DNA of 64,000 bases from Bacteroides sp. (GTDB lineage: Bacteria > Bacteroidota > Bacteroidia > Bacteroidales > Muribaculaceae). The stretch's first letter is position 1. Every line of letters starts with the position of its first letter. Below, in pieces: positions 1 to 64,000 of this stretch. The DNA lies in NCBI GenBank assembly GCA_014802345.1, contig JAAVCM010000027.1, positions 1 to 64,000 on the forward strand, read 5' to 3'. Both the position numbers and the translations under genes were made by a program. Below the pieces are notes generated by a model. It saw nothing but the letters and a program-made list of their open reading frames with translations, was not told the DNA's origin and did not search any database.

Positions 1-189
1 GTGGCGCGTATGCCGTATGGAATAGTGTATAAAAACGACCTGCCCGACCATTGGCCAAACTATTCAAAATTCACCCATACACCATTCGGAAACTATAACC
101 ATACACTATTTAATCCGAAAACTATCCACTATTTAATCCGAAAGCCGTACACTATTTCATCCGGCATACGCGCCACGGCGCGTCCCTAC
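1..189. repeat. Inverted-end repeat element, copy 1 (left end cut by window)
   Basis: This non-coding element matches copy 2 almost base for base over its first 110 nt or so, and continues to the shared right end CATACGCGCCACGGCGCG followed by TCCCTAC. The interior holds about three imperfect units of roughly 23 nt built on TACACTATTTAATCCGAAA. The left terminal 13 nt seen in copy 2 lie before the window. The 77-aa ORF in the track is only a translation of this repeat. Copies 1 and 2 have the same orientation and bracket a 3.7-kb segment. Confidence 0.85.
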
Positions 190-228
190 AACCCGGAATT
201 TTTTTGGATTTTGCAAAAGGACGAAAAT

Positions 229-1086
229 CTATAAATCCTTCTCGACAGGGTTATAGAACACACGGCGTTTGCCGGTTATAAGCGGGGAGCCGTCAGGTTT
301 GGTCGGAGCAAGTGGAGAACCATTCATAAACGAGCTAGGATTACTCTTATATTCATAAAGCATCTTGTTAAAAGTTTTTCGGTCTGTCGGAATCAATAGG
401 GATCTTATCTTATATCCGAAATTATTGTCACTTTTCCTTACCTGCATTGCCTCGAAGATATGCTCCTTGTCGGAATCCTCAATTTTAAGTATCAATCCCG
501 GAAGCCCTCCGAATTTCAGCGGGCCGTTATCGATGGGAATGTCCTCGGCATACCATGCGTTCCACGTCCGTCCTCGGAACTCCGCCGTCGCTTTCTTGCA
601 TTTGTGTCCGCAGACTTCATCCGTCTCGTCGGTAAACTGCCAGTCAAATGTCGGTAGCTCCTCGTCATAGGCATACGTTTCACCAAAAATACTCTCGAAA
701 TGCCTTAACTTCCCTTCATCAAAATTTTTAATTGTTTCAGTCAACCGGGAGCGACCTATTTTCTTTCCTAGTTTTTCAAATTCATCGACTGTAATTCCGG
801 TTGGATAATCAGCCTTAATTATAGAATCTCGCAAATAATTATTATAGTCTCCGTATCTGCTTGCCTTACGACCAATCTCAAGAATTTCGTCCTCTATTCT
901 TGTTTCATCGCAATAGGGGTCATAGATACAATGTTCATAGACACACTCCATAAAGCTCTTATCCACTGTCTGATATTTTCCAAGACGTGCCAAACGTGAC
1001 CCTCCTGCCACATTGTCCGATAAGGACTGCGCGGAAAGAGTCTCTAAGAAAATGATAAAAAATAATATGATATTTATAATTCTCAT
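229..1086 (-). CDS. GLPGLI family secreted protein
   Basis: The 285-aa product has an N-terminal signal peptide (MRIINIILFFIIFLETLSAQ). The family signature GLPGLI sits at about residues 194-199, in the usual context of a WNAWYAEDIPI stretch and a preceding Cys pair (VCGHKC). A second Cys cluster (CVYEHCIYDPYC) lies near residue 50. The start was moved 24 nt inside the track ORF so that the signal peptide begins at the N-terminus. GLPGLI proteins are common in Bacteroidetes, are exported, and have no established biochemical role; some sit near TonB-dependent receptors, but none is seen here. It is the last gene of a minus-strand AT-rich patch and ends 39 nt from repeat copy 1. Confidence 0.85.
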   Translation of the reverse strand: MRIINIILFFIIFLETLSAQSLSDNVAGGSRLARLGKYQTVDKSFMECVYEHCIYDPYCDETRIEDEILEIGRKASRYGDYNNYLRDSIIKADYPTGITVDEFEKLGKKIGRSRLTETIKNFDEGKLRHFESIFGETYAYDEELPTFDWQFTDETDEVCGHKCKKATAEFRGRTWNAWYAEDIPIDNGPLKFGGLPGLILKIEDSDKEHIFEAMQVRKSDNNFGYKIRSLLIPTDRKTFNKMLYEYKSNPSSFMNGSPLAPTKPDGSPLITGKRRVFYNPVEKDL

Positions 1087-1204
1087 ATCAAGGAAATTTA
1101 AAGCATCCATAGTGAAAAGTATACTGTGGATGCTTTGGTGTATAATTCTAGTACTAAGAATAGCTGCTAACAGAATCTAAGCCTATATTATTATATCTTT
1201 ATGG

Positions 1205-1396
1205 CTATTTTGGACCGCAGAGATATTCATCTATTTCTGCAAAATATTCGTCGGCATCCTTCTCATCCTCAAATGCCTCCTTATCTACTGTTATAGTCTT
1301 TTCACCACACCATGCTGTGTATACAGCGTCTGCCATAGCTAATGGGGCAGAAACCGCAGCTACTACACATAGTACACTAACGATAATTTTTTTCAT
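1205..1396 (-). CDS. Small secreted acidic peptide, unknown
   Basis: The 63-aa product has a clear signal peptide ending near AMADA. The mature part is about 40 residues, strongly acidic (EDEKDADEYFAEIDE), with one Cys near each end (AWCGEKT and YLCGPK), so a disulfide loop is possible. I do not recognise the family. It lies between the GLPGLI and DUF3244 genes on the same strand and is AT-rich like them. The ATG after a poly-A-rich leader gives a standard signal sequence (MKKIIVSVLCVVAAVSAPLA), which supports a real gene despite its size. Confidence 0.6.
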   Translation of the reverse strand: MKKIIVSVLCVVAAVSAPLAMADAVYTAWCGEKTITVDKEAFEDEKDADEYFAEIDEYLCGPK

Positions 1397-1426
1397 TTTT
1401 ATAGGTTTTATTGTTAGAAATATGAA

Positions 1427-1449
1427 TATCTCTTATGACCTCTAAGAGA
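1427..1449 (-). other. Intergenic hairpin between small-peptide and DUF3244 genes
   Basis: An 8-bp perfect inverted repeat (ATCTCTTA, 7-nt loop, TAAGAGAT) lies just after the DUF3244 stop and before the 63-aa gene. There is no clear T-run, so it may be a weak terminator or a processing site. Confidence 0.3.
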
Positions 1450-1463
1450 TTTTATTTATAAAC

Positions 1464-1847
1464 TCAATAGGTTAAAGAACCATGAAAAATCTGATTGCCG
1501 TCCGTACGACATACAATATCATAGTTGCCGGAGGGTAGAACGGGTATTGTGGTTCGGGGATTCTCCCGCGTCACAATTCCTTCCCACAGAGTATTCTCGT
1601 TCTTATTCAGACTGACTTCCAAGAACAGAACGTCGGAAGGCACTGCGAAGGAAATATGCCCTGCCGAATAACGACACTCTATGAATATGCGCGATGGCAT
1701 ACGAGCACCAGGTTTATTTTTGGGAGTCAGTATAACTGTGGATGTATCGTCTGCATCAACAGCATCGTCATCCCCAGCTCTCACACCTACGAAGGAGAAT
1801 AGCAGGATAAATGCTAAAAGCAATGTTCTGAATAGTGAGTGTTTCAT
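1464..1847 (-). CDS. DUF3244 domain-containing exported protein
   Basis: The 127-aa product has a signal peptide (LLLAFILLFSFVGVRAG) and an acidic linker (DDDAVDADD). A compact beta-sandwich-like domain follows, with the family pattern IECRYSAGHISFAVPS, then LWEGIVTRENPRTTIPVL, then GNYDIVCRTDGNQIFHGSL. DUF3244 proteins are small Bacteroidetes envelope proteins of unknown role. A matching promoter lies just upstream. It is transcribed toward the 63-aa and GLPGLI genes, so the three may share a transcript. Confidence 0.8.
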   Translation of the reverse strand: MKHSLFRTLLLAFILLFSFVGVRAGDDDAVDADDTSTVILTPKNKPGARMPSRIFIECRYSAGHISFAVPSDVLFLEVSLNKNENTLWEGIVTRENPRTTIPVLPSGNYDIVCRTDGNQIFHGSLTY

Positions 1848-1872
1848 TTGGCTTTTTCGATTTAAGTTGCTG

Positions 1873-1904
1873 CAAAGATATGGACTACAAACTGCAAAAC
1901 CAAA
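1873..1904 (-). promoter_or_regulatory. Bacteroidetes-type promoter for the DUF3244 gene
   Basis: On the minus strand the -7 motif TATCTTTG is at 1880-1873 and TTTG is at 1904-1901. The spacing is 20 nt, which fits the Bacteroidetes primary sigma consensus. Confidence 0.6.
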
Positions 1905-2088
1905 TTTTCAGGAAAAATTTTATTAGTCAAAATTTTTGTAATAAATTAATATACAGATAGTTACAAAACAACTAATTCCGCATTTTTAGTCACATTTCAT
2001 ACCTTCACACAAATAGCTATAAATCAACGGTTTAACGAAATCAAATAATTGCTCTAAAAAGTCAATTGACTAAATATTTTCCAAGTCA

Positions 2089-3801
2089 TTAAGGCATAAC
2101 CTCGAGATATAATTCACGATTAGTACCGTTGAACCCTCTGAATTTCTCTTTGAGCCGCTTACGATGATTGTAGATGAACATCTTGTCATCATCTTTTTTC
2201 AACACCAGAGCTATCGTAGGTATGGAGAATCCCAGACGTGACAACAAGAATATTTGGTAGTCTACCTCCTTCAGTTTCGGGAAATCAGTGCGGAGTTTCG
2301 TCATGATTCCGCCATAACGGTAATCGGCATAATCCTCCAACTCGCCCATCCTTTCGCTATCGGCAAACGTATCAATCAGCGAGCCGACACTATCCGAAAT
2401 CCGTTTTTGAGAAGTCTCAGTTGGATTTCGTCGGAAACTCCGGCAAAGAACATCAAATTCGCTGAAATATTTTTCGAGCAGACCCAACGACCGCCGTCCG
2501 TCTGTCGAATCCGATTCATCAGATTTGCGGTCGTTACTTTCAGTCCGGGAAAGAGCCTCGTCCAATTCCGAAGAAGTCTCGGCAAGCAGTCTGCGCAGTT
2601 CATCGCCCATAGTCAGATACTCGTCAATCAGCATCTGCTGACGCAGATAGCGACGGCGACCATATCTCCATCCTATAAATATTATGAGTAAGGCGAGGGT
2701 AACCACCGCGACAGCACGCAGATTTGCATTGCGCAAATCAATACTGCTCAACTCGGACTTGTAACGATGATAATCAGTCAGCGAACCAATCAGATTGCCT
2801 CGGCGCGACTCCTTCAAAGCCCTGTCAGTATCTCCGTTCATCCTCCGCATCATATCCAACGCCTGAGAAATGGAGTCGTGAGCCATGGACCACTGATATT
2901 GCAGCCAGTGACTAACATCCTCAGATAAATCACCCGATACCGCGAGACTCCCGACATCTCCGACGACATCATCAATCCTACGCAGACGCAGGCACATACC
3001 GTTATAAAAGGCTGAATCGGACACCTTCACTGTCGGGAGAGGAAGTATCTCACGGAAAACATCGCGGGCAGCTGCAAAGCTGTCTTTCGCCATATATCCC
3101 AGTCCAATAAGCTCCAATGCCTGCCGTCTCCATACATTGTCTCCGTAGACACTAGCCGTGTCGAGCAGCTCATGGCATATCTTCCGGGCTGTCGAGTAGT
3201 CCTCGTTAGCGTGGTAGGCGGCGGCAAGACTATAGATTCCGTTATGAATGAACGGTCGGCGGTCAGTCTGGCGGAAGTTATCCAACGCTATGCGGGCAAA
3301 CTCCATCTGCTCCTTTGCGCAATAGTTGTCCCCGTAAATTTCCGCAATTCTCCTCGCGGTCATTCCTATCCAGAAATTGTCGTCGAGGGCGCGGGCGAGT
3401 TCGTAGGCGCGGAAGGATGCAATCAGGCTCTCGGAGTAGGCCTTGCGGTAGTAGTCGACTCCGGCAAGGTAGTAGAGCGACTTCATCAGGCGGAGCTTGT
3501 CGGAGGAATTTTCGTAATATTCCACCGCCGGACGTATCAGCGAGTCGGAGGTCACGTCAACATAGTTCTTGTCAAGAGCCTGAGTCATCAGGAGGCCGTA
3601 GAGTGCGCGCCTGCCGGCGGAACCGAGGCTGCCGGGGGGAATGGATTGAAGAATCATCAGGGCAGAGTCGGGACGCGTGTCCATAAGCTCCTCGGCGGCC
3701 GCGAGGGAGCGTCGGGCCGGCTCTGAGGACGAACACGCCGCGAGGACGACGAGAACGAACATTGAGGCTATGTGTCTGAAGATTCTGGAAAATTTTGCCA
3801 T
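2089..3801 (-). CDS. Membrane-anchored TPR lipoprotein with C-terminal HTH (putative regulator)
   Basis: The 570-aa product has a lipoprotein signal with lipobox LAAC (Cys23). A helical TPR-like region covers about 30-350, one transmembrane helix lies at about 362-378 (LRAVAVVTLALLIIFIGW), and a short coiled coil follows. The C-terminal domain ends in a LuxR-like helix-turn-helix (LGFSIPTIALVLKKDDDKMF, then NHRKRLKEKF). This layout is common in Bacteroidales TPR regulators, which are thought to sense at the membrane and act on nearby genes. The track ORF starts at 3927 inside repeat copy 2; I chose the ATG at 3801 because it gives the signal peptide and lies 22-30 nt after a TAACTTTG motif. 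A lipidated N-terminus combined with an internal membrane helix is unusual and implies a two-sided topology. Its targets may be the small secreted-protein genes downstream (inference). Confidence 0.75.
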   Translation of the reverse strand: MAKFSRIFRHIASMFVLVVLAACSSSEPARRSLAAAEELMDTRPDSALMILQSIPPGSLGSAGRRALYGLLMTQALDKNYVDVTSDSLIRPAVEYYENSSDKLRLMKSLYYLAGVDYYRKAYSESLIASFRAYELARALDDNFWIGMTARRIAEIYGDNYCAKEQMEFARIALDNFRQTDRRPFIHNGIYSLAAAYHANEDYSTARKICHELLDTASVYGDNVWRRQALELIGLGYMAKDSFAAARDVFREILPLPTVKVSDSAFYNGMCLRLRRIDDVVGDVGSLAVSGDLSEDVSHWLQYQWSMAHDSISQALDMMRRMNGDTDRALKESRRGNLIGSLTDYHRYKSELSSIDLRNANLRAVAVVTLALLIIFIGWRYGRRRYLRQQMLIDEYLTMGDELRRLLAETSSELDEALSRTESNDRKSDESDSTDGRRSLGLLEKYFSEFDVLCRSFRRNPTETSQKRISDSVGSLIDTFADSERMGELEDYADYRYGGIMTKLRTDFPKLKEVDYQIFLLSRLGFSIPTIALVLKKDDDKMFIYNHRKRLKEKFRGFNGTNRELYLEVMP

Positions 3802-3830
3802 CTGCAACCTTACTGAATTTGATTCGCCCT

Positions 3831-3838
3831 CAAAGTTA
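3831..3838 (-). promoter_or_regulatory. Probable -7 element of the TPR-HTH regulator
   Basis: The minus strand reads TAACTTTG about 30 nt before the chosen ATG. No TTTG box is found at the right spacing. The -33 position would fall at about 3858-3861, immediately next to the end of repeat copy 2. Confidence 0.45.
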
Positions 3839-3863
3839 AGCATTTTCCCCGGATTTCCGGATA

Positions 3864-4094
3864 GTAGGGACGCGCCGTGGCGCGTATGCCGTATGGAATA
3901 GTGTATAAAAACGACCTGCCCGACCATTGGCCAAACTATTCAAAATTCACCCATACACCATTCGGAAACTATAACTATACACTATTTTATCGGAAAGCCA
4001 TACACTATTTCATCCGAAAGCCGTACACTATTTAAATTTAATCCGAAAGCCGTACACTATTTCATCCGGCATACGCGCCACGGCGCGTCCCTAC
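3864..4094. repeat. Inverted-end repeat element, copy 2 (complete)
   Basis: This 231-nt element starts GTAGGGACGCGCCGTGGCGC and ends with the exact reverse complement. The inverted ends extend about 42 nt with a few mismatches, up to the AATAGTGTA block. Inside are a non-repetitive stretch (TGCCCGACCATTGGCCAAAC) and about four tandem units of roughly 23 nt (TACACTATTTAATCCGAAAGCCG), one more than copy 1. No transposase is encoded. It has the shape of a MITE or REP-type non-autonomous element. Confidence 0.85.
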
Positions 4095-4173
4095 AAGCAG
4101 ACTATTATCCGGCGCGTCCCTACGAGCAGACTATTATCAGGCGCGGCCATACAAGTATCCGGCGCGGCCATAC
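4095..4173. repeat. Degenerate tandem end-fragments trailing repeat copy 2
   Basis: Three further partial right ends follow copy 2: GGCGCGTCCCTAC, then GGCGCGGCCATAC twice. The first two are preceded by the same spacer GCAGACTATTATC. They look like serially duplicated or eroded element ends. Nothing else is seen between here and the next gene apart from a TATATTTG motif at 4239-4246, a possible -7 element without a good -33 partner. Confidence 0.65.
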
Positions 4174-4284
4174 GTCACTGCAATCCATCCAAACTTTAAA
4201 ATTTGGTTAAAACCTACGCGACGTGTGGATTTTTGAACTATATTTGCGGAAAACTATACTTCAACGTCCCCTTAACTGATTATT

Positions 4285-5163
4285 ATGAAACTACGGTTCT
4301 CTCCACGCGCTCTACTTGCCATGTTCTGTATGGCAATCATCTCAGCCTCAGCTTCGGCACAGACCGAGGCTCCGGATACCACCGCCGTAAGACAACTGCC
4401 CGAAACCGTGACAGGGATAGCCACGGAAAAGCCGGATATATCCGGCACCACCGCAGGGGGCATCGGCAATTCTACATCCGGAAATGACCCGACGATGCTA
4501 CACGACACGCCAATATCGACCCGACAACTTCCGCTGAATCTTTCGCAGAGCTATCCCGCCGCGCTGCTGCCGTTCACCGTGAGCGTCCCTACCGACGGAC
4601 GCATATTCCACTGGAACAGCGGAGGAATTTTCGGCAACGTCAGCTCCGCGTCAATGCCGGGTATGATGGGTGTGGAGAGGGGTGGCCTGACATTGATCCA
4701 GCAGGCGGGACGCTTCACCTTCACTGCCTACGGCGAGGCGGTGAAGTATGGCTACTACGGCGGATTGCAGACGTCGCTCGGCTTCGGAGGCTCGGTGGGC
4801 TACCGCGTCAGTGACCGTGTCAGTGTCACGCTGTTCGGCAGCTACTACACCCGCCTCAACGCAGGGATGACCCCGGGGATGATGGGCTACACGTCCATCC
4901 CGAACTTCGGGGGCTATGTCGACTATCGCTTCGCCGACCGCTGGGGCGTGAAGGTAGGAGGTCAGGCCTACCGCTCGGACGTGACCAACCGCATCGAGGC
5001 GCAGCCGATGGTCATCCCCTACTTCAAACTCTCGAAAAGCGCAGAAATCGGTGTCGATGTCGGCGGGATGCTCTATCAGATCATCCGCTCGAACTCCTCG
5101 CACGGGCAGCCGATGAATCCCACCATCGCCCCTCCGCGTCCGGGTCCACCCCCCGTCAGATAG
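4285..5163 (+). CDS. Exported outer-membrane beta-barrel-like protein, unknown
   Basis: The 292-aa product has a signal peptide (ending ASASAQ) and a Thr/Gly-rich linker to about residue 75. A region of amphipathic Gly/aromatic strands follows (GRFTFTAYGEAVKYGYYGG, SLGFGGSVGYRVSDRVSVTL, WGVKVGGQAYRSD), typical of a small outer-membrane barrel. It ends in a short Pro-rich tail (PPRPGPPPVR). Met/Gly pairs (MPGMMG, MTPGMMG) recur. I cannot name a family. It is a single gene before parE. Confidence 0.6.
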   Translation: MKLRFSPRALLAMFCMAIISASASAQTEAPDTTAVRQLPETVTGIATEKPDISGTTAGGIGNSTSGNDPTMLHDTPISTRQLPLNLSQSYPAALLPFTVSVPTDGRIFHWNSGGIFGNVSSASMPGMMGVERGGLTLIQQAGRFTFTAYGEAVKYGYYGGLQTSLGFGGSVGYRVSDRVSVTLFGSYYTRLNAGMTPGMMGYTSIPNFGGYVDYRFADRWGVKVGGQAYRSDVTNRIEAQPMVIPYFKLSKSAEIGVDVGGMLYQIIRSNSSHGQPMNPTIAPPRPGPPPVR

Positions 5164-5226
5164 CTGTCGGCACCCTCCGTGAGGCGGTTTTTTCAGGATT
5201 TACGGAAATTTCTGCCGATTTTTTCG

Positions 5227-5234
5227 TAAATTTG
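5227..5234 (+). promoter_or_regulatory. Probable -7 element for the parE operon
   Basis: TAAATTTG lies about 40 nt before the parE ATG and fits TAnnTTTG. The -33 region (TTTACGG) is a poor match. Confidence 0.45.
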
Positions 5235-5275
5235 CCTCACAAGATGAAAAATTCTACCATAGCCGACTGATCAAT

Positions 5276-7261
5276 ATGATAAACCACGACGATATAGCCT
5301 CTGACAACGTTGAATTCATCGCTGAAAGCGGTGGCAACGGTACGGACAACGAGAAGACAACCGAAACGCAGATTGCCGCCGATTACAGCGAAGACGACAT
5401 CAAGACCCTCGACTGGAAGGAACATATCCGCCGCCGTCCCGGTATGTATATCGGCAAACTCGGCGACGGCTCCAATTACGACGACGGCATCTATGTCCTC
5501 ATCAAGGAGGTGCTTGACAATGCCATCGACGAGTACATGATGGGCTTCGGCAAGCAGATTACGGTCGATGTGACCGAGGGGACCGTCACCGTCCGCGACT
5601 TCGGCCGAGGTGTCCCCTTAGGGAAGGTGGTCGACGTATCCTCGCGTATGAATACCGGCGGAAAGTATGACTCCAAGGCGTTCAAGAAGTCTGTGGGTCT
5701 CAACGGCGTGGGCATCAAGGCGGTCAACGCACTCTCAACGGAGTTTTTCATCTCCAGCGTGCGCGACGGACAGAAGAAAAGCGTGCTTTACTCCTGCGGC
5801 GACATCGTCGAGGAGAGCGACATCGAGCCGACCGATGAGCCTAACGGCACACTGGTCCGCTTCACTCCCGATGCTTCGATTTTCCGCGACTATGCCTACC
5901 GCGACGACTTCATCGTCCCTCTGCTGAAAAACTACACCTTCCTCAACACCGGTCTGGCAATCATCTTCAACGGCAAGCGCTACATCTCGCGCAACGGTCT
6001 GCTCGATCTGCTCAAAGACACGATGACTACCGAGCCGCTCTATATGCCTATCCATTTGAAAGGCGACGACATCGAGGTGGCCATCACCCACGCCAACCAG
6101 CGCGGCGAGGAATACTATTCGTTTGTCAACGGACAGCACACCACTCAGGGCGGCACACACCTCACGGCGTTCAAGGAAGCCGTCTCGCGCACCATCAAGG
6201 AGTATTTCAAGAAGGATTTCGACTACTCCGACATCCGCAACGGCATGATTGCCGCCGTATCCATCAAGGTCGAGGAGCCGGTGTTCGAGTCGCAGACCAA
6301 GACCAAGCTCGGAAGCCGCGACATGGGTCCCGATGGGCCGACGGTAGCCAAGTTCATCGGTGATTTCATAAAGACCGAACTTGACAACTATCTACACCGC
6401 AACACCGACATAGCCGACGTAATCCTCAAGAAAGTGCAGGAAAGCGAGCGCGACCGCAAGGCAATGGCGGGAATCACCAAACTTGCCCGCGAGAAGCAGA
6501 AGAAAGCCAACCTCCACAACAAAAAGCTCCTTGACTGCCGCGTGCATCTCAACGACATCCGTGGCGACGAGGAGAAGAAGCTCGCCTCCTCGATATTCAT
6601 CACCGAGGGTGACTCGGCAGCCGGCTCAATCACCAAAATCCGCGACGTCTGGACTCAGGCGGTCTTCTCGCTCCGCGGAAAGCCCAAGAACTCCTACGGT
6701 GTCCCGGCTAAAATCCTCTATGAAAACGAGGAGTTCAATCTGCTCCAAGCCGCCCTCAACATCGAGGAGGGTATCGACGGACTGCGCTACAACAAGGTCA
6801 TCATCGCTACGGATGCCGACGTGGACGGTATGCACATCCGTCTGCTCCTGCTGACCTTCTTCCTCCAATTCTTCCCCGATATGATTAAGAAAGGCCATCT
6901 CTACGTGTTGCAGACACCCCTCTTCCGTGTCCGCAACCACAAGACGACCAAACGCGGGACGCGCGGGACGGCATCGGCCTCCGACGAGACATACTATTGC
7001 TACACCGACGAGGAGCGCATAGCCGCCATCGAAAAGCTCGGGGCTAACGCTGAAATCACCCGATTCAAAGGTCTCGGTGAAATCTCCCCCGAGGAGTTCC
7101 GCGGCTTCATCGGTCCTGATATGCGCCTCGACCGTGTGACGCTCCGCAAGGAGGACGCCGTGGCCGAACTGCTCGAATTCTACATGGGCAAGAACACGAT
7201 GGAGCGTCAGAACTTCATCATTGACAACCTCGTGGTCGAGGACGATTCGGAGATAGGCTAA
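5276..7261 (+). CDS. parE: DNA topoisomerase IV subunit B (ParE-type)
   Basis: The 661-aa product is the ATPase/TOPRIM subunit of a type IIA topoisomerase that decatenates and relaxes DNA together with ParC. The GHKL ATPase domain shows the N-box [10 protein letters not shown]-like [10 protein letters not shown], then [10 protein letters not shown] and [14 protein letters not shown]. The TOPRIM domain has EGDSAAG near residue 443 and DADVDG near 513. About 40 acidic residues precede the conserved RRRPGMYIG. Length and the start of the parE-coaD-S41 gene order fit the ParE of Bacteroidales rather than GyrB. ParC is not in the window. coaD follows after 19 nt. Confidence 0.92.
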
Positions 7262-7280
7262 TACAGTCCGTACACACACT

Positions 7281-7724
7281 ATGAACACCATCCTGTTTCC
7301 CGGCTCTTTCAATCCATTCACGAAAGGCCATCAGTCGCTCGTCGATCGTGTCATCCCCCTCTTTGACCGCGTCGTGATAGCCATCGGTGTCAATTCAGCC
7401 AAACACACGGCAGCCGCCGTCGACTCCCGCATAGCCGCCGTCAGTGAGCTTTACAGCAACGAACCGAAAGTGAAGGTGACCTCCTACGAGGGACTGACAG
7501 TCGATGCCTGCCGCCGCGAAGGGGCGCGCTGGATGCTGCGCGGAGTGCGCTCGGTCACGGATTTTGAATATGAGCGCAACCTCGCCGACATCAACCGCCG
7601 CATATCGGGCATCGAGACCCTGCTCCTGTTCACACTCCCGGAATATGCTGCCATATCCTCGTCAGTTGTGCGCGAACTGGAATCATACGGCCACGACGTC
7701 AGTGAATTTCTTCCGAGCCGTTGA
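7281..7724 (+). CDS. coaD: Phosphopantetheine adenylyltransferase
   Basis: The 147-aa product performs the fourth step of coenzyme A synthesis, forming dephospho-CoA from 4'-phosphopantetheine and ATP in the cytoplasm. The nucleotidyltransferase motif PGSFNPFTKGH places T/HxGH at residues 14-17. The downstream elements WMLRGVRSVTDFEYERNLA and SSSVVRELESYGHDVSEFLP are characteristic of CoaD. It is slightly shorter than the usual 155-160 aa but complete. It lies between parE and the S41 protease, probably in one operon. Confidence 0.95.
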   Translation: MNTILFPGSFNPFTKGHQSLVDRVIPLFDRVVIAIGVNSAKHTAAAVDSRIAAVSELYSNEPKVKVTSYEGLTVDACRREGARWMLRGVRSVTDFEYERNLADINRRISGIETLLLFTLPEYAAISSSVVRELESYGHDVSEFLPSR

Positions 7725-7765
7725 AGTAATCAATCAGAAACACCACACAATTCAAAAAACCTATA

Positions 7766-9367
7766 ATGAAAAAAATCATCATTTCGATAGCGCTCTCACT
7801 GCTCACCCTCTCGACACTCGCACAGTTGAAGATGCAGTTCACACCGGAGCGCAAACTGCGTTATGCGGAACAGATAATAGAGAATTACTACGTCGACGAT
7901 GTCGACACCGCCAAGGTAGTCACCGAGGCAATCGTTGCCATGCTCAAGACGCTTGACCCCCACTCCACCTATACCTCTCCCGAGGAGACGCGCGAACTGA
8001 CCGAACCGCTCGAAGGCAACTTCTCCGGCATCGGTATCCGTTTCCAGATGGTCAAGGACACTCTGTATGTCATTGAATCTGTCCCGGGAGGCCCCTCGGA
8101 AAAGATGGGTATCATACCCGGCGACCTCATCATCGAGTGTAACGACACCGTCATCTCAGGCGTGAAGATGAAAAATCCCGCCATCATGAAGGTGCTGCGC
8201 GGACCGAAAGGCTCGATAGCCAACCTTAAAGTCCTCCGCAAGGGGAGCGACAAGCCGCTTGAATTCCGAATCATCCGCGACGACATCCCCATTTACAGTG
8301 TCGATGTCTCCTATATGGTCAACGATTCCGTGGGCTACATCTCCCTGAGCCGCTTTGCCGAGACTACGACGGAGGAGGTCAAGGCTGCGATGAAAAATCT
8401 GCGCCGTCAGGGTATGAAACACCTGATTTTCGACCTCACCGACAATGGAGGAGGATATATGCACCCCGCCATTGACCTCGCCGAGATGTTCCTGAAAGAA
8501 GGTGACATGGTGGTCTACACCGAATCGTCCAAGAACGGGACGGCACAGTCGGTTGCCGAGTCGGACGGCGATTTCCTTGACGGTCGCGTGGTCGTGATGG
8601 TCAACCAGTATTCCGCCTCGGCCTCCGAGATTCTTTCAGGTGCCATTCAGGACAATGACCGGGGGGTCATCGTCGGGCGGCGCACTTTCGGCAAGGGTCT
8701 CGTGCAGCGTCCCTTCCCCTTCCCCGACGGCTCGATGATGCGCCTGACCATATCGCGCTATCACACCCCCTCGGGACGTTGCATACAGAAGCCCTACGTC
8801 GACGGTGACGACGAGGCTTACCAGCGTGATATGCTCGAGCGCTACAAGTCCGGCGAGTTCATGAATGCCGACAGCATCCACCACTTCCCCGATTCACTCA
8901 AATTCTACACAAAACGCCTCAACCGACCCGTCTACGGCGGAGGCGGCATCCTCCCCGATAAATTCGTGGCTATCGACACGACTATGTATTCCGACTACTA
9001 CCGCGACCTTATCGCCAAGGGTGTCATCAACAACTTCTGCATCAACTACGTCGACACCCACCGCAACGAACTCAAAGCGCGATACAGCAATGACAATGAA
9101 TTTGTCAGCGGTTTCACCATCACCCCGCAGATGATGGACGACGTGATAGCCCTCGGCAAGAAAGAGGGTGTGGAGTATGACGAGGCGCAGTATGACCGCT
9201 CTCGTCCACTCCTCGAAGCCGTCATCAAGGGTCTCATCGGACGTGACATCTTCGAACAGGCCACCTACTCGAAAGTCATCGCCGATTTCAACCCCATCTT
9301 CACCGAGGCACTCACAATAATCACCGACCCCGCCATCTACGGCTCCTATCTTACCCCCGGAGAATGA
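7766..9367 (+). CDS. S41 family C-terminal processing peptidase (CtpA/Prc-like)
   Basis: The 533-aa exported serine protease has a signal peptide (ending STLAQ) and an N-terminal helical part with YAEQIIENYYVDDVD. A PDZ domain covers about 85-175 (GIGIRFQMVKDTLYV, GIIPGDLII). The tail-specific protease domain has NQYSASASEI with the likely catalytic Ser285, and TFGKGLVQ with Lys310, spaced 25 residues apart as in Prc. It is expected to cleave or quality-control periplasmic proteins from their C-termini. Its stop overlaps the next start (ATGA), so expression is probably coupled. Confidence 0.93.
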   Translation: MKKIIISIALSLLTLSTLAQLKMQFTPERKLRYAEQIIENYYVDDVDTAKVVTEAIVAMLKTLDPHSTYTSPEETRELTEPLEGNFSGIGIRFQMVKDTLYVIESVPGGPSEKMGIIPGDLIIECNDTVISGVKMKNPAIMKVLRGPKGSIANLKVLRKGSDKPLEFRIIRDDIPIYSVDVSYMVNDSVGYISLSRFAETTTEEVKAAMKNLRRQGMKHLIFDLTDNGGGYMHPAIDLAEMFLKEGDMVVYTESSKNGTAQSVAESDGDFLDGRVVVMVNQYSASASEILSGAIQDNDRGVIVGRRTFGKGLVQRPFPFPDGSMMRLTISRYHTPSGRCIQKPYVDGDDEAYQRDMLERYKSGEFMNADSIHHFPDSLKFYTKRLNRPVYGGGGILPDKFVAIDTTMYSDYYRDLIAKGVINNFCINYVDTHRNELKARYSNDNEFVSGFTITPQMMDDVIALGKKEGVEYDEAQYDRSRPLLEAVIKGLIGRDIFEQATYSKVIADFNPIFTEALTIITDPAIYGSYLTPGE

Positions 9368-10119
9368 AAATCAGGAAACTGCGTCCGCTGCTTCTCACAG
9401 TCCTGTCACTTATGACCGTCACCGGCGTAAGTGCCTATAATTTCCTCTTTATCGGCGACTCCATAACCGACGGCAATTGGGGTAACCCCAAGGGATGGCC
9501 ATGCCCATCCGAGAACCGCAACAGCGCAGACCGGAATCATGTCTACGGCCACGGCTATGCGGAGATGTCGATAGGCCGACTTGCCTCACAGAATCCCGAC
9601 ACGACGGTGCGTTACTACAACCGTGGGATAAGCGGCAACACTCTCCCGCAGATGGCGGAACGGTGGGAGAAGGATGCGATGAGCCTCAACCCCGACCTAA
9701 TCTCAATCCTCATCGGAACCAACGATGTCCATGCCGCCCTCAAACGTGGCGAGACCATCGACTATACGGCATGGGAAGCTACTCTCGACTCCCTCCTCAC
9801 CCTGAGCCGCGAGCGCAATCCTCAGGTGCGGCTGATGCTCGGCACCCCCTTCACGGCACGTGTCGGAAAGGTAGGTGCATCTCCCGCATACGAGGATGGA
9901 CTCGAGATGACACACCGACTCGCAGAGGTGATACGCCGCATTGCCGCGCGCCACGGTGCGACGCTTGTTCCGTTTGACGTGCTGGTTGAGAAACTCACCT
10001 CCGACACCTCAGCCGTCCCTCCATCCTACTGGATATGGGACGGTATTCACCCGACCACACCCTGCCACACCCTCATGTCGGATCTCTGGCTTGAAAAGTA
10101 TGCCGCTCAATCCGAGTAA
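9364..10119 (+). CDS. Secreted SGNH/GDSL hydrolase (esterase family)
   Basis: The 251-aa product has a signal peptide (LLLTVLSLMTVTGVSA). Block I is FIGDSITDG with nucleophile Ser33, block II contributes RGISGNTL, block III is GTNDV, and block V is DGIHPT with Asp226 and His229. All catalytic positions are present, so an active carbohydrate or lipid esterase is likely; the substrate cannot be read from the sequence. Similar proteins in gut Bacteroidales often deacetylate glycans. It overlaps the S41 gene by 4 nt. Confidence 0.88.
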   Translation: MKIRKLRPLLLTVLSLMTVTGVSAYNFLFIGDSITDGNWGNPKGWPCPSENRNSADRNHVYGHGYAEMSIGRLASQNPDTTVRYYNRGISGNTLPQMAERWEKDAMSLNPDLISILIGTNDVHAALKRGETIDYTAWEATLDSLLTLSRERNPQVRLMLGTPFTARVGKVGASPAYEDGLEMTHRLAEVIRRIAARHGATLVPFDVLVEKLTSDTSAVPPSYWIWDGIHPTTPCHTLMSDLWLEKYAAQSE

Positions 10120-10169
10120 CCGCCATATACCATGATGATGCAGGAAGCTACGGCAATCCACTGCCATAG

Positions 10170-10280
10170 CTCGTTGAAATCAACGAAGCCAAGAACCTCT
10201 GCAACCGTGTCTCCTTTGTGATTGGACTTAAAAAAATGATAGCTCAGGTCAAGGAATTTGAACCGATGGTGATCTACTGA
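10170..10280 (+). pseudogene. Possible gene remnant (36 open codons)
   Basis: After a TAG at 10167, 36 codons stay open to a TGA at 10278 and read like ordinary protein (LVEINEAKNLCNRVSFVIGL, then KKMIAQVKEFEPMVIY). The preceding triplets in the same frame (HDDAGSYGNPLP) also look coding up to the stop. There is no start of its own. It may be the tail of a lost gene, but I do not recognise the family and chance is not excluded. The rest of the gap between 10120 and 10391 holds only the terminator below. Confidence 0.25.
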
Positions 10281-10316
10281 GCTATTAAAGTTTTAATAAC
10301 TACTAAAATACTAATA

Positions 10317-10357
10317 AAGGAGTCAACTGTATGGAAACAGTTGACTCCTTCGTTTTT
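10317..10357 (+). terminator. Strong hairpin terminator after the parE-coaD-S41-SGNH operon
   Basis: A perfect 14-bp stem AAGGAGTCAACTGT / ACAGTTGACTCCTT with a 6-nt loop is followed by CGTTTTT. It sits between convergent genes and may serve both strands. Confidence 0.9.
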
Positions 10358-10391
10358 CTGTCGTTTCCGGCTCAAAAAAACTTCGCAACTT

Positions 10392-12719
10392 TTAATTAAT
10401 TATCACTTTTTTATTTGTGAGTCCTACCCTTACAACGTATATACCCTTAGGAAGTATTTTATCAAACGGATATTTTTTTTCAATCTTTTCCTTTGTATGA
10501 CACCTGCCATCTATAGAATAAATCGCTATATCTGTAGCATAATTACTTAAAATCCGAACACCATTAGAAATATGGTCAATAATAAAATCCTCATCTCTGA
10601 GGGATTGAATAATTTTTGACTCGTTGATAATTTCCATAATGCGTATGTCGTCCAGAAACATTGTAGAACCGAAATCTGTGTCACATCCGATTCCCAAAAA
10701 GAACTCTTTCTCCCCGTCAGGCAATTTTGCCGATAGTTCAGCCCATTCTTCCTGATTTGTGATTGTCTGCTGAATCGGCGTTGCAAGTATATTTCCATCT
10801 CTGTCAAAGAGACTAATTGTCAGAATATCGGTAGCATCTTCAAGTTTAGCATGTTTTCTTGTCAGAAGTGAAATCCGATATTCCTTGTCCTCCGAGAGTC
10901 CTATTTTCGTTGTAGTAAGAATTCCACTGGTGCGGTGTCGGTTTATTCCGTTTTGAGAGACAGTAGAAAATTTCAGGTATCCCTTGCCGCTGGCTGCCAA
11001 TGGCATTTGTGATGTTTCGTGGTTTGATAATAATGTTACGACTGAGAATTCTCCAATACCTGTTAAGTTATTATAGTTCCATGATGACGGGAGACGTAAT
11101 TTCTCAAAATCCTCGTACCAGTGGGTGACTTTGTCACCCGACATGTCGTCAGATATACCTGAATTACTGTTGACTGCAAACAATCTTATACCATTATCCT
11201 CAATGCTGATTTCTTCCAGACGAATTCCTGTCGCCTTTCCGCCAATCGTAAGGGCGGCAGGTGTGGTAGTATCCGTAAACCTGTCATTACCTGATGAACC
11301 CGGAAACGGACAGCCGTCACTGTTTATTTTTCCGTAAGTCACCGCAGAAGCCGAGGGCGACTTATAAGTTGATGAGGCACATACCACATAGCATTGCTGA
11401 GGATATGATGAATTGATTTTGTTTGAGACTGCTTTGGTCGTCAACTGTGGACCTATGTGGAAAATAAGTAACCCCTTTCCCGGTTCGGCGGCATGAAATC
11501 CAGATCCGTCTCGGTTTTCTATAAGAAAAAAATCATTATCTGTTCCTGTGTCTATACGAAAGATGTTATCGGATTCAATTACATTTATAGTATCCGATTT
11601 CAGAATCTGAGCATCTGCCCATCCAAAATTATAGACTTTGACATAGGGATTAAAATCAGCAGGTGAGATGCCGTCGTTATTCCAACTGCCTGATGCCATT
11701 ATATCCCAATCACCTGTACCGAGATAGCTGCCACCTGTTTCATAGTCTGTATCATAATAGTCCATTGCACCCAGCGCATGGCCTATCTCATGGCAATGCG
11801 GGCCGATTCTTGAAATACCGTTCCCTTTATTGTCTCTCAATTCAGGCGCACAAGAGTATTTGTCAATTTTCATTCCCTGTATGGTTATGGGATTGAATGT
11901 CATCTCATGCGCCCAAATCGCATTGGATGATGCTCCAGCTTCCTCACCATATCCCGCATAGATAATATGGACGTTATCCACATATCCGTCATTATTCACA
12001 TCATAATCGGCTAAATTGACTTCTTTTATCGCCTCATTGATTGCTTCTTCAAAAAGGGCGTAAGGATTCTTATCATTTCCCCCAACCATGCTGTTGCCAC
12101 CATAGTATTCCATATTATATTTTGTAGTATATGGACCCAAAATGTCACTGTCTAAATGTAGTTGTCCGCAAGATGTCCAAAGGTAATAATCGCGGACACT
12201 ACCAATCGCTCCATCATCCGTATAACCATCTTCATTAAAAAGCCGTTGGAAATCCGATAGATCTTTTGTAAACGGTCTATCACGGAACTGCATAAGAATA
12301 ACAAGCACCTTACGGTTGCCATTTACCTGTGATTGTACTTTATATTCCACGTGCGGTGAAGATGTATGAGCCCTTGTTCTGTTTGGGGTAAGAGTTGGAA
12401 TGAGACCTTTTCGGGTATTTTCCAAAAACACGTTTGTCGCATTGTCAATTTTATGTTTGGATGTCAGTTGATAATCTGAGATTATTACCCGTCCGTCTTC
12501 TGCTTCTGTCGCATAAAACCAATTGTTTCCTCTTGAAAGAATGGTATAACCACTTTCATCCGTGGCAAATTTGCAATATTCATCCCCTTTCACCTGTAGA
12601 TATGTAGTATCCCCATCAACTATAATGGATATTTTGTTAGGATATGCAGGGATAGCCCATAAATGTTTAATGGAAATAATTGTAAAAACAAGCAACGCAA
12701 TAAATGCTTTTCTGTTCAT
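10392..12719 (-). CDS. M6 family metalloprotease with T9SS C-terminal sorting domain
   Basis: The 775-aa secreted protease has a signal peptide (ending HLWA) and a propeptide-like region (YLQVKGDEYCKFATDESGY). The M6 catalytic domain carries the zinc motif HEIGH at about 310-314, followed by GAMDYYD and GTGDWDIMASGSWN as in immune-inhibitor-A-type enzymes. A jelly-roll-like region then precedes a C-terminal type A sorting domain of about 70 residues (ATDIAIYSIDGR and KGIYVVRVGLTNKKVIIN). That domain marks it as a substrate of the T9SS encoded in this window. It lies 71 nt downstream of the BACON lipoprotein gene on the same strand, separated by a hairpin. The region is AT-richer than the surrounding chromosome. 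Confidence 0.9.
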   Translation of the reverse strand: MNRKAFIALLVFTIISIKHLWAIPAYPNKISIIVDGDTTYLQVKGDEYCKFATDESGYTILSRGNNWFYATEAEDGRVIISDYQLTSKHKIDNATNVFLENTRKGLIPTLTPNRTRAHTSSPHVEYKVQSQVNGNRKVLVILMQFRDRPFTKDLSDFQRLFNEDGYTDDGAIGSVRDYYLWTSCGQLHLDSDILGPYTTKYNMEYYGGNSMVGGNDKNPYALFEEAINEAIKEVNLADYDVNNDGYVDNVHIIYAGYGEEAGASSNAIWAHEMTFNPITIQGMKIDKYSCAPELRDNKGNGISRIGPHCHEIGHALGAMDYYDTDYETGGSYLGTGDWDIMASGSWNNDGISPADFNPYVKVYNFGWADAQILKSDTINVIESDNIFRIDTGTDNDFFLIENRDGSGFHAAEPGKGLLIFHIGPQLTTKAVSNKINSSYPQQCYVVCASSTYKSPSASAVTYGKINSDGCPFPGSSGNDRFTDTTTPAALTIGGKATGIRLEEISIEDNGIRLFAVNSNSGISDDMSGDKVTHWYEDFEKLRLPSSWNYNNLTGIGEFSVVTLLSNHETSQMPLAASGKGYLKFSTVSQNGINRHRTSGILTTTKIGLSEDKEYRISLLTRKHAKLEDATDILTISLFDRDGNILATPIQQTITNQEEWAELSAKLPDGEKEFFLGIGCDTDFGSTMFLDDIRIMEIINESKIIQSLRDEDFIIDHISNGVRILSNYATDIAIYSIDGRCHTKEKIEKKYPFDKILPKGIYVVRVGLTNKKVIIN

Positions 12720-12735
12720 ATATTAACTTATTAAG

Positions 12736-12773
12736 GTCACTCCACCCTAATAATAGAGATAGAGTGGAGTGAC
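12736..12773 (-). other. Intercistronic hairpin between BACON and M6 genes
   Basis: A perfect 10-bp inverted repeat, GTCACTCCAC / GTGGAGTGAC, with an 18-nt loop fills most of the gap. There is no T-run downstream on the minus strand, so it more likely sets transcript stability or partial read-through than full termination. Confidence 0.5.
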
Positions 12774-12790
12774 TTATCAATTACCGAATT

Positions 12791-14299
12791 TTAATTCAAT
12801 TTAATTACCTTATATTCCTGTTTCAGTTGCTGCGGATTAAATTGAATTAATTTTGGTGTTTTGCTTTCTTGTTTCTTTGGCATCAATGTTGCTTTTCTAT
12901 CAACACCTCTACTTACCATTAAATCAAACCAGTACCAAGAAATTTTTCCTGAAAATTCACCAGAAGGAAGGATACACCAATTGACAACCTGTAAATATGC
13001 GTCGTTTAATAAATTTGCAGGTAGAGTATAGTTGGCTTCCTGTACCGGCCCCTCTAATCTCTCCCTGATTTTATTTCTATCGGTATCGTTTATGTAAGTG
13101 TCATGTGGAGCCGGATTCTTTTTTATTTCTTGAGAGATGAGGAATGCAATCTGAGCATCGGTACATAATAAAGTCTTAAACTCACTTGTTCCCACTACTG
13201 CCCACGAATAGAATTTATCGGCATACGCGCTATGAACTGCATCTTTTGTTGAACGAATACGATAAACAAATTGATCATCAATAACATCTAAAGAAGCTGA
13301 AATATAATCACCATCAATATAAGGAGAATTGTATAGATCATCGACCTTTGTTGTTATAGCCATACGATTGATTTCACCGATTTCATTATTATTATCGTAG
13401 GCAACCGAAATAAGCATATACTTTTTATTGGTAGGAAGTCCATACCATGAGAAGTAATTACCATATTCACGGAATTGCTCGGGAGTACGTCTTACCCAAG
13501 TATTGTCATCCACATTATTAGATGTAGCTTTTTCAATGTCAGAATTAGTTAATCCATTTGCTTCCAATTCCGGGATAAGCGTAAAGTATACATGATGTAT
13601 ATTGTTACTGAATTCATATCCCCATACTGAACTTTCGGTTAGTGTCACCACATCAACTGGATGTGCGTAACATGAACTGATACCATGCTGAACTACTTCT
13701 TTTGTTATTGATTTAATTCCTGATTTCACAATAAAAGTAGCTCGTCTCTCAGTTGAATTATTTGTTCCAGTGGGCCAGACCTTGATTATTTTGTCACCTG
13801 TACCGCTCATATTTGAAATACTAAGCCAATCGGGTTTACCTTCAATTACCCATGAAGCATTACAAGTTATAGTGAGTTCTTGTGCGTGTGCCTGTCCATT
13901 CGCTTCCTTTGCAAATGGCGCATCGAGGCCTGACAGCTCAAGGATTTGTTCTGCTCCGGCCACTGTCACCTTAATGGCTTGAGAAAGTGAGCCGTCATCA
14001 GTCCTGACGGTGACAGATGTGGTTTTTTCTTCCGTAGATTCGTTTCTCTGTGCAATCAGTGTGATACTGTTGGTAGATTTCGACACACTCAACCAGTTGT
14101 CACCACCCGAAACACTCCATGAAGTGTTACTTACTACACCAATAGAAGTCGTACCACCATTTGAATTGAACGATACGGCCGTCTCATCCACTGATAGTGT
14201 AGGACTGACAGGTTCATCATCTTTACCGCATGAATTAAGAGCGGCACTCATCAATCCAACCATAACAATGGTCATCAGATTCCAAAAAAACTTTTTCAT
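12791..14299 (-). CDS. BACON-domain lipoprotein, C-terminal domain unknown
   Basis: The 502-aa product has a lipoprotein signal (lipobox LNSC, Cys about 24). Two BACON beta-sandwich domains follow: one at about 35-115 (SVDETAVSFNSNGGT, SNTSWSVSGGDNWLSVS) and one at about 118-210 (CNASWVIEGKPDWLSIS). A C-terminal domain of about 280 residues, which I cannot name, begins near YAHPVDVVTLTES. BACON domains bind glycans or glycoproteins such as mucin, or act as surface spacers. It is the first large gene after a strong promoter and leader, with the M6 sorted protease next. A pairing of binding lipoprotein and protease at the surface is plausible (inference). Confidence 0.8.
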   Translation of the reverse strand: MKKFFWNLMTIVMVGLMSAALNSCGKDDEPVSPTLSVDETAVSFNSNGGTTSIGVVSNTSWSVSGGDNWLSVSKSTNSITLIAQRNESTEEKTTSVTVRTDDGSLSQAIKVTVAGAEQILELSGLDAPFAKEANGQAHAQELTITCNASWVIEGKPDWLSISNMSGTGDKIIKVWPTGTNNSTERRATFIVKSGIKSITKEVVQHGISSCYAHPVDVVTLTESSVWGYEFSNNIHHVYFTLIPELEANGLTNSDIEKATSNNVDDNTWVRRTPEQFREYGNYFSWYGLPTNKKYMLISVAYDNNNEIGEINRMAITTKVDDLYNSPYIDGDYISASLDVIDDQFVYRIRSTKDAVHSAYADKFYSWAVVGTSEFKTLLCTDAQIAFLISQEIKKNPAPHDTYINDTDRNKIRERLEGPVQEANYTLPANLLNDAYLQVVNWCILPSGEFSGKISWYWFDLMVSRGVDRKATLMPKKQESKTPKLIQFNPQQLKQEYKVIKLN

Positions 14300-14350
14300 G
14301 TTTTGGTTTATTTTGCCTATCGACCCTCCTGATTCAGCAGTTTGTCTTAT

Positions 14351-14581
14351 TTACGACGAAAGCGTGAGAGTCTGTACTGTTGCTCGTTCACGCTTACAGA
14401 GGCTTCTCGCATTGCCCATCTCAGTAGAACGAGCAACGCAGAGGCCCACGCTTGTATGTAAAATCCAACTCTGCGCTTCCATACGAAAACGCAGACAATG
14501 AGATGTTACATCACCATGAGCATCTACCGTTGCTTCACTCCTGACTGAGATTGAAATTTTGCGAGAATTTCTGTAAGCCAA
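14351..14581 (-). other. Uncertain 76-codon leader ORF, or part of a structured 5' leader RNA
   Basis: The ORF (MAYRNSRKISISVRSEATVD...) lies within the transcribed leader predicted for the BACON/M6 operon. It begins about 105 nt after the likely transcription start and ends 51 nt before the lipoprotein ATG. It has no signal peptide and is Arg/Ser/Thr-rich. Its 3' half overlaps a long inverted repeat, GTTGCTCGTTC / GAACGAGCAAC. I cannot decide between a real small protein and a structured RNA; its placement argues that the leader has a function. Confidence 0.35.
14375..14437 (-). promoter_or_regulatory. Leader hairpin upstream of the BACON lipoprotein
   Basis: An 11-bp perfect inverted repeat, GTTGCTCGTTC and GAACGAGCAAC, encloses about 40 nt in the long leader. 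A smaller hairpin, ATAGCTG / CAGCTAT, lies nearer the transcription start at about 14625-14644. Together they suggest a folded 5' untranslated region. Confidence 0.45.
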
Positions 14582-14693
14582 GAATCAAGCGTCAAGTAAA
14601 CGCCTTCTATTCAGTATACGGTATAGCTGACTCGACAGCTATATCCTCCCACCTCCTAACCCACGACCCGGGCCCTGCAGATGGTCGGTAATG

Positions 14694-14724
14694 CAAAGAT
14701 ATTACTAATTTTACTGATTTCAAA
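14694..14724 (-). promoter_or_regulatory. Strong Bacteroidetes promoter for leader-BACON-M6 operon
   Basis: On the minus strand TTTG is at 14724-14721 and TATCTTTG at 14701-14694, with a 19-nt spacer. This is an excellent match to TTTG-N19-21-TAnnTTTG. Transcription would start near 14687, giving a leader of about 390 nt before the lipoprotein ATG. Confidence 0.75.
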
Positions 14725-14796
14725 ATTTAACAATAGTTATTTAACATATTGACACTACCAACCGTTACACAAAATAAAAAATGAGGGTTTGTCAAA

Positions 14797-14845
14797 ATTA
14801 ACTGCACCCCAAAAGTTTTTGTCTAACTTTTGGGGTGCAGTTAAT
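14797..14845. repeat. 21-bp perfect palindrome resembling paired IS3-type ends
   Basis: ATTAACTGCACCCCAAAAGTT, a 7-nt loop TTTGTCT, then its exact reverse complement. The segment CCCCAAAAGTTAGACA readable on the minus strand resembles the terminal repeats of IS3/IS150-group elements. The two ends point outward with almost nothing between them, as in a collapsed insertion remnant. It could also act as a bidirectional terminator. Confidence 0.6.
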
Positions 14846-14902
14846 AAGCATGAATTATGACACAGCCTATTCTTTTATCGTTTGAGTTCTGGTGAACTTT
14901 GT

Positions 14903-15418
14903 TCAGAAATCTATGCCCACTCGTAGTGCAAGCTGAGGGTGGAGAGTCTTCTCGTCGCTCCAGCCGAGTCCGCGGAATGTCATGCCTATGCCAACGTTGA
15001 GATTTATTCTCTGTCCGAGTGCGAGGCGATAGCCTACGGTGGGAGAGAGATAAAGGCGGTAGTCGCCGAACATCACCCCTCCGATGCGGAGGTCTCCGTA
15101 GAGTGGCACATGACCGAAAGTCCAGTCTGTGCGTCCCTGCACGAATAACGGAATCTCGAAATTACGCAGACCGTCGCGGGCGGTTATACGCTCCCATGCC
15201 ACACCAGCCCCGAGAAAGAAATGGGGCGAGAACTGAAATCCGTGTGTGGTCGAGAGGCTGTAATAGACCTCGACGTTATTTTCGCCATAGCCTTCGTCCC
15301 TGAAAGAGAAATCGGTATTGATGTCAACAAAACCACGATAACCCTTCCGGGGGTCACTTGCGTGGAGCGATATGCACGAAATCAGCAGGACGAGAAGGAG
15401 GGAGAGAACGTGTTTCAT
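14903..15418 (-). CDS. Small outer-membrane beta-barrel-like protein
   Basis: The 171-aa product has a signal peptide (LLLVLLISCISLHAS). It then shows about eight alternating strands with Gly and aromatic residues (GFVDINTDFSF, FFLGAGVAWERI, YRLYLSPTVGYRLAL, INLNVGIGMTFRGLG) and a terminal aromatic (VGIDF), the usual signature for outer-membrane insertion. It probably forms an 8-stranded OmpA/OmpW-like barrel. No function can be assigned. It stands alone between the palindrome and the 11-mer lipoprotein gene. Confidence 0.65.
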   Translation of the reverse strand: MKHVLSLLLVLLISCISLHASDPRKGYRGFVDINTDFSFRDEGYGENNVEVYYSLSTTHGFQFSPHFFLGAGVAWERITARDGLRNFEIPLFVQGRTDWTFGHVPLYGDLRIGGVMFGDYRLYLSPTVGYRLALGQRINLNVGIGMTFRGLGWSDEKTLHPQLALRVGIDF

Positions 15419-15500
15419 GGAGGATGGCCGTTTGATTACAATAACTCTGTAACGGACAGAAGCCTTTTATTATTGAAAAACAAACGTTAAAACAATCCTC

Positions 15501-16067
15501 TTATTTCATAAGTTCCTTGACCTTGTCGGCTCCCTTCTGGGCTGCGTCGGCTGCCTTTGTCTTGGCTGCATCAACAGCATTTTTGGCAGCGTCCTTTGCC
15601 TCGCCTACCTTCTCGGAAGCGGCATCCTTGGCGGAGTTCACCTTCTCGGCGGCTGCATCTTTAGCATCCTTGATTTTGTCGGCAGCGGCATCCTTGGCTG
15701 ACTCGACTGCGGCCTTGGTCGAGTCGGCGAGATTCTTGGCAGACTCTTTGGCTGCTTCAAGAGCGGAGTCGGCCTGTGCTTCAAGTTTAAGCCCTGTGAA
15801 ACGGAGTGCGGCGGCAGGATCCTTTGCCTTAACCGCAGGAGTCACTTCATTGAGGAAATCGGTTGCGGCAGCATCCTTACCCTCCTTGACGAGCTGATCG
15901 GCATAGTCCTTCGCTTCATCAATATAGATTTTAAGACTGTCGGGGTCGGAACAGTTCTCGATTTTAGCTTTAAGGGCTGCGCCCTTGTCTTCGGCCTTCT
16001 TTTCAGCGCTACAAGCAACCAGCATGGCTGCACCTACAACGGCGAGAGATAGAATTAACTTTTTCAT
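15501..16067 (-). CDS. Lipoprotein with 11-residue Ala/Lys/Asp repeats (LEA/YtxH-like)
   Basis: The 188-aa product has a lipobox (LVAC, Cys19), a short globular helical part (NCSDPDSLKIYIDEAKDYADQLVKEG), and then a long amphipathic helix. The C-terminal third is built of consecutive 11-mers of the form KDAAxEKVxxA (KDAAADKIKDA, KDAAAEKVNSA, KDAASEKVGEA, KDAAKNAVDAA). Eleven-residue periodicity is typical of LEA-like and apolipoprotein-like helices that lie on membranes or protect under stress. Its role here is inferred only as envelope-associated. It ends about 80 nt before the barrel gene. Confidence 0.7.
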   Translation of the reverse strand: MKKLILSLAVVGAAMLVACSAEKKAEDKGAALKAKIENCSDPDSLKIYIDEAKDYADQLVKEGKDAAATDFLNEVTPAVKAKDPAAALRFTGLKLEAQADSALEAAKESAKNLADSTKAAVESAKDAAADKIKDAKDAAAEKVNSAKDAASEKVGEAKDAAKNAVDAAKTKAADAAQKGADKVKELMK

Positions 16068-16175
16068 ATTAGTATTCAGAATTATAAACCTATTTACTAA
16101 AACCTATTAGAAAGACAAAAGTTCATTAAGCGATTATTGAAAAACCAGTCATATCAGCCTAATCTCCACAAGCCA

Positions 16176-19100
16176 TCACATAGGGGCGACGGCTATGCGC
16201 TTGGTGAGCGATGACGACTGACCGCCGGAGGAAACCGTAGCGCGGTAGAGATAGATGCCGCGTCCGACGCGTGAGCCGGAGTTGGATGTGAGATTCCATG
16301 TCACGGGCGCGGAGGCATACATATCGGCACGACCTTCGGTCTCGGAGGTCCAGACGAGCGCACCGGAATAGTCAAACACCTCAATCTTCACATTCAGCGT
16401 AGCATCGGGACGATTATGGTTCACATAGAAATTCGCCTCGGTAGTGGCGGGATTAGCGTCGGAATAAATATCGAAAATCTTCGGCGCGATGTCAGGATTG
16501 ACGAAAAAGTCAATGGACGCAGACGTAGAATTGCCTCCGGTGTCCCACACTTTAAGGGTGGCGGTATGATTTCCGGCAGAAAGCTCGGGAAGCTGATAGA
16601 GAATCGTACCGGCCACAGAGCCGTCGGAGTCCGGGGTGTAGCGCGAGGAGACATCTGTATAGTTCGCATCATTGTCGATACGGATGGACATCTGATGACC
16701 GACACCGGCACTCGAAAGATTGAGACCCACGTCGTCGCTCACACGCGCTATCAGCATAGGGTTGGCGTCGACGGCATCCGACGGTTTGAAAGAGGAGTGA
16801 TTGAGATATAGATACTCGATGGAAGGGGGAACCTCGTCGGGCGCGACGTTCTCGTCGAAACCGTAGGCATAGATGTCACGGCACACACCCGAAGCCTCAC
16901 GGCCGTCATCGGCGGCGGCAAACATCGAGACGGTCGCGGGGCGATAGTTGTCGGCAATCTCCGAGGGCATCGGGATGACAAGTTCAAACTTACCGCCGGT
17001 CACCTCCGCACGCCCTGCGTAGAGGCGTTCACCCTGCTCGTCGAAGGTCACCTCCTTGCCGGGTGTTCCCTGAGTGCCGCGTCCGTAGGAGGTGAAACTG
17101 CGCTCGGCATCGTAGAGCGAGAGTGAGAGCCAACCGCTGAAATCGTCGAGAGGCTGCCCGAAGGGGTCGCACACCTCACCCTTGACCACTGAACGTGAGC
17201 AGGCGGCAAGTATGGGCTGTGACTCTTCGTTGACCTCCTCGCCGTTGACCGAGGTTATCCTGATGGTATTCTCCGGGAGGGCGAGACGCAGGGCGGGGTC
17301 AGCAAAAAGGATGTAACGGCGGACGTTCTCATCACCTTGCAGCGAATTTTTAGCCTTGCGGAACACCTCGCCTATCGGCTGGAAACATCCGTCGGAATCG
17401 CGTGTCACCACCTGCGCACCGAATGCCGAGGAGAGAGGGCCGTTGCGGACAATGTAGACCGGACGCACGGCACAGAAGCCGCCGATGGCTCCGCCCGCAT
17501 CGGTCAGAAGGAGCGACTCCATACCCGACACCGCACTGCCGTCAAGCGCGCCGAAAGTACAGGTTGCGCCATAGAAGAAGAAGGGATGACGGAGATAGAG
17601 ATTGTTGAGGAAGGACTGGGTGAAGATTCCGTCGCCCGAAAGATTGTTGATGGCACCGTGGCCTATATAGCTCCATATCACCACACCGTCGTTGAAGAAA
17701 CTCGATACCTTGTTCTTTGCCTCGACCGACGTGCCGTTTTGCAGTTCGTATGCGTCGATGTAGACTTTGTGGAAAGTCAGGCCGGGACCCGAGGGATTGC
17801 TGCGCATATCGGCTTCAAGCATCTCGGTCTGCTCCATGTGCTGCCCGCTGTTACCCTCGTCGGCAAACATCAGTATGCGGTTGCGCCACTCGCTCTGGAC
17901 AGGCTTGTTGACATAAGATATGAAGCGGTCGACGTATGTCTTGGCGGAGGCTGCATTGCGCGCCGGGATGCGGCCGACAGCCACCGAAAGCTGCGACGAT
18001 GCAAGGCTGAGACCCGAATTATCTTCAAGGAAGCCCAGCGGGTCGTCCGAGCAGTAGGAATTGCTCTCGCTCAGGCAGAGGTCGGTCTGCCATATCGGAA
18101 GAGTAGTCGACGCGCTCATGCTCATGGCATTCGTCAGGCGGCGGTGGTCGTGTGTCGCACTACCCATCAGAAGGACATATTTCAATGTGCGCGTACCTTC
18201 CTCCCCTGCTCCGCCACGGTCATAGAACATTTTCAGCATCCGTCGGAGGGCATTGACATCCGGCGACCCGGAACCGAACTCATTGTAGGCTTCCTCATCG
18301 GTGACCACTAGCACATTCAGGTTGCGCGGCTCCGCCGAGTGGACGGCAGCTATGCGCCGACTCTGTTCGAGGAGCGAAGGATGGGAAATGATAATCATAT
18401 CCGGTGTCGCCTCGCCGTGGAGATTCTGATTGTTGACCGTCCCGACCAGACGGGGGGCGGGAAGTGACGAGGGAAGCGTCCATGCGACATACTCGCGCTG
18501 GCCGTTGTAGTCATTTGTCCATCCGGCAGAGCCATCCGACGCAGTCGTCAGCGGCATCGCAATAGGGTTGACAGGGTCAGTGACATCCCACACACGGGTA
18601 TCCGCCTTCACACCTGAAAGACGGAGCGAACGCTGCGACGAGGAGAAGGCAAGCGACCCGGCGGCAGGGAGAGCGAGGGAGCGCGTGTAGGTCACCGTCA
18701 GGCGGTCAAGATTGGCAAGATTGAGAGGAGAGGAAATATTGATTTTTATTCCGAGGGCAAGAGTAGAGCCGGAAGGCGTGAAGCGTTTGCGGATGCGGCA
18801 GGTGTCGCCCCATTCGCTCGTCGCGCGCACCTTGTCGGCAGCCACGGACGGAAGCTGTTGACCGTTGGCGGTGAAAGTGAGTGCAACCGGTGTCGACGCA
18901 CTCTTTGCGAAAAACTCACACTGCATCCACACCTCAGTTCCCTCGACGCGTCCGGGGAGCTGAAAGTTGAACGTACGGTTGGGGGTGAAACGGAAATCCT
19001 CGCCCAGAAGCTGATGACCGCTTTCCGCAGGAGTCACGAGATCTTTTTCATACCACAGACGCTCGATGAACGTGGTCGCCGCTCCCTCCGTCGGGCCTGA

Positions 19101-19556
19101 ACCCTCGGTGACTGGATTGCAGTCAGCCTCGGGCTGTGAGTCCGTCAGATAGTAGTAACCCTTGGTTGAATAAGGATTGAGGGAATGGTTGAAAATATCG
19201 GCTCTCTCATGAGTCCACGTCTCAGGGCCCTGTGCATAAAAGGCTATACCGCCCCCGACACTCTCGCTTCTGACAACCGGGAGGTCATCGACATAAAGCG
19301 ACAGCGACAGTTGGTCGGAGATGCGCGCTCCTCCGTAACCGAAAATCCTGACCTTCGAAGGGTCTGAGAAACCCCACGAGCGGAGAGTGGCGGCGGGGAT
19401 GTAGTGCATACCGCTCTCCTCGACGCTGACCTTTATCCACCGTCCTGAGGACAGGACAGAAGCCGGCGCATAAACGTCGGTCGGGAAAGCGGATGAGGTA
19501 AGATTAACGGCAAGTATGGTCAGAAATGTGAATATTTGGCGGATGAAGGTTTTCAT
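16176..19556 (-). CDS. porU: Type IX secretion sortase PorU (C25 gingipain-like)
   Basis: The 1126-aa exported cysteine peptidase-type sortase removes the C-terminal signal of T9SS cargo and attaches the cargo to A-LPS at the cell surface. A signal peptide is followed by the N-terminal PorU domain (WIKVSVEESGMHYIP). The C25 domain has the catalytic His in YIGHGAINN near residue 634 and the catalytic Cys in FYGATCTFGALDG near 664. Ig-like domains and a C-terminal sorting-type domain follow (GRGIYLYRATVSSGGQSSS). Length is near the P. gingivalis enzyme. PorV is not adjacent; the upstream gene is a GH25 lysozyme 70 nt away. Confidence 0.93.
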   Translation of the reverse strand: MKTFIRQIFTFLTILAVNLTSSAFPTDVYAPASVLSSGRWIKVSVEESGMHYIPAATLRSWGFSDPSKVRIFGYGGARISDQLSLSLYVDDLPVVRSESVGGGIAFYAQGPETWTHERADIFNHSLNPYSTKGYYYLTDSQPEADCNPVTEGSGPTEGAATTFIERLWYEKDLVTPAESGHQLLGEDFRFTPNRTFNFQLPGRVEGTEVWMQCEFFAKSASTPVALTFTANGQQLPSVAADKVRATSEWGDTCRIRKRFTPSGSTLALGIKINISSPLNLANLDRLTVTYTRSLALPAAGSLAFSSSQRSLRLSGVKADTRVWDVTDPVNPIAMPLTTASDGSAGWTNDYNGQREYVAWTLPSSLPAPRLVGTVNNQNLHGEATPDMIIISHPSLLEQSRRIAAVHSAEPRNLNVLVVTDEEAYNEFGSGSPDVNALRRMLKMFYDRGGAGEEGTRTLKYVLLMGSATHDHRRLTNAMSMSASTTLPIWQTDLCLSESNSYCSDDPLGFLEDNSGLSLASSQLSVAVGRIPARNAASAKTYVDRFISYVNKPVQSEWRNRILMFADEGNSGQHMEQTEMLEADMRSNPSGPGLTFHKVYIDAYELQNGTSVEAKNKVSSFFNDGVVIWSYIGHGAINNLSGDGIFTQSFLNNLYLRHPFFFYGATCTFGALDGSAVSGMESLLLTDAGGAIGGFCAVRPVYIVRNGPLSSAFGAQVVTRDSDGCFQPIGEVFRKAKNSLQGDENVRRYILFADPALRLALPENTIRITSVNGEEVNEESQPILAACSRSVVKGEVCDPFGQPLDDFSGWLSLSLYDAERSFTSYGRGTQGTPGKEVTFDEQGERLYAGRAEVTGGKFELVIPMPSEIADNYRPATVSMFAAADDGREASGVCRDIYAYGFDENVAPDEVPPSIEYLYLNHSSFKPSDAVDANPMLIARVSDDVGLNLSSAGVGHQMSIRIDNDANYTDVSSRYTPDSDGSVAGTILYQLPELSAGNHTATLKVWDTGGNSTSASIDFFVNPDIAPKIFDIYSDANPATTEANFYVNHNRPDATLNVKIEVFDYSGALVWTSETEGRADMYASAPVTWNLTSNSGSRVGRGIYLYRATVSSGGQSSSLTKRIAVAPM

Positions 19557-19626
19557 GTATGTGTGAGAGATAGTGACACTGGTTTATCTATATATCAACG
19601 CGCGCATCGGATTGATTATTGCACGT

Positions 19627-20346
19627 TTATCTGCTGTTTTCGGATTGTGGGTTAAGAAAGTCGTCCCATTCGGCGGCTGAACCGGCAAACGCATTGATGT
19701 CAACGGGGTGATTGATGCCGTCGACACGGCCGTTGTGGGTACCCTGCCACAGCACCCAGCCCATTTCCTCCGGCTCGTCGACCAAGGAGCAAATCCAGAG
19801 CGGATAGCCTTCGAGACGGCCGCGCACGAAGCGTGCAAATCCGTTCTTGTTGGTGTAGAGCATCACTCTGTGACCGTGGCCTTCAAGATGGTCAATCATC
19901 TCCGTCAGGCGGTTGAGCACCATCGGTGTGGGCTGACTGTTGGGATTGGCCCACTCCTCGATGTCGATTATGAGCGGGAGATCAAGCTGACGTGACTGGA
20001 GCGAATTGAGGAAGTTGAGTCCCTGCATATAGCCGGGTGTATCGAAGCGGAAAAAGTGATATGCGCCGACTTTGAGACCCGCCTCACGCGCCTTGCGGAG
20101 ATTGTCGATGAACTTGCGGTCCTTGAATGTCCCCCCTTCGGTGGCCTTGATTATCACGAATGAAATTCCGTCGGCAGCCACCTTGCGGAAGTCGATGTCG
20201 CCGTTGTGTGCACTGATGTCGATACCTATGACCTCGAAGCGGTTACGGTCGGGATAAGTCGTGGCAGGCGTGCCGTCCCCCTGGCTGCAAGCAGTCAGAA
20301 TCGCGGTCAGAATCATGGTACAGATTGGTCGGAGGAAAGGCTTCAT
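19627..20346 (-). CDS. GH25 lysozyme (lipoprotein)
   Basis: The 239-aa N-acetylmuramidase is predicted on the periplasmic or outer-membrane face. It has a lipobox (LTAC, Cys20). The GH25 barrel starts with GIDISAHNGDIDF (Asp43), and the catalytic DxE is in IIDIEEW (Asp128, Glu130). Strand motifs VGAYHFFRF, VMLYTNKNGF and WVLWQGTHNGRVDGI are all canonical. It lies directly before porU on the same strand. Local peptidoglycan opening for a large envelope machine is a reasonable idea but only inference. Confidence 0.9.
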   Translation of the reverse strand: MKPFLRPICTMILTAILTACSQGDGTPATTYPDRNRFEVIGIDISAHNGDIDFRKVAADGISFVIIKATEGGTFKDRKFIDNLRKAREAGLKVGAYHFFRFDTPGYMQGLNFLNSLQSRQLDLPLIIDIEEWANPNSQPTPMVLNRLTEMIDHLEGHGHRVMLYTNKNGFARFVRGRLEGYPLWICSLVDEPEEMGWVLWQGTHNGRVDGINHPVDINAFAGSAAEWDDFLNPQSENSR

Positions 20347-20469
20347 GCTACAAATTTAGCAATTTTTTCCTGAATTCCTGCGGATGTGAGCCGGAAAATC
20401 GGCAAAGGAAATTTTATCCGTGAAAAGTTTTTATTTTCCGGCGGGGTCATATTCTTCAATATTATTGAT

Positions 20470-20477
20470 TAATTTTG
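20470..20477 (+). promoter_or_regulatory. Probable -7 element for the GH28 pair
   Basis: TAATTTTG lies 52 nt before the first GH28 ATG and fits TAnnTTTG. No good -33 box is seen. Confidence 0.4.
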
Positions 20478-20529
20478 CACTATCGGATAAATATGCCGGA
20501 GCAAAACCATGAAATTTCAATAAAGAACC

Positions 20530-21861
20530 ATGAACAGACTTTTTACACTCGTGGCAGCCTTTGCCCTCGCTTTGGGCGCGGCGGCTCAGACCCAAAGTTT
20601 TGAAACTCCCGAGTTTGTGGCTGCCGTAGTCAATATGGCTCCCCCGACCTTCCCGAATTTTGAAGTAAGTATCGCAAAGACAGGTGCAAAACAGGGGAAA
20701 CTCTCGACCGCAGCTATACAGAAGGCTATCGACAGGGTTTCGGAAAAGGGTGGCGGCACGGTGATTGTCCCTGCGGGCGCATGGCTTTCGGGGCGACTGA
20801 TGCTCAAAAGCAATGTCAACCTCCACCTCGAAGAAGGTGCCGTCCTCGAATTCACCGGTGACGTGAAGGACTATCTTCCGCTCGTCGATTCGCGCTATGA
20901 GGGTGCCGACGTGAAGTCGCTCGGCGCGATGATTTATGCCAACGGAGCAGAGAATATCGCCGTCACCGGCAAAGGTCATCTCAAAGCTCCCTCGCGCGAG
21001 TGTGAAATCACCGGAAAGATGGACACCGGACTCTCCGTGACCGCGGAAAAGAGTATCGAGTCAGGCGCGGCACGCGAAGCGACACTCGAAAAAATCTATA
21101 TGCCGACCTTCATCGGCCCCGTCAACTGCAAGGGTGTGCTGATTGAGGATGTGACCCTCGACCAGTCAATCTTCTGGAACATCGCCCCGGTCTATTGCGA
21201 GAATATAATCATACGCGGTGTCACCGTCAACAGCCACGGTCATCCGCGCACCGACGGTATAGACATCGATTCCAGTGTCAACGCCCTCATCGAGAACACG
21301 ACCCTCGACTGTGGCGACGATTGCTTCACTCTGAAATCGGGACGCGGCGAGGAGGCAGTGGAGCTCGGACGTCCGACCCAGAATGTGGTCATCCGCAACT
21401 GCCGTGTGAAGCGTGGCGTAGGCGGAATCACCGTCGGCACAGAGACCGCAGGCTTCATCCGCAACATCTATGCCGAGAATGTCGTGATGGAAAATCCGCG
21501 TATGCCCCTCTACTTCAAGACCCGCCGTCCGCGCGGAGGTGGCGCGGAGAATGTCTGGATCCGCAACGTTAAGGTCGGGACTGCCAACGGCCCCGCCATA
21601 CAGATGGACATGCTCGGCAGTCCCTCGTGGATGGGACAGCTTGCCGAACGTCTGCCCGCACAGCCTGTCGGGAAGGTCACTCCCCGGTTCAGCGATATTC
21701 ATGTCGACAATCTCGAGGTCGGCGAATGTCGGATTCTCGTCCAAGCCAAAGGTCTCCCAGAGATGCCTGTCGAGAACATGACCGTCACCAACGTGAAGTC
21801 AAAGAACAAGAACATCAAACTTCAGGACGTGGGTACAATCGAAATCACCTTTGCTGACTGA
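20530..21861 (+). CDS. Glycoside hydrolase family 28 protein (polygalacturonase fold)
   Basis: The 443-aa exported protein has a signal peptide (ending GAAAQ) and a right-handed beta-helix. The GH28 entry motif KGGGTVIVPAG is followed by TDGIDID and GDDCFTLKSGRG, which carry the catalytic Asp residues, then VGGITVGTETAG and YFKTRRPRGG. The His that usually follows the DD motif in GHG is replaced (GVGGITVGTE), as in some subfamilies outside classical polygalacturonases. The likely substrate is galacturonan- or rhamnogalacturonan-type pectin fragments. A second GH28 gene starts 33 nt downstream; no SusC/D pair is nearby. Confidence 0.85.
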   Translation: MNRLFTLVAAFALALGAAAQTQSFETPEFVAAVVNMAPPTFPNFEVSIAKTGAKQGKLSTAAIQKAIDRVSEKGGGTVIVPAGAWLSGRLMLKSNVNLHLEEGAVLEFTGDVKDYLPLVDSRYEGADVKSLGAMIYANGAENIAVTGKGHLKAPSRECEITGKMDTGLSVTAEKSIESGAAREATLEKIYMPTFIGPVNCKGVLIEDVTLDQSIFWNIAPVYCENIIIRGVTVNSHGHPRTDGIDIDSSVNALIENTTLDCGDDCFTLKSGRGEEAVELGRPTQNVVIRNCRVKRGVGGITVGTETAGFIRNIYAENVVMENPRMPLYFKTRRPRGGGAENVWIRNVKVGTANGPAIQMDMLGSPSWMGQLAERLPAQPVGKVTPRFSDIHVDNLEVGECRILVQAKGLPEMPVENMTVTNVKSKNKNIKLQDVGTIEITFAD

Positions 21862-21894
21862 CGTAAAAAATCCACATCCTTATACGGAAAAAGC

Positions 21895-23259
21895 ATGAAT
21901 CTATTCCTGAAAAGCGCGCTGACCATTGCTGCAACGGTCAGCGCTTTCCATACCTCCGCAGCCATCCACGACATCACTGCCTACGGTGCGGTGAGTGACA
22001 CGACGCGCCTAAGTACCGCCGCCGTGCAGCGTGCCATCGACGAGTGTACGGCTGCCGGGGGAGGAACCGTACTTGTACCCTCGGGAAACTATAAAATAGG
22101 GAGCATCTTCCTCAAAAGCAATGTCACGCTTAATCTTGAAAACGGGGCGACGCTCTACGGAAGCACCGACATCAAGGACTACACCCCCGTCAAGACTGAC
22201 TACGTTTCGCTGCGTACCCACACGCCGACCATCCAGCTCATTTATGCCGACAAAGCCGACAACGTCGCCATTACCGGCGAAGGTACAATCGACGGTCGCG
22301 GAAAGGCGTTCCCGAAGCTCTCGTGGAACGACGAGGGTATCACCCGCCCCCACCTGCTGAGGCTTATTCAGTGCCGTGGCGTGAAGGTCGAGGGTGTGAC
22401 GCTGAAAAACTCGGGGTGCTGGATGCAGCACTATCTTGCCTGCGACAAGGTGAAAATCAACGGTATCACCGTCGTCAACCGCAACAATTTCAACAACGAT
22501 GCCCTTGACCTCGACGGCTGCCACGACGTGACTGTATCAAACATGATAGCCGACTCCGACGACGATGCCATCACTATCAAAAGCACTTCGCCGCGTCTGT
22601 GTGAGGACATCGTCATCAGCAACTGCATCGTGTCGAGCCACTGCAACGCCATCAAACTCGGGACCGAGAGCAACGGGGGATTCCGCAATATCATCATCCG
22701 GGGTATAGCCGTGAAACCATCCGCCGACCAGTCCACGCAGTTTTTCGGTTATCCGGGAGGTATCGGTCACGGGGCGATAGTTCTTGAAATAGTCGATGGC
22801 GGAACGATGAGCAACATCGACATCGGCGACATCACTATACGCGGTACCGAATCGCCCATCTTCATCCGTCTTGCCGACCGTGCGCGCCCCTACTCTCCCG
22901 ATGTCCCTGTGAATGGGGTTGGCACGATGGACCGTATATGCCTGCACGACATTATGATTGACGAGGCGGGGCCGACAGGCTCGTCAATCACAGGACTGGA
23001 AGGGCATCCGGTCTGCGATGTGGAGCTACGCAATATCCGCATCCGCCATCAGGGAGGACAGAAGGCAGTCGACGCTCCCGTAGACGAAAAGCGTGCCGAA
23101 TATCCCGAATCGACCATGTGGGGCATACTCCCGGCAAAGGGTTTCTGGCTCAACCACACACGCAACATCACTTTTGACAATATCACAGTTGAGACCGTCC
23201 AACCCGATGAGCGCCAAGTCTATGTCGCCACTGATTCAGAAGGATTGGTAGTCAGATAA
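21895..23259 (+). CDS. Glycoside hydrolase family 28 protein (second of tandem pair)
   Basis: The 454-aa exported beta-helix enzyme has a signal peptide (ending HTSA). The entry motif is TAAGGGTVLVPSGNYKIGS, followed by NNDALDLDGC and DSDDDAITIKS carrying the acid residues, SSHCNAIKLGTES with a His three residues before the Ile-Lys turn, and IFIRLADRARP. It is only distantly similar to the first GH28, so the pair probably acts on different linkages of the same pectic glycan rather than being a recent duplicate. It is 33 nt downstream of the first and most likely co-transcribed. Confidence 0.85.
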   Translation: MNLFLKSALTIAATVSAFHTSAAIHDITAYGAVSDTTRLSTAAVQRAIDECTAAGGGTVLVPSGNYKIGSIFLKSNVTLNLENGATLYGSTDIKDYTPVKTDYVSLRTHTPTIQLIYADKADNVAITGEGTIDGRGKAFPKLSWNDEGITRPHLLRLIQCRGVKVEGVTLKNSGCWMQHYLACDKVKINGITVVNRNNFNNDALDLDGCHDVTVSNMIADSDDDAITIKSTSPRLCEDIVISNCIVSSHCNAIKLGTESNGGFRNIIIRGIAVKPSADQSTQFFGYPGGIGHGAIVLEIVDGGTMSNIDIGDITIRGTESPIFIRLADRARPYSPDVPVNGVGTMDRICLHDIMIDEAGPTGSSITGLEGHPVCDVELRNIRIRHQGGQKAVDAPVDEKRAEYPESTMWGILPAKGFWLNHTRNITFDNITVETVQPDERQVYVATDSEGLVVR

Positions 23260-23293
23260 TCCAGCTAATTCCCAATTCCACCTATTGTCGCTT

Positions 23294-23394
23294 GTAGGGA
23301 CGCGCCGTGGCGCGTATGCCTGATGAAATACATTCAGCCTAAAACAATTAGCTAAAATCATTCATCAGGCATACGCGCCACGGCGCATCCCTAC
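23294..23394. repeat. Inverted-end repeat element, copy 3 (short form)
   Basis: This 101-nt element has 34-nt inverted ends differing at one base (GTAGGGACGCGCCGTGGCGC..., continuing to TATGCCTGATGAA). The 26-nt outer part is identical to copies 1 and 2, but the interior is a different, short AT-rich core (TACATTCAGCCTAAAACAAT) without the 23-nt units. A stray extra end, GGCGCGTCCCTAC, follows at about 23404-23416. It lies between convergent GH28 and cysK genes. Confidence 0.85.
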
Positions 23395-23429
23395 AACATA
23401 TCCGGCGCGTCCCTACAATAGTAGCGCAA

Positions 23430-24377
23430 TTATAAGGGGTATGTGTCGAAGGCGTAGAGGACAGTGGAAAGGTAGCGTTCACCTGTGTCGGGAAGGAGGG
23501 CGACTATCATTTTACCCTCATTTTCCGGGCGTTTGGCAAGCTCGACGGCAGCATGGAAGGCCGCACCTGAGGAGATTCCGACAAGCAGCCCCTCTTTCTG
23601 CGCCAAAAGACGCGAGGCACGGATGGCATCGTCGTTGCTGACGGTGATTACCTCGTCGACAACCTCCGCATGATAGTTACCGGGGATGAAACCGGCTCCT
23701 ATGCCCTGAATCTTGTGCGGACCCGGCTTACCACCCGACAACACCGCTGAATCGGCCGGTTCGACGCCTACGGCCTTGATGTCAGGATTATGTTTTTTCA
23801 ATCCTTCCGCCGTACCGCTAAGAGTGCCACCCGTACCGACACCGGCCACGAAAATATCGACCTTTCCGTCCGTGTCAGCCCATATTTCCTCGGCAGTCGT
23901 AGCGACGTGAGCCTTGGGATTGGCGGGATTGTCGAACTGTTGGAGGATTATCGAACCGGGATGCTCCGCTTTCAGTTCCTCCGCCTTCTTTATCGCACCC
24001 TTCATCCCTTCGCTTCCGGGGGTAAGGACGAGGGTCGCGCCGAGGGCTTTGAGGAGGTTCTGACGTTCGAGGCTCATTGTGTCGGGCATCGTAAGTATGA
24101 GTTTGTATCCCTTTACGGACGACACCCATGCCAATCCGATGCCGGTGTTGCCGCTCGTAGGTTCGATGATGACAGCACCCGGTTTCAGTCGGCCGGTAGC
24201 CTCCGCATCCTCAATCATAGCGAGGGCTATGCGGTCCTTCACACTCCCTCCGGGATTGAATGATTCGATTTTCACGACCACACGCGCTTTAAGCCCCTCG
24301 GACTTTTCGATATTGCTCACTTCGAGCAGCGGAGTGCCGCCGATAAGCTCAGTCAGACTTGTTTTGATTTCTGCCAT
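23430..24377 (-). CDS. cysK: Cysteine synthase A (O-acetylserine sulfhydrylase)
   Basis: The 315-aa PLP enzyme makes cysteine from O-acetylserine and sulfide. The cofactor Lys47 is in NPGGSVKDR, the substrate loop [11 protein letters not shown] is at 73-83, the phosphate-binding GTGGTLSG and the C-terminal [10 protein letters not shown] are intact. The track ORF begins 60 nt earlier and would overlap the upstream glycosyltransferase gene; the ATG giving [17 protein letters not shown] matches the family start and leaves a 28-nt gap. It follows two glycosyltransferase genes in the same direction, probably a chance grouping. Confidence 0.93.
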
Positions 24378-24405
24378 AGTAATTTTGTTAATTCTGTTAT
24401 GTGTC

Positions 24406-25506
24406 TCATTTGTCCGATGATGGACCGAGTATCTCATTGTAGACCTCCGAAGTGAGCTGCCCTATCCGGTCCCAGTCGTAGGCCGAGAGGTCATACGTCT
24501 TCCGTGCAGGGCCGTTTTCGTCAAGACGGCGTTCAAGCGCCTTCACCAGACCGTCGGTATCGGCGGCCGGGAAATAATCTGCCTCGTCAAGTTTTGCCAT
24601 ACGCGCCCCCGGGATGTCGGTGGCAAGAATCGGAAGTCCGTAGTCCATCGCTTCAAGGAGAACCAACGGAAAACCCTCGTTGACAGACGAGAGGACAAAC
24701 AGCCCTGCGTGGGAGTAGAGCTGCCGGAGCTGCTCACCCTGAAGGTTGCCTGTAAAAATAACGCGGTGGCGGCTATCAAGTTTACGCAGTTTCTGATAAT
24801 AGTCGTCATTGTTGTCACTTCCTCCGGCAATCACCAGAGTGTGATTGCCTTCAAGTCTGTTGACGGCCTCGACGAGATACTCGAAACCTTTCTCGGGCGT
24901 AAGTCGCCCGACACCGAGAATATATTTTCCCGGCGTGAGTCCCAGCGAGGTTATGAAATCGGTATCTTCCGACGGTGTATGGTGGACGACTCCGTTGGGT
25001 ATATAACGGGTCTTCTCCATAACCGCGCCTCCGACCTTCTCCCGCTGTGCGGAATTGACAAAAATCACACGGTCGGCAAAACGGAGCGAGAGCCATTCGC
25101 CGGAACGGAGCAGCAGACGTCCCAGCCGGCTCCATTTCTTATGTTCGTAGTTGGCACTGTGGTAGGTCATCACCGTGCGCAGTCCGAACAGCTTGAGCAG
25201 CGGCAGGACGAGTCCGGGCCCGATGTTGTGGACATGGACAAGACGCGGACGGCGCACTATCAGATGGAGCGCAGCCATGAACGTATGACCCATTGCCTCC
25301 ACTCCGCTTATGGTCGACGAAGGGAGATCGGTAAAGGTAATGTTGTCATACGACTCCTCACCACCTGACACCAGATAGGGCTTTCGGCGGTAGACATTGA
25401 AGCGGAATCCATCCATCCGGCGGTAGAGAGCCTCGCAATGTTTCTCCACGCCTCCTTGGACGTTAGGAAAACCGCGCAGACCTATCACTGCAATCTCATT
25501 TTTCAT
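24406..25506 (-). CDS. GT4-type glycosyltransferase
   Basis: The 366-aa GT-B fold enzyme begins with [15 protein letters not shown], the N-terminal donor/acceptor motif of the GT4 family. It has a second Rossmann domain with [19 protein letters not shown] and the C-terminal EX7E region [16 protein letters not shown]. Its sugar and acceptor are not readable. It overlaps the preceding glycosyltransferase gene by 4 nt (ATGA), so the two likely act in one surface-glycan pathway, although no other polysaccharide genes are nearby. Confidence 0.88.
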
Positions 25507-26705
25507 TTTCCTTCATATAAGTCTGTAAGGACTGCACAATGCTCGTCGGCACTGAAACGCCGGCGTGCTTCCTCCATAATCTCACGGTAAGGCCAAGGGG
25601 TGTGCCACGCCTTCTCGATGGCCTCCGTCAGTTCGTCAGCATCACCCGACTTGAAGATTATCCCCGACTTACCCTCGACCAGTTCGGGTATACCGCCGAT
25701 ACGCGCACCGACGACCGGCGTACCCGCACAGAGCGATTCGATTGCGCTAAGAGGATTGTTCTCATAACACTCCGAGCAGACCACCGAGAAGCGTGCGCCG
25801 GAAAGGAGGTCGGCAACTTTGGCGGGAGGGAGCGAACCGACAAACTCGATGTTACCACACGATGCCGCACGCGCTTTCAATTCATCTTCAAGAGGGCCGC
25901 CGCCGGCTATTTTCAGCGTGTAGGGCAGACGTGATGCAGCCTCGATGAGCGTGTTGAGACCCTTTTCAGCCGAAAGCCTGCCGACATAGCAGTAGTATGG
26001 CTGACGCGTCTCTGAGAATTCTATGTTGGCATAGCGTTCCTCTATCTCAGGGCCTACGAAGTTGCACAGCACGCGCATCTTCTCCTGCGGATAGCCGGCG
26101 GAAATCATCTTGTCGCGGATAAATGCGCTCGGACAGAGGAAAATATCGGTAAATTCGGTCAGGCGACCCGGATTCCATTTGAGGGCTTCAAGATAGGCAA
26201 GCAGACTTGCCGGAAGCGAGTCCTTCATACACTTAGTGAGCAGTACCTGTTTCTTGTCATGGAAACAGCGCTCGCACACCTGTCCGCGATGCAGACACGA
26301 GTAGGCGGGACAGGCAATCTTATAGTCATGGAGAGTCCACACTACTTTTATGCCCCTGCGGTGGGCAAGCTCGCCGACAAGAGGCGACAGATAGGAGTGG
26401 ACATTGTGGAGATGCACGACGTCGGGACGGAAATCATCCAGCAGACGGTTGAAGCGGGCTTTGAGCGAATCAAGCCCGAGGGTACGGAGCATAGCCTTGA
26501 CTTTCCCCGATAGACCCTTGAAAAATTCCACCTGCGGGACAAAGTAATCGGCATAGGGAGTGGCTATATTCTCAGGATAGTCCATGGAGAACACTGCAAC
26601 CTCATAACCTCTGTCGCGCAACGCCTGCTCAAGATTAATGACACAACCCTCCGCACCTCCACGCCTGTAATAGAATTTATTTACAAGGAGTATACGTTGT
26701 TTCAT
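25503..26705 (-). CDS. GT4-type glycosyltransferase
   Basis: The 400-aa GT-B enzyme starts NKFYYRRGGAEGCVINLEQ. The middle carries VHLHNVHSYLSP and WTLHDYKIACPAYSCLH, with a Cys-containing loop (CERCFHDKK) that is frequent in this GT4 subgroup. The C-terminal domain has YVGRLSAEKGLNTLIEAA and CYENNPLSAIESLCAGTPVV (EX7E). It is the first gene of a pair overlapping by 4 nt. It probably contributes to capsule, O-antigen or exopolysaccharide synthesis at the inner membrane face. Confidence 0.88.
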   Translation of the reverse strand: MKQRILLVNKFYYRRGGAEGCVINLEQALRDRGYEVAVFSMDYPENIATPYADYFVPQVEFFKGLSGKVKAMLRTLGLDSLKARFNRLLDDFRPDVVHLHNVHSYLSPLVGELAHRRGIKVVWTLHDYKIACPAYSCLHRGQVCERCFHDKKQVLLTKCMKDSLPASLLAYLEALKWNPGRLTEFTDIFLCPSAFIRDKMISAGYPQEKMRVLCNFVGPEIEERYANIEFSETRQPYYCYVGRLSAEKGLNTLIEAASRLPYTLKIAGGGPLEDELKARAASCGNIEFVGSLPPAKVADLLSGARFSVVCSECYENNPLSAIESLCAGTPVVGARIGGIPELVEGKSGIIFKSGDADELTEAIEKAWHTPWPYREIMEEARRRFSADEHCAVLTDLYEGK

Positions 26706-26862
26706 GACTGCACAAAAATATATAGACCGGTACCCCCTTAGATGGCGGCACCATATAAATAGGTAACGGCAGGAGACTAATATTATTTTAATCCCCCCTC
26801 AATTTCCATTCCCAATCCCATTACACATCATCCCGACCTCCCACCAGTGAGGAAGATATGGT

Positions 26863-26896
26863 GTCTGACGAGTCTGATCGGTCAGACTCGTCAGAC
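26863..26896. repeat. 15-bp perfect palindrome (REP-like), in otherwise empty 310-nt gap
   Basis: GTCTGACGAGTCTGA, loop TCGG, then the exact reverse complement. Each arm contains its own internal near-palindrome GACGAGTC. No T-run follows on either strand, so it is not a typical terminator. It lies between divergent gene groups at 26706-27017, where otherwise only the promoter of the rnf genes is seen. Confidence 0.6.
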
Positions 26897-26953
26897 AAAG
26901 AGAATGAGAATCGAAGGCGAAATTAAATTTATTTTTCTAATCGGCGCGGAGTG

Positions 26954-26984
26954 TTGTCAGTTTTACAGAAATTCATTAACTTTG
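26954..26984 (+). promoter_or_regulatory. Bacteroidetes promoter for rseC-rnfB-rnfC
   Basis: TTG at 26954-26956 and TAACTTTG at 26977-26984, with a 20-nt spacer. The start of transcription would be near 26991, about 27 nt before the rseC ATG. Confidence 0.65.
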
Positions 26985-27017
26985 CTCCCGCATATTTAGT
27001 GTTTTTTATCTATTATC

Positions 27018-27455
27018 ATGAGTAAAGAAGACGTAACCCACCGGGGTGTCATCGAGAAAGTGGAACGCGGTTTCATCGTCATCCGCACGGACGACGAGCA
27101 GAAATGTGAAGGCTGCGCCATCACTGCCATCTGCAACAGCAACAACGGCAAGAAGGAAGGGGAGCAACGCGAACTTCTGACCATCGACACACCGTCTTCC
27201 GACGACTTCAACGTCGGTGAGCGAGTGGAGGTGAGCGCGACATCCGGCTCGACACTCCGCGCCACATGGTGGGCCCTCATCCTGCCGACGCTTATATTCG
27301 GCGGAGTGATTGTCGGCCTGCGTCTCGGCTTCCCGTCGCTCGGCGGATGGTCGATTGCCCTCGGCTTCGCTGCTCTCGGACTCTATGACTTCTTCCTTTA
27401 CAAACGCCGGAGAAGCCTCGCACAGAAAATCAGTTGGAAAATAAGAAAAATATGA
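27018..27455 (+). CDS. rseC: RseC/MucC family protein (Rnf-associated)
   Basis: The 145-aa small membrane protein has a cytoplasmic N-terminal beta domain with Cys30, Cys33 and Cys39 (KCEGCAITAIC), then two transmembrane helices (WALILPTLIFGGVIVGL and WSIALGFAALGLYDFF) and a basic tail. In many Bacteroidetes a protein of this family is the first gene of the rnf operon and is thought to assist the complex or redox-linked SoxR reduction. rnfB starts 17 nt downstream. Confidence 0.85.
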   Translation: MSKEDVTHRGVIEKVERGFIVIRTDDEQKCEGCAITAICNSNNGKKEGEQRELLTIDTPSSDDFNVGERVEVSATSGSTLRATWWALILPTLIFGGVIVGLRLGFPSLGGWSIALGFAALGLYDFFLYKRRRSLAQKISWKIRKI

Positions 27456-27472
27456 CGTTTTAATTTATTACC

Positions 27473-28330
27473 ATGAATATTATAGTAACCTCCATCATCG
27501 TCCTCGGGATTATCGGAATTGTAGGTGCATCAGTGCTCTACTTAGTGGCCAAGCGCTTCTATGTCCATGAAGATCCCCGCATCGATCAAGTTGAAGCCCT
27601 CCTCCCCGGAGCAAACTGCGGCGGCTGCGGACGCAGCGGTTGCCGCGACTTTGCAGCAGCCTGCGTGTGTGCCGACACCCTCGACGGGCTTGTCTGCCCC
27701 GCTTCAGGAAGCGCAATCATGAAGCAGATCGGTGCCATCGTCGGTCTGGCAGCAGCCGAGACCAAACCCAAAATCGCAGTGCTGAAATGCAACGGTACCT
27801 GTGACCTCCGCCCGCGCCTCGCACGTTTCGAAGGTGCGCCGACCTGTGCGGTCCTCGCCTCGCTCGGTTCAGGCGAATCCCCCTGTCCCAACGGCTGTCT
27901 GGGCTGCGGCGACTGTGTCGAAGCCTGTCCCTACGGCGCAATGCAGATGAATCTCGAGACCGGTCTCCCCGAAGTCCTCGAGGATAAGTGTGTCGGATGC
28001 GGAGCCTGCGTCAAGGCGTGTCCCCGCTCCATCATCGAACTCCGCAACAAGGGTCCGCGCGGCATGAGGGTCTACGTCGCCTGCTCCAACAAGGAGAAGG
28101 GCGCACTGGCCATGAAAGCCTGCAAAGTTGCCTGCATCGGTTGCTCGAAATGTCTCAAAGAGTGTACGCACGACGCAATCACCATTGCCAACAACCTCTC
28201 GTATATCGACTATGAGAAGTGCAAGCTCTGTCGTAAATGTGTGGACGTATGCCCGACCCACGCCATCCACGCCGTTAACTTCCCGGTCAAGAAAGCTCCC
28301 GCAAAGGAGAAAGTTGAAGAAACAGCCTGA
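27473..28330 (+). CDS. rnfB: Rnf electron-transport complex subunit B
   Basis: The 285-aa iron-sulfur protein of the ion-translocating ferredoxin:NAD oxidoreductase has an N-terminal membrane helix (IIVTSIIVLGIIGIVGASVLYLVA). The Rnf-type 4Fe-4S domain follows (GANCGGCGRSGCRDF, with a later CP). Ferredoxin-like clusters then appear: CLGCGDCVEACP, CVGCGACVKACP, CIGCSKCLKEC and CKLCRKCVDVCP. The number of clusters fits RnfB of Bacteroides-type complexes. rnfC begins 11 nt later. Confidence 0.93.
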   Translation: MNIIVTSIIVLGIIGIVGASVLYLVAKRFYVHEDPRIDQVEALLPGANCGGCGRSGCRDFAAACVCADTLDGLVCPASGSAIMKQIGAIVGLAAAETKPKIAVLKCNGTCDLRPRLARFEGAPTCAVLASLGSGESPCPNGCLGCGDCVEACPYGAMQMNLETGLPEVLEDKCVGCGACVKACPRSIIELRNKGPRGMRVYVACSNKEKGALAMKACKVACIGCSKCLKECTHDAITIANNLSYIDYEKCKLCRKCVDVCPTHAIHAVNFPVKKAPAKEKVEETA

Positions 28331-28341
28331 AATCAACAGTC

Positions 28342-29685
28342 ATGAAACTACATACCTTTAAAATAGGCGGCGTACATCCCGCTGAAAACAAGATTGCCGC
28401 CGGCAAACCAATCGAGAATCTTCCCCTTCCCGAAGAAGTCGTACTCCCCGTGTCGCAGCACATCGGCGCACCCGCAACCCCCATCGTCAAGAAAGGCGAC
28501 AAGGTGAAGCGCGGCGACCGCGTGGCTGATGCCGGAGGTTTCGTCTCCGCGCCGATCCACACCCCTATCTCCGGAACAGTCGTAAAGATTGATGTTGCGC
28601 GGACTCCGCAGGGGATGCCCGTACAGGCCATCTATATCAAAAGCGACGAGGCTGACCGCGCAGCCGATGCCGAGGCTATCGCCAACCGCGACAAGAATCC
28701 CCGCAGCGAGGCCGAGATAGCAGCCCTCGACGGCAAAGCCATCATCGACCTTATCAAGAATGCCGGTATCGTCGGTCTGGGCGGCGCGACCTTCCCGACC
28801 CATGTAAAGCTCTCGCCCCCTCCCGGCTCGAAAGCTGAAATCGTCATCATCAACGCAGCCGAATGTGAGCCGTGTCTGTCGTGCGACGATATGCTCATGC
28901 GCGAGAATCCCCGCGAGATTGTCAAGGGCGTGCAGCTCCTTATGCGTGCCGCCGGTGTCAACCGCGGTGTCATCGCCATCGAGGAAAACAAACCCGAAGC
29001 CATAGCCGCTCTCACCGAGGCAGCCGCTTCCGCTCCCGGAGTGGAGGTGATGACCATGCAGGTCAAATATCCGCAGGGCGGTGAGAAGCAGCTCATCGAA
29101 GCTGTCATCGGTAAAGAAGTTCCCTCGGGCGGACTTCCCATCGCCACCGGTGCCATCGTCCAGAACGTGGCTACCGCCTATGCCGTCTATCGTGCGGTCG
29201 TGCTTGGCGAACCCCTCATGGACCGTGTCCTTACGCTCCACGACGGCGACGAAGGCCGTAACCTCCGTGTGGCTCTCGGCACAATCCTCGCCACTCTCGT
29301 TCCCGGCAAGGAATATGAAAAGATTATCCTAGGCGGCCCGATGATGGGACGTACCGCTTCGACCCTCCAGACCCCGATGATTAAAGGTACCTCCGGCATC
29401 CTTCTCGACAGCCGCTACGCGCATCGCCGTCCTGCTGAAAACTGCATCCGTTGTGCCAAGTGTGTCGATGTCTGTCCGATGGGGCTTGAGCCCTTCCTCA
29501 TCAGTACACTCTCGCGTCTGCACGAGTGGGATGATGCAGAGGAACAGAAAATCGCAAACTGCATCGAATGTGGCTCTTGCAGCTACATCTGCCCTGCCTC
29601 ACGTCCTCTGCTCGACTACATCCGTATCGGTAAAGGCAAGGTGATGGCAGCAATGCGCGCCCGCGCAGCCGCCGCCAAAGCATAA
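28342..29685 (+). CDS. rnfC: Rnf electron-transport complex subunit C
   Basis: The 447-aa peripheral subunit is thought to bind NADH/FMN. The N-terminal barrel-sandwich region (HIGAPATPIVKKGDKVKRGD) is followed by the NuoF/RnfC nucleotide-binding core (GIVGLGGATFPTHVK, NAAECEPCLSCDD). Two C-terminal 4Fe-4S motifs are present (CIRCAKCVDVCP and CIECGSCSYICP). The expected next genes rnfD, rnfG, rnfE and rnfA, encoding the flavin-carrying and ion-conducting membrane subunits, are absent. A toxin-antitoxin pair begins 39 nt downstream instead. Confidence 0.93.
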   Translation: MKLHTFKIGGVHPAENKIAAGKPIENLPLPEEVVLPVSQHIGAPATPIVKKGDKVKRGDRVADAGGFVSAPIHTPISGTVVKIDVARTPQGMPVQAIYIKSDEADRAADAEAIANRDKNPRSEAEIAALDGKAIIDLIKNAGIVGLGGATFPTHVKLSPPPGSKAEIVIINAAECEPCLSCDDMLMRENPREIVKGVQLLMRAAGVNRGVIAIEENKPEAIAALTEAAASAPGVEVMTMQVKYPQGGEKQLIEAVIGKEVPSGGLPIATGAIVQNVATAYAVYRAVVLGEPLMDRVLTLHDGDEGRNLRVALGTILATLVPGKEYEKIILGGPMMGRTASTLQTPMIKGTSGILLDSRYAHRRPAENCIRCAKCVDVCPMGLEPFLISTLSRLHEWDDAEEQKIANCIECGSCSYICPASRPLLDYIRIGKGKVMAAMRARAAAAKA

Positions 29686-29724
29686 TTCCAATCGAGCCAA
29701 AGCCAATCTACATCCTCCATAGCT

Positions 29725-30042
29725 ATGCCGGATTCATCCATCATAAATGCCCTGAAAGCCATATTCAAAAGGATAGTGCCTGATGCTCAGGTCTATCTTT
29801 TTGGCTCACAGGCACGAGGATCCGCAAAAGAGGGCAGTGATTTGGATCTGCTCATTCTCTTGGACAGGTCACAGATAACGCCTACGGATGAGTACAATAT
29901 CACCAACCCACTCTATGACCTTGAAATGAAGGAAGGAGTGATGATCAGCCCGATAGTCATGACGACTTCCCGATGGGAGCAGAGCAAATACCAGACGTTA
30001 CTGTACCACAACATTCAGCAGGACGGAATAAAACTGCAATGA
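29725..30042 (+). CDS. MNT-type nucleotidyltransferase (antitoxin of MNT-HEPN pair)
   Basis: The 105-aa minimal nucleotidyltransferase has the pol-beta motif GSQARGSAKEGSDLDLLILL: Gly27-Ser28, then Asp39 and Asp41 as metal ligands. In characterised MNT-HEPN systems this protein inactivates its HEPN partner by adding AMP to it. The stop overlaps the HEPN start as ATGA. It sits immediately after rnfC, in a place normally occupied by rnfD. Confidence 0.88.
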   Translation: MPDSSIINALKAIFKRIVPDAQVYLFGSQARGSAKEGSDLDLLILLDRSQITPTDEYNITNPLYDLEMKEGVMISPIVMTTSRWEQSKYQTLLYHNIQQDGIKLQ

Positions 30043-30434
30043 CACCGGAAATCAGAGCTGAAATAGTCCGTTACCGTATATCCAAAGCCCATCAGCTTTT
30101 GGTGGAAATCCGGAAGATGATGGAATTGGAGATGTGGAATTCTGCCGTAAACAGAATGTACTATGCCTGTTTTCACTCAGCATCCGCACTTCTGATAAAA
30201 AAAGGTATTGATTCACATACCCACAAAGGATTACGCCAGAATTTCAATGCCCATATAGTCAAAAACGGCTACATTGTGCCGGAGGAAGCCCGAGTCCTGA
30301 TGCGCGTCTATGACAAGCGACAGGCCGCAGACTACGATGATTTCATTGACTGCACCCGTGAGGAAATCGAGGCTTTATATCCTTCTGTCGAGCTTTTCAT
30401 AAGGCGGATGCAGGAGCTGCTTGACAAAGAATGA
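30039..30434 (+). CDS. HEPN-domain protein (putative RNase toxin)
   Basis: The 131-aa all-helical HEPN protein has the core NRMYYACFHSASALL, giving the RX6H signature at Arg39 and His46. The track ORF starts 66 nt earlier inside the MNT gene; the ATG at 30039 gives the family N-terminus and a 4-nt overlap. In this class the toxin cleaves RNA until AMPylated by the partner. A strong terminator follows, so the pair is closed off from the aminotransferase gene downstream. Confidence 0.87.
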   Translation: MTPEIRAEIVRYRISKAHQLLVEIRKMMELEMWNSAVNRMYYACFHSASALLIKKGIDSHTHKGLRQNFNAHIVKNGYIVPEEARVLMRVYDKRQAADYDDFIDCTREEIEALYPSVELFIRRMQELLDKE

Positions 30435-30456
30435 CTGTCCAACCCAATGATAACAG

Positions 30457-30490
30457 ATATGCCGGATTGCAGAATCCGGCATATTTTTTT
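30457..30490 (+). terminator. Hairpin terminator after MNT-HEPN pair
   Basis: A perfect 12-bp stem ATATGCCGGATT / AATCCGGCATAT with loop GCAG runs into a T-run of seven. Confidence 0.92.
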
Positions 30491-30608
30491 ACCATGCCTC
30501 TTTCTTTTAAGAAAACTTTGGAACTGAAACCGACAAATCTCACGGATTTTCCTTAAATTTGCACTCGCGTAATAATTAACACGTTAAACCAATATAGCTC
30601 ACAGATAT

Positions 30609-31805
30609 ATGACCCACATTTCAGAACGCGTGCAGGCGCTTGCCCCCTCAGCAACCCTTGCAATGTCCCAGAAAAGCAATGAGCTGAAGGCTCAGGGCGT
30701 CGACGTAATCAACCTCTCTGTCGGAGAACCCGACTTCGAGACTCCCCACCACATCAAAGAGGCTGCCAAACGTGCCATCGACGAGAATTTCACCTTCTAC
30801 ACTCCCGTGCCGGGCTATATGTCGCTCCGCAAGGCTGTGTCCGAAAAACTCGCCAAAGAAAACGGTGTCACCTACGCGCCTGAACAGATTGTGGTGTCAA
30901 ACGGTGCAAAACAGGCTCTCTGCAACGTAATCCTCGCCACAATCAATCCTGACGACGAAGTAATCATCCCCATGCCTGCATGGGTAAGCTACGTCGAGAT
31001 GGTCAAACTTGCCGGAGGCAAGACCGTAGAAATCCGTGCCGGTATCAGTCAGGATTTCAAGATTTCGCCCGAACAGCTTGAAGCCGCCATCACTCCCGCC
31101 ACCCGTATGGTCCTGCTCTGCTCTCCCTCCAACCCTACGGGAAGCATCTATTCCCGCGAAGAGCTACAAGGTCTCGTAGCTGTCCTTGCAAAGTATCCCG
31201 ACATCATGGTTCTCGCCGATGAAATCTATGAGCATATCAACTTCACCGGCTCGTTCACCTCACTTGCATCCTTCCCCGAAATCGCCGACCGCACCATCAT
31301 CATCAACGGCGTGTCGAAAGCATACGCCATGACCGGCTGGCGTATCGGCTACTGCGCCGCTCCCCAGTGGCTCGCAAAGGCCGTCACCAAACTCCAAGGT
31401 CAGTACACCTCCAATGCTTCGTCAATCGCGCAGAAGGCAGCCGAAGCCGCCTACACCGGCCCACAGGAGTGCATCGCGGAGATGAACAAGGCTTTTGAAC
31501 GCCGCCGCAACCTCGTGGTCGAGCTGGCATCGCAGATTCCCGGTCTGAAAGTCAACTGCCCGCAGGGTGCCTTCTATCTTTTCCCGGAAGTGAGCGCCTA
31601 CATCGGCAAGACCACTCCCGAGGGTAAGACCATCGAAAGTTCAGCCGACATAGCCATGTATCTCCTCGAAGCAGGCCATGTCGCCACAGTCGACGGCGGA
31701 GCATTCGGTATGGAAGGATATATCCGCCTGAGCTACGCTACCTCCGACGACAACCTCCGCGAAGCAATGCGCCGCATAGCAGCCACACTCGCAACACTGA
31801 AATAA
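30609..31805 (+). CDS. aspC: Class I PLP-dependent aminotransferase (aspartate aminotransferase type)
   Basis: The 398-aa type I fold enzyme has VINLSVGEPDFETP at the N-terminus and the cofactor contacts SNGAKQAL and CSPSNPTGS. Schiff-base Lys237 lies in NGVSKAYAMTGWRIGY, and the substrate-carboxylate Arg is in GYIRLSYATS. It closely fits the bacterial Ib-type aspartate/prephenate aminotransferases, so amino-acid specificity beyond Asp is possible. A TAAATTTG motif at 30554-30561 is a candidate -7 element. tyrS follows after 42 nt. Confidence 0.88.
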   Translation: MTHISERVQALAPSATLAMSQKSNELKAQGVDVINLSVGEPDFETPHHIKEAAKRAIDENFTFYTPVPGYMSLRKAVSEKLAKENGVTYAPEQIVVSNGAKQALCNVILATINPDDEVIIPMPAWVSYVEMVKLAGGKTVEIRAGISQDFKISPEQLEAAITPATRMVLLCSPSNPTGSIYSREELQGLVAVLAKYPDIMVLADEIYEHINFTGSFTSLASFPEIADRTIIINGVSKAYAMTGWRIGYCAAPQWLAKAVTKLQGQYTSNASSIAQKAAEAAYTGPQECIAEMNKAFERRRNLVVELASQIPGLKVNCPQGAFYLFPEVSAYIGKTTPEGKTIESSADIAMYLLEAGHVATVDGGAFGMEGYIRLSYATSDDNLREAMRRIAATLATLK

Positions 31806-31847
31806 ATCAACCAGAATCGCAATAAAGAAACCATCCCTTATTTATAA

Positions 31848-33143
31848 ATGGATTTTATTGAAGAACTCACTTGGCGTGGCATGATCCACACTGTCATGCC
31901 GGGTACAGACGAACAGCTCAAAAAAGGCATGACTACTGCCTACCTCGGCATTGACCCGACTGCCGACAGTCTCCACATCGGCCACCTCTGCGGTGTGATG
32001 ATGCTCCGCCACTTCCAGCGTTGCGGCCACAAGCCCCTCGCACTCGTCGGCGGTGCCACAGGCATGATCGGCGACCCCTCAGGCAAGAGTGCCGAGCGTA
32101 ATCTCCTCGACGAAGCAACCCTCCGCCACAATCAGGAAGCCATCAAAAAGCAGCTTTCCAAATTCCTTGATTTCGAGAGCGATGCCCCCAACAAGGCCGA
32201 GATGGTCAACAACTATGACTGGACCAAGGACGTCACCTTCCTTGACTTCGCACGCGAAATCGGCAAGCACATCACCGTCAACTACATGATGGCGAAGGAC
32301 TCCGTCCAGAAGCGACTCAACGGCGAAGCCCGCGACGGTCTGAGCTTCACCGAGTTCACATATCAGCTTCTGCAAGGTTTCGACTTCTATACGCTCTACA
32401 AGGACAAGGACTGCAAACTTCAGCTCGGAGGCAGCGACCAGTGGGGCAACATCACCACCGGCACCGAACTTATCCGCCGCAAGCTCGGCGGAGAGGCTTA
32501 CGCCCTCACCTGCCCCCTCATCACCAAGGCCGACGGCGGCAAGTTCGGCAAGACCGAGAGCGGTAACGTATGGCTTGACCCGCGCTACACCTCTCCTTAT
32601 AAGTTCTATCAGTTCTGGCTCAACGTCAGCGATGCCGATGCCGAGAAATATCTGAAAATCTTCACCGCCCTCACCAAAGAGGAAATAGATGCGCTCATCG
32701 AGGAACACGCCAAGGATCCCGGCCAGCGCCCCATGCAGAAACGTCTCGCAAAAGAGGTCACCATCATGGTGCATAGCGAGGAGGACTACAATGCTGCTGT
32801 CGAAGCAAGCTCAATCCTGTTCAGCAACAAGGCAGACGAAGCCCTCCGTCACCTCGACGAGAAAACCCTCCTCGACGTATTCGAAGGTGTCCCGACCTTC
32901 AACATAGCCAAGGCCGACCTTGAAGCCGGACTCCCCGTAGTCGAGCTTCTCGCTGCCAAGACCGCAGTCTTCCCCTCGAAGGGAGAAGCCCGCAAGATGA
33001 TTCAGCAGGGAGGTGTCAGCATCAACAAGCAGAAAGTGACCGATCCCAATGCCGTCATCACGGCCGAGTCACTACTCAACGGTAAATATCTCCTCGCCCA
33101 GCGCGGCAAGAAGAACTACTATCTCCTCACCGTGACCGACTGA
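31848..33143 (+). CDS. tyrS: Tyrosyl-tRNA synthetase
   Basis: The 431-aa class I synthetase attaches tyrosine to tRNA-Tyr. The HIGH motif is in SLHIGHLCG (residues 43-46), the tyrosine-binding region is [13 protein letters not shown], and the KMSKS-equivalent is KFGKTESGN near residue 230. The C-terminal S4 RNA-binding domain is intact ([20 protein letters not shown]). It is the usual length for bacterial TyrS. A terminator follows. Confidence 0.96.
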
Positions 33144-33195
33144 CCGATTTCCTCCCGGAAATTAAAAAATTGAATGTGTCAACCCGACGCAAACG

Positions 33196-33230
33196 ATGTC
33201 CGCAGAGTCCTCAGGCCCTGCGGACATTTT
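33196..33230 (+). terminator. Hairpin terminator after tyrS
   Basis: A 10-bp stem ATGTCCGCAG / CTGCGGACAT is followed by a T-rich stretch (TTTATTT). Confidence 0.82.
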
Positions 33231-33336
33231 ATTTCCGTACCCCCTGCATATCCCGACAGATGAACACATTTTTTAACCCTCAAACCCGACGGTGTGTCAT
33301 ACAATATTCCCGAATCGGAGTGCGTTATAATGATTG

Positions 33337-34074
33337 ATGAATCACCGCTTTTACATATTTATCCGTCTGGGGCTTCTGCTCGTGGCTTTAATGGCCGGGG
33401 GGCAGGGGTCGGTCGTCGGGCAGAATCTCAACGACAAGCTGATGAACCGTCCCTATGCCGATATGCGTCGATGGCATCTCGGCTTTTCTGTCGGTCTCCA
33501 CACTCAGGATTTCACGTTCACGCACAACGGTTTTGTCTCCGAGAACGGCGAACAGTGGTTTGTGGAACAACCGGCCTTCCAGCCCGGTTTCTGTGTGAAC
33601 GGACTGATTGACTACCGCCTCGGGACATATTTCAACCTCCGCTTCACGCCGGGAATGTATTTCGGCAACCGCGACATCACGATGCGCGAGTACAACTCAG
33701 GCAACGAACACCGCCAGAACCTTAAATCGGCTCTAATAGTCCTCCCGGTGGACCTTAAATTCTCAGGTCTGCGCTACCGCAACTCCCGTCCATACCTGAC
33801 GGCGGGAATCATGCCCACCGTCAACGTGACTAAGCAGAACAACGACTACCTGCGCACCAAATCCTCCGACTTCTTCCTCACCTGTGGTTTCGGATGCGAC
33901 TTCTATCTCCCCTATTTCAAGTTCAACCCTGAAATAAAGTTCTGCTTCGGACTCGGCGACAACCTCAGCCATGACCGCCCGGACATCTCCGAAGAACCCG
34001 ACAAACTCATAATCACCCAATCACTCAAAAAGGCCGTCTCACGCATGGTCGTCCTAACTTTCTATTTCGAATGA
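33337..34074 (+). CDS. porT: PorT family outer-membrane protein (T9SS)
   Basis: The 245-aa exported barrel protein has a signal peptide (LLLVALMAGGQGSVVGQ). Strands are typical of PorT (WHLGFSVGLHTQDFTFTH, FCVNGLIDYRLGTYFNLRFTPGMYFG, RPYLTAGIMPTVN, TFYFE), with the terminal aromatic. PorT is needed for T9SS function in P. gingivalis. The track ORF begins at a TTG three bases earlier; the ATG at 33337 is preferred. Its stop overlaps the porP start as ATGA, tying it to the core T9SS operon. Confidence 0.85.
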   Translation: MNHRFYIFIRLGLLLVALMAGGQGSVVGQNLNDKLMNRPYADMRRWHLGFSVGLHTQDFTFTHNGFVSENGEQWFVEQPAFQPGFCVNGLIDYRLGTYFNLRFTPGMYFGNRDITMREYNSGNEHRQNLKSALIVLPVDLKFSGLRYRNSRPYLTAGIMPTVNVTKQNNDYLRTKSSDFFLTCGFGCDFYLPYFKFNPEIKFCFGLGDNLSHDRPDISEEPDKLIITQSLKKAVSRMVVLTFYFE

Positions 34075-35111
34075 CATCAAGAAGCCGCATCCAATCAATC
34101 ATGACTGCCTTGTCAGCGGTCATCCTCTGGCTCTACGTCACTCCGGCAGCGAAGGCGCAGGGCGACGCACAACTAACCCAATACTGGGCACTCCCGACCT
34201 ACTACAATCCGGCAGCCGTCGGTGACACCGACTATCTCCGCATACGCGGAGGCGCGCGTATGCAGTGGGTAGGCATCGACAATGCCCCCCGTAGCTTTGT
34301 CGCCGCCGCCGATATGCCCTTCAAGTTCATCGAACGCCGTTTCGGTACCGGCCTGGTCGTCCAGCAGGAATCCTACGGTCTGTTCCACAACTTCACGCTC
34401 GATGCCCAGATAGGCTACAAGCTCAAAATCCTCAAAGGCGAACTGACCGTTGCCCTGCAAGCCGGACTCTACAATCAGCAGTTCAAAGGCTCGGAGGTCT
34501 ATATCCCTGACGATGATGACTACCACGACAGCGCCGACGATGCAATCCCGCAGCGCGATGTGGCGGGCTATGCGCTCGACCTCGGCATCGGAGCCTTCTA
34601 TGTCCACAAGAAATTCTGGGGCGGAATCTCCATTCTCCATGCCAACAACCCGACGGTCTCGTTCACGGACGACACCCAGAATTCCACATCGCGTGCAGGG
34701 GAGACGGGTGGAAGTTCGGTCAGCGAAATGTCAAAAAAATATAAGTTTACTGCTTCACGCACTGCATATCTGATAGCGGGAAGCAATATTCCGATAAAAA
34801 ATACGTTATTTGAAGTGATACCGTCACTCTTAGTCAGAAGTGATTTTACCACTACCGATTTCCAGATTACCGGACGTGTCCGCTACAATAAACTTTTCAC
34901 CGCCGGTCTGGGCTACCGCTACAACGATGCCCTCTCCATCATGCTTGGTGCCGAAATCAAGGGTATATTCATCGGCTACAGCTACGACTATCACCTTTCC
35001 GAAATATCAAGAGCCTCGTCCGGCAGCCACGAGCTGGTGGCGGGCTATAACCTTAAACTGGATTTCTCTGAGAAAAACCGCCACAAACACAAGAGCATAC
35101 GCATACTGTAA
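34071..35111 (+). CDS. porP: PorP/SprF family T9SS membrane protein
   Basis: The 346-aa outer-membrane protein has a signal peptide ending AKAQ. The family opening follows (GDAQLTQYWALPTYYNPAAVGDTDYLRI), with later GTGLVVQQESYGLF, GYALDLGIGAFYVHKKFWGG and TAGLGYRYNDALSIMLGAEI. PorP/SprF proteins anchor T9SS parts or adhesins at the outer membrane. In P. gingivalis porP starts the porPKLMN operon, as here. gldK follows after 3 nt. Confidence 0.92.
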   Translation: MTSRSRIQSIMTALSAVILWLYVTPAAKAQGDAQLTQYWALPTYYNPAAVGDTDYLRIRGGARMQWVGIDNAPRSFVAAADMPFKFIERRFGTGLVVQQESYGLFHNFTLDAQIGYKLKILKGELTVALQAGLYNQQFKGSEVYIPDDDDYHDSADDAIPQRDVAGYALDLGIGAFYVHKKFWGGISILHANNPTVSFTDDTQNSTSRAGETGGSSVSEMSKKYKFTASRTAYLIAGSNIPIKNTLFEVIPSLLVRSDFTTTDFQITGRVRYNKLFTAGLGYRYNDALSIMLGAEIKGIFIGYSYDYHLSEISRASSGSHELVAGYNLKLDFSEKNRHKHKSIRIL

Positions 35112-35114
35112 CTT

Positions 35115-36554
35115 ATGAAAAAACTACTCCACATACTTTTCGCACTGTTTCTCCTCTCCGCGGCAGTCTCCTGCGCTACCGGCTCGCGTAGTTCGATGGG
35201 TGGCGAAGTGACCGGAGTCGGAGGCACGTCATGGACCGAGCCTACCCCCTACGGTATGGTTCTCGTCTCGCGTGGATCCGTCAAGATGGGTCCCTCGAAA
35301 GCCGATTCACTCTGGAATCTTGAAGCCGATCCCCGAGGGGTGTCGGTCGATGCGTTCTGGATGGACGAAACCGAGATTACCAACTCGAAATACAAGCAGT
35401 TTGTCTTCTGGGTGCGCGACTCCATCATCCGTGAGCGTCTTGCCGACCCAGCCTACGGCGGCAATGAGGAATTCAAAATCGAGGAGGACCGCGAAGGCAA
35501 CCCCGTCACCCCTCACCTCAACTGGGCGAAGGCAATCCCTTGGCGCAACGCCAACGAGGACGAGCAGCGTGCTATCGAGAGCCTCTACCGCACCAACCCC
35601 ATCACCGGAGTGCGTGAACTTGACCCCGAGCAGCTCAACTACCGCTACGAGGTCTACAACCACACCGAGGCTGCCAAGCGCAAACACCGTCTCAATCCCG
35701 CGCGCCGCGAGTACAACACCGACAAACCTGTCCCCACCGCTACCCCCATCATCTCCAAGGACACCGCCTATATCAATGATGAGGGTGAAATCATCCGCGA
35801 GACCATCACCCGCGGACTGACCGGCGACTTCGATTTCGTCAACACCTACATCGTTAACGTCTACCCCGACACAACGGCGTGGATCAACGACTTCGACAAT
35901 GCCTACAACGAGCCTTACGTCCGCCTTTATTTCTCCCACGGCGGCTATAACGACTATCCCGTCGTCGGTGTCAGTTGGGAACAGGCGACCGCCTTCGCAA
36001 ACTGGCGCACCGATTTCCTCCGCCGTTCACTTGGCCGTGAGGGTGTCTATGTAGAGCCTTACCGTCTCCCGACCGAAGCGGAGTGGGAGTATGCCGCACG
36101 CGCCGGAAAAAGCGAGAATATGTATCCTTGGGACGGTGACCTGCCGCTCACGGAGGATCAGGGGTGTTTCTACGCCAACTTCAAGCCACAGGAGGGCAAC
36201 TTCGTGCAGGACGGACAGCTAATCACGTCGCGCGTCGGTACATACGCCCCCAATGACTTCGGGCTTTATGACATGGCCGGCAACGTCAGCGAATGGACCT
36301 CGACAGCCTTCACCGAGAGTGTCAACAAACTGACGAGCGACCTCAATCCCGAGTACCGCTACAACGCAGCTCAGGAGGACCCCTACAAGATGAAGCGCAA
36401 GATTGTCCGTGGCGGTTCATGGAAGGACGTGGCCCACAATGTCCGCTCCGACCTCCGTATGTGGGAATATCAGAACGAACAGCGCTCCTACATCGGTTTC
36501 CGCTGCGTGCGTTCGCAGATAGGTTTCGCCAAAGGAACGAAGGCGAAAAAATAA
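35115..36554 (+). CDS. gldK: T9SS ring lipoprotein GldK/PorK
   Basis: The 479-aa outer-membrane lipoprotein (lipobox AVSC, Cys20) has a formylglycine-generating-enzyme (SUMF1) fold: VSVDAFWMDETEITNSKYKQF, VSWEQATAFANWR, RLPTEAEWEYAARAG, LYDMAGNVSEWTS, RGGSWKD. With GldN it forms the large periplasmic ring of the T9SS. The fold is structural in this family rather than enzymatic. It sits in the order porP-K-L-M-N. Confidence 0.93.
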   Translation: MKKLLHILFALFLLSAAVSCATGSRSSMGGEVTGVGGTSWTEPTPYGMVLVSRGSVKMGPSKADSLWNLEADPRGVSVDAFWMDETEITNSKYKQFVFWVRDSIIRERLADPAYGGNEEFKIEEDREGNPVTPHLNWAKAIPWRNANEDEQRAIESLYRTNPITGVRELDPEQLNYRYEVYNHTEAAKRKHRLNPARREYNTDKPVPTATPIISKDTAYINDEGEIIRETITRGLTGDFDFVNTYIVNVYPDTTAWINDFDNAYNEPYVRLYFSHGGYNDYPVVGVSWEQATAFANWRTDFLRRSLGREGVYVEPYRLPTEAEWEYAARAGKSENMYPWDGDLPLTEDQGCFYANFKPQEGNFVQDGQLITSRVGTYAPNDFGLYDMAGNVSEWTSTAFTESVNKLTSDLNPEYRYNAAQEDPYKMKRKIVRGGSWKDVAHNVRSDLRMWEYQNEQRSYIGFRCVRSQIGFAKGTKAKK

Positions 36555-36636
36555 TGTCTCTCTCATCCATCATCACACATTTTTCCCTGCCTCAACTCTC
36601 CATCCCCATCACCGACCACTCCAAAACTAACGCCTT

Positions 36637-37587
36637 ATGACCAAAGAAAAGATAAAGACCATAATGACTTGGGAAGGGGGACAGCGCCTCTTCAACTTCG
36701 CTTACAGCATCGGTGCGGCCATCGTCATCTGGGGCGCACTTTTCAAAATCCTCCATCTCCCCGGCGGCAACACTCTCCTCTGTATCGGCATGGGTACCGA
36801 GGTGCTGATGTTCATCCTCACCGCCTTTGACCGTCCTCCGAAAGAATATCACTGGGAAGAGGTCTTTCCCGAACTTGACGGCCGTAAGGGTGAGGGTCGT
36901 CCCGTCGTGACCGGGGACTCCTATGATGCCTCCCCGTCCGCGGCCTATGGGTCGTCCTACGGCGGTAACGTGGCCGATGCCCGCGCACGCGAGGCCGTCG
37001 GTCTCCCCGCAGGCATTGAACTCAGCGAGGAGGACCGCCTCTCGCTCACCGACAGCATCCACCGTATGTCGGCGGCTGCCGAACAGCTCTCCAAGATGGC
37101 AGAACTGACCACCGCGACTCAGGAATACCTCTCGCAGATGTCAGCCATCTCTGCCCAGATGGATCAGCTCCGCCAGACGACCGAGGCTCTCAACTCAGTC
37201 TCCTCCGTCCTTCTCGACAGCTACCGAGCCATCACTGAGAACTCGGCTTCAATCACCGAAAATTCCCGCGGCTACATCGAGCGTATGGGCGACCTCAACC
37301 GCAATCTCGGCGGACTCAATACAATCTATGAGATTCAGCTCAAAAGCGTGTCGACGCAGCTTGATTCTATCGACCGCGTCAACCGTGGCATCAAGGATAT
37401 CCGTGATATGTATGAGAAAAGCGCATCGCAGAGCGCACGCTACTGCGAGGAGACCGAGAAGATGGCGCGCTATATGCAGCAGCTCAATCAGGTCTACGAG
37501 AAGATGCTCCACGCCATGACCATCAATATGTATCGTCCCATGATGTCCGACATCCCCGGCGCCCAGTCGTCAGGAGCTGTCAACTGA
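36637..37587 (+). CDS. gldL: T9SS motor protein GldL/PorL
   Basis: The 316-aa inner-membrane protein has two N-terminal helices at about 22-40 (AYSIGAAIVIWGALFKILH) and 47-63. The Glu in helix 2 (GMGTEVLMF) corresponds to the residue thought to carry protons. A long cytoplasmic coiled coil follows (SDSIHRMSAAAEQLSKMAEL...). GldL and GldM form the proton-driven motor that powers T9SS. The acidic spacer of about 60 residues after the helices is variable in the family. Confidence 0.93.
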   Translation: MTKEKIKTIMTWEGGQRLFNFAYSIGAAIVIWGALFKILHLPGGNTLLCIGMGTEVLMFILTAFDRPPKEYHWEEVFPELDGRKGEGRPVVTGDSYDASPSAAYGSSYGGNVADARAREAVGLPAGIELSEEDRLSLTDSIHRMSAAAEQLSKMAELTTATQEYLSQMSAISAQMDQLRQTTEALNSVSSVLLDSYRAITENSASITENSRGYIERMGDLNRNLGGLNTIYEIQLKSVSTQLDSIDRVNRGIKDIRDMYEKSASQSARYCEETEKMARYMQQLNQVYEKMLHAMTINMYRPMMSDIPGAQSSGAVN

Positions 37588-37647
37588 CCTCACTCCTCCC
37601 CCGCCCCACCATTATCCCAACAGTCAGCCCAAGTAACATAAGATTAT

Positions 37648-39213
37648 ATGGCAGAATCAGTAGTCAGGCTCTCACCGAGGCAGAAGATGATAAACCTTAT
37701 GTATATCGTCCTCACAGCCATGCTTGCGCTCAACGTCTCGAGCGACGTTCTCGACGGCTTCGTGCAGGTCGAGGATGGTCTCGCACGCACCAATGCCACC
37801 GTGGGTCGACGCAACGATGCCGTCTATGCACAGCTTGAAAGTTTCACCGCCCAGAATCCCGGCAAGGGCGCTCCGTGGCTTGCAAAGGCCAACGATGTCC
37901 GCCAGCGGGCTGCCGCGCTCTACTCACTCGTCGATTCACTGAAAACCGCAATAGTGGTCGAGGCTGACGGCCCTGACGGAAACTCTGCCGACATCAAACG
38001 CCGTGACGACCTCGAATCCGCCGCGGTCGTGATGCTCTCGCCCGCTTCAAAAGGTGGAGCAATCCTCCATAGCGAGATGGATTCCTACCGCGAGTTCATC
38101 ACCTCACTGATTCCTGACACCATCAAACGCACGAGCATCAGCGAGGCGCTTTCGACCGCACCCTTCCAGCGTCCCGGCACCGTCACCCCACAGCTCTGGG
38201 AGGAGGCGAAGTTTGAGAATCAGCCCGTAGTGGCAGCCGTCACCCTCCTCACCAAGCTCCAGAACGACATCCGCTATGCCGAAGGCGAGGCACTCGCCCA
38301 TCTGCTTGCGGCAGTCGATGCGGGCGATGTCCGCGTCAACGAAATCAACGCCTTCGTCATCCCGCAGTCGCGCATGGTGATGCGTGGCGGAAAATACAGT
38401 GCGAACATCGTACTCGCCGCCGTCGACACCACCGCGCGTCCCGAAATCTTCATCGGAGACAGGAAACTCGCCAACGAGGACGGACTCTACGAATTCGTCA
38501 CCTCTTCGACAGGTACATTTGACTACAACGGTTACCTCGAAGTGACCCACGGCGACGGCACATCGACGCGCCACCCCTTCTCGTCGAGCTATACCGTCAT
38601 GGAACCCACCGCAACCGTGTCGGCAACGATGATGAATGTCCTCTATGCCGGCATCGACAACCCGATGAGCATCTCAGTGCCGGGTGTGCCGATGAATGCC
38701 GTCAGCGCAACCATGAGCAACGGCAGTCTTACCCGCAAGGGTGATTCATGGGTGGCACGCCCTGCCAAAGTCGGCGAGAACGCCACACTCACCGTGACTG
38801 CGACCATCGACGGTCGTCCGCAGACCGTTGCGACCACGACTTTCCGTGTCCGAAAGCTCCCCGACCCTGTGGCCTTCATCACCTATGCCGGTGCAAACGG
38901 TGCGAAGGAACGCTACAAGGGTGGACGCCCCATCTCAAAGACCCTCCTGACATCAGCACCCGGCATTGATGCCGCTATCGACGACGATATGCTCAACATT
39001 GATTTTCAGGTACTCGGTTTCGAGACGGTCTTCTTTGACCAGATGGGCAACGCCATCCCCGAAGTCTCACAGGGCGCATCCTTCTCCCAGCGCCAGAAGG
39101 ACCAGTTCAAGCGTCTATCTCGCGGGAAACGCTTCTACATCTCGCGTATCCGCGCCAAAGGTCCCGACGGCATTGAACGTGTCCTCAGTCCCGTGGAAGT
39201 AATAGTCAACTGA
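37648..39213 (+). CDS. gldM: T9SS motor protein GldM/PorM
   Basis: The 521-aa product has one N-terminal transmembrane helix (QKMINLMYIVLTAMLALNV) whose Arg/Lys-flanked start matches the family. A long periplasmic part consists of a helical domain and four beta-domains that span to the GldK/N ring (VVMLSPASKGGAILHSEMDSY, RMVMRGGKYSANIVLAAVDT, LPDPVAFI). It is full length and in the standard position after gldL. Confidence 0.94.
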   Translation: MAESVVRLSPRQKMINLMYIVLTAMLALNVSSDVLDGFVQVEDGLARTNATVGRRNDAVYAQLESFTAQNPGKGAPWLAKANDVRQRAAALYSLVDSLKTAIVVEADGPDGNSADIKRRDDLESAAVVMLSPASKGGAILHSEMDSYREFITSLIPDTIKRTSISEALSTAPFQRPGTVTPQLWEEAKFENQPVVAAVTLLTKLQNDIRYAEGEALAHLLAAVDAGDVRVNEINAFVIPQSRMVMRGGKYSANIVLAAVDTTARPEIFIGDRKLANEDGLYEFVTSSTGTFDYNGYLEVTHGDGTSTRHPFSSSYTVMEPTATVSATMMNVLYAGIDNPMSISVPGVPMNAVSATMSNGSLTRKGDSWVARPAKVGENATLTVTATIDGRPQTVATTTFRVRKLPDPVAFITYAGANGAKERYKGGRPISKTLLTSAPGIDAAIDDDMLNIDFQVLGFETVFFDQMGNAIPEVSQGASFSQRQKDQFKRLSRGKRFYISRIRAKGPDGIERVLSPVEVIVN

Positions 39214-39274
39214 CCCCGTTTTTCATAGATTCATCAGGATTCCTCCCAATCATCCCCCATATCCAACCATCAAA

Positions 39275-40411
39275 ATGAAGAAGATTCTTCTTACCGCCAT
39301 AGCCATGATAATCTCGGCTGCCGCCTTCGCGCAGGAGTCGAGTTCAAGCAGTGTGGTGCGCCGACGCAATGCCGACGACCGCAATGCGCAGAAAAACTCC
39401 ACCACCGGTGTGACACAGCGTATGCAGTCACATTTCGAGGACACCCCCGTCAGTGACTCCGAAATGCAGTGGATGCGCGTGATGTACCGCCAACTGGATT
39501 TGATGAAGGACGAAAACGCGGCGCTCTACTATCCTGACGAGCCTGTCGAGGGACAGGAAAACCTGTTCCGCATCATTCTCGGCCGTATGGCCAACAATGA
39601 GCTGACCGGCTACGAGTATCTTGACGGACGAGAGATGTTCACCGACAACTATAAGGTGAATATGCGCGACGTACTCGACCGCTTCCATATCCTCTACACT
39701 GACGCGAAAGGCTCGACCGAGCGCAATCCTCGTTTCGTCATCGAGGAGGCCGATGTTCCAGCCTCAGAAGTCCTCAGCTACTATATCATCGAGCGTTGGG
39801 AATTCGACAAGCGTCAGAACCGTATGCGCACCCGCATCGAAGCCGTCTGTCCCGTGCTTCACCGCTCCGGTGACTTCGGCGGAGAAGCCGTGAAATATCC
39901 CATGTTCTGGGTGAAATATGACGACCTCCGTCCCTATCTCACCACACAGAACATATTCACGAATGACGACAATAACCTTGCGTCATGCACCTACGATGAT
40001 TATTTCCAGCTCGGTCTCTACAAGGGGGACATCTACAAGACCCGCAATCTGAAAAATCGGTCGCTCATGCAGATGTATCCCGACCCCGACGAACTTGCAC
40101 ACGCTCAGGACAGCATACAGAAGCGTCTGGACTCGTTTGAGGAGAAGCTGTGGGTTCCCTCTCTCGAAGAGCTTGCAGCGCGTCGTGAGGCCGCAGAAAA
40201 GGCTGAAATGGCTGCTGCCGGTGAAAGCGTAGAGGAAGCTGCCGACGCGCCTGCCGCTCCCAAGGCTGCTGTACGCTCGGCACGCTCGAAACGGGGTACG
40301 CAGAACGCATCGTCGCCCAAAGCCAAACCCGCGAAAGTCAAGAAGGCCAAGGCTCCGAAAGCCTCTTCGTCGTCAAGCGCAGTCCGCTCCGTGCGCAACC
40401 GCCGCCGCTGA
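39275..40411 (+). CDS. gldN: T9SS ring protein GldN/PorN with basic C-terminal tail
   Basis: The 378-aa exported protein has a signal peptide (ending AAFAQ) and the family core (DSEMQWMRVMYRQLDL, FRIILGRMANNELTGYEYLDG, VLSYYIIERWEFDKRQNRMRTRIEAVCP). After the core come a Glu/Ala-rich helix at about 300-325 and a highly basic, Ala/Ser/Lys-rich tail of roughly 48 residues (SARSKRG..., KPAKVKKAKAPKASSSSS, RSVRNRRR). That tail is an unusual addition. It is the last gene of the operon. Confidence 0.92.
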   Translation: MKKILLTAIAMIISAAAFAQESSSSSVVRRRNADDRNAQKNSTTGVTQRMQSHFEDTPVSDSEMQWMRVMYRQLDLMKDENAALYYPDEPVEGQENLFRIILGRMANNELTGYEYLDGREMFTDNYKVNMRDVLDRFHILYTDAKGSTERNPRFVIEEADVPASEVLSYYIIERWEFDKRQNRMRTRIEAVCPVLHRSGDFGGEAVKYPMFWVKYDDLRPYLTTQNIFTNDDNNLASCTYDDYFQLGLYKGDIYKTRNLKNRSLMQMYPDPDELAHAQDSIQKRLDSFEEKLWVPSLEELAARREAAEKAEMAAAGESVEEAADAPAAPKAAVRSARSKRGTQNASSPKAKPAKVKKAKAPKASSSSSAVRSVRNRRR

Positions 40412-40469
40412 CCTCTCCCTCATCCCCCACTCTAAATTTAAATTCAAGACTACTTTAAACTTAGAAAAT

Positions 40470-40557
40470 ACTCCCTCCGGGAACGTCATCTCCAAACAAA
40501 GACCTTTCTCACAGCTTGCTAATTTAAAAGGTCAGATGACATCCCGAAGGGAGTTTT
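40470..40557 (+). terminator. Long interrupted hairpin after gldN
   Basis: Nested complementary segments ACTCCCT, CGGGA, GTCATCT and GACCTTT pair with AAAGGTC, AGATGAC, TCCCG and AGGGAGT across about 85 nt, and TTTT follows. It probably terminates the T9SS operon. Its length and multiple stem blocks leave open a structured RNA. Confidence 0.7.
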
Positions 40558-40613
40558 CTATTCTTTATAGTACAAGATAGCATAGGCGCACGCCCTACGT
40601 CCCCCTTAACCAA

Positions 40614-40994
40614 TCAATTCTCCTGTTCAGGTAATTCTCTCAGCGGTATCCCCGTCTTGATGACGGCATTGACAAACTCTACGAAATTAATCTCCATCTC
40701 ACCGATGCGAAGTTCTGTGGTCAGTTGCGGAGGAAGCTGGATGAGCTTATTGTGACAGCGTTCCGCAAGCTCCCATTCCTGACTTTTAAGAAATAATTCA
40801 AGCTCTCGCTTATCGCCTTTTTCAAGGAGTGTCTGTGCCTCCGTCAACTGCTCGTTGAAGCAATCCAGCAGCTTGACAGCCTCCTTTTTTGAGATTTCAT
40901 CAGGCTGTTCCCTGAGAATACCTTCGACACGTTTGGTACAGGACATGGTGGCCAATGAAGCCACAATCATAAAGAGCAACAGTATTTTTTTCAT
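40614..40994 (-). CDS. Small helical lipoprotein, unknown
   Basis: The 126-aa product has a lipobox (TMSC, Cys19) and a mainly helical mature part (EAVKLLDCFNEQLTEAQTLLEKGDKRELELFLKSQEW...). It ends in a short Pro/Glu tail. Cys residues at CFNEQ and RCHNK could pair. I do not recognise the family. It follows secA on the minus strand but is separated by two hairpins, so it is probably transcribed on its own. It converges with the T9SS operon. Confidence 0.55.
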   Translation of the reverse strand: MKKILLLFMIVASLATMSCTKRVEGILREQPDEISKKEAVKLLDCFNEQLTEAQTLLEKGDKRELELFLKSQEWELAERCHNKLIQLPPQLTTELRIGEMEINFVEFVNAVIKTGIPLRELPEQEN

Positions 40995-41008
40995 GACATC
41001 ACATTAAA

Positions 41009-41029
41009 ATCCCGCTCTGACGGCGGGAT
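41009..41029 (-). promoter_or_regulatory. Leader hairpin before the small lipoprotein gene
   Basis: A 7-bp stem ATCCCGC / GCGGGAT lies about 15 nt upstream of the lipoprotein ATG and on the minus strand is followed by TTTTAA. It could be an attenuator or the real end of secA read-through. Confidence 0.35.
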
Positions 41030-41058
41030 GATTTTTCAGTATTGACGATTCTATAATA

Positions 41059-41088
41059 TTTAGGGTCTGCGCGTGCGCAGACCCTAAA
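41059..41088 (-). terminator. Hairpin after secA
   Basis: A perfect 14-nt inverted repeat TTTAGGGTCTGCGC / GCGCAGACCCTAAA with a minimal loop lies 30 nt after the secA stop. The T-run is weak (TATTATAG), but the stem is strong. Confidence 0.7.
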
Positions 41089-41117
41089 CATATTTTGATT
41101 AGTCTCGGAACCTATCT

Positions 41118-44100
41118 TTACAGACCCTTTCCGTGGCAGTTCTTATATTTCTTGCCTGAACCGCAGGGACAGGGGTCATTGCGGTTGATGCGGGGTCCTG
41201 CCTTGACAGGCTGGGGAGCGGGACGCTCACCTGCACCCTGTGCGGCTGCGCGCTGCGCATTCTCGCCGGGGAGGTTCTCGCGTGAGGTCTGATACTGCGA
41301 ATAATCGTTGGGACGCTCAGGCATCGCGCGCTCCACCTTAGGCTGTGGTTTGGGAGCCTCAGGCGCAGGCGTATCCTTAATGGCAGCCGCCGGCATCTCT
41401 ATCTCAACATCATCCTCCTCAGATTCCTGAGCCGGGACTTCCGCAGCCGCAGTCTGCGCACGCGGTGCCGGAGGAGCCTGCTGGATGTAGATCTGACCGC
41501 GCATGAGGGTCGACATTGCCTTCACGTTAAGATTGTTGAGCATTGCCTCAAAGAGATGGAACGATTCTACCTTATAGATGATGAGCGGGTCTTTCTGCTC
41601 GTAGGAAGCGTTCTGGACACTCTGACGGAGCTGATCGAGTTCGCGGAGGTGTTCTTTCCAAAGTTCGTCGATGGTGACGAGCAGGACAGCCTTATGCCAT
41701 TCCTTGACAATCGACTTGCAACCGGTGCGATAAGCCTCGTCGAGATCCACAACGAGGTTGAAGAAACGCTTGCCGTCGGTCATCGGGACGGCGATACGAC
41801 CCTTGAAGCCACGGTTTTCAACACAGTCGATAATTACCGGCTGAGCCACATCGAGGATACGCTGGCTCTTGCGGTCGAAAGCCTCCTGAGCGGCAGCATG
41901 AATCTTCTCGATGGCATCCTCCTTGGACATATTGCGATACTCCTCCTCGGTGAAGGGAGCTTCGATGGTCAGCACGCGGAAAAGTTCGAGCGAGAGGTCT
42001 TGATAATCGGAGGGGCCGTAGTTATTGACGAAGTTTTCGATGACGTCCCACATCATGTTGGCGATGTCGATGCCCACACGTTCACCGAGGAGCGCGTGGT
42101 GACGGCGGTTATAGATGTAGGTACGCTGCTTGTTCATTACGTCGTCATATTCAAGCAGACGCTTACGGATACCGAAGTTATTCTCCTCAACGCGCTTCTG
42201 GGCATTGCCGATGGCGTTGGTCACCATACTGCTCTCTATTCTCTCGCCTTCTTCAAGACCGAGGGTATCGAGCATTTTCATGACGCGGTCGGTGGCGAAA
42301 AGACGCATCAACTGATCCTCGAAAGACACATAGAACACCGACGAACCGGGGTCACCCTGACGACCTGCACGACCGCGGAGCTGACGGTCGACACGGCGCG
42401 ACTCATGGCGCTCTGTACCGATGATGGCAAGACCGCCTGCCTCCTTGACTTCGGGAGTGAGCTTGATGTCCGTACCACGGCCTGCCATGTTGGTGGCGAT
42501 TGTCACCATACCCTGACGACCTGCGTGAGCCACGATTTCTGCCTCCTTCTGGTGGAGCTTGGCGTTGAGGACGTTGTGAGGGATATGACGCATGGTGAGC
42601 ATACGGCTGAGAAGTTCGGAGATTTCCACTGAAGTCGTACCGACAAGCACCGGACGCCCCTTAGCCACGAGGTCCTGAATCTCCTCGATGACAGCGGCAT
42701 ATTTCTCCTTCTTGGTCTTATAGACGCGGTCGTTCATGTCGATGCGGGCAATCGGCTTGTTGGTCGGAATTGTGACCACATCGAGCTTATAGATGTCCCA
42801 TAACTCACCTGCCTCGGTCTCGGCGGTACCGGTCATACCTGCCAGCTTGTGATACATACGGAAATAGTTCTGGAGAGTGATGGTCGCAAATGTCTGCGTT
42901 GCAGCCTCGACCTTGACACGTTCCTTCGCCTCGATAGCCTGATGGAGTCCGTCGCTGTAACGGCGACCTTCCATGATACGGCCTGTCTGCTCGTCGACAA
43001 TCTTGATTTTGCCCTCGTCGATGACGTATTCGACATCCTTTTCAAAGAGCGCGTAGGCTTTGAGAAGCTGAGTGACGGTGTGGACACGCTCTGCCTTGAC
43101 AGCATAGTCCTGCATAAGCTCATCCTTGCGCTGCTGACGCACGGCGAGGTCTTCGATATGCTCCGTCTCCGAAAGCTGCGATGCAATGTCGGGGAGGACA
43201 AAGAAATTGGGGTCGTTGGTCTTTCCGGTAAGTTCGTCGATACCCTTGTCGGTGAGCTCGACGCTGCGGTTCTTCTCGTCGATGACGAAGTAGAGCGGAT
43301 CGGTCACCTTCGGCATCTCGCGCTTGTTGTCTTGCAGATAGTAGGCCTCGGTTTCAAGCATGAGGTTCTTCATGCCCTCCTGAGAAAGGAACTTGATGAG
43401 CGCGCCGTTCTTGGGGAGACCCTTGAAAGCACGGTAGAGCAGCAATGCACCCTCCTTGCGCACCTCCTTGTCCTCGGAAGCAATCTTGGTCTTGGCTTCG
43501 GCGAGAATCTTGGTGACGAGACGGCGCTGTGCCTCGAATACCTTCTCGACGTTCGGACGGTACTCGTCAAAAAGCTGGTCGTCACCCTTGGGGACAGGAC
43601 CGGAGATGATGAGGGGGGTACGGGCATCGTCGATAAGCACCGAGTCAACCTCATCGACAATGGCATAATAGTGCTTGCGCTGCACCATGTCGCCGGGCGA
43701 CATTGCCATATTGTCGCGGAGGTAGTCGAAACCGAACTCGTTGTTCGTACCGAAAGTGATGTCACAGTTATATGCTGCGCGGCGTGCAGCCGTGTTGGGC
43801 TGATGCTTGTCGATACAGTCGACGGTCGAGCCATGGAACATATACAGAGGACCCATCCACTCGGAGTCACGCTTCGAGAGGTAATCGTTGACGGTCACGA
43901 CGTGGACACCACGCCCTGAGAGCGAACGGAGGAACACCGGGAGCGTAGCCACGAGGGTCTTACCTTCACCGGTAGCCATCTCCGCAATCTTGCCCTGATG
44001 AAGCACGATACCGCCGATGAGCTGCACGCGGTAGTGGGTCATGTCCCATTTCACTTCATTTCCACCGGCAATCCAGTGGTTTTTCCATATAGCATTGTCG

Positions 44101-44549
44101 CCGTCGATGGATACGAAATCCTTGCCTTGTGCGGCAAGCTCTCGGTCAAGCTCGGTGGCCTTGACGACGATGGTCTCGTTGGCGGTGAAGCGGGCTGCGG
44201 TCTCGCGCAACACGGCAAACACCTCGGGAAGATGCTCGTTGAGCTTATCCTCGATGGTGTCGAGCATCGTCTTCTCGTTCTGGTCAATCTTGTCCCAGAC
44301 AGGCTGACGCTCGTCAAATGGAAGCTCCTCCACTTCGAGGCGCAGGCGTGCGTTCTCCTCTTCTTCAGCCGAGATTGCCTGCTTGATGTCAGCACGCACG
44401 TTGGCTATACGCTCACGGAGCTGATCTATGGTGAGTTGCTGTACCTCAGGCCCGAGAGCCTCGATTTTCTTCACGATTGGTTCGATTTCCTTCAGGTCGC
44501 GGGTCGACTTGTTGCCGAAAATCTTGGTGAGGAATGATTGAAATGACAT
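41118..44549 (-). CDS. secA: Preprotein translocase ATPase SecA
   Basis: The 1143-aa motor protein drives proteins through SecYEG. Walker A is in [14 protein letters not shown]. Also present are FVIVDEVDS-like [22 protein letters not shown], the second nucleotide-binding domain with [15 protein letters not shown] and [12 protein letters not shown], and the [14 protein letters not shown] motif. The C-terminal SEC-C zinc motif is [16 protein letters not shown]. The size, with insertions relative to E. coli, is normal for Bacteroidetes. A Pro/Ala/Glu-rich linker precedes the zinc motif. Confidence 0.97.
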
Positions 44550-44620
44550 ATTTTAATTGTATTCTTTATTTCTGTTGATTTGATTGAAGGATTTGTTTCT
44601 CTGAGAGGTTGCTGCATCCG

Positions 44621-46309
44621 TCACTTCTTCGGTGTCGTCAGACGCAGCGGGGGGAGCGAAGCCGCATTGGGCGACCGTATTCTCAGAATCCTTGCAACAG
44701 TGGGTGCTATCACGCGCGCATCGACAGTCGAGTCGATGGTGCGCGGAGCGACATTCGGGGCAAGAATGAAGACGGGCGAGGTCGTGGCAACATTTCTGAT
44801 GACCGGAAGATGGTTTTCGGGACCCGTCTCGTTAGCGCCGTCGGAGATTTCCCAACCGGGATTGATGGCGACGAGGACATCACCGGCGTGGTCGACGGAA
44901 GTATTGCGCTGGAGAGCCTGTGCATCCTCTCCGGCACGGCGTTCAAGAATATCGTCGATAGTATAGGCGGCGGTCACGCCACTCATCCTGATAAGGAAAT
45001 CGGCACTTTCGCGGCGAAGCTGACGCTCGTCGAGTCCCTGCTCCTTGATGAACTTGCGGTTGAGGAAAAAGTAGCCGTCATAGTAGCCGCTGACATACTC
45101 GCCGTTGCCATGAAGGGCAATCAGATAAATGTTGAGAAGCGACATGGCTCTGCGTGGCGAGAACTGTCCGGCAGGAAGGTTCCAACGCTCGTCGTCGCGC
45201 TTGCTCCCGGAAGGGCCGGGAGTACCGGCGATAAAAATCACCGCGTTGTCCAGTCCGGGTCCTTTCTCCACTGCCTTCACGATGCTGGCTATGTCGGAAT
45301 CCAGACGGAGGTATGCGTCCATAGTCTCGACGCGGTTGTCCGGCTCACGACCGTAGAGATAAGGGCTTACGTTGAAGCCGAGGTTGAGCATATCCGTGAC
45401 TCCCCTCTCCCCGAGCTGTAGAGTCGATATGTAGTCGACGCCAACTTTCGCAACTTCATGGTTGCCCGGAGCGGAAGCCTTGAACGCACGGAAGCGGTTG
45501 GGGTCTTTGACAGGATATGTATGGCGGAAGGGGAAGAGTTTCTTGTATTCGGGCAGGTCGGGATACTCGTCAAGCGGCCGCGAAGGAACCCATGAGATGG
45601 TGTCGAGGCGCGACGAGAGGGTCACGCCGTAGTTGCGCGCGGCGATTGCGGCGGGGACATCACGGTAGTAGGTAGACGTACTCCACTTACCGCTGAATTC
45701 GTTGAGCCAGAAACCGCTGTTGCCAGCATGACCGGCAAGAAGTATGGCAACCTGCGCGTCAGGGGCAACGGAGTGGACCACGCCCAGACCTCCGTCGGCT
45801 ATACGCACTTCGTCACTGAGGGTCGACACTTTCAGTGCGCCCGGCGAGAAGGTTTCATCGGTAAAATTACCTATATTGGCGGGGTCGAGGAGGATAGGAT
45901 AGTCCGAGCGGGTCTCAGTATCCCATGCGCGGGCAGCGGGGATACCGTTGACCGAGGGTGAGGCTCCCGTCATAAGTATGGCGGTAGCGGCTGTCACGTC
46001 GACATCCGTACCGTAGTCAATATTTTCGATGCTGACTCCGTCCTTGATAAAACGGTTGAAACCATCCTTGCCGAAATTATCACGAAGGAGATGTATGTAG
46101 TCCGCATCGAGCCCTTCGACAAAAATGCCTACCACAAGAGCCGGGCGCGTAAGGACATATTTGCCCTCCCCACCCTTTGTCTTGGTGTCGGACAAGGTAG
46201 GTGCCGCTGCGAATACCGGAGTAAATGCCCCGATACCCATGGTCACAAGCGAAACGACAAGCGCGCTTGCAAGACGGGTACTTATCGGGCGATTTTTGCG
46301 TGATGACAT
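44621..46309 (-). CDS. PafA-like alkaline phosphatase superfamily protein, metal site degenerate
   Basis: The 562-aa exported protein has the layout of Bacteroidetes PafA-type phosphatases: LVVGIFVEGLDADYIHLL, FNRFIKDGVSIENIDYG, TGASPSVNGI, AGHAGNSGFWLNEFSGKW and LGERGVTDML. However, the catalytic and metal-binding motifs are altered. The first Asp is Glu65, the TxxGH block reads VTAATA, the usual DxxGH after GVTDML is NVSPYLYG, and the usual ADH reads GTPGPS. It is probably not a working phosphatase. The start at 46309 (rather than 46336) gives the signal peptide and a TGATG stop/start overlap with the DUF4105 gene. secA is 71 nt downstream. Confidence 0.78.
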   Translation of the reverse strand: MSSRKNRPISTRLASALVVSLVTMGIGAFTPVFAAAPTLSDTKTKGGEGKYVLTRPALVVGIFVEGLDADYIHLLRDNFGKDGFNRFIKDGVSIENIDYGTDVDVTAATAILMTGASPSVNGIPAARAWDTETRSDYPILLDPANIGNFTDETFSPGALKVSTLSDEVRIADGGLGVVHSVAPDAQVAILLAGHAGNSGFWLNEFSGKWSTSTYYRDVPAAIAARNYGVTLSSRLDTISWVPSRPLDEYPDLPEYKKLFPFRHTYPVKDPNRFRAFKASAPGNHEVAKVGVDYISTLQLGERGVTDMLNLGFNVSPYLYGREPDNRVETMDAYLRLDSDIASIVKAVEKGPGLDNAVIFIAGTPGPSGSKRDDERWNLPAGQFSPRRAMSLLNIYLIALHGNGEYVSGYYDGYFFLNRKFIKEQGLDERQLRRESADFLIRMSGVTAAYTIDDILERRAGEDAQALQRNTSVDHAGDVLVAINPGWEISDGANETGPENHLPVIRNVATTSPVFILAPNVAPRTIDSTVDARVIAPTVARILRIRSPNAASLPPLRLTTPKK

Positions 46310-47496
46310 CAGGCGTTTCTTTTGGTTAATATACATAACAATGCCCGCACTCCATCGGCAGCAATAAGCGGGATGAAGGCAGCATTGGCCGACTGCACTC
46401 CGGCGGCGAGAAGCACGGCAAGTACAATCAGGAATGCAAAGTTAAGAATTTGATAGCAAAACAACAACTTTTCAAGCCTTTTTACCCACACGGCTACGAC
46501 CGGGATAAAACAGAGGGGATTGAGCCAGAGCAGAAGCCAGTTGGGTGAGGTGGCCTCGTGGACAGAAATCACCACGAGAAACACTATTATGCACCCGGCA
46601 AGCCCCATGACGAGGTAGAAAAGCGTGTCGAATATCTTCGCGGCTACCGTAGCTCTCCCGCGACGCCACTGTCCGGCTGAAACGACAAAGGCTATCAGAC
46701 ACACGACACAGGCGCAGAACATAGGGGTGAGATACCACGGTGTCGGGCCGTCTATCGCCGTAATATCCTCCCTCCCGACAAGCACATTCGTATTGCCCAC
46801 AAGAGCCGTCCCGTCGGGACGTGAGGCGGAGGCGAGCATCACTTCAAGAGCCTCGGGCGCGAAGGACATCTCTCGCTGTGAAATCTGTCGGTCAATCCCG
46901 CTTCCGAGGGCGAGGTCAATCCCGAACTGATACCAAGGATAATTGACATGATAGTGGCGCATGGCATCGCGGAATGTCGCGGTTGCCTCAGCCGGGAGAG
47001 CCGATGTGCCGAGTGTAATGGTGTCGCCGATGGCCTGCTCGACGATTGCAAGCGGACGCGTAGCGCAGTTGTCAAGGACATAATTATAGCGGTACACCCG
47101 GTTCTCAGGCATGAGATTGCGGTCGGTCAGGGCTATCACACGCTCCTTTTCCTCAGGAGTGAGGTTGAGTTGCTGTTCCACCACCGCACGACCCTCTCGC
47201 GCATAGATGCGGAGAAATCTTTCGGTCGGGGCAGCCCCGGCCATATAGTCGGTCTCACCCTTGACGAAGCGGTAGACGAAATTAGGCGCGTCAAAGTCAA
47301 ACAGACCCCAGTTGACCACATAGTCTCCCCTCTCAGGAGTCTGAATCCTCAGTGCCGTATGCCCTTCGAGCTGATAGATGTCAGCCCCCGCACGCGCCGT
47401 GAGCATCGAAATCCTCACATCGTCGTCCGCCTTACAATTACAGATAATCCCCAAAGTGATAAACAATATAAATATCTTTAAAGCCTCTCCTCGCAT
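46309..47496 (-). CDS. DUF4105 (Lnb N-terminal periplasmic) membrane protein
   Basis: The 395-aa product has a signal sequence followed by the DUF4105 domain at about 25-200: DIYQLEGHTALRIQTPERGDYVVNWGLFDF, VYRYNYVLDNCATRPLAIVE. The conserved His and Cys in those motifs are NlpC/P60-like. The C-terminal half holds about four to five membrane helices (WYLTPMFCACVVCLIAFVV, LVMGLAGCIIVFLVVIS, and so on). Related domains face the periplasm; some relatives act on lipoprotein acyl groups, but activity is not established here. Its stop overlaps the PafA-like start and its start is 1 nt from the restriction gene stop. Confidence 0.82.
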   Translation of the reverse strand: MRGEALKIFILFITLGIICNCKADDDVRISMLTARAGADIYQLEGHTALRIQTPERGDYVVNWGLFDFDAPNFVYRFVKGETDYMAGAAPTERFLRIYAREGRAVVEQQLNLTPEEKERVIALTDRNLMPENRVYRYNYVLDNCATRPLAIVEQAIGDTITLGTSALPAEATATFRDAMRHYHVNYPWYQFGIDLALGSGIDRQISQREMSFAPEALEVMLASASRPDGTALVGNTNVLVGREDITAIDGPTPWYLTPMFCACVVCLIAFVVSAGQWRRGRATVAAKIFDTLFYLVMGLAGCIIVFLVVISVHEATSPNWLLLWLNPLCFIPVVAVWVKRLEKLLFCYQILNFAFLIVLAVLLAAGVQSANAAFIPLIAADGVRALLCILTKRNA

Positions 47497-47497
47497 A

Positions 47498-48379
47498 TCA
47501 CTCTTCTAAAAACTTTTTAAGATGATTATTCATACATAGCACCCCATCATTCAGTCCCTTTTTTGCTATATTTTTTATAAACTCTTCCTCAGACAGATAA
47601 TTCTCTGGCACAGCACCGCCAAGCATCAAGTTTATACCTTCCATTGTTGTACTAAATATTTTATCAACACTTAATACCGCCTCATCTTTTGAAATTGAGA
47701 AATTGAAGGTACAGAAATCAACTGGATATATTGGATTAAATTCTACTAACTTTGTACAGTCTGATACGGTCTTGATATAGTCCATTGCAACATTCTGTAC
47801 TACAAACACTATCTTTCTATTCCATAACTCAACAATTTTCCCTTTCTTATAGGCTTGTTGCATCATAGTCTTTGAAAACTCATTAGCCCAATTAATCCCG
47901 TATGTATATTTCTTTCCTGAATAATGTCCTTCTTCAAGCAACTCTTTTACATAAGGATAAGGTGTACCTGTTGTTCCAGCAGCTTGTATTTCCACGCATA
48001 AAAAGTCTTTTATGCGATCATATTTATCCACTTCCACCGCGACATAATCAACATTACCACCCACTCCGAGATTAACTTCCTGAATCCATTTTACATTTTC
48101 CCATGAAGCCAAATATTTCTCACGTAATGCCTCAAACATAGCCTCAGTCTTAAATCTTTGTGGACATATTATTACAGGGTGGAGTTGCTTACTACCATTT
48201 ACAGCGGCTCCTACCGAACATATCCCAATTTTTATTTCAGGCTCACTTTTTCTTGGTTTTACACAAGTACCATGAATATATCTACAATACTGCTGTCGAC
48301 GTGCTAAACGGGATGAGTCAGAATTATCGTCCCAGCGATAACAAAATATTTCTATCGGATATCTACCAATGGTTTTCAT
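47498..48379 (-). CDS. NotI-like type II restriction endonuclease
   Basis: The 293-aa product shows features of the NotI family. Four Cys residues suit an iron site (CRYIHGTCVK, GICSVGA, IICPQRF, at about 32, 39, 54 and 72). A PD-(D/E)XK-type core follows, VGGNVDYVAVEVD then CVEIQAAGTTGT, giving Asp111, Glu130 and Gln132 in the D...ExQ form used by NotI. It overlaps the methyltransferase gene by 17 nt and is AT-rich like it. Recognition of a GC-rich 8-base site is suggested by family only; the exact site cannot be read. Confidence 0.82.
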   Translation of the reverse strand: MKTIGRYPIEIFCYRWDDNSDSSRLARRQQYCRYIHGTCVKPRKSEPEIKIGICSVGAAVNGSKQLHPVIICPQRFKTEAMFEALREKYLASWENVKWIQEVNLGVGGNVDYVAVEVDKYDRIKDFLCVEIQAAGTTGTPYPYVKELLEEGHYSGKKYTYGINWANEFSKTMMQQAYKKGKIVELWNRKIVFVVQNVAMDYIKTVSDCTKLVEFNPIYPVDFCTFNFSISKDEAVLSVDKIFSTTMEGINLMLGGAVPENYLSEEEFIKNIAKKGLNDGVLCMNNHLKKFLEE

Positions 48380-49472
48380 TGAAAAGAGAAGTTTTAATAT
48401 TAGAAATCACTCGTTTTTTTGAAATCTCTATGTACTTTGGGCTTAAATCTATTCCTACTCCACGTCGTCCAAGTTTCAAAGCAGCACATACAGTGGTACC
48501 AGTCCCACTGAACGGATCTAAGACTATTCCATTCTCAGGACAAGTAGCCTGAATAGGCACATACAGCAATTCTTCAGGATATACTGCACAGTGGCTATCG
48601 GTACGCCACGTATCTTCTGTAACAATATTCCAAACATCACTGGGAAGATGCCCTTTAGAAGAAATACGCATTATGTAATATCCTTTATTGACAAGTTCTT
48701 TTGCTCTACCACTAATCTTGACATTATCACTATGCCAAGCCCTTTGAGCACCTCTGATAGTCATCCGGAAATCGTTTAAACTGCCAGCTCTAATTTCCGC
48801 TAATACTTCATCAAGAGCACGCTCAGCATTAATCTTTTCTTGAGGAGTGAGTTCCAGACTTTCCCTGATCATTTTTCGGTATTTCTTTCCTGAAACCCCA
48901 GTAGAAGATACAATCGAATTTTTCGTCACCTTAGGATCTTTGGATGGTTTTATCCTTATGGAATCTGCATCGTAAAAGTACTTCTTCGATTTTACAAAAT
49001 GGAAAATATGCTCATAGGAATCCCGCAAGCGATCTTTACAACTCTGAGTCCCTTTTAATTGATGCCATATAACGTCGTTACGCAAAATCCATCCGTTATC
49101 CATAAGAGAGAGAGCTACCCTCCATGGCATTCCCAATAAATTTTTATCTATGTACCTGTCACCCAAATTAAGCCAAAAAGATCCTTCTTTTTTCAATATT
49201 CGTTTTGCTTCTGAAAAAACAGACCCTAAGGCGTTCACATATTGAACGAAATTAGGTTCATTACCAATCTCATGTTCGTCATCTTCATTATCATAAGCTC
49301 TCATCCCCCAGTAAGGAGGAGATGTTATAATACAATCTACTGACTCACTCTCTATCTCTTTCAAAACAGAAAGACAATCTCCTAAGATAAAATTATATCT
49401 GGATTCTCCCTCAAGTGGCTTCATTAATACTTTACTTTCAGATTTAACAGCAGTAAATTTTAATTCCCTCAT
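48363..49472 (-). CDS. DNA (N4-cytosine/N6-adenine) methyltransferase, beta class
   Basis: The 369-aa modification enzyme has catalytic motif IV TSPPYWG at residues 50-56, typical of amino-methyltransferases and often N4-cytosine. A long target-recognition middle region follows, then motif I (VLDPFSGTGTT) and GVGIDLSPKYIEIS near the C-terminus, giving the beta-class order. The track ORF starts 222 nt earlier in the wrong frame over mutL; the ATG at 49472 overlaps the mutL stop as ATGA. It should protect sites cut by the adjacent NotI-like enzyme. Confidence 0.9.
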   Translation of the reverse strand: MRELKFTAVKSESKVLMKPLEGESRYNFILGDCLSVLKEIESESVDCIITSPPYWGMRAYDNEDDEHEIGNEPNFVQYVNALGSVFSEAKRILKKEGSFWLNLGDRYIDKNLLGMPWRVALSLMDNGWILRNDVIWHQLKGTQSCKDRLRDSYEHIFHFVKSKKYFYDADSIRIKPSKDPKVTKNSIVSSTGVSGKKYRKMIRESLELTPQEKINAERALDEVLAEIRAGSLNDFRMTIRGAQRAWHSDNVKISGRAKELVNKGYYIMRISSKGHLPSDVWNIVTEDTWRTDSHCAVYPEELLYVPIQATCPENGIVLDPFSGTGTTVCAALKLGRRGVGIDLSPKYIEISKKRVISNIKTSLFNENHW

Positions 49473-51364
49473 CCCAGCATCTTGGCGATGTCGTCGAGGT
49501 TGACAATGGTGAATATGGTCTTGCCGTCGGGAGTACGCGCAGGGGTCGGGAGGCGGAAAAGGTCGCTTATCAGCTTGTCCATCTCCGTTGCCGAAAGCGT
49601 CTGTCCGCGCCTGATGGCGCTGCTTCCCGCCATCGAAAGGGCAATCCGCTCGTGGAGCGAGGAAGCAAGGTCCTCGCCTGTCTCGGTCACACATTCAATC
49701 ATACCCAGAAGCGTGTCGCGCGGGTTCGCACCTATCAGCACCGACGGCACTCCGTTGATGCTCCACGAATGGTCGCCGAGTGGAGCGAGGGAGAAACCCA
49801 GCTCTTCAAGCGACGGGAGGACATCGGCAAGCACCGCATCCTGCGAGGGGGATAGTTCGACCACCTCGGGGAACATGGTCCGCTGGCAGACAAAAGCCCT
49901 CTCACGCACCTTGGTTATGTAGGAGTCGTAGAGTATGCGTTTGTGGGCGCGGTGCTGATCGATTATCATCAGGCCGTCGCGCGAGGGGGTGAGTATATAG
50001 GTCTGCTTCAGTTGCAGCGTCGCGCTCACGGGAGCAGCCGTGTCCATTTCGAGTTCAGCCTCGGGAGCGTTGACCTTACTCTCGATCATCGAGGCATAGC
50101 CGTCGTCGCGTTTCTTGACGAAATCATCGTAGAGTTTTTCCCAGTCCTGAAAACGCTCAGAAGAGCGCGAAAAGTTCAGGGACGACTCTGTTTTTGAGCG
50201 GGGGGAGGCTACCTCGTCGTCCCCTGAAAGGGCAGATGTACGGCTCGACCGTGACGGCTGGGCAAAAGGATTGTAGCCCTCGTCAAGCTCGACTTCGTGG
50301 TCAGCGGCGCTGTCGGGCGAGAATACGGGAATTTCGGGTGCCTCGTCGACATCGAAATCAATCGCGGGGGCGGCGTTGAAACGTCCGAGCGATTCCCGGA
50401 CAGTCGCCGTCAGAATCTGCCATATCGCCTGCTCGTTCTCAAACTTAATCTCACTCTTGGTCGGATGGATGTTCACGTCAATCGTCTCGGGGTCCACCGT
50501 CAGATTGATGAAATAGTTGGGCTGCACATCAGCAGGAATGAGATGCTCGTAACACTGCATGATGGCCTTGTGAAAATACGGGTGACGCATATTGCGGCCG
50601 TTGACCATGAGGAATTGCAGCACATTGCGCTTGCGGGCATACTCGGGCAGCCCGATGAAGCCGCTTATGCGCACTATGGAGGTGTCGGTGTCGACAGGCA
50701 CAATCTGCTTGTCGAGCGACCGCCCGAAAAGGTCGGCTATCCGCTGCTTCATCGAACCGCGACGGAGCGAGTGAAGCGTCACATCATTGCTGATAATGGT
50801 AAAGTCGACACCGATATTGACAAGGGCAAGACGCTCAAACTCACGCATGATGTTGCTTAGTTCGACCGAATCTTTTTTCAGGAACTTACGTCGCGCCGGG
50901 ACGTTGAAAAACAGATTTTTCACCATCAGGTTGCTCCCCTGCGCGCAAGCCTCCGGCTCCTGACTCTCGATCTTGGAGCCGTTGATTACTATACGTGTGC
51001 CGATGCTCTCACCTTTGAGCATGGTGCGCAGATCAATCTGGGCTATGGCGGCAATCGACGCGAGAGCCTCGCCACGGAACCCCATGGTCGAGAGCGAGAA
51101 AAGGTCGTCGGCACGGCGGATTTTCGATGTGGCGTGACGCTCGAAGGCGAGACGCGCATCGGTGTCGCTCATGCCGCATCCGTTGTCGATGACCTGAATC
51201 AGCGTGCGTCCGGCATCTTTAAGTATGATGGTGATTGCCGTGGCTCCGGCATCAATAGAATTTTCCACAAGCTCCTTGATGACCGACGCGGGCCGCTGGA
51301 TGACCTCGCCAGCAGCTATCTGGTTGGCAACGGAGTCAGGGAGAAGACGAATGACATCGCTCAT
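49469..51364 (-). CDS. mutL: DNA mismatch repair protein MutL
   Basis: The 631-aa product has the GHKL ATPase domain: IAAGEVIQRPASVIKELVENSIDAGA, VIDNGCGM, RHATSKI, GFRGEALASI. The C-terminal dimerisation domain begins near LQLKQTYILTPSRDGLMIID. The nuclease consensus DQHAxxExxxxE is not kept (DQHRAHKRILYD), so like the E. coli protein it probably lacks its own nicking activity. It overlaps the OstA-like gene upstream by 4 nt and the methyltransferase downstream by 4 nt. Confidence 0.95.
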   Translation of the reverse strand: MSDVIRLLPDSVANQIAAGEVIQRPASVIKELVENSIDAGATAITIILKDAGRTLIQVIDNGCGMSDTDARLAFERHATSKIRRADDLFSLSTMGFRGEALASIAAIAQIDLRTMLKGESIGTRIVINGSKIESQEPEACAQGSNLMVKNLFFNVPARRKFLKKDSVELSNIMREFERLALVNIGVDFTIISNDVTLHSLRRGSMKQRIADLFGRSLDKQIVPVDTDTSIVRISGFIGLPEYARKRNVLQFLMVNGRNMRHPYFHKAIMQCYEHLIPADVQPNYFINLTVDPETIDVNIHPTKSEIKFENEQAIWQILTATVRESLGRFNAAPAIDFDVDEAPEIPVFSPDSAADHEVELDEGYNPFAQPSRSSRTSALSGDDEVASPRSKTESSLNFSRSSERFQDWEKLYDDFVKKRDDGYASMIESKVNAPEAELEMDTAAPVSATLQLKQTYILTPSRDGLMIIDQHRAHKRILYDSYITKVRERAFVCQRTMFPEVVELSPSQDAVLADVLPSLEELGFSLAPLGDHSWSINGVPSVLIGANPRDTLLGMIECVTETGEDLASSLHERIALSMAGSSAIRRGQTLSATEMDKLISDLFRLPTPARTPDGKTIFTIVNLDDIAKMLG

Positions 51365-53445
51365 GATTCCACCTCCTTTTTGGGATTGAGTGCCGCAAGC
51401 TCGCGCCTCCGGAACGATTCCCGGCTCATGAAGCGGGCTGATGACAGTGCGGGAGCAATGCGGTCAATGGATTTTAACTTGTGATTTTGAATGATTTCTG
51501 CCGAGGGTTCGCCGCCCGCAGGAACCGAATCGGTGACCACCTCCGGGACATCAATCCCACCGGGGGCGACAAGAATACTGTCGGTATGCACCCCGAGTGA
51601 GTCACTGACCCCCCGGAGCGAGTCAGCCAGCTCTGCTTCCTGAGAATCAGGCATAATCTCCCCGGGCATATCCATCCTGCCGAGAGTCGCGGGAAGCGGG
51701 GTCTGCGGCTGCTGTGGCTTCGGTTTGCCGAGCATCAGCCCGCGCACCTTGTAGGCTTCCGGTTTGACATTGGTGAAAAACTGCTGTGAACTGAGTCCGT
51801 CCATCTCGGGAGGATATTCAAATATTTCGTCGGGCGACATGGGACGCAGCGGACCGAACCATCTGAAAGCAGGGAGATAGTAGGCGGAACGCTTGGCGAG
51901 ATAGAGCGGCGTAGCCTTGCCGGTTGTTTCAGGCCACATGACCAGATGCTCGATGTCATTGCCGTTAAAGAATGCATCCATGTAGCTGCTCTCGGTGAAG
52001 ACAAACTTGTTGTAGGTCGAATCATTTTCCATAGGGAACATGATTTGCTGGACATTTCCCTCGACGTAGAGGCGGCGGATGGTCGAATCGTTGAACCATG
52101 CCGTCATGTCTGCCCCCGCAAGCTGATTGTAGCAATCCTCGCCGACAAACTGCGCTACCATCGCCGATTCCGGCAGACGCGCCCAGTCAGCGGTCGAGTC
52201 GTTGAAGTGGAGATAAATGACATTGCCTGCTATCTGGTTGTCACCGTTCCAGATGATGGGATGATAGTACATATATAATATCGAATCCCGCTCGACGGAA
52301 CTGAGTGAGTCACAAAGACCCTGAATATCATTTCGGAAGAAACGCACCCGATGGTAGACATCGGTCACCTTGGTGGAATCTTCAAGCATATATGCCTTTA
52401 TTGTGTCGCCATGGAGATAAAGCGTATCGGGCTTGGAGTACTCCATAGCCAGCGCATTGCCGGTGACAAAGGCTGAATCGGTCAGTTCGTTGTAAAATCC
52501 GTAGTCGCCGCGCAGTTCTGACTGTCTGACAGAGTCGGTCAGAATCATGTTGCCGAAGGCTTCGCCGTAGCCCTTCTCGCGGTCATAGAAAAGCGTGTCG
52601 CCCGTCAGGTAGTTGCCACGGCGGGTGTGGACGCGTGAGCGGTCATAGAGGTCGGCAAGCCCAAGGTTGGTGTCATAGAAACCCGACGAGGAGTTGATTT
52701 CACCATCCTTGCTGACGATTAATGTCGGACACATAAGCTGGGCTATGCCGGTCTCGGTGTTGTAGGTCAGCGAGTCGGTGAACATCCGCAGGGTATCGTT
52801 CTCACGAGGGCCGGTAAGGTCGACATTAAGATAGAAGAAGGCATCCTTTGTCGAGGGGTAATAGAATCCTTGCAGCGAACGCAACACATTCTGCTTGTCC
52901 GTAAGCGTGCCGCCCGTCTCGTAGTAGCCGACATCGGCAGCCATGTCGTAGAAGAACACATCGGTGGTCAGCGACACGTCGCGGTTGATGAGTCTGACGT
53001 TTTTACCGGCGTATGCCCGCAGTTCAGCGAGTTCCTGCTCGCCGTCGTAGTAAAGCTCATCACCGTAGACAAACAGGGTGTCCCCCTGCTCCATGTGTAC
53101 GTTCCGGAAGGCATCGAGCGACGAAGTGGCCTCGTTGAAACGCGCGCTGTCGCAGTACATATACATATCCTCCTTGCGGAAAACTACATTGCCGACAAGC
53201 ACCTGCACGTCAGAATCGCGCGCCTGATCGAACATAAGCCGGTCAGCCCGTTCAAGGAATACCTTGCCGGGCTGGTGGCGGTCAGCGTCAGGAATAGTCG
53301 GACGTATCCCCTTTGAAGAGGGTGCGGGAGCGATCTTTTGGGGCGCGGGAGCAGAAGCGGGCTTGTCTTTCGGAGCCTGCGCAAGCATGGCAGGAAGCGT
53401 GACGGTCGCCACTGCCAGAAGTGCAAGGATGGGAGAACGCCTCAT
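51361..53445 (-). CDS. OstA-like protein (LptA/LptD N-domain family)
   Basis: The 694-aa exported protein has a signal peptide (ending MLAQ) and a Pro/Ala/Lys-rich linker. Repeated beta-strand units of the OstA fold follow (VQVLVGNVVFRKEDMYMYCDSARFNEATSSLDAFRNVHMEQGDTL, VRLINRDVSLTTDVFFYD, DTIKAYMLEDSTKVTDVYHRV). This Bacteroidetes family is thought to form part of the periplasmic bridge for LPS. The tail is acidic and low complexity. It is 4 nt after the SurA-like gene and overlaps mutL. Confidence 0.88.
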   Translation of the reverse strand: MRRSPILALLAVATVTLPAMLAQAPKDKPASAPAPQKIAPAPSSKGIRPTIPDADRHQPGKVFLERADRLMFDQARDSDVQVLVGNVVFRKEDMYMYCDSARFNEATSSLDAFRNVHMEQGDTLFVYGDELYYDGEQELAELRAYAGKNVRLINRDVSLTTDVFFYDMAADVGYYETGGTLTDKQNVLRSLQGFYYPSTKDAFFYLNVDLTGPRENDTLRMFTDSLTYNTETGIAQLMCPTLIVSKDGEINSSSGFYDTNLGLADLYDRSRVHTRRGNYLTGDTLFYDREKGYGEAFGNMILTDSVRQSELRGDYGFYNELTDSAFVTGNALAMEYSKPDTLYLHGDTIKAYMLEDSTKVTDVYHRVRFFRNDIQGLCDSLSSVERDSILYMYYHPIIWNGDNQIAGNVIYLHFNDSTADWARLPESAMVAQFVGEDCYNQLAGADMTAWFNDSTIRRLYVEGNVQQIMFPMENDSTYNKFVFTESSYMDAFFNGNDIEHLVMWPETTGKATPLYLAKRSAYYLPAFRWFGPLRPMSPDEIFEYPPEMDGLSSQQFFTNVKPEAYKVRGLMLGKPKPQQPQTPLPATLGRMDMPGEIMPDSQEAELADSLRGVSDSLGVHTDSILVAPGGIDVPEVVTDSVPAGGEPSAEIIQNHKLKSIDRIAPALSSARFMSRESFRRRELAALNPKKEVES

Positions 53446-53449
53446 GACG

Positions 53450-54808
53450 TTATTTTATCCAGCCTTTGTTCTGGAATTCACAGTTGCGCCAACCCTCCTC
53501 GATACGGATATATGTGTTCTTGATTTTATTGGCAAGCCAGTTGTCGAGGATTTCCTGACGGCGTGCGTTCTCATACATACCCTTTATCAACTGGAAGTCA
53601 TCGGAAATATTGGCCTTATGGCCGGGAATACGCTCGGTCAGCTTGACCATTGCGACAATCTCATGGTTGGTCTTGGGGTCGTTCATCACGAAAGGTTCCG
53701 AGATGTCGCCCGGCTCCATGTCGGCGACGCGCTTGGCTATTTCCTGAGGAAGATCCGACATATTGAAGCGGGTGGAACCGGTCTCGCGGTTCACCATACG
53801 ACCCTTGTTGTTGCGGGTATCCTTGTCCTGCGAAAGGAAAGTGACGGCCTCCTCGAAAGTGAATTTCTTGTCAAGGATGTCGGAGCGGAGCGAGTCCATA
53901 CGGTTGACGGCATCGGTGAGGTCCTTTTCAGCCACCTTCGGTTTCAGGAGGATGTGGCGGACATTGATACGGTCGCCTCGTTTCTCGATAAGCTGGATGA
54001 TATGGAAACCGAACTCCGTCTCGACAATCTTCGAGACCTTCTTGGGATCATTGAGGTTGAAGGCTACGGCAGAGAATTCAGGGACAAACTCGGCACGGCC
54101 GCTGAAACCGAGCTCACCGCCACGCTGACCGCTGACAGGGTCCTCGGAATAGAGGATGGCAAGAGTGGAGAAAGGGGTCTCTCCCTTGTTGACCTGCTCG
54201 GTGAAGTTGCGCAGACGTGCCTTGACATCCTCGATGGCCTCGCGGGGAATGGCGGGGGCGACAGTCAGAATCTGCGTCTCGACCTGCAAGGGAACCCAAG
54301 GCACACTGTCGGTCGGTATCTTTTCGAAATAACGGCGCACGTCGGCAGGGGTCGACTTGATGTTCTTCGTGAGACTGCGCTGCACTTCCTGAATCCTCGC
54401 GCGATTGCCGACCATCTCGATGAGCGACTCGCGGAGTGCGGGGAAGGATTTGTTGAAATACTGCTCCACCTTCTCCTTAGAACCGAGGTTCATGATATAG
54501 GCGTTGAGCTGCTGCTCGACATTCTGAAACACCATGGCTTCGGGAACCTCGATGGTGTCCATCTCCGCCTGATGAAGATAGAGCTTTTCGATGGCAAGCT
54601 GTTCAGGGACGGTGCAGTAAGGGTCGCCGGGGATGGGCGTGCCTTCATAACGCATAGTCTGGTAAGCCTCTTCGATTTCCGACTTCCATATAGGCTGGTC
54701 ACCTACGACCCAAGCCACTTCTTCGACCACATTGTCAGTACCGGCCGACACATAGACTGCTCCCGAGAGGAGGAGTATGCCAAGAAATATGATTGATTTG
54801 ATTTTCAC
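53450..54808 (-). CDS. SurA-like periplasmic peptidyl-prolyl isomerase
   Basis: The 452-aa chaperone/isomerase for outer-membrane proteins has a signal peptide (IIFLGILLLSGAVYVSAG) and a SurA N-terminal helical domain (VAWVVGDQPIWKSEIEEAY). Two parvulin domains follow: one with FSTLAILYSEDPVSGQRGGELGFSGR...FGFHIIQLIEKRG, one starting VRHILLKPKV. I chose a GTG start at 54808: the track start at 54934 precedes the promoter at 54875-54907, and only the GTG gives a proper signal peptide. It heads the operon with the OstA-like gene and mutL. Confidence 0.88.
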   Translation of the reverse strand: MKIKSIIFLGILLLSGAVYVSAGTDNVVEEVAWVVGDQPIWKSEIEEAYQTMRYEGTPIPGDPYCTVPEQLAIEKLYLHQAEMDTIEVPEAMVFQNVEQQLNAYIMNLGSKEKVEQYFNKSFPALRESLIEMVGNRARIQEVQRSLTKNIKSTPADVRRYFEKIPTDSVPWVPLQVETQILTVAPAIPREAIEDVKARLRNFTEQVNKGETPFSTLAILYSEDPVSGQRGGELGFSGRAEFVPEFSAVAFNLNDPKKVSKIVETEFGFHIIQLIEKRGDRINVRHILLKPKVAEKDLTDAVNRMDSLRSDILDKKFTFEEAVTFLSQDKDTRNNKGRMVNRETGSTRFNMSDLPQEIAKRVADMEPGDISEPFVMNDPKTNHEIVAMVKLTERIPGHKANISDDFQLIKGMYENARRQEILDNWLANKIKNTYIRIEEGWRNCEFQNKGWIK

Positions 54809-54874
54809 TTGCTTATAGGGATGAAATGAGTGAGAATTCAGATTTTGGTTTATATGATTCAAAAATATCAGCCC

Positions 54875-54907
54875 CAAAGTTACTAAAAATTCTCCAACCC
54901 CGCCAAA
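54875..54907 (-). promoter_or_regulatory. Bacteroidetes promoter for surA-like/ostA/mutL operon
   Basis: On the minus strand TTTG is at 54907-54904 and TAACTTTG at 54882-54875, with a 21-nt spacer. The transcript start would be near 54867, leaving about 60 nt before the GTG. The rest of the 310-nt divergent gap to dut shows only an imperfect TACTTTCG at 55010-55017 facing dut. Confidence 0.7.
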
Positions 54908-55122
54908 ATCAATGCGATTTAAAGAAAATTTCACACTCGAAAGCCACAGATCTCCACCCCGCCGACAGAAATATTCGATAAAAAATGATGTTATTTGCAG
55001 GAATTTTGCTACTTTCGCTTGTTAATTATATAAGTCCGTCCCGGCAGAATCAATTCTGACGGCTCACCGACAGCATTTCAATAGGTTTCAACTATTCTCA
55101 ACCGTATTTTTTCAGCTTTACG

Positions 55123-55566
55123 ATGGAACATCTCAAGGTCAAAATCATCAACGACTCCTCTAATCCCCTCCCCGCTTACGAAACTCCGTCATCAGCAGGA
55201 ATGGATGTGCGCGCCAAGCTCGACGCTCCCGTCACACTCCAGCCGCTTGAACGCGCCCTGATTCCGACAGGGCTCCGTATGCAGCTCCCGCAGGGCTACG
55301 AGTGTCAGGTCAGACCCCGCTCCGGACTCGCGCTGAAACATGGCATCTCCCTCGTGAACACTCCCGGAACCATTGACGCTGACTATCGCGGTGAAATCGG
55401 AATCATAGTCATCAACCTCTCTAACGAGCCTTACACCATCACCAACGGCGAGCGCATCGCCCAACTGGTCATCAAGGAGTATGTCCACATCACTTGGGAG
55501 CAGGTGGACCGAATCGACACGACCGTGCGCGGCGATGGTGCTTTCGGACACACAGGCGTAAACTGA
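55123..55566 (+). CDS. dut: dUTP diphosphatase
   Basis: The 147-aa trimeric dUTPase converts dUTP to dUMP and keeps uracil out of DNA. All five motifs are visible: SAGMDVRA, PRSGLALKHG, NTPGTIDADYRGEI, NGERIAQLVI and GDGAFGHTG at the C-terminus. Normal length. It starts a plus-strand gene string with a TPR protein 28 nt downstream. Confidence 0.96.
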   Translation: MEHLKVKIINDSSNPLPAYETPSSAGMDVRAKLDAPVTLQPLERALIPTGLRMQLPQGYECQVRPRSGLALKHGISLVNTPGTIDADYRGEIGIIVINLSNEPYTITNGERIAQLVIKEYVHITWEQVDRIDTTVRGDGAFGHTGVN

Positions 55567-55594
55567 GAGACTTTTCACCCCCAAGTGCCAGACA

Positions 55595-57343
55595 ATGAAA
55601 CAACTCCCCGTCCTCATCCTTACAATCCTCACGCTCGGAGCCATATCGGTGATGGCAAAGAGTCCGCGCAACTCCGACCTGCGGGCTCAGGAGGATATCC
55701 GTAAAGCGGATTACATCTACCTCGAAGCCCTGCGAGCAAAATCGCAGGGTCAGCACGACGCGGCCTATTCACTCTTGCAGCGTGCAAGCGAACTGAACGG
55801 AGCCGACAAGGATGTCGGTGTCGAACTCTCGCTCTATCTCCTGCGTCTTTCAGAGACCGATTCGACACTCCTCGACCGGTCGATGGGACTGCTCAGGGAC
55901 TACGTCGAGGCAAATCCTGCCGATAAGTATTACGGCGGCCGCTATGCCATGCTCAACGAGCAGCTACTCAACCGCAAGGAGGCTGTCAGGACATGGGAAC
56001 GGCTTCACACATATCACCCCGAGGAACTTGAAATCACCTACCGCTACGCCAATGCACTCGGGCAGGGGGGCGACGAGGCTGACCGCGACCGTGCGATAGC
56101 CGTCTATGACTCTGTCGAGATAGCCGAAGGGAAGAGCATCCCCCTGACGACCAAGAAAATCCAGATTTTCTTTGCCCGGCAGGACACCGCTTCGATTCTC
56201 GGCGAGGCTGACCGTCTGCGCGAATCATCGCCGAAAAACGTGGAATTTCAGGTATTTTCAGGCGACATCTATTCAATGTTCGGCGAGAAAGACAAGGCAA
56301 AGGCTTTCTACGACGCCGCCTGTGAGCTCGACCCTTCTAGTGGCGTAGCCTACTATTCGCGTGCGCAGTTCTACAACTCACTCGGCGACAGTGCCGCCTT
56401 CAACCGGGAGGTCTTTCAGGCTCTCCAACAGAAAAGCCTCGACGTTGAAACCAAGCTCGCAATACTAAGGAGCTACATCCAGCAGATGTATAACGACTCG
56501 ACGCAGCTTCCGCGAATCGGCAAACTTTTCGATGTCCTCATCGACCAGCACCCCCACGAAGCCGACATCCACGCACTCTATGCACGCTACCTGATTCTCA
56601 CAAAGGACTACGCTGGCGCGGCGGAGCAGACTGAGCGCGCCCTCGACCTCGACCCGGCCGATCAGGAGGGGTGGGAAATGCTTACCTCGCTCTACTTGCA
56701 GGAGGAGAAACTGGACAAGGCTATGGCAGCCGTCAAACGCTCGTTCCGCTACTATCCTGAGAACGCCCATCAGTATCTCGTCCTCGGTTCCATCCTTGAC
56801 CAGAAGGGTGAACGGGAAAAAGCACCGGTCGAATATGCGCGCGCACTTGAACTCATCGACTCGGCCGACACCAAGACCATCTCACGCATCTACGGCGCTA
56901 TGGGCGACAATCTCTATGCCCGACAGCTTGCCGACAGTGCCTTCGTCCTCTATCAGAAATCAATCCTCTACGACCCCGAGAACTATATGGCGCTCAACAA
57001 CTGTGCCTACTATCTCGCCTGTGAGGGCCGTGACCTCGACAAAGCCCTCTCGATGATTGAGACCGCTTCGGCAGCCGAACCTGACAACGCGACGACGCTC
57101 GACACTTACGCTTGGGTCCTTTTCAAACGCAAGGACTATGCCAAGGCTCACGAAATCATCGACCGCACGATGGAACTGACCGATGAACGTTCAGAGGAGA
57201 TACTCGAACACGCCGGCGACATATATTTCATGGACGGTGACCCCGACGGCGCCCTCGAATTCTGGAAAGAGGCCCTGAAACTCGATCCGAAAAACGAGCT
57301 TCTGCAACGGAAAGTCAAACATAAGACCTATTTCTTCAAATGA
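55595..57343 (+). CDS. Exported TPR-repeat protein
   Basis: The 582-aa protein has a signal peptide (LPVLILTILTLGAISVMA). At least ten tetratricopeptide units run through the chain (for example AIAVYDSVEIAEGKSIPLTT, AKAFYDAACELDPSSGVAYY, AGAAEQTERALDLDPADQEG, ALEFWKEALKLDPKNELLQR). It probably scaffolds an envelope complex. Position between dut and a DUF4292 lipoprotein, overlapping the latter as ATGA, is a gene order I expect in other Bacteroidales. No enzymatic domain is present. Confidence 0.85.
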   Translation: MKQLPVLILTILTLGAISVMAKSPRNSDLRAQEDIRKADYIYLEALRAKSQGQHDAAYSLLQRASELNGADKDVGVELSLYLLRLSETDSTLLDRSMGLLRDYVEANPADKYYGGRYAMLNEQLLNRKEAVRTWERLHTYHPEELEITYRYANALGQGGDEADRDRAIAVYDSVEIAEGKSIPLTTKKIQIFFARQDTASILGEADRLRESSPKNVEFQVFSGDIYSMFGEKDKAKAFYDAACELDPSSGVAYYSRAQFYNSLGDSAAFNREVFQALQQKSLDVETKLAILRSYIQQMYNDSTQLPRIGKLFDVLIDQHPHEADIHALYARYLILTKDYAGAAEQTERALDLDPADQEGWEMLTSLYLQEEKLDKAMAAVKRSFRYYPENAHQYLVLGSILDQKGEREKAPVEYARALELIDSADTKTISRIYGAMGDNLYARQLADSAFVLYQKSILYDPENYMALNNCAYYLACEGRDLDKALSMIETASAAEPDNATTLDTYAWVLFKRKDYAKAHEIIDRTMELTDERSEEILEHAGDIYFMDGDPDGALEFWKEALKLDPKNELLQRKVKHKTYFFK

Positions 57344-58212
57344 CCTGCCGAAATTTTTCACCCATATCACGCAACAACCTTCTATTGACAGCACTCGTCA
57401 TGGTGCTGTCAATTCTGGTATCCGGATGCCACTCCTCACGCTCTGGAATCACGAGCGGAGGTGATTACCGCACCGACCCCGGAGCTGCACTGACCAAAAG
57501 CGAACTGACCGACCTTTTCAACGCACTTGAAGGGAGCTACGGCAGTTGGGAAACCGTCAAGATGCCTGTGACGCTCAATCTCAACAGCCCCAAGAGTGTC
57601 AGCATCGGCGGGACTCTGACAATGGAGCGTGAACGCTCGGTCAATATCTCGTTCCGCTTCTTCGGGATGGAGGTGGCATCTCTTATGGTGACGCAGGACA
57701 GCGTCTTCGCCACCTACAAGCTCGACCGCATATATTTTGCCGAAAGTATCCGTGACCTCATGGGTGGTTTCCCGGCAACCGTAGGCAATCTTCAGGACCT
57801 TCTGCTCGGAAGACCATTCGTCCTCGGCGAGAGTGCGCCCTCGCTCTCCCGCTGCCGTCTGAGCGGCAACGGAACGACATGGACCATCACTCCTGACTTC
57901 GCGCCGATGGGTATGGGTTATGACTTCACCGTTGACACTCCTACGGGAAATGTCGAACTGCTGACCGTCAACCTTCCCTCACGCAACCCCATCATCGCCG
58001 ACTACTCAGATTTTGCCCTGTCCTCCACGGGTCCTATGGCAGGAAGCACGTCCATCTCCACTCGCACATCGGCCGCACGCTTTGAAGGCGAAATAGTCCT
58101 CAACCCCAAGAAAGCGGAGTGGGACAAGGGTTCGGCGAAATCATGGAGCGTACCTAAGGGCTATACCCGTGTGCGCGCCGATGAAATCATCAAGAAGCTC
58201 AACCGCAAATAA
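57340..58212 (+). CDS. DUF4292 lipoprotein
   Basis: The 290-aa product has a lipobox (LVSGC, Cys about 30). The mature fold is lipoprotein-carrier-like (LolB-like): MPVTLNLNSPKSVSIGGTLTMERERSVNISFRFFGMEVASLMVTQDSVFA, then VGNLQDLLLG. That points to binding a hydrophobic partner in the periplasm. It is coupled by a 4-nt overlap to the TPR gene and followed by the EnvC-like gene, so a joint envelope role is likely (inference). Confidence 0.85.
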   Translation: MTCRNFSPISRNNLLLTALVMVLSILVSGCHSSRSGITSGGDYRTDPGAALTKSELTDLFNALEGSYGSWETVKMPVTLNLNSPKSVSIGGTLTMERERSVNISFRFFGMEVASLMVTQDSVFATYKLDRIYFAESIRDLMGGFPATVGNLQDLLLGRPFVLGESAPSLSRCRLSGNGTTWTITPDFAPMGMGYDFTVDTPTGNVELLTVNLPSRNPIIADYSDFALSSTGPMAGSTSISTRTSAARFEGEIVLNPKKAEWDKGSAKSWSVPKGYTRVRADEIIKKLNRK

Positions 58213-58265
58213 TCCTCCCTTAAAACTCCAACCCCTAAACCAAACTCTAAACTTTAAAATCTTAA

Positions 58266-59681
58266 ATGTCCCATAGCCTTGGAATTTTGAGCCGTTGTGT
58301 CGCCGTCGTCCTGACGGTAATGATGCTTGCAGTCATTCCTGCGGATGCCCAGACAAGAAAAAAGACTACACGCACCTCCTCCCCTACCCGCCAGAGGACA
58401 ATGGAGAGCGTGAAGAAAGACAAGACAAACACCGAGCGAAAAATCTCCGAGACATCCACCCGCATCCAGACCAACGCACAGGAGCTGAACCGACAACTGA
58501 ACAAGCTCAACTCCCTCAATGCCGACATCGAGGCAACCCGCTCGCAGGCTGAGGGGCTGCGCCAGCACATCGACTCACTCGGAAATGCAATCAACGTCAC
58601 CGCCGACTCAATCAACAGCCTCAACGATGAACTTGAAAGTATGCGGCGCGCCTACGTCAAGGCTCTGAAAGACCTGCAACCCCATGCCGGGGCTGCCAAC
58701 GACCTCTCGTTCATCTTCTCGGCCGAAACATTTGCCGAGGCTTACAGCCGTATCCGTTACCTGCGCCAGTTCTCGGCATGGCGTGAGCGCAAAGCCCAGA
58801 ACATCCGTGATGCAGTCGAACGTATATCCGACCGCCGGGCCCACCTCACATCGCTGCGCCACAGTCAGGACAAAGCCTACCGTAAGGCCGAGGAGACCCA
58901 GCAGACCCTGAGCAAACAGCAAGCGCAGTCGGAACAGATGGTCAATCAGTTGCGCAAGGAGGACAGTGCTCTGCGCCGTTCACTCAACGAACAGAAGCAG
59001 AAGGCTGCCGCACTTGACCGCGAACTCGACCGACTGATTGCCGCAGAGCAGGCGCGCATAGCGCGCGAGGAGGAAGCCGCCCGCCGGAGGGCAGAGAAGG
59101 CTAAGGAAAAAAACAAGACCAAACCGGCGACCGCAACCAAACCTGCAACCTCTAAGGAAACCGCAGCCCATAGCGCAACGGAGACCGAAAAGCCGTCGGC
59201 AAAGGCTGTCGCTTCTGCCAACGCGACCACCCAGACAGCCGCTGCCGCAGACCTGTCGGCTCTCTCCGGCTCATTTGCCGCCAACAAGGGTCGGCTTCTC
59301 TTCCCTGTCGCGGGCAAATACAAGGTCGTCCGCCGCTTCGGACGCCAGCCCCACCCCACTCTACCCCATGTCGAGACCGACAATTCCGGCATCGACATTG
59401 AGGTTGGAACCGGCTCAGAAGCCCGTTCAGTCTTCGCCGGTTCCGTCTCGGCAATCTTCAAGCAGGACGGCTTCAATTCAATAGTAATGATACGCCACGG
59501 CCGCTACATAACCATCTATGCCGGACTTGCTTCCGTCAATGTGAAACCGGGCGACGTAGTGAAAGCCGGACAGTCCCTCGGCAGAATCTACTCCGACCCG
59601 GAGGACGGCAACCGCACTATACTCCACTTCGAAATCCGCAACGAGCGGCAGAAACTAAATCCATCGCAATGGGTAAGGTGA
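58266..59681 (+). CDS. EnvC-like murein hydrolase activator, degenerate M23 domain
   Basis: The 471-aa exported protein has a signal peptide (ending ADAQ) and a long coiled coil at about 40-270. A Lys/Ala/Thr-rich linker follows, then a LytM/M23 domain at about 345-465. The zinc motif HxGxD appears as NSGIDIEV, the Tyr-Ala-His as YAGL, and HxH as ILHFEI, so key ligands are missing, as in EnvC. Such proteins switch on amidases at the division site rather than cut peptidoglycan themselves. It follows the DUF4292 gene by 53 nt. Confidence 0.87.
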   Translation: MSHSLGILSRCVAVVLTVMMLAVIPADAQTRKKTTRTSSPTRQRTMESVKKDKTNTERKISETSTRIQTNAQELNRQLNKLNSLNADIEATRSQAEGLRQHIDSLGNAINVTADSINSLNDELESMRRAYVKALKDLQPHAGAANDLSFIFSAETFAEAYSRIRYLRQFSAWRERKAQNIRDAVERISDRRAHLTSLRHSQDKAYRKAEETQQTLSKQQAQSEQMVNQLRKEDSALRRSLNEQKQKAAALDRELDRLIAAEQARIAREEEAARRRAEKAKEKNKTKPATATKPATSKETAAHSATETEKPSAKAVASANATTQTAAAADLSALSGSFAANKGRLLFPVAGKYKVVRRFGRQPHPTLPHVETDNSGIDIEVGTGSEARSVFAGSVSAIFKQDGFNSIVMIRHGRYITIYAGLASVNVKPGDVVKAGQSLGRIYSDPEDGNRTILHFEIRNERQKLNPSQWVR

Positions 59682-59743
59682 GAAACCTTAGGGGCGATAA
59701 ATTGGTTATATAAGAAGTGGAACATCAGAAAAAAATAAGATAT

Positions 59744-61447
59744 ATGAAAACTTTTGAAGAACTCGGTGTCAGCGAACCACTGCGCAAGGCAGTGGAGGAG
59801 CTTGGTTTTGAATCCCCAATGCCCGTACAGGAACGGGTCATCCCGCGGCTCCTCGGCGACGCCCACGATATTATCGCCCTTGCCCAGACCGGCACCGGCA
59901 AGACGGCAGCTTTCGGCCTGCCGGTACTCCAGCGTGTCAATCCCGAACTCAACAAGCCTCAGGCCCTCATCCTCGCCCCGACGCGTGAGCTTTGTCTGCA
60001 AATAGGCAGTGACCTCGCGGATTTCTCCAAGTATGTCCCCGACGTAAAGGTGCTGCCAGTCTACGGCGGTTCGAGCATAGAGAGCCAGATACGCTCACTG
60101 AAAAAAGGTGTGCAGATCATTGTCGCCACTCCGGGTCGTCTCATCGACCTCATCAAACGTGGTGTCGTGAAACTCGACGACGTCAACACCGTCGTGCTGG
60201 ACGAGGCCGACGAGATGCTCAACATGGGCTTCCTCGAATCGCTCGAACAGATTCTCTCCTACGTCCCCGAGGGTCGCAAGATGCTCCTTTTCTCGGCAAC
60301 AATGCCTGCCGACATAGCAAAGATTGCAAAACGCTACATGAAGGACTACGAGGAAATCGTGGTCGGCACGCGCAACGAGGGTGCGCAGAACGTGCGTCAC
60401 ATATATTATATGGTCAATGCCCGTGACAAGTATCTTGCCCTCAAACGTATCGTCGACAATTCGCCCAACATCTACGCCATCATCTTCTGCCGCACACGCC
60501 GCGACACTCAGGAGATTGCCGACAACCTTATCCGCGACGGATACAACGCCGAGGCGCTCCACGGCGACCTCTCGCAGCAGCAGCGTGACATCGTGATGAA
60601 GAAATTCCGTGACCGTGTAGTCACCCTTCTCGTGGCAACCGATGTGGCCGCGCGCGGTCTTGATGTCGATGACCTGACCCACGTCATCAACTATGGTCTC
60701 CCCGACGACACGGCTGTCTATACCCACCGTTCAGGCCGTACAGGACGTGCCGGCAAATCGGGTGTCTCAATCGCCATCATCCACTCGCGTGAGAAAGGCA
60801 AGCTGCGCGAAATCGAGCGCATCATCGGCAAGACCTTCGAGCGTAAGGATGTCCCGACCCCTGAACACATCATCGAGAAACAGCTCTACAACCTCGCCGA
60901 CCGTCTCGAACGCGTGAAGGTCAACGAGGAGGAGATAGCCCGCTATCTTCCCGGCATCTCGCGCAAGCTCGAATGGCTCTCCGAGGAGGACCTCCTCAAA
61001 CGTGTCATCTCCCTTGAATTCAACCGACTTCTCGACTACTACAAGGATGCGCCCAATATTGACTTCATCGACGCAAAGCCTACAAAAGCCGAGCGCAAGG
61101 GACGCAAGAGCGAACATGAACGCCCGAAAAACGACAAGGAGAAGGACCGCCGTACTGCCGAGCGCGGCATGGAGCGCGTCTACATCAACGTCGGCAAGCG
61201 CGACGGATTCTTTGCAGGCAACCTGATTGATATGCTCAACAAACTCATCCCCGGCAAGCGTGTCGACGTAGGCCGTATCGACCTGCTCCCCGGCTATTCG
61301 CTCTTTGATGTAAAGAAGTCGGATGCCCGCAAGGTCGTAGGCGCGCTGACCGGTTCGGAGTTCTACGGCAAACGCATCCACAGCGAGATAGCCGATGCGG
61401 AGCGCGACTATTCGAAGATAGCCGAAAAACGCAAGAACAAGAAATAG
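59744..61447 (+). CDS. DEAD-box RNA helicase with DbpA-type RNA-binding domain
   Basis: The 567-aa product has the Q motif (FEELGVSEPLRKAVEELGFESPMPVQ), motif I AQTGTGKT (47-54), DEAD in VVLDEADEML, SAT in FSATMP, and the C-terminal lobe with ATDVAARGLDVDDLTHVINY and HRSGRTGRAGKSG. A charged linker leads to a DbpA-like RNA-binding domain (RVYINVGKRDGFFAGNLIDML). It probably remodels ribosomal or messenger RNA. The ATG at 59744 (MKTFEELGV) is preferred over the track GTG at 59717. Confidence 0.92.
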   Translation: MKTFEELGVSEPLRKAVEELGFESPMPVQERVIPRLLGDAHDIIALAQTGTGKTAAFGLPVLQRVNPELNKPQALILAPTRELCLQIGSDLADFSKYVPDVKVLPVYGGSSIESQIRSLKKGVQIIVATPGRLIDLIKRGVVKLDDVNTVVLDEADEMLNMGFLESLEQILSYVPEGRKMLLFSATMPADIAKIAKRYMKDYEEIVVGTRNEGAQNVRHIYYMVNARDKYLALKRIVDNSPNIYAIIFCRTRRDTQEIADNLIRDGYNAEALHGDLSQQQRDIVMKKFRDRVVTLLVATDVAARGLDVDDLTHVINYGLPDDTAVYTHRSGRTGRAGKSGVSIAIIHSREKGKLREIERIIGKTFERKDVPTPEHIIEKQLYNLADRLERVKVNEEEIARYLPGISRKLEWLSEEDLLKRVISLEFNRLLDYYKDAPNIDFIDAKPTKAERKGRKSEHERPKNDKEKDRRTAERGMERVYINVGKRDGFFAGNLIDMLNKLIPGKRVDVGRIDLLPGYSLFDVKKSDARKVVGALTGSEFYGKRIHSEIADAERDYSKIAEKRKNKK

Positions 61448-61496
61448 GACGGCATCCACTGACATAACCATAACACCAACACCTTTAACAATAAAA

Positions 61497-62126
61497 ATGA
61501 AAAAATATCTTCTGTCACTCACCGTAGCTCTCGGATCGCTTGCGGCGCTGGCGCAGACCACGGCGGCCGACCTCTTTACGTCGGCTCCCCAAAGCGTGTT
61601 TCCGCTCCTCGACCGCAACACAAGGCTCGATATGGTGGACTACTACAAGAACGGTATGGCAACCCAGTCACAGAACCAGCTCGACGGCCGTTCCGCTATC
61701 ACCGAGATGACTCCTGAATCAGTCACCGTCAAGATGTCGGACTCGTCGGCAAGCCAGCTTGTGGAACTGAAAGGGAGCGACGGTCCGGTGATAGCCCTCA
61801 TAAACACCGTTGCGACCCCCGGACTTGATTCGAACATCAAGTTTTTCGATGCCAACTGGAATCCACTCCCGCCTGCAAACTTTTTCACTCAGCCGGGATG
61901 GAAAGAGTGGCTCACGGAAAGCGGCCGTCAGCACGAAGCCGATGTGACGATGCAGGCACCCTTCATGCTCTCCTCCTACCGTATCGACCCTTCGACATCG
62001 ACACTGACACTGACCAACAATCTCGGCCGTTTTCTTGACAAGGAGATTTACGATGACCTGTCGTCCTACCTCAACCCGACCCTGACCTACACTTGGACCG
62101 GAAAAGGCTTTAAGCTGGCAAAGTAA
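61497..62126 (+). CDS. DUF3256 family exported protein
   Basis: The 209-aa product has a signal peptide (ending AALAQ). The DUF3256 pattern follows: ADLFTSAPQSVFPLLDRNTRLDMVDYYKNGM, DGRSAITEMTPESVTVKMSDSSASQLVEL, and a C-terminal LNPTLTYTWTGKGFK. It is known only from Bacteroidetes and of unknown function. It is the last gene before a strong terminator. Confidence 0.87.
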   Translation: MKKYLLSLTVALGSLAALAQTTAADLFTSAPQSVFPLLDRNTRLDMVDYYKNGMATQSQNQLDGRSAITEMTPESVTVKMSDSSASQLVELKGSDGPVIALINTVATPGLDSNIKFFDANWNPLPPANFFTQPGWKEWLTESGRQHEADVTMQAPFMLSSYRIDPSTSTLTLTNNLGRFLDKEIYDDLSSYLNPTLTYTWTGKGFKLAK

Positions 62127-62158
62127 GGATAGAGAGCAGGATAACACATATAACTGCA

Positions 62159-62200
62159 AACCCGAGGGGGTTCAGGCGACTGCCTGAACCCCCTCGGGTT
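62159..62200 (+). terminator. Strong bidirectional terminator between convergent genes
   Basis: A perfect 19-bp stem AACCCGAGGGGGTTCAGGC / GCCTGAACCCCCTCGGGTT has a 4-nt loop GACT. ATTTC follows on the plus strand and TTTGC on the minus strand. Confidence 0.93.
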
Positions 62201-62288
62201 ATTTCTATGAATCTGCCGCGTTTGTCAAGAAGACGGAGAGGCAGAAGCGGCTGCCACGGCTGAAATGTGGACGGAGCGTGGAGGAGAA

Positions 62289-62963
62289 TCAGTCGATGAA
62301 TCCGCGGAGGCGCAGATAGGCCTTGACAAGCTCCACGTTCTGCTCCATCGTCATCAGTGAGGAGTCGAGGGTGAGATGATAGCTCTTGGCATCGCCCCAA
62401 GTCTTATCGGTGAAGAAATTGTAGTAGTCCGCACGCCACTTGTTGGTCTTTCTTGCCATCGCCTCCGCCTTCACTGCATCTATCGCATCATTACGATCCA
62501 TGATGCGCTTCACACACTCCTCCATCGGCGCATGGACAAAGATGTTGACACAACGCGGATGATGGCGAAGGATATAGTCGGAACTGCGCCCCACGACGAC
62601 AAACGATTTTTCCTCCGCAGTGTGGAGCAGAAACTCGCTTATGCTCTTGTAAAGACCATCGTCGGAAATGGACGATGCACCCGTGTAGTAGCACATCGGA
62701 GTGACACCCATCGAAAAGCTGAACAGACCTTGCAGGAAAGTCGGGAAACGCTCGTCCTTCTTCTCGAAGAACTCGGGATTGACCCCGGCGTGCTTGGCCG
62801 ACTCGACAAGAAGCTCCTTGTCATAGTAGGCTATGCCGAGAGCATCGGCAAGAGCCTTGGCAAGAATACGGCCGCCGCTGCCGAACTGTCGGCCGACGGT
62901 GATTACAAACGGTGGACGGGCGGAGGGAGTGCTGTTGGGTGTAGATTTATCGTCAGTGGTCAT
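62289..62963 (-). CDS. Cytidylate kinase-like family protein
   Basis: The 224-aa P-loop kinase-like protein begins FVITVGRQFGSGGRILAKALADALG, the modified P-loop of the Cytidylate_kin_2 family. It is followed by YYDKELL and, later, VVGRSSDYILRHHPRCVNIFVHAP and CVKRIMDRNDAIDAVKA. The family is distinct from the Cmk of pyrimidine metabolism, and its substrate is not established. The nuclease-like gene lies 5 nt upstream in the same direction, so they are probably co-transcribed. Confidence 0.88.
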   Translation of the reverse strand: MTTDDKSTPNSTPSARPPFVITVGRQFGSGGRILAKALADALGIAYYDKELLVESAKHAGVNPEFFEKKDERFPTFLQGLFSFSMGVTPMCYYTGASSISDDGLYKSISEFLLHTAEEKSFVVVGRSSDYILRHHPRCVNIFVHAPMEECVKRIMDRNDAIDAVKAEAMARKTNKWRADYYNFFTDKTWGDAKSYHLTLDSSLMTMEQNVELVKAYLRLRGFID

Positions 62964-62968
62964 GGAAC

Positions 62969-64000
62969 TTATTTTTTAGCCTTATGAAGAAATATCATGG
63001 TGGGGAAATGGTCGGAATAGCCGTTGAGCCATGAACCCGATGCAAACGTGCGACGCGGGTAGCCCTTGCGGTATCCTTCGGTGTCATAGAGGAAATCGAA
63101 ATCGTTGATTTTGCAGGAAGTATATTCCAGAGGCGCATGATTCTGACGGAGGAGGGTCCCGGAGACAATAATCTGGTCAAAAAGGTTCCATGCTCCCTTG
63201 TAGGCAAGAGTTCCCTTACCGCCGTCGAGCACACTCCACCACGGATTGAAGAAGCCGTGAGGCCCGACATCCTTCATCTCACGCTTTGCGCCGAGAGCCA
63301 CGGCACACGACTTGTCCTGCGGGTCATCATTGAGGTCGCCCATCACGATAACTCCCTGATTCGGACGTATGGCCCAGAGTGAATCGGCTATATGCTTCGA
63401 AAGCTCTGCGGCTGCCTCGCGCAGATAGCTCGATCGCTCCTGTCCGCCGAGACGCGAAGGCCAGTGGTTCACGATGATGCTCAACGTGTCGCCGCCGAGC
63501 AGACCGGTGACACACATCTGGTCGCGTGTCCTGAAGTCGGGATTGTCGGGAACGACGAGCGTGTGGTTGGTCACGTCGACCACCGTGAAAAGACGCGGGT
63601 TATACAGCAGGCTCACATCTACGCCGCGGCGGTCGGGCGAATCGTGATGGACAATCCCGAGATTCCACGCTTTCAGGTCAGGGGCGTTCACGAGGTCTTC
63701 AAGCACACCCTTGTTCTCGACCTCGGCGATACCGATGACGGCAGGACCTTCGGGTGTATTGCGCGTAGTCATCCGTGAGATGCAGTAGGCAAGATTGTTT
63801 ATCTTGCTCCAATACTTCTCGCTGTCCCATGCCTTCGCACCCTTGGGAGAATATTCAAGGTCATACTTGCCGTTGGCATTGATGGTGTCAAAGAGATTTT
63901 CAAGATTGTAGAAAGCCACGCCGTAGACCAGCGGCTGTGAGAGGTCGTCGGACTGCGCCTTGACCCCGATTGCGGTCAGCAGGGCGAGTAAGGGTAAGAG
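62969..64000 (-). CDS. Endonuclease/exonuclease/phosphatase family protein (N-terminus outside window)
   Basis: At least 343 aa. The reading frame continues past the GTG in the track to the window edge and reads as a signal-peptide core (LLPLLALLTAIGVKAQ), so the true start lies beyond 64000. The EEP fold motifs are present: AFYNLENLFD, GIAEVENK (metal Glu), HHDSPDRRGVDVSLLY, IVNHWPSR, MGDLNDDP and the final SDHFP. It is probably an exported DNase or phosphodiesterase; the substrate is not readable. Confidence 0.88.
   Translation of the reverse strand, partial: LLPLLALLTAIGVKAQSDDLSQPLVYGVAFYNLENLFDTINANGKYDLEYSPKGAKAWDSEKYWSKINNLAYCISRMTTRNTPEGPAVIGIAEVENKGVLEDLVNAPDLKAWNLGIVHHDSPDRRGVDVSLLYNPRLFTVVDVTNHTLVVPDNPDFRTRDQMCVTGLLGGDTLSIIVNHWPSRLGGQERSSYLREAAAELSKHIADSLWAIRPNQGVIVMGDLNDDPQDKSCAVALGAKREMKDVGPHGFFNPWWSVLDGGKGTLAYKGAWNLFDQIIVSGTLLRQNHAPLEYTSCKINDFDFLYDTEGYRKGYPRRTFASGSWLNGYSDHFPTMIFLHKAKK

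What the first reader, a model, noticed from the sequence alone, without database searches (positions are those of the whole stretch)
14300..14700. Long structured leader with a 76-codon ORF ahead of the BACON/M6 operon
A near-perfect promoter is followed by about 390 nt before the lipoprotein ATG. The leader contains two hairpins (GTTGCTCGTTC/GAACGAGCAAC and ATAGCTG/CAGCTAT) and a complete ORF of 76 codons. Such length is far above the usual Bacteroidetes 5' UTR. It may be an undescribed regulatory RNA or a leader-peptide control system.
Basis: partly seen in the sequence, partly recalled or inferred. Interest (0 to 1): 0.7.

Follow-up and report, generated by a model that had tools for sequence, protein, structure and literature searches.

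The report
Undescribed Bacteroidales switch-like leader RNA family
The long stretch ahead of this gene pair is one copy of a large, previously uncatalogued RNA found many times per genome across the gut order Bacteroidales, always just ahead of a gene (most often one for an exported protein), and its conserved sequence can fold in two mutually exclusive ways, like an on/off switch.

Summary
In detail: a Bacteroidales promoter, a leader of about 390 nt, both hairpins and the 76-codon frame are present. The leader is one copy of an RNA family absent from Rfam 15. A 265-nt core (window 14350-14615, minus strand) recurs 5-6 times in this genome, in 33 of 37 sampled genomes of its family and 58 of 247 of the order, and in 0 of 147 others of the phylum. 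Of the nearest downstream genes, 142 lie on the same strand and 2 on the opposite one; 72% look exported (33% in controls), and BspA-type LRR proteins are commonest. The core forms a rod whose two halves pair end to end, with overwhelming covariation. The same segments also form two local hairpins, the second a terminator-like stem ending in a T-run. Alignment-free partner swaps support both folds: rod helices 98-99%, terminator inner helix 95%. The ORF is not coding (13 of 147 homologues open; 46 of 147 keep frame). Most likely this is a leader that controls transcription termination by strand exchange; the signal is unknown. A shorter ~178-nt subtype with the same logic occurs in other Bacteroidales families. 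Switching itself is inferred, and this copy has an interrupted T-run.

The parts
14694..14724 (-). Promoter: TTTG (-33, 14724-14721) and TATCTTTG (-7, 14701-14694), 19-nt gap
   Evidence: TAnnTTTG found upstream of 138 of 162 copies versus 28 on the opposite strand of the same regions
14660..14687 (-). 5' hairpin at the start of the transcript (CGACC .. GGTCG), followed by a G-rich stretch 14656-14645
   Evidence: stem changes on both sides between copies (CAGACCG/CGGTCTG versus CATATCG/CGATATG); weaker evidence than the core
14623..14642 (-).
14350..14615 (-). Conserved 265-nt core of the RNA family (model R1)
   Evidence: 225.9 bits, E 5e-69; the window copy is one of the 69 sequences the model was built from
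14600..14607 (-). P1 5' strand GAAGGCGT, closes the rod with 14358-14365 ACGCTTTC
   Evidence: 95.8% of cells paired, 4 pairs with changes on both sides
14577..14584 (-). Stem D 5' strand TTCTTGGC, local fold, pairs with 14538-14545; contains the spurious TTG start of the ORF
   Evidence: 94.9% paired; 0 of 200 tree-aware simulations
14572..14576 (-). v1 TTACA, pairs with v4 TGTAA (14394-14398) in the rod
   Evidence: four pair types at each position
14553..14571 (-). Hairpin E GAAATT-CTCGCAA-AATTTC; its loop is complementary to TGCGAGAA in segment 3
14538..14552 (-). v2 and stem D 3' strand; v2 pairs with v3 (14418-14425) in the rod
14520..14536 (-). Segment 1 GAAGCAACGGTAGATGC: GCAAC pairs with segment 2 in the rod; GGTAGATGC closes the local 5' hairpin
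14451..14518 (-). P3 variable hairpin between the two halves (its last bases overlap the start of P4)
14445..14452 (-). P4 5' strand AGCGTGGG of the terminator-like stem, pairs with 14361-14368
   Evidence: 0 of 200; 91.3% paired
14424..14437 (-). Segment 2 GTTGCTCGTTCTAC: pairs with segment 1 (rod) or segment 4 (terminator helix B)
   Evidence: helix B longer with own than swapped partner in 95% of sequences
14399..14417 (-). Segment 3 GGGCAATGCGAGAAGCCTC, apical loop of the local 3' hairpin; pairs with the loop of hairpin E in the rod
   Evidence: 99.6% paired, 5 pairs with changes on both sides
14379..14391 (-). Segment 4 GTGAACGAGCAAC, 3' strand of helix B
14354..14368 (-). End of the terminator-like stem and the T-run; in this copy interrupted: CTCACGC-TTTCGTCG
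   Evidence: 146 of 153 copies have at least 5 T in the 8 nt after the stem
14315..14338 (-). Candidate 3' hairpin GCTGAATCAGGAGGGTCGATAGGC just before the start codon (counterpart of GCC-AACGAGAGGATGACCGC-GGC elsewhere)
   Evidence: GCC..GGC-type hairpin in 70 of 151 copies; assignment in the window by position and resemblance only
12791..14299 (-). Downstream gene 1: BACON-domain lipoprotein, 502 aa
10392..12719 (-). Downstream gene 2: M6 peptidase-domain protein, 775 aa

Best explanation
The region is a cis-acting leader RNA of a large Bacteroidales family that most likely controls read-through into the downstream gene by switching between two folds. Shown computationally: it is transcribed-strand specific, sits behind its own promoter-like element, precedes a same-strand gene, and has two sets of helices that share segments. 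Fold 1 is a rod in which the 5' half pairs with the 3' half (P1, v1:v4, E-loop:segment 3, v2:v3, segment 1:segment 2). Fold 2 is two local hairpins: a 5' hairpin (P2, D, E) and a 3' terminator-like hairpin (P4 and B) followed by T's. Inferred: as RNA polymerase proceeds, the 5' hairpin forms first; segment 2 then invades it at segment 1 and the rod zips up by strand exchange before the terminator stem is complete, allowing read-through. A factor that holds the 5' hairpin closed (protein, metabolite or other RNA), or a change in polymerase speed, would let the terminator form instead. Which state is the default, and what the signal is, are not known.
For: Orientation: nearest downstream ORF same strand 142, opposite 2; upstream 51 versus 59. 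Promoter motif in 138 of 162. T-run in 146 of 153. Rod: 91.9% of pair cells standard versus 33-48% when slid; 422 cells with both sides changed versus 60-146 slid and 136 shuffled; tree-aware null 0 of 200 for P1, v1:v4, loop:segment 3 and v2:v3; seven pairs pass a whole-alignment tree-aware test, all in the rod. Local fold: D, E and P4 0 of 200 and B 3 of 200; D/E/B/P4 together 84.6% paired versus 41-52% slid; partner-swap test B 95%, D 84%, P4 78%. G-U pairs are common, which points to RNA rather than DNA function. Energies for the window: rod -109.7, 5' half -36.2, 3' half -44.5 kcal/mol. Prefix folding over 40 sequences: D forms first (0.83), then segment 1:2 (0.97) and the rod (0.92). The short subtype keeps the same arrangement.
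Against: No expression data. The local fold is supported more weakly than the rod (65 versus 422 cells with both sides changed, on different pair sets). The rod also ends in a stem beside the T-run, so which fold terminates is not certain. The window copy's own T-run is broken (TTTCGTCG). At equilibrium the rod wins by roughly 13-40 kcal/mol, so termination would need help or kinetics. Parts of the rod could coexist with the local stems as a kissing-loop fold rather than alternate with them.
Confidence: 0.6

Rival explanations
1. A static rod: the core folds only as a long hairpin that protects or processes the mRNA (for example an RNase III site or a 5' stabiliser), and the local complementarity is a by-product of repeated sequence motifs.
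For: Rod covariation is far stronger than for the local fold; the rod is favoured energetically in all 13 sequences examined.
Against: Helix B is longer with its own partner than with swapped ones in 95% of sequences and has 88 cells with both sides changed versus 22 expected, although its main part cannot form within the rod; T-run and P4 are conserved.
Confidence: 0.2
2. A ligand- or protein-binding RNA whose 5' and 3' hairpins meet by a kissing-loop contact (E-loop with segment 3), with v1:v4 and v2:v3 as part of a tertiary fold rather than an exclusive alternative.
For: The two apical loops are complementary and co-vary (99%); stems D and B are both conserved.
Against: v1:v4, loop pairing and v2:v3 together make over 20 bp between two closed loops, which is topologically hard without opening the stems (inference).
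Confidence: 0.12
3. A stand-alone small RNA that ends at the T-run, with genes downstream by accident.
For: It has a promoter-like element and a terminator-like end of its own.
Against: 142 of 144 nearest downstream genes lie on the same strand; median distance to the start codon 54 nt; a further hairpin lies between the T-run and the start codon in about half the copies.
Confidence: 0.05
4. Leader-peptide attenuation by the 76-codon ORF.
For: The frame exists in the window.
Against: Not conserved as coding: 13 of 147 open, 46 of 147 frame-preserving, start TTG inside a conserved stem.
Confidence: 0.01
5. A MITE-like mobile repeat that spreads by transposition.
For: Several copies per genome; some copies lie near contig ends.
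Against: Copies within a genome are only about 71-76% identical, nearly all carry promoter and gene in the same arrangement, compensatory changes with G-U pairs are kept, and no match to phage or plasmid collections was found with this copy.
Confidence: 0.02

Closest known systems
Intrinsic-terminator attenuators and transcriptional riboswitches (kind)
   Same: 5' leader with competing helices, one of them a stem followed by U's, upstream of the controlled gene
   Different: No Rfam match and no known ligand; the competing fold is a rod spanning the whole core; it precedes many unrelated genes rather than one pathway
Bacteroidales motifs of Weinberg et al. 2010 (Bacteroidales-1 RF01693, Bacteroides-1 RF01694, Bacteroid-trp RF01692)
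   Same: Structured RNA candidates in Bacteroidales or Bacteroidetes
   Different: These families are in Rfam; the window gave no match above threshold, and its leader gave none even at E up to 5 apart from a chance plant miRNA hit
HMP2 candidate RNAs of Fremin and Bhatt 2021 (PMC8040213)
   Same: Some are palindromic Bacteroidetes candidates with predicted terminators (HMP2_4205, 132 bp; HMP2_1065, 80 bp) or lie near radical SAM genes (HMP2_1881, 108 bp)
   Different: All much shorter than 265 nt; sequences could not be compared here, so partial overlap is not excluded
T-box and peptide-leader attenuators
   Same: Terminator/antiterminator competition
   Different: No T-box match in Rfam and no conserved leader peptide

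Membership tests
Cis-regulatory leader RNA | Lies upstream of and on the same strand as a gene, behind a promoter | tested here: met
   142 same versus 2 opposite; promoter motif in 138 of 162
Cis-regulatory leader RNA | Conserved secondary structure with compensatory changes | tested here: met
Intrinsic-terminator attenuator | Stem followed by a U-run before the gene | tested here: met
   146 of 153 copies have at least 5 T in 8; the window copy itself is weak
Intrinsic-terminator attenuator | A mutually exclusive antiterminator conserved by covariation | tested here: met
   rod and terminator helix B share segments and both covary
Intrinsic-terminator attenuator | Regulated termination observed | not testable with these tools
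   no expression data
Riboswitch | Direct binding of a metabolite or ion | not testable with these tools
   no binding data can be produced here
Any Rfam 15 family | Match at gathering threshold | tested here: not met
   leader alone at E up to 5: only a chance miRNA hit at 16.2 bits
Leader-peptide attenuator | Conserved short coding frame | tested here: not met
MITE-like repeat | Near-identical dispersed copies with inverted ends and target duplications | tested here: not met
   copies about 71-76% identical; target duplications not examined

The most novel reading that the evidence does not exclude
A new, order-wide class of genetic switch: a leader whose two half-hairpins exchange strands along their whole length (a built-in toehold strand-displacement device) to gate transcription of many unrelated, mostly exported-protein genes in Bacteroidales in response to one shared, unknown signal.
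Probability: 0.4. Interest if true: 0.9.

Novelty: new variant of a known kind. Interest (0 to 1): 0.78.

Why it matters
Bacteroidales dominate the mammalian gut, yet few of their regulatory RNAs are described beyond homologues of known riboswitches. A leader present 1 to 12 times per positive genome, ahead of LRR surface proteins, lipoproteins, proteases, peptide precursors and DNA methylases, would define a previously unseen regulon and a shared signal for accessory exported functions. Its two-fold architecture is also a natural example of strand displacement in a nascent RNA that can be tested by simple v1/v4 mutations.

Tried and rejected
Leader peptide. Rfam families. Stand-alone sRNA and mobile repeat. 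Helix A (segment 2:segment 3): strongly complementary but not significant, because it is invariant. Helix C (segment 1:segment 2): GCAAC/GUUGC is nearly invariant, so covariation cannot test it. RNAalifold of the flanking 5' and 3' domains over all lineages gave no structure, because these domains align poorly between lineages; only lineage-wise evidence remains. A defence-gene link: PADLOC hits beyond DNA methylases not seen among the listed families. The whole-alignment covariation test was conservative, with only 7 pairs significant, so helix-wise and alignment-free tests were added. Phage and plasmid collections: no match. Literature searches found no description of this RNA in the held open-access library.

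Full report
WHAT IS THERE. On the minus strand, a promoter of the Bacteroidales type (TTTG, 19 nt, TATCTTTG, 14724-14694) is followed about 390 nt later by the ATG (14299) of a BACON lipoprotein gene, itself followed by an M6-peptidase gene. A perfect 21-bp inverted repeat (14797-14845) lies between the preceding same-strand gene and this promoter, so the leader probably starts its own transcript. The leader folds far better than shuffles (z -6.1).

IT IS A FAMILY. BLASTN of the leader found five further significant matches, at four places in the same genome, and copies in 36 of 61 related genomes (33 of 37 of its own family), up to 12 matches per genome, 69-87% identical. A sequence-structure model of the 265-nt core (R1) confirmed almost all loci of a pattern scan of GTDB representatives; these are labelled Muribaculaceae, Duncaniella, Prevotella, Paraprevotella clara, Bacteroides bouchesdurhonensis, Phocaeicola oris, Parabacteroides, Paludibacteraceae, Barnesiella, Alistipes and others. 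R1 matched 58 of 247 genomes drawn from the order and none of 147 others drawn from the phylum. Rfam 15 has no match in the window, and none overlapping the core was found in other copies.

IT IS A LEADER. Among copies with enough flanking DNA, the nearest downstream ORF is on the same strand in 142 cases and on the other in 2; upstream it is 51 versus 59. TAnnTTTG precedes 138 of 162 copies, versus 28 on the opposite strand of the same regions. The core ends in ACGC plus a T-run (at least 5 T in 8 nt in 146 of 153). The first downstream ORF begins a median of 54 nt later and looks exported or membrane-bound by a simple hydrophobicity rule in 108 of 151 cases, against 33% of other ORFs in the same loci. 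Pfam on 121 of these proteins: BspA-type LRR in 22, then Big_2, DUF4595, BACON, LytTR, GIY-YIG, peptidase C10, DNA methylases and others.

TWO FOLDS. Fold 1, the rod: P1 (AAAGCGU:ACGCUUU), v1:v4, E-loop:segment 3 (UCUCGCA:UGCGAGA), v2:v3 and segment 1:segment 2 join the two halves end to end. On 69 sequences 91.9% of pair cells are standard (33-48% when partners are slid), with 422 doubly changed cells (60-146 slid; 136 shuffled). A null that evolves columns independently on the tree never reached the observed pairing in 200 runs for four of the rod helices, and the seven pairs significant in a whole-alignment test all belong to the rod. Fold 2, local: a 5' hairpin (GCGUUUAUC:GGUAGAUGC, D, E) and a 3' terminator-like hairpin (P4 and B) before the T-run. 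D, E and P4: 0 of 200; B: 3 of 200 with 88 doubly changed cells against 22 expected; together 84.6% paired versus 41-52% slid. An alignment-free swap test agrees: own partner better than other sequences' partner in 98-99% for the rod helices, 95% for B, 84% for D and E, 78% for P4. Segment 2 therefore has two evolutionarily maintained partners, segment 1 being nearly invariant and so inferred from conservation only. A shorter subtype of about 178 nt in other families keeps the same order of parts with different sequences, e.g. UUCUUAUU between AAUAAGA and GAUAAGA.

HOW IT PROBABLY WORKS (inference). Each half folds alone at -36 and -45 kcal/mol; the rod is 13-40 kcal/mol more stable than the sum in the 13 sequences examined. 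Equilibrium folding of growing transcripts gives the 5' hairpin first, invasion by segment 2 at segment 1 next, and the rod before the terminator stem can be completed. So read-through is the likely default, and a factor that clamps the 5' hairpin, or faster polymerase, would favour termination. This is a model, not an observation; the opposite polarity is possible, because P1 of the rod also abuts the T-run. The window copy has a broken T-run (TTTCGTCG), so termination here may be weak.

NOT A PEPTIDE. The 76-codon frame starts with TTG inside stem D; only 13 of 147 homologues lack an in-frame stop and 46 of 147 differ in length by multiples of three, as expected by chance.

COMPARISON WITH THE KNOWN. 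It works like an attenuator or transcriptional riboswitch but fits no Rfam family, and no ligand is known. Weinberg et al. 2010 list other Bacteroidales motifs, which are in Rfam. Fremin and Bhatt 2021 report short palindromic Bacteroidetes candidates with predicted terminators; overlap with part of this RNA cannot be excluded. In B. thetaiotaomicron the median 5' UTR is 32 nt, and only about 2% of the long ones were assigned riboswitches by homology.

LIMITS. No expression data; taxonomy partly from record titles; gene starts called by longest ATG ORF; signal-peptide calls are crude; E-values from R1 are rough; the sequences that built R1 match it by construction; the tree-aware test is a home-made approximation of R-scape.

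Noticed in passing
window 14797-14845: Perfect 21-bp inverted repeat (ATTAACTGCACCCCAAAAGTT, 7-nt loop) between the preceding gene and the leader promoter; probably the preceding gene's terminator.
   Followed up: no
L202-L216: Short ~178-nt subtype of the RNA in other Bacteroidales families, with AGGAGG-like stretches in some 5' regions; it probably deserves its own model.
   Followed up: partly
L038, L069, L105, L141, L160: Copies of the leader precede small Cys-rich proteins starting like 'NEELQSRRxFFKKAAK..LPILG'; in L038 and L069 a SPASM/radical-SAM-like gene follows, possible ribosomal-peptide clusters.
   Followed up: no
L200:384-2378 (IMG/VR contig): A copy of the leader on a contig classed as viral, ahead of an EF-Tu-like protein of 577 aa with an unusual N-terminal extension and GHVGHGKT in place of GHVDHGKT.
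   Followed up: partly
L080, L146, L148: Several leaders precede small P-loop proteins starting like 'MKILLIYGEQDAGKTT', a family not identified here.
   Followed up: no
across copies, core columns 38-42 and 214-218: v1/v4 are hypervariable yet always self-complementary, and differ between copies in one genome; possibly selection against cross-pairing between leaders.
   Followed up: no
downstream of the core in about half the copies, e.g. L017, L036: Conserved hairpin GCC-AACGAGAGGATGACCGC-GGC about 10-30 nt before the start codon; role unknown.
   Followed up: partly
L013 (G000:C26), about 1635-1922 minus: A weak full-length profile match (24.8 bits), perhaps a degenerate further copy in the window's genome.
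   Followed up: no
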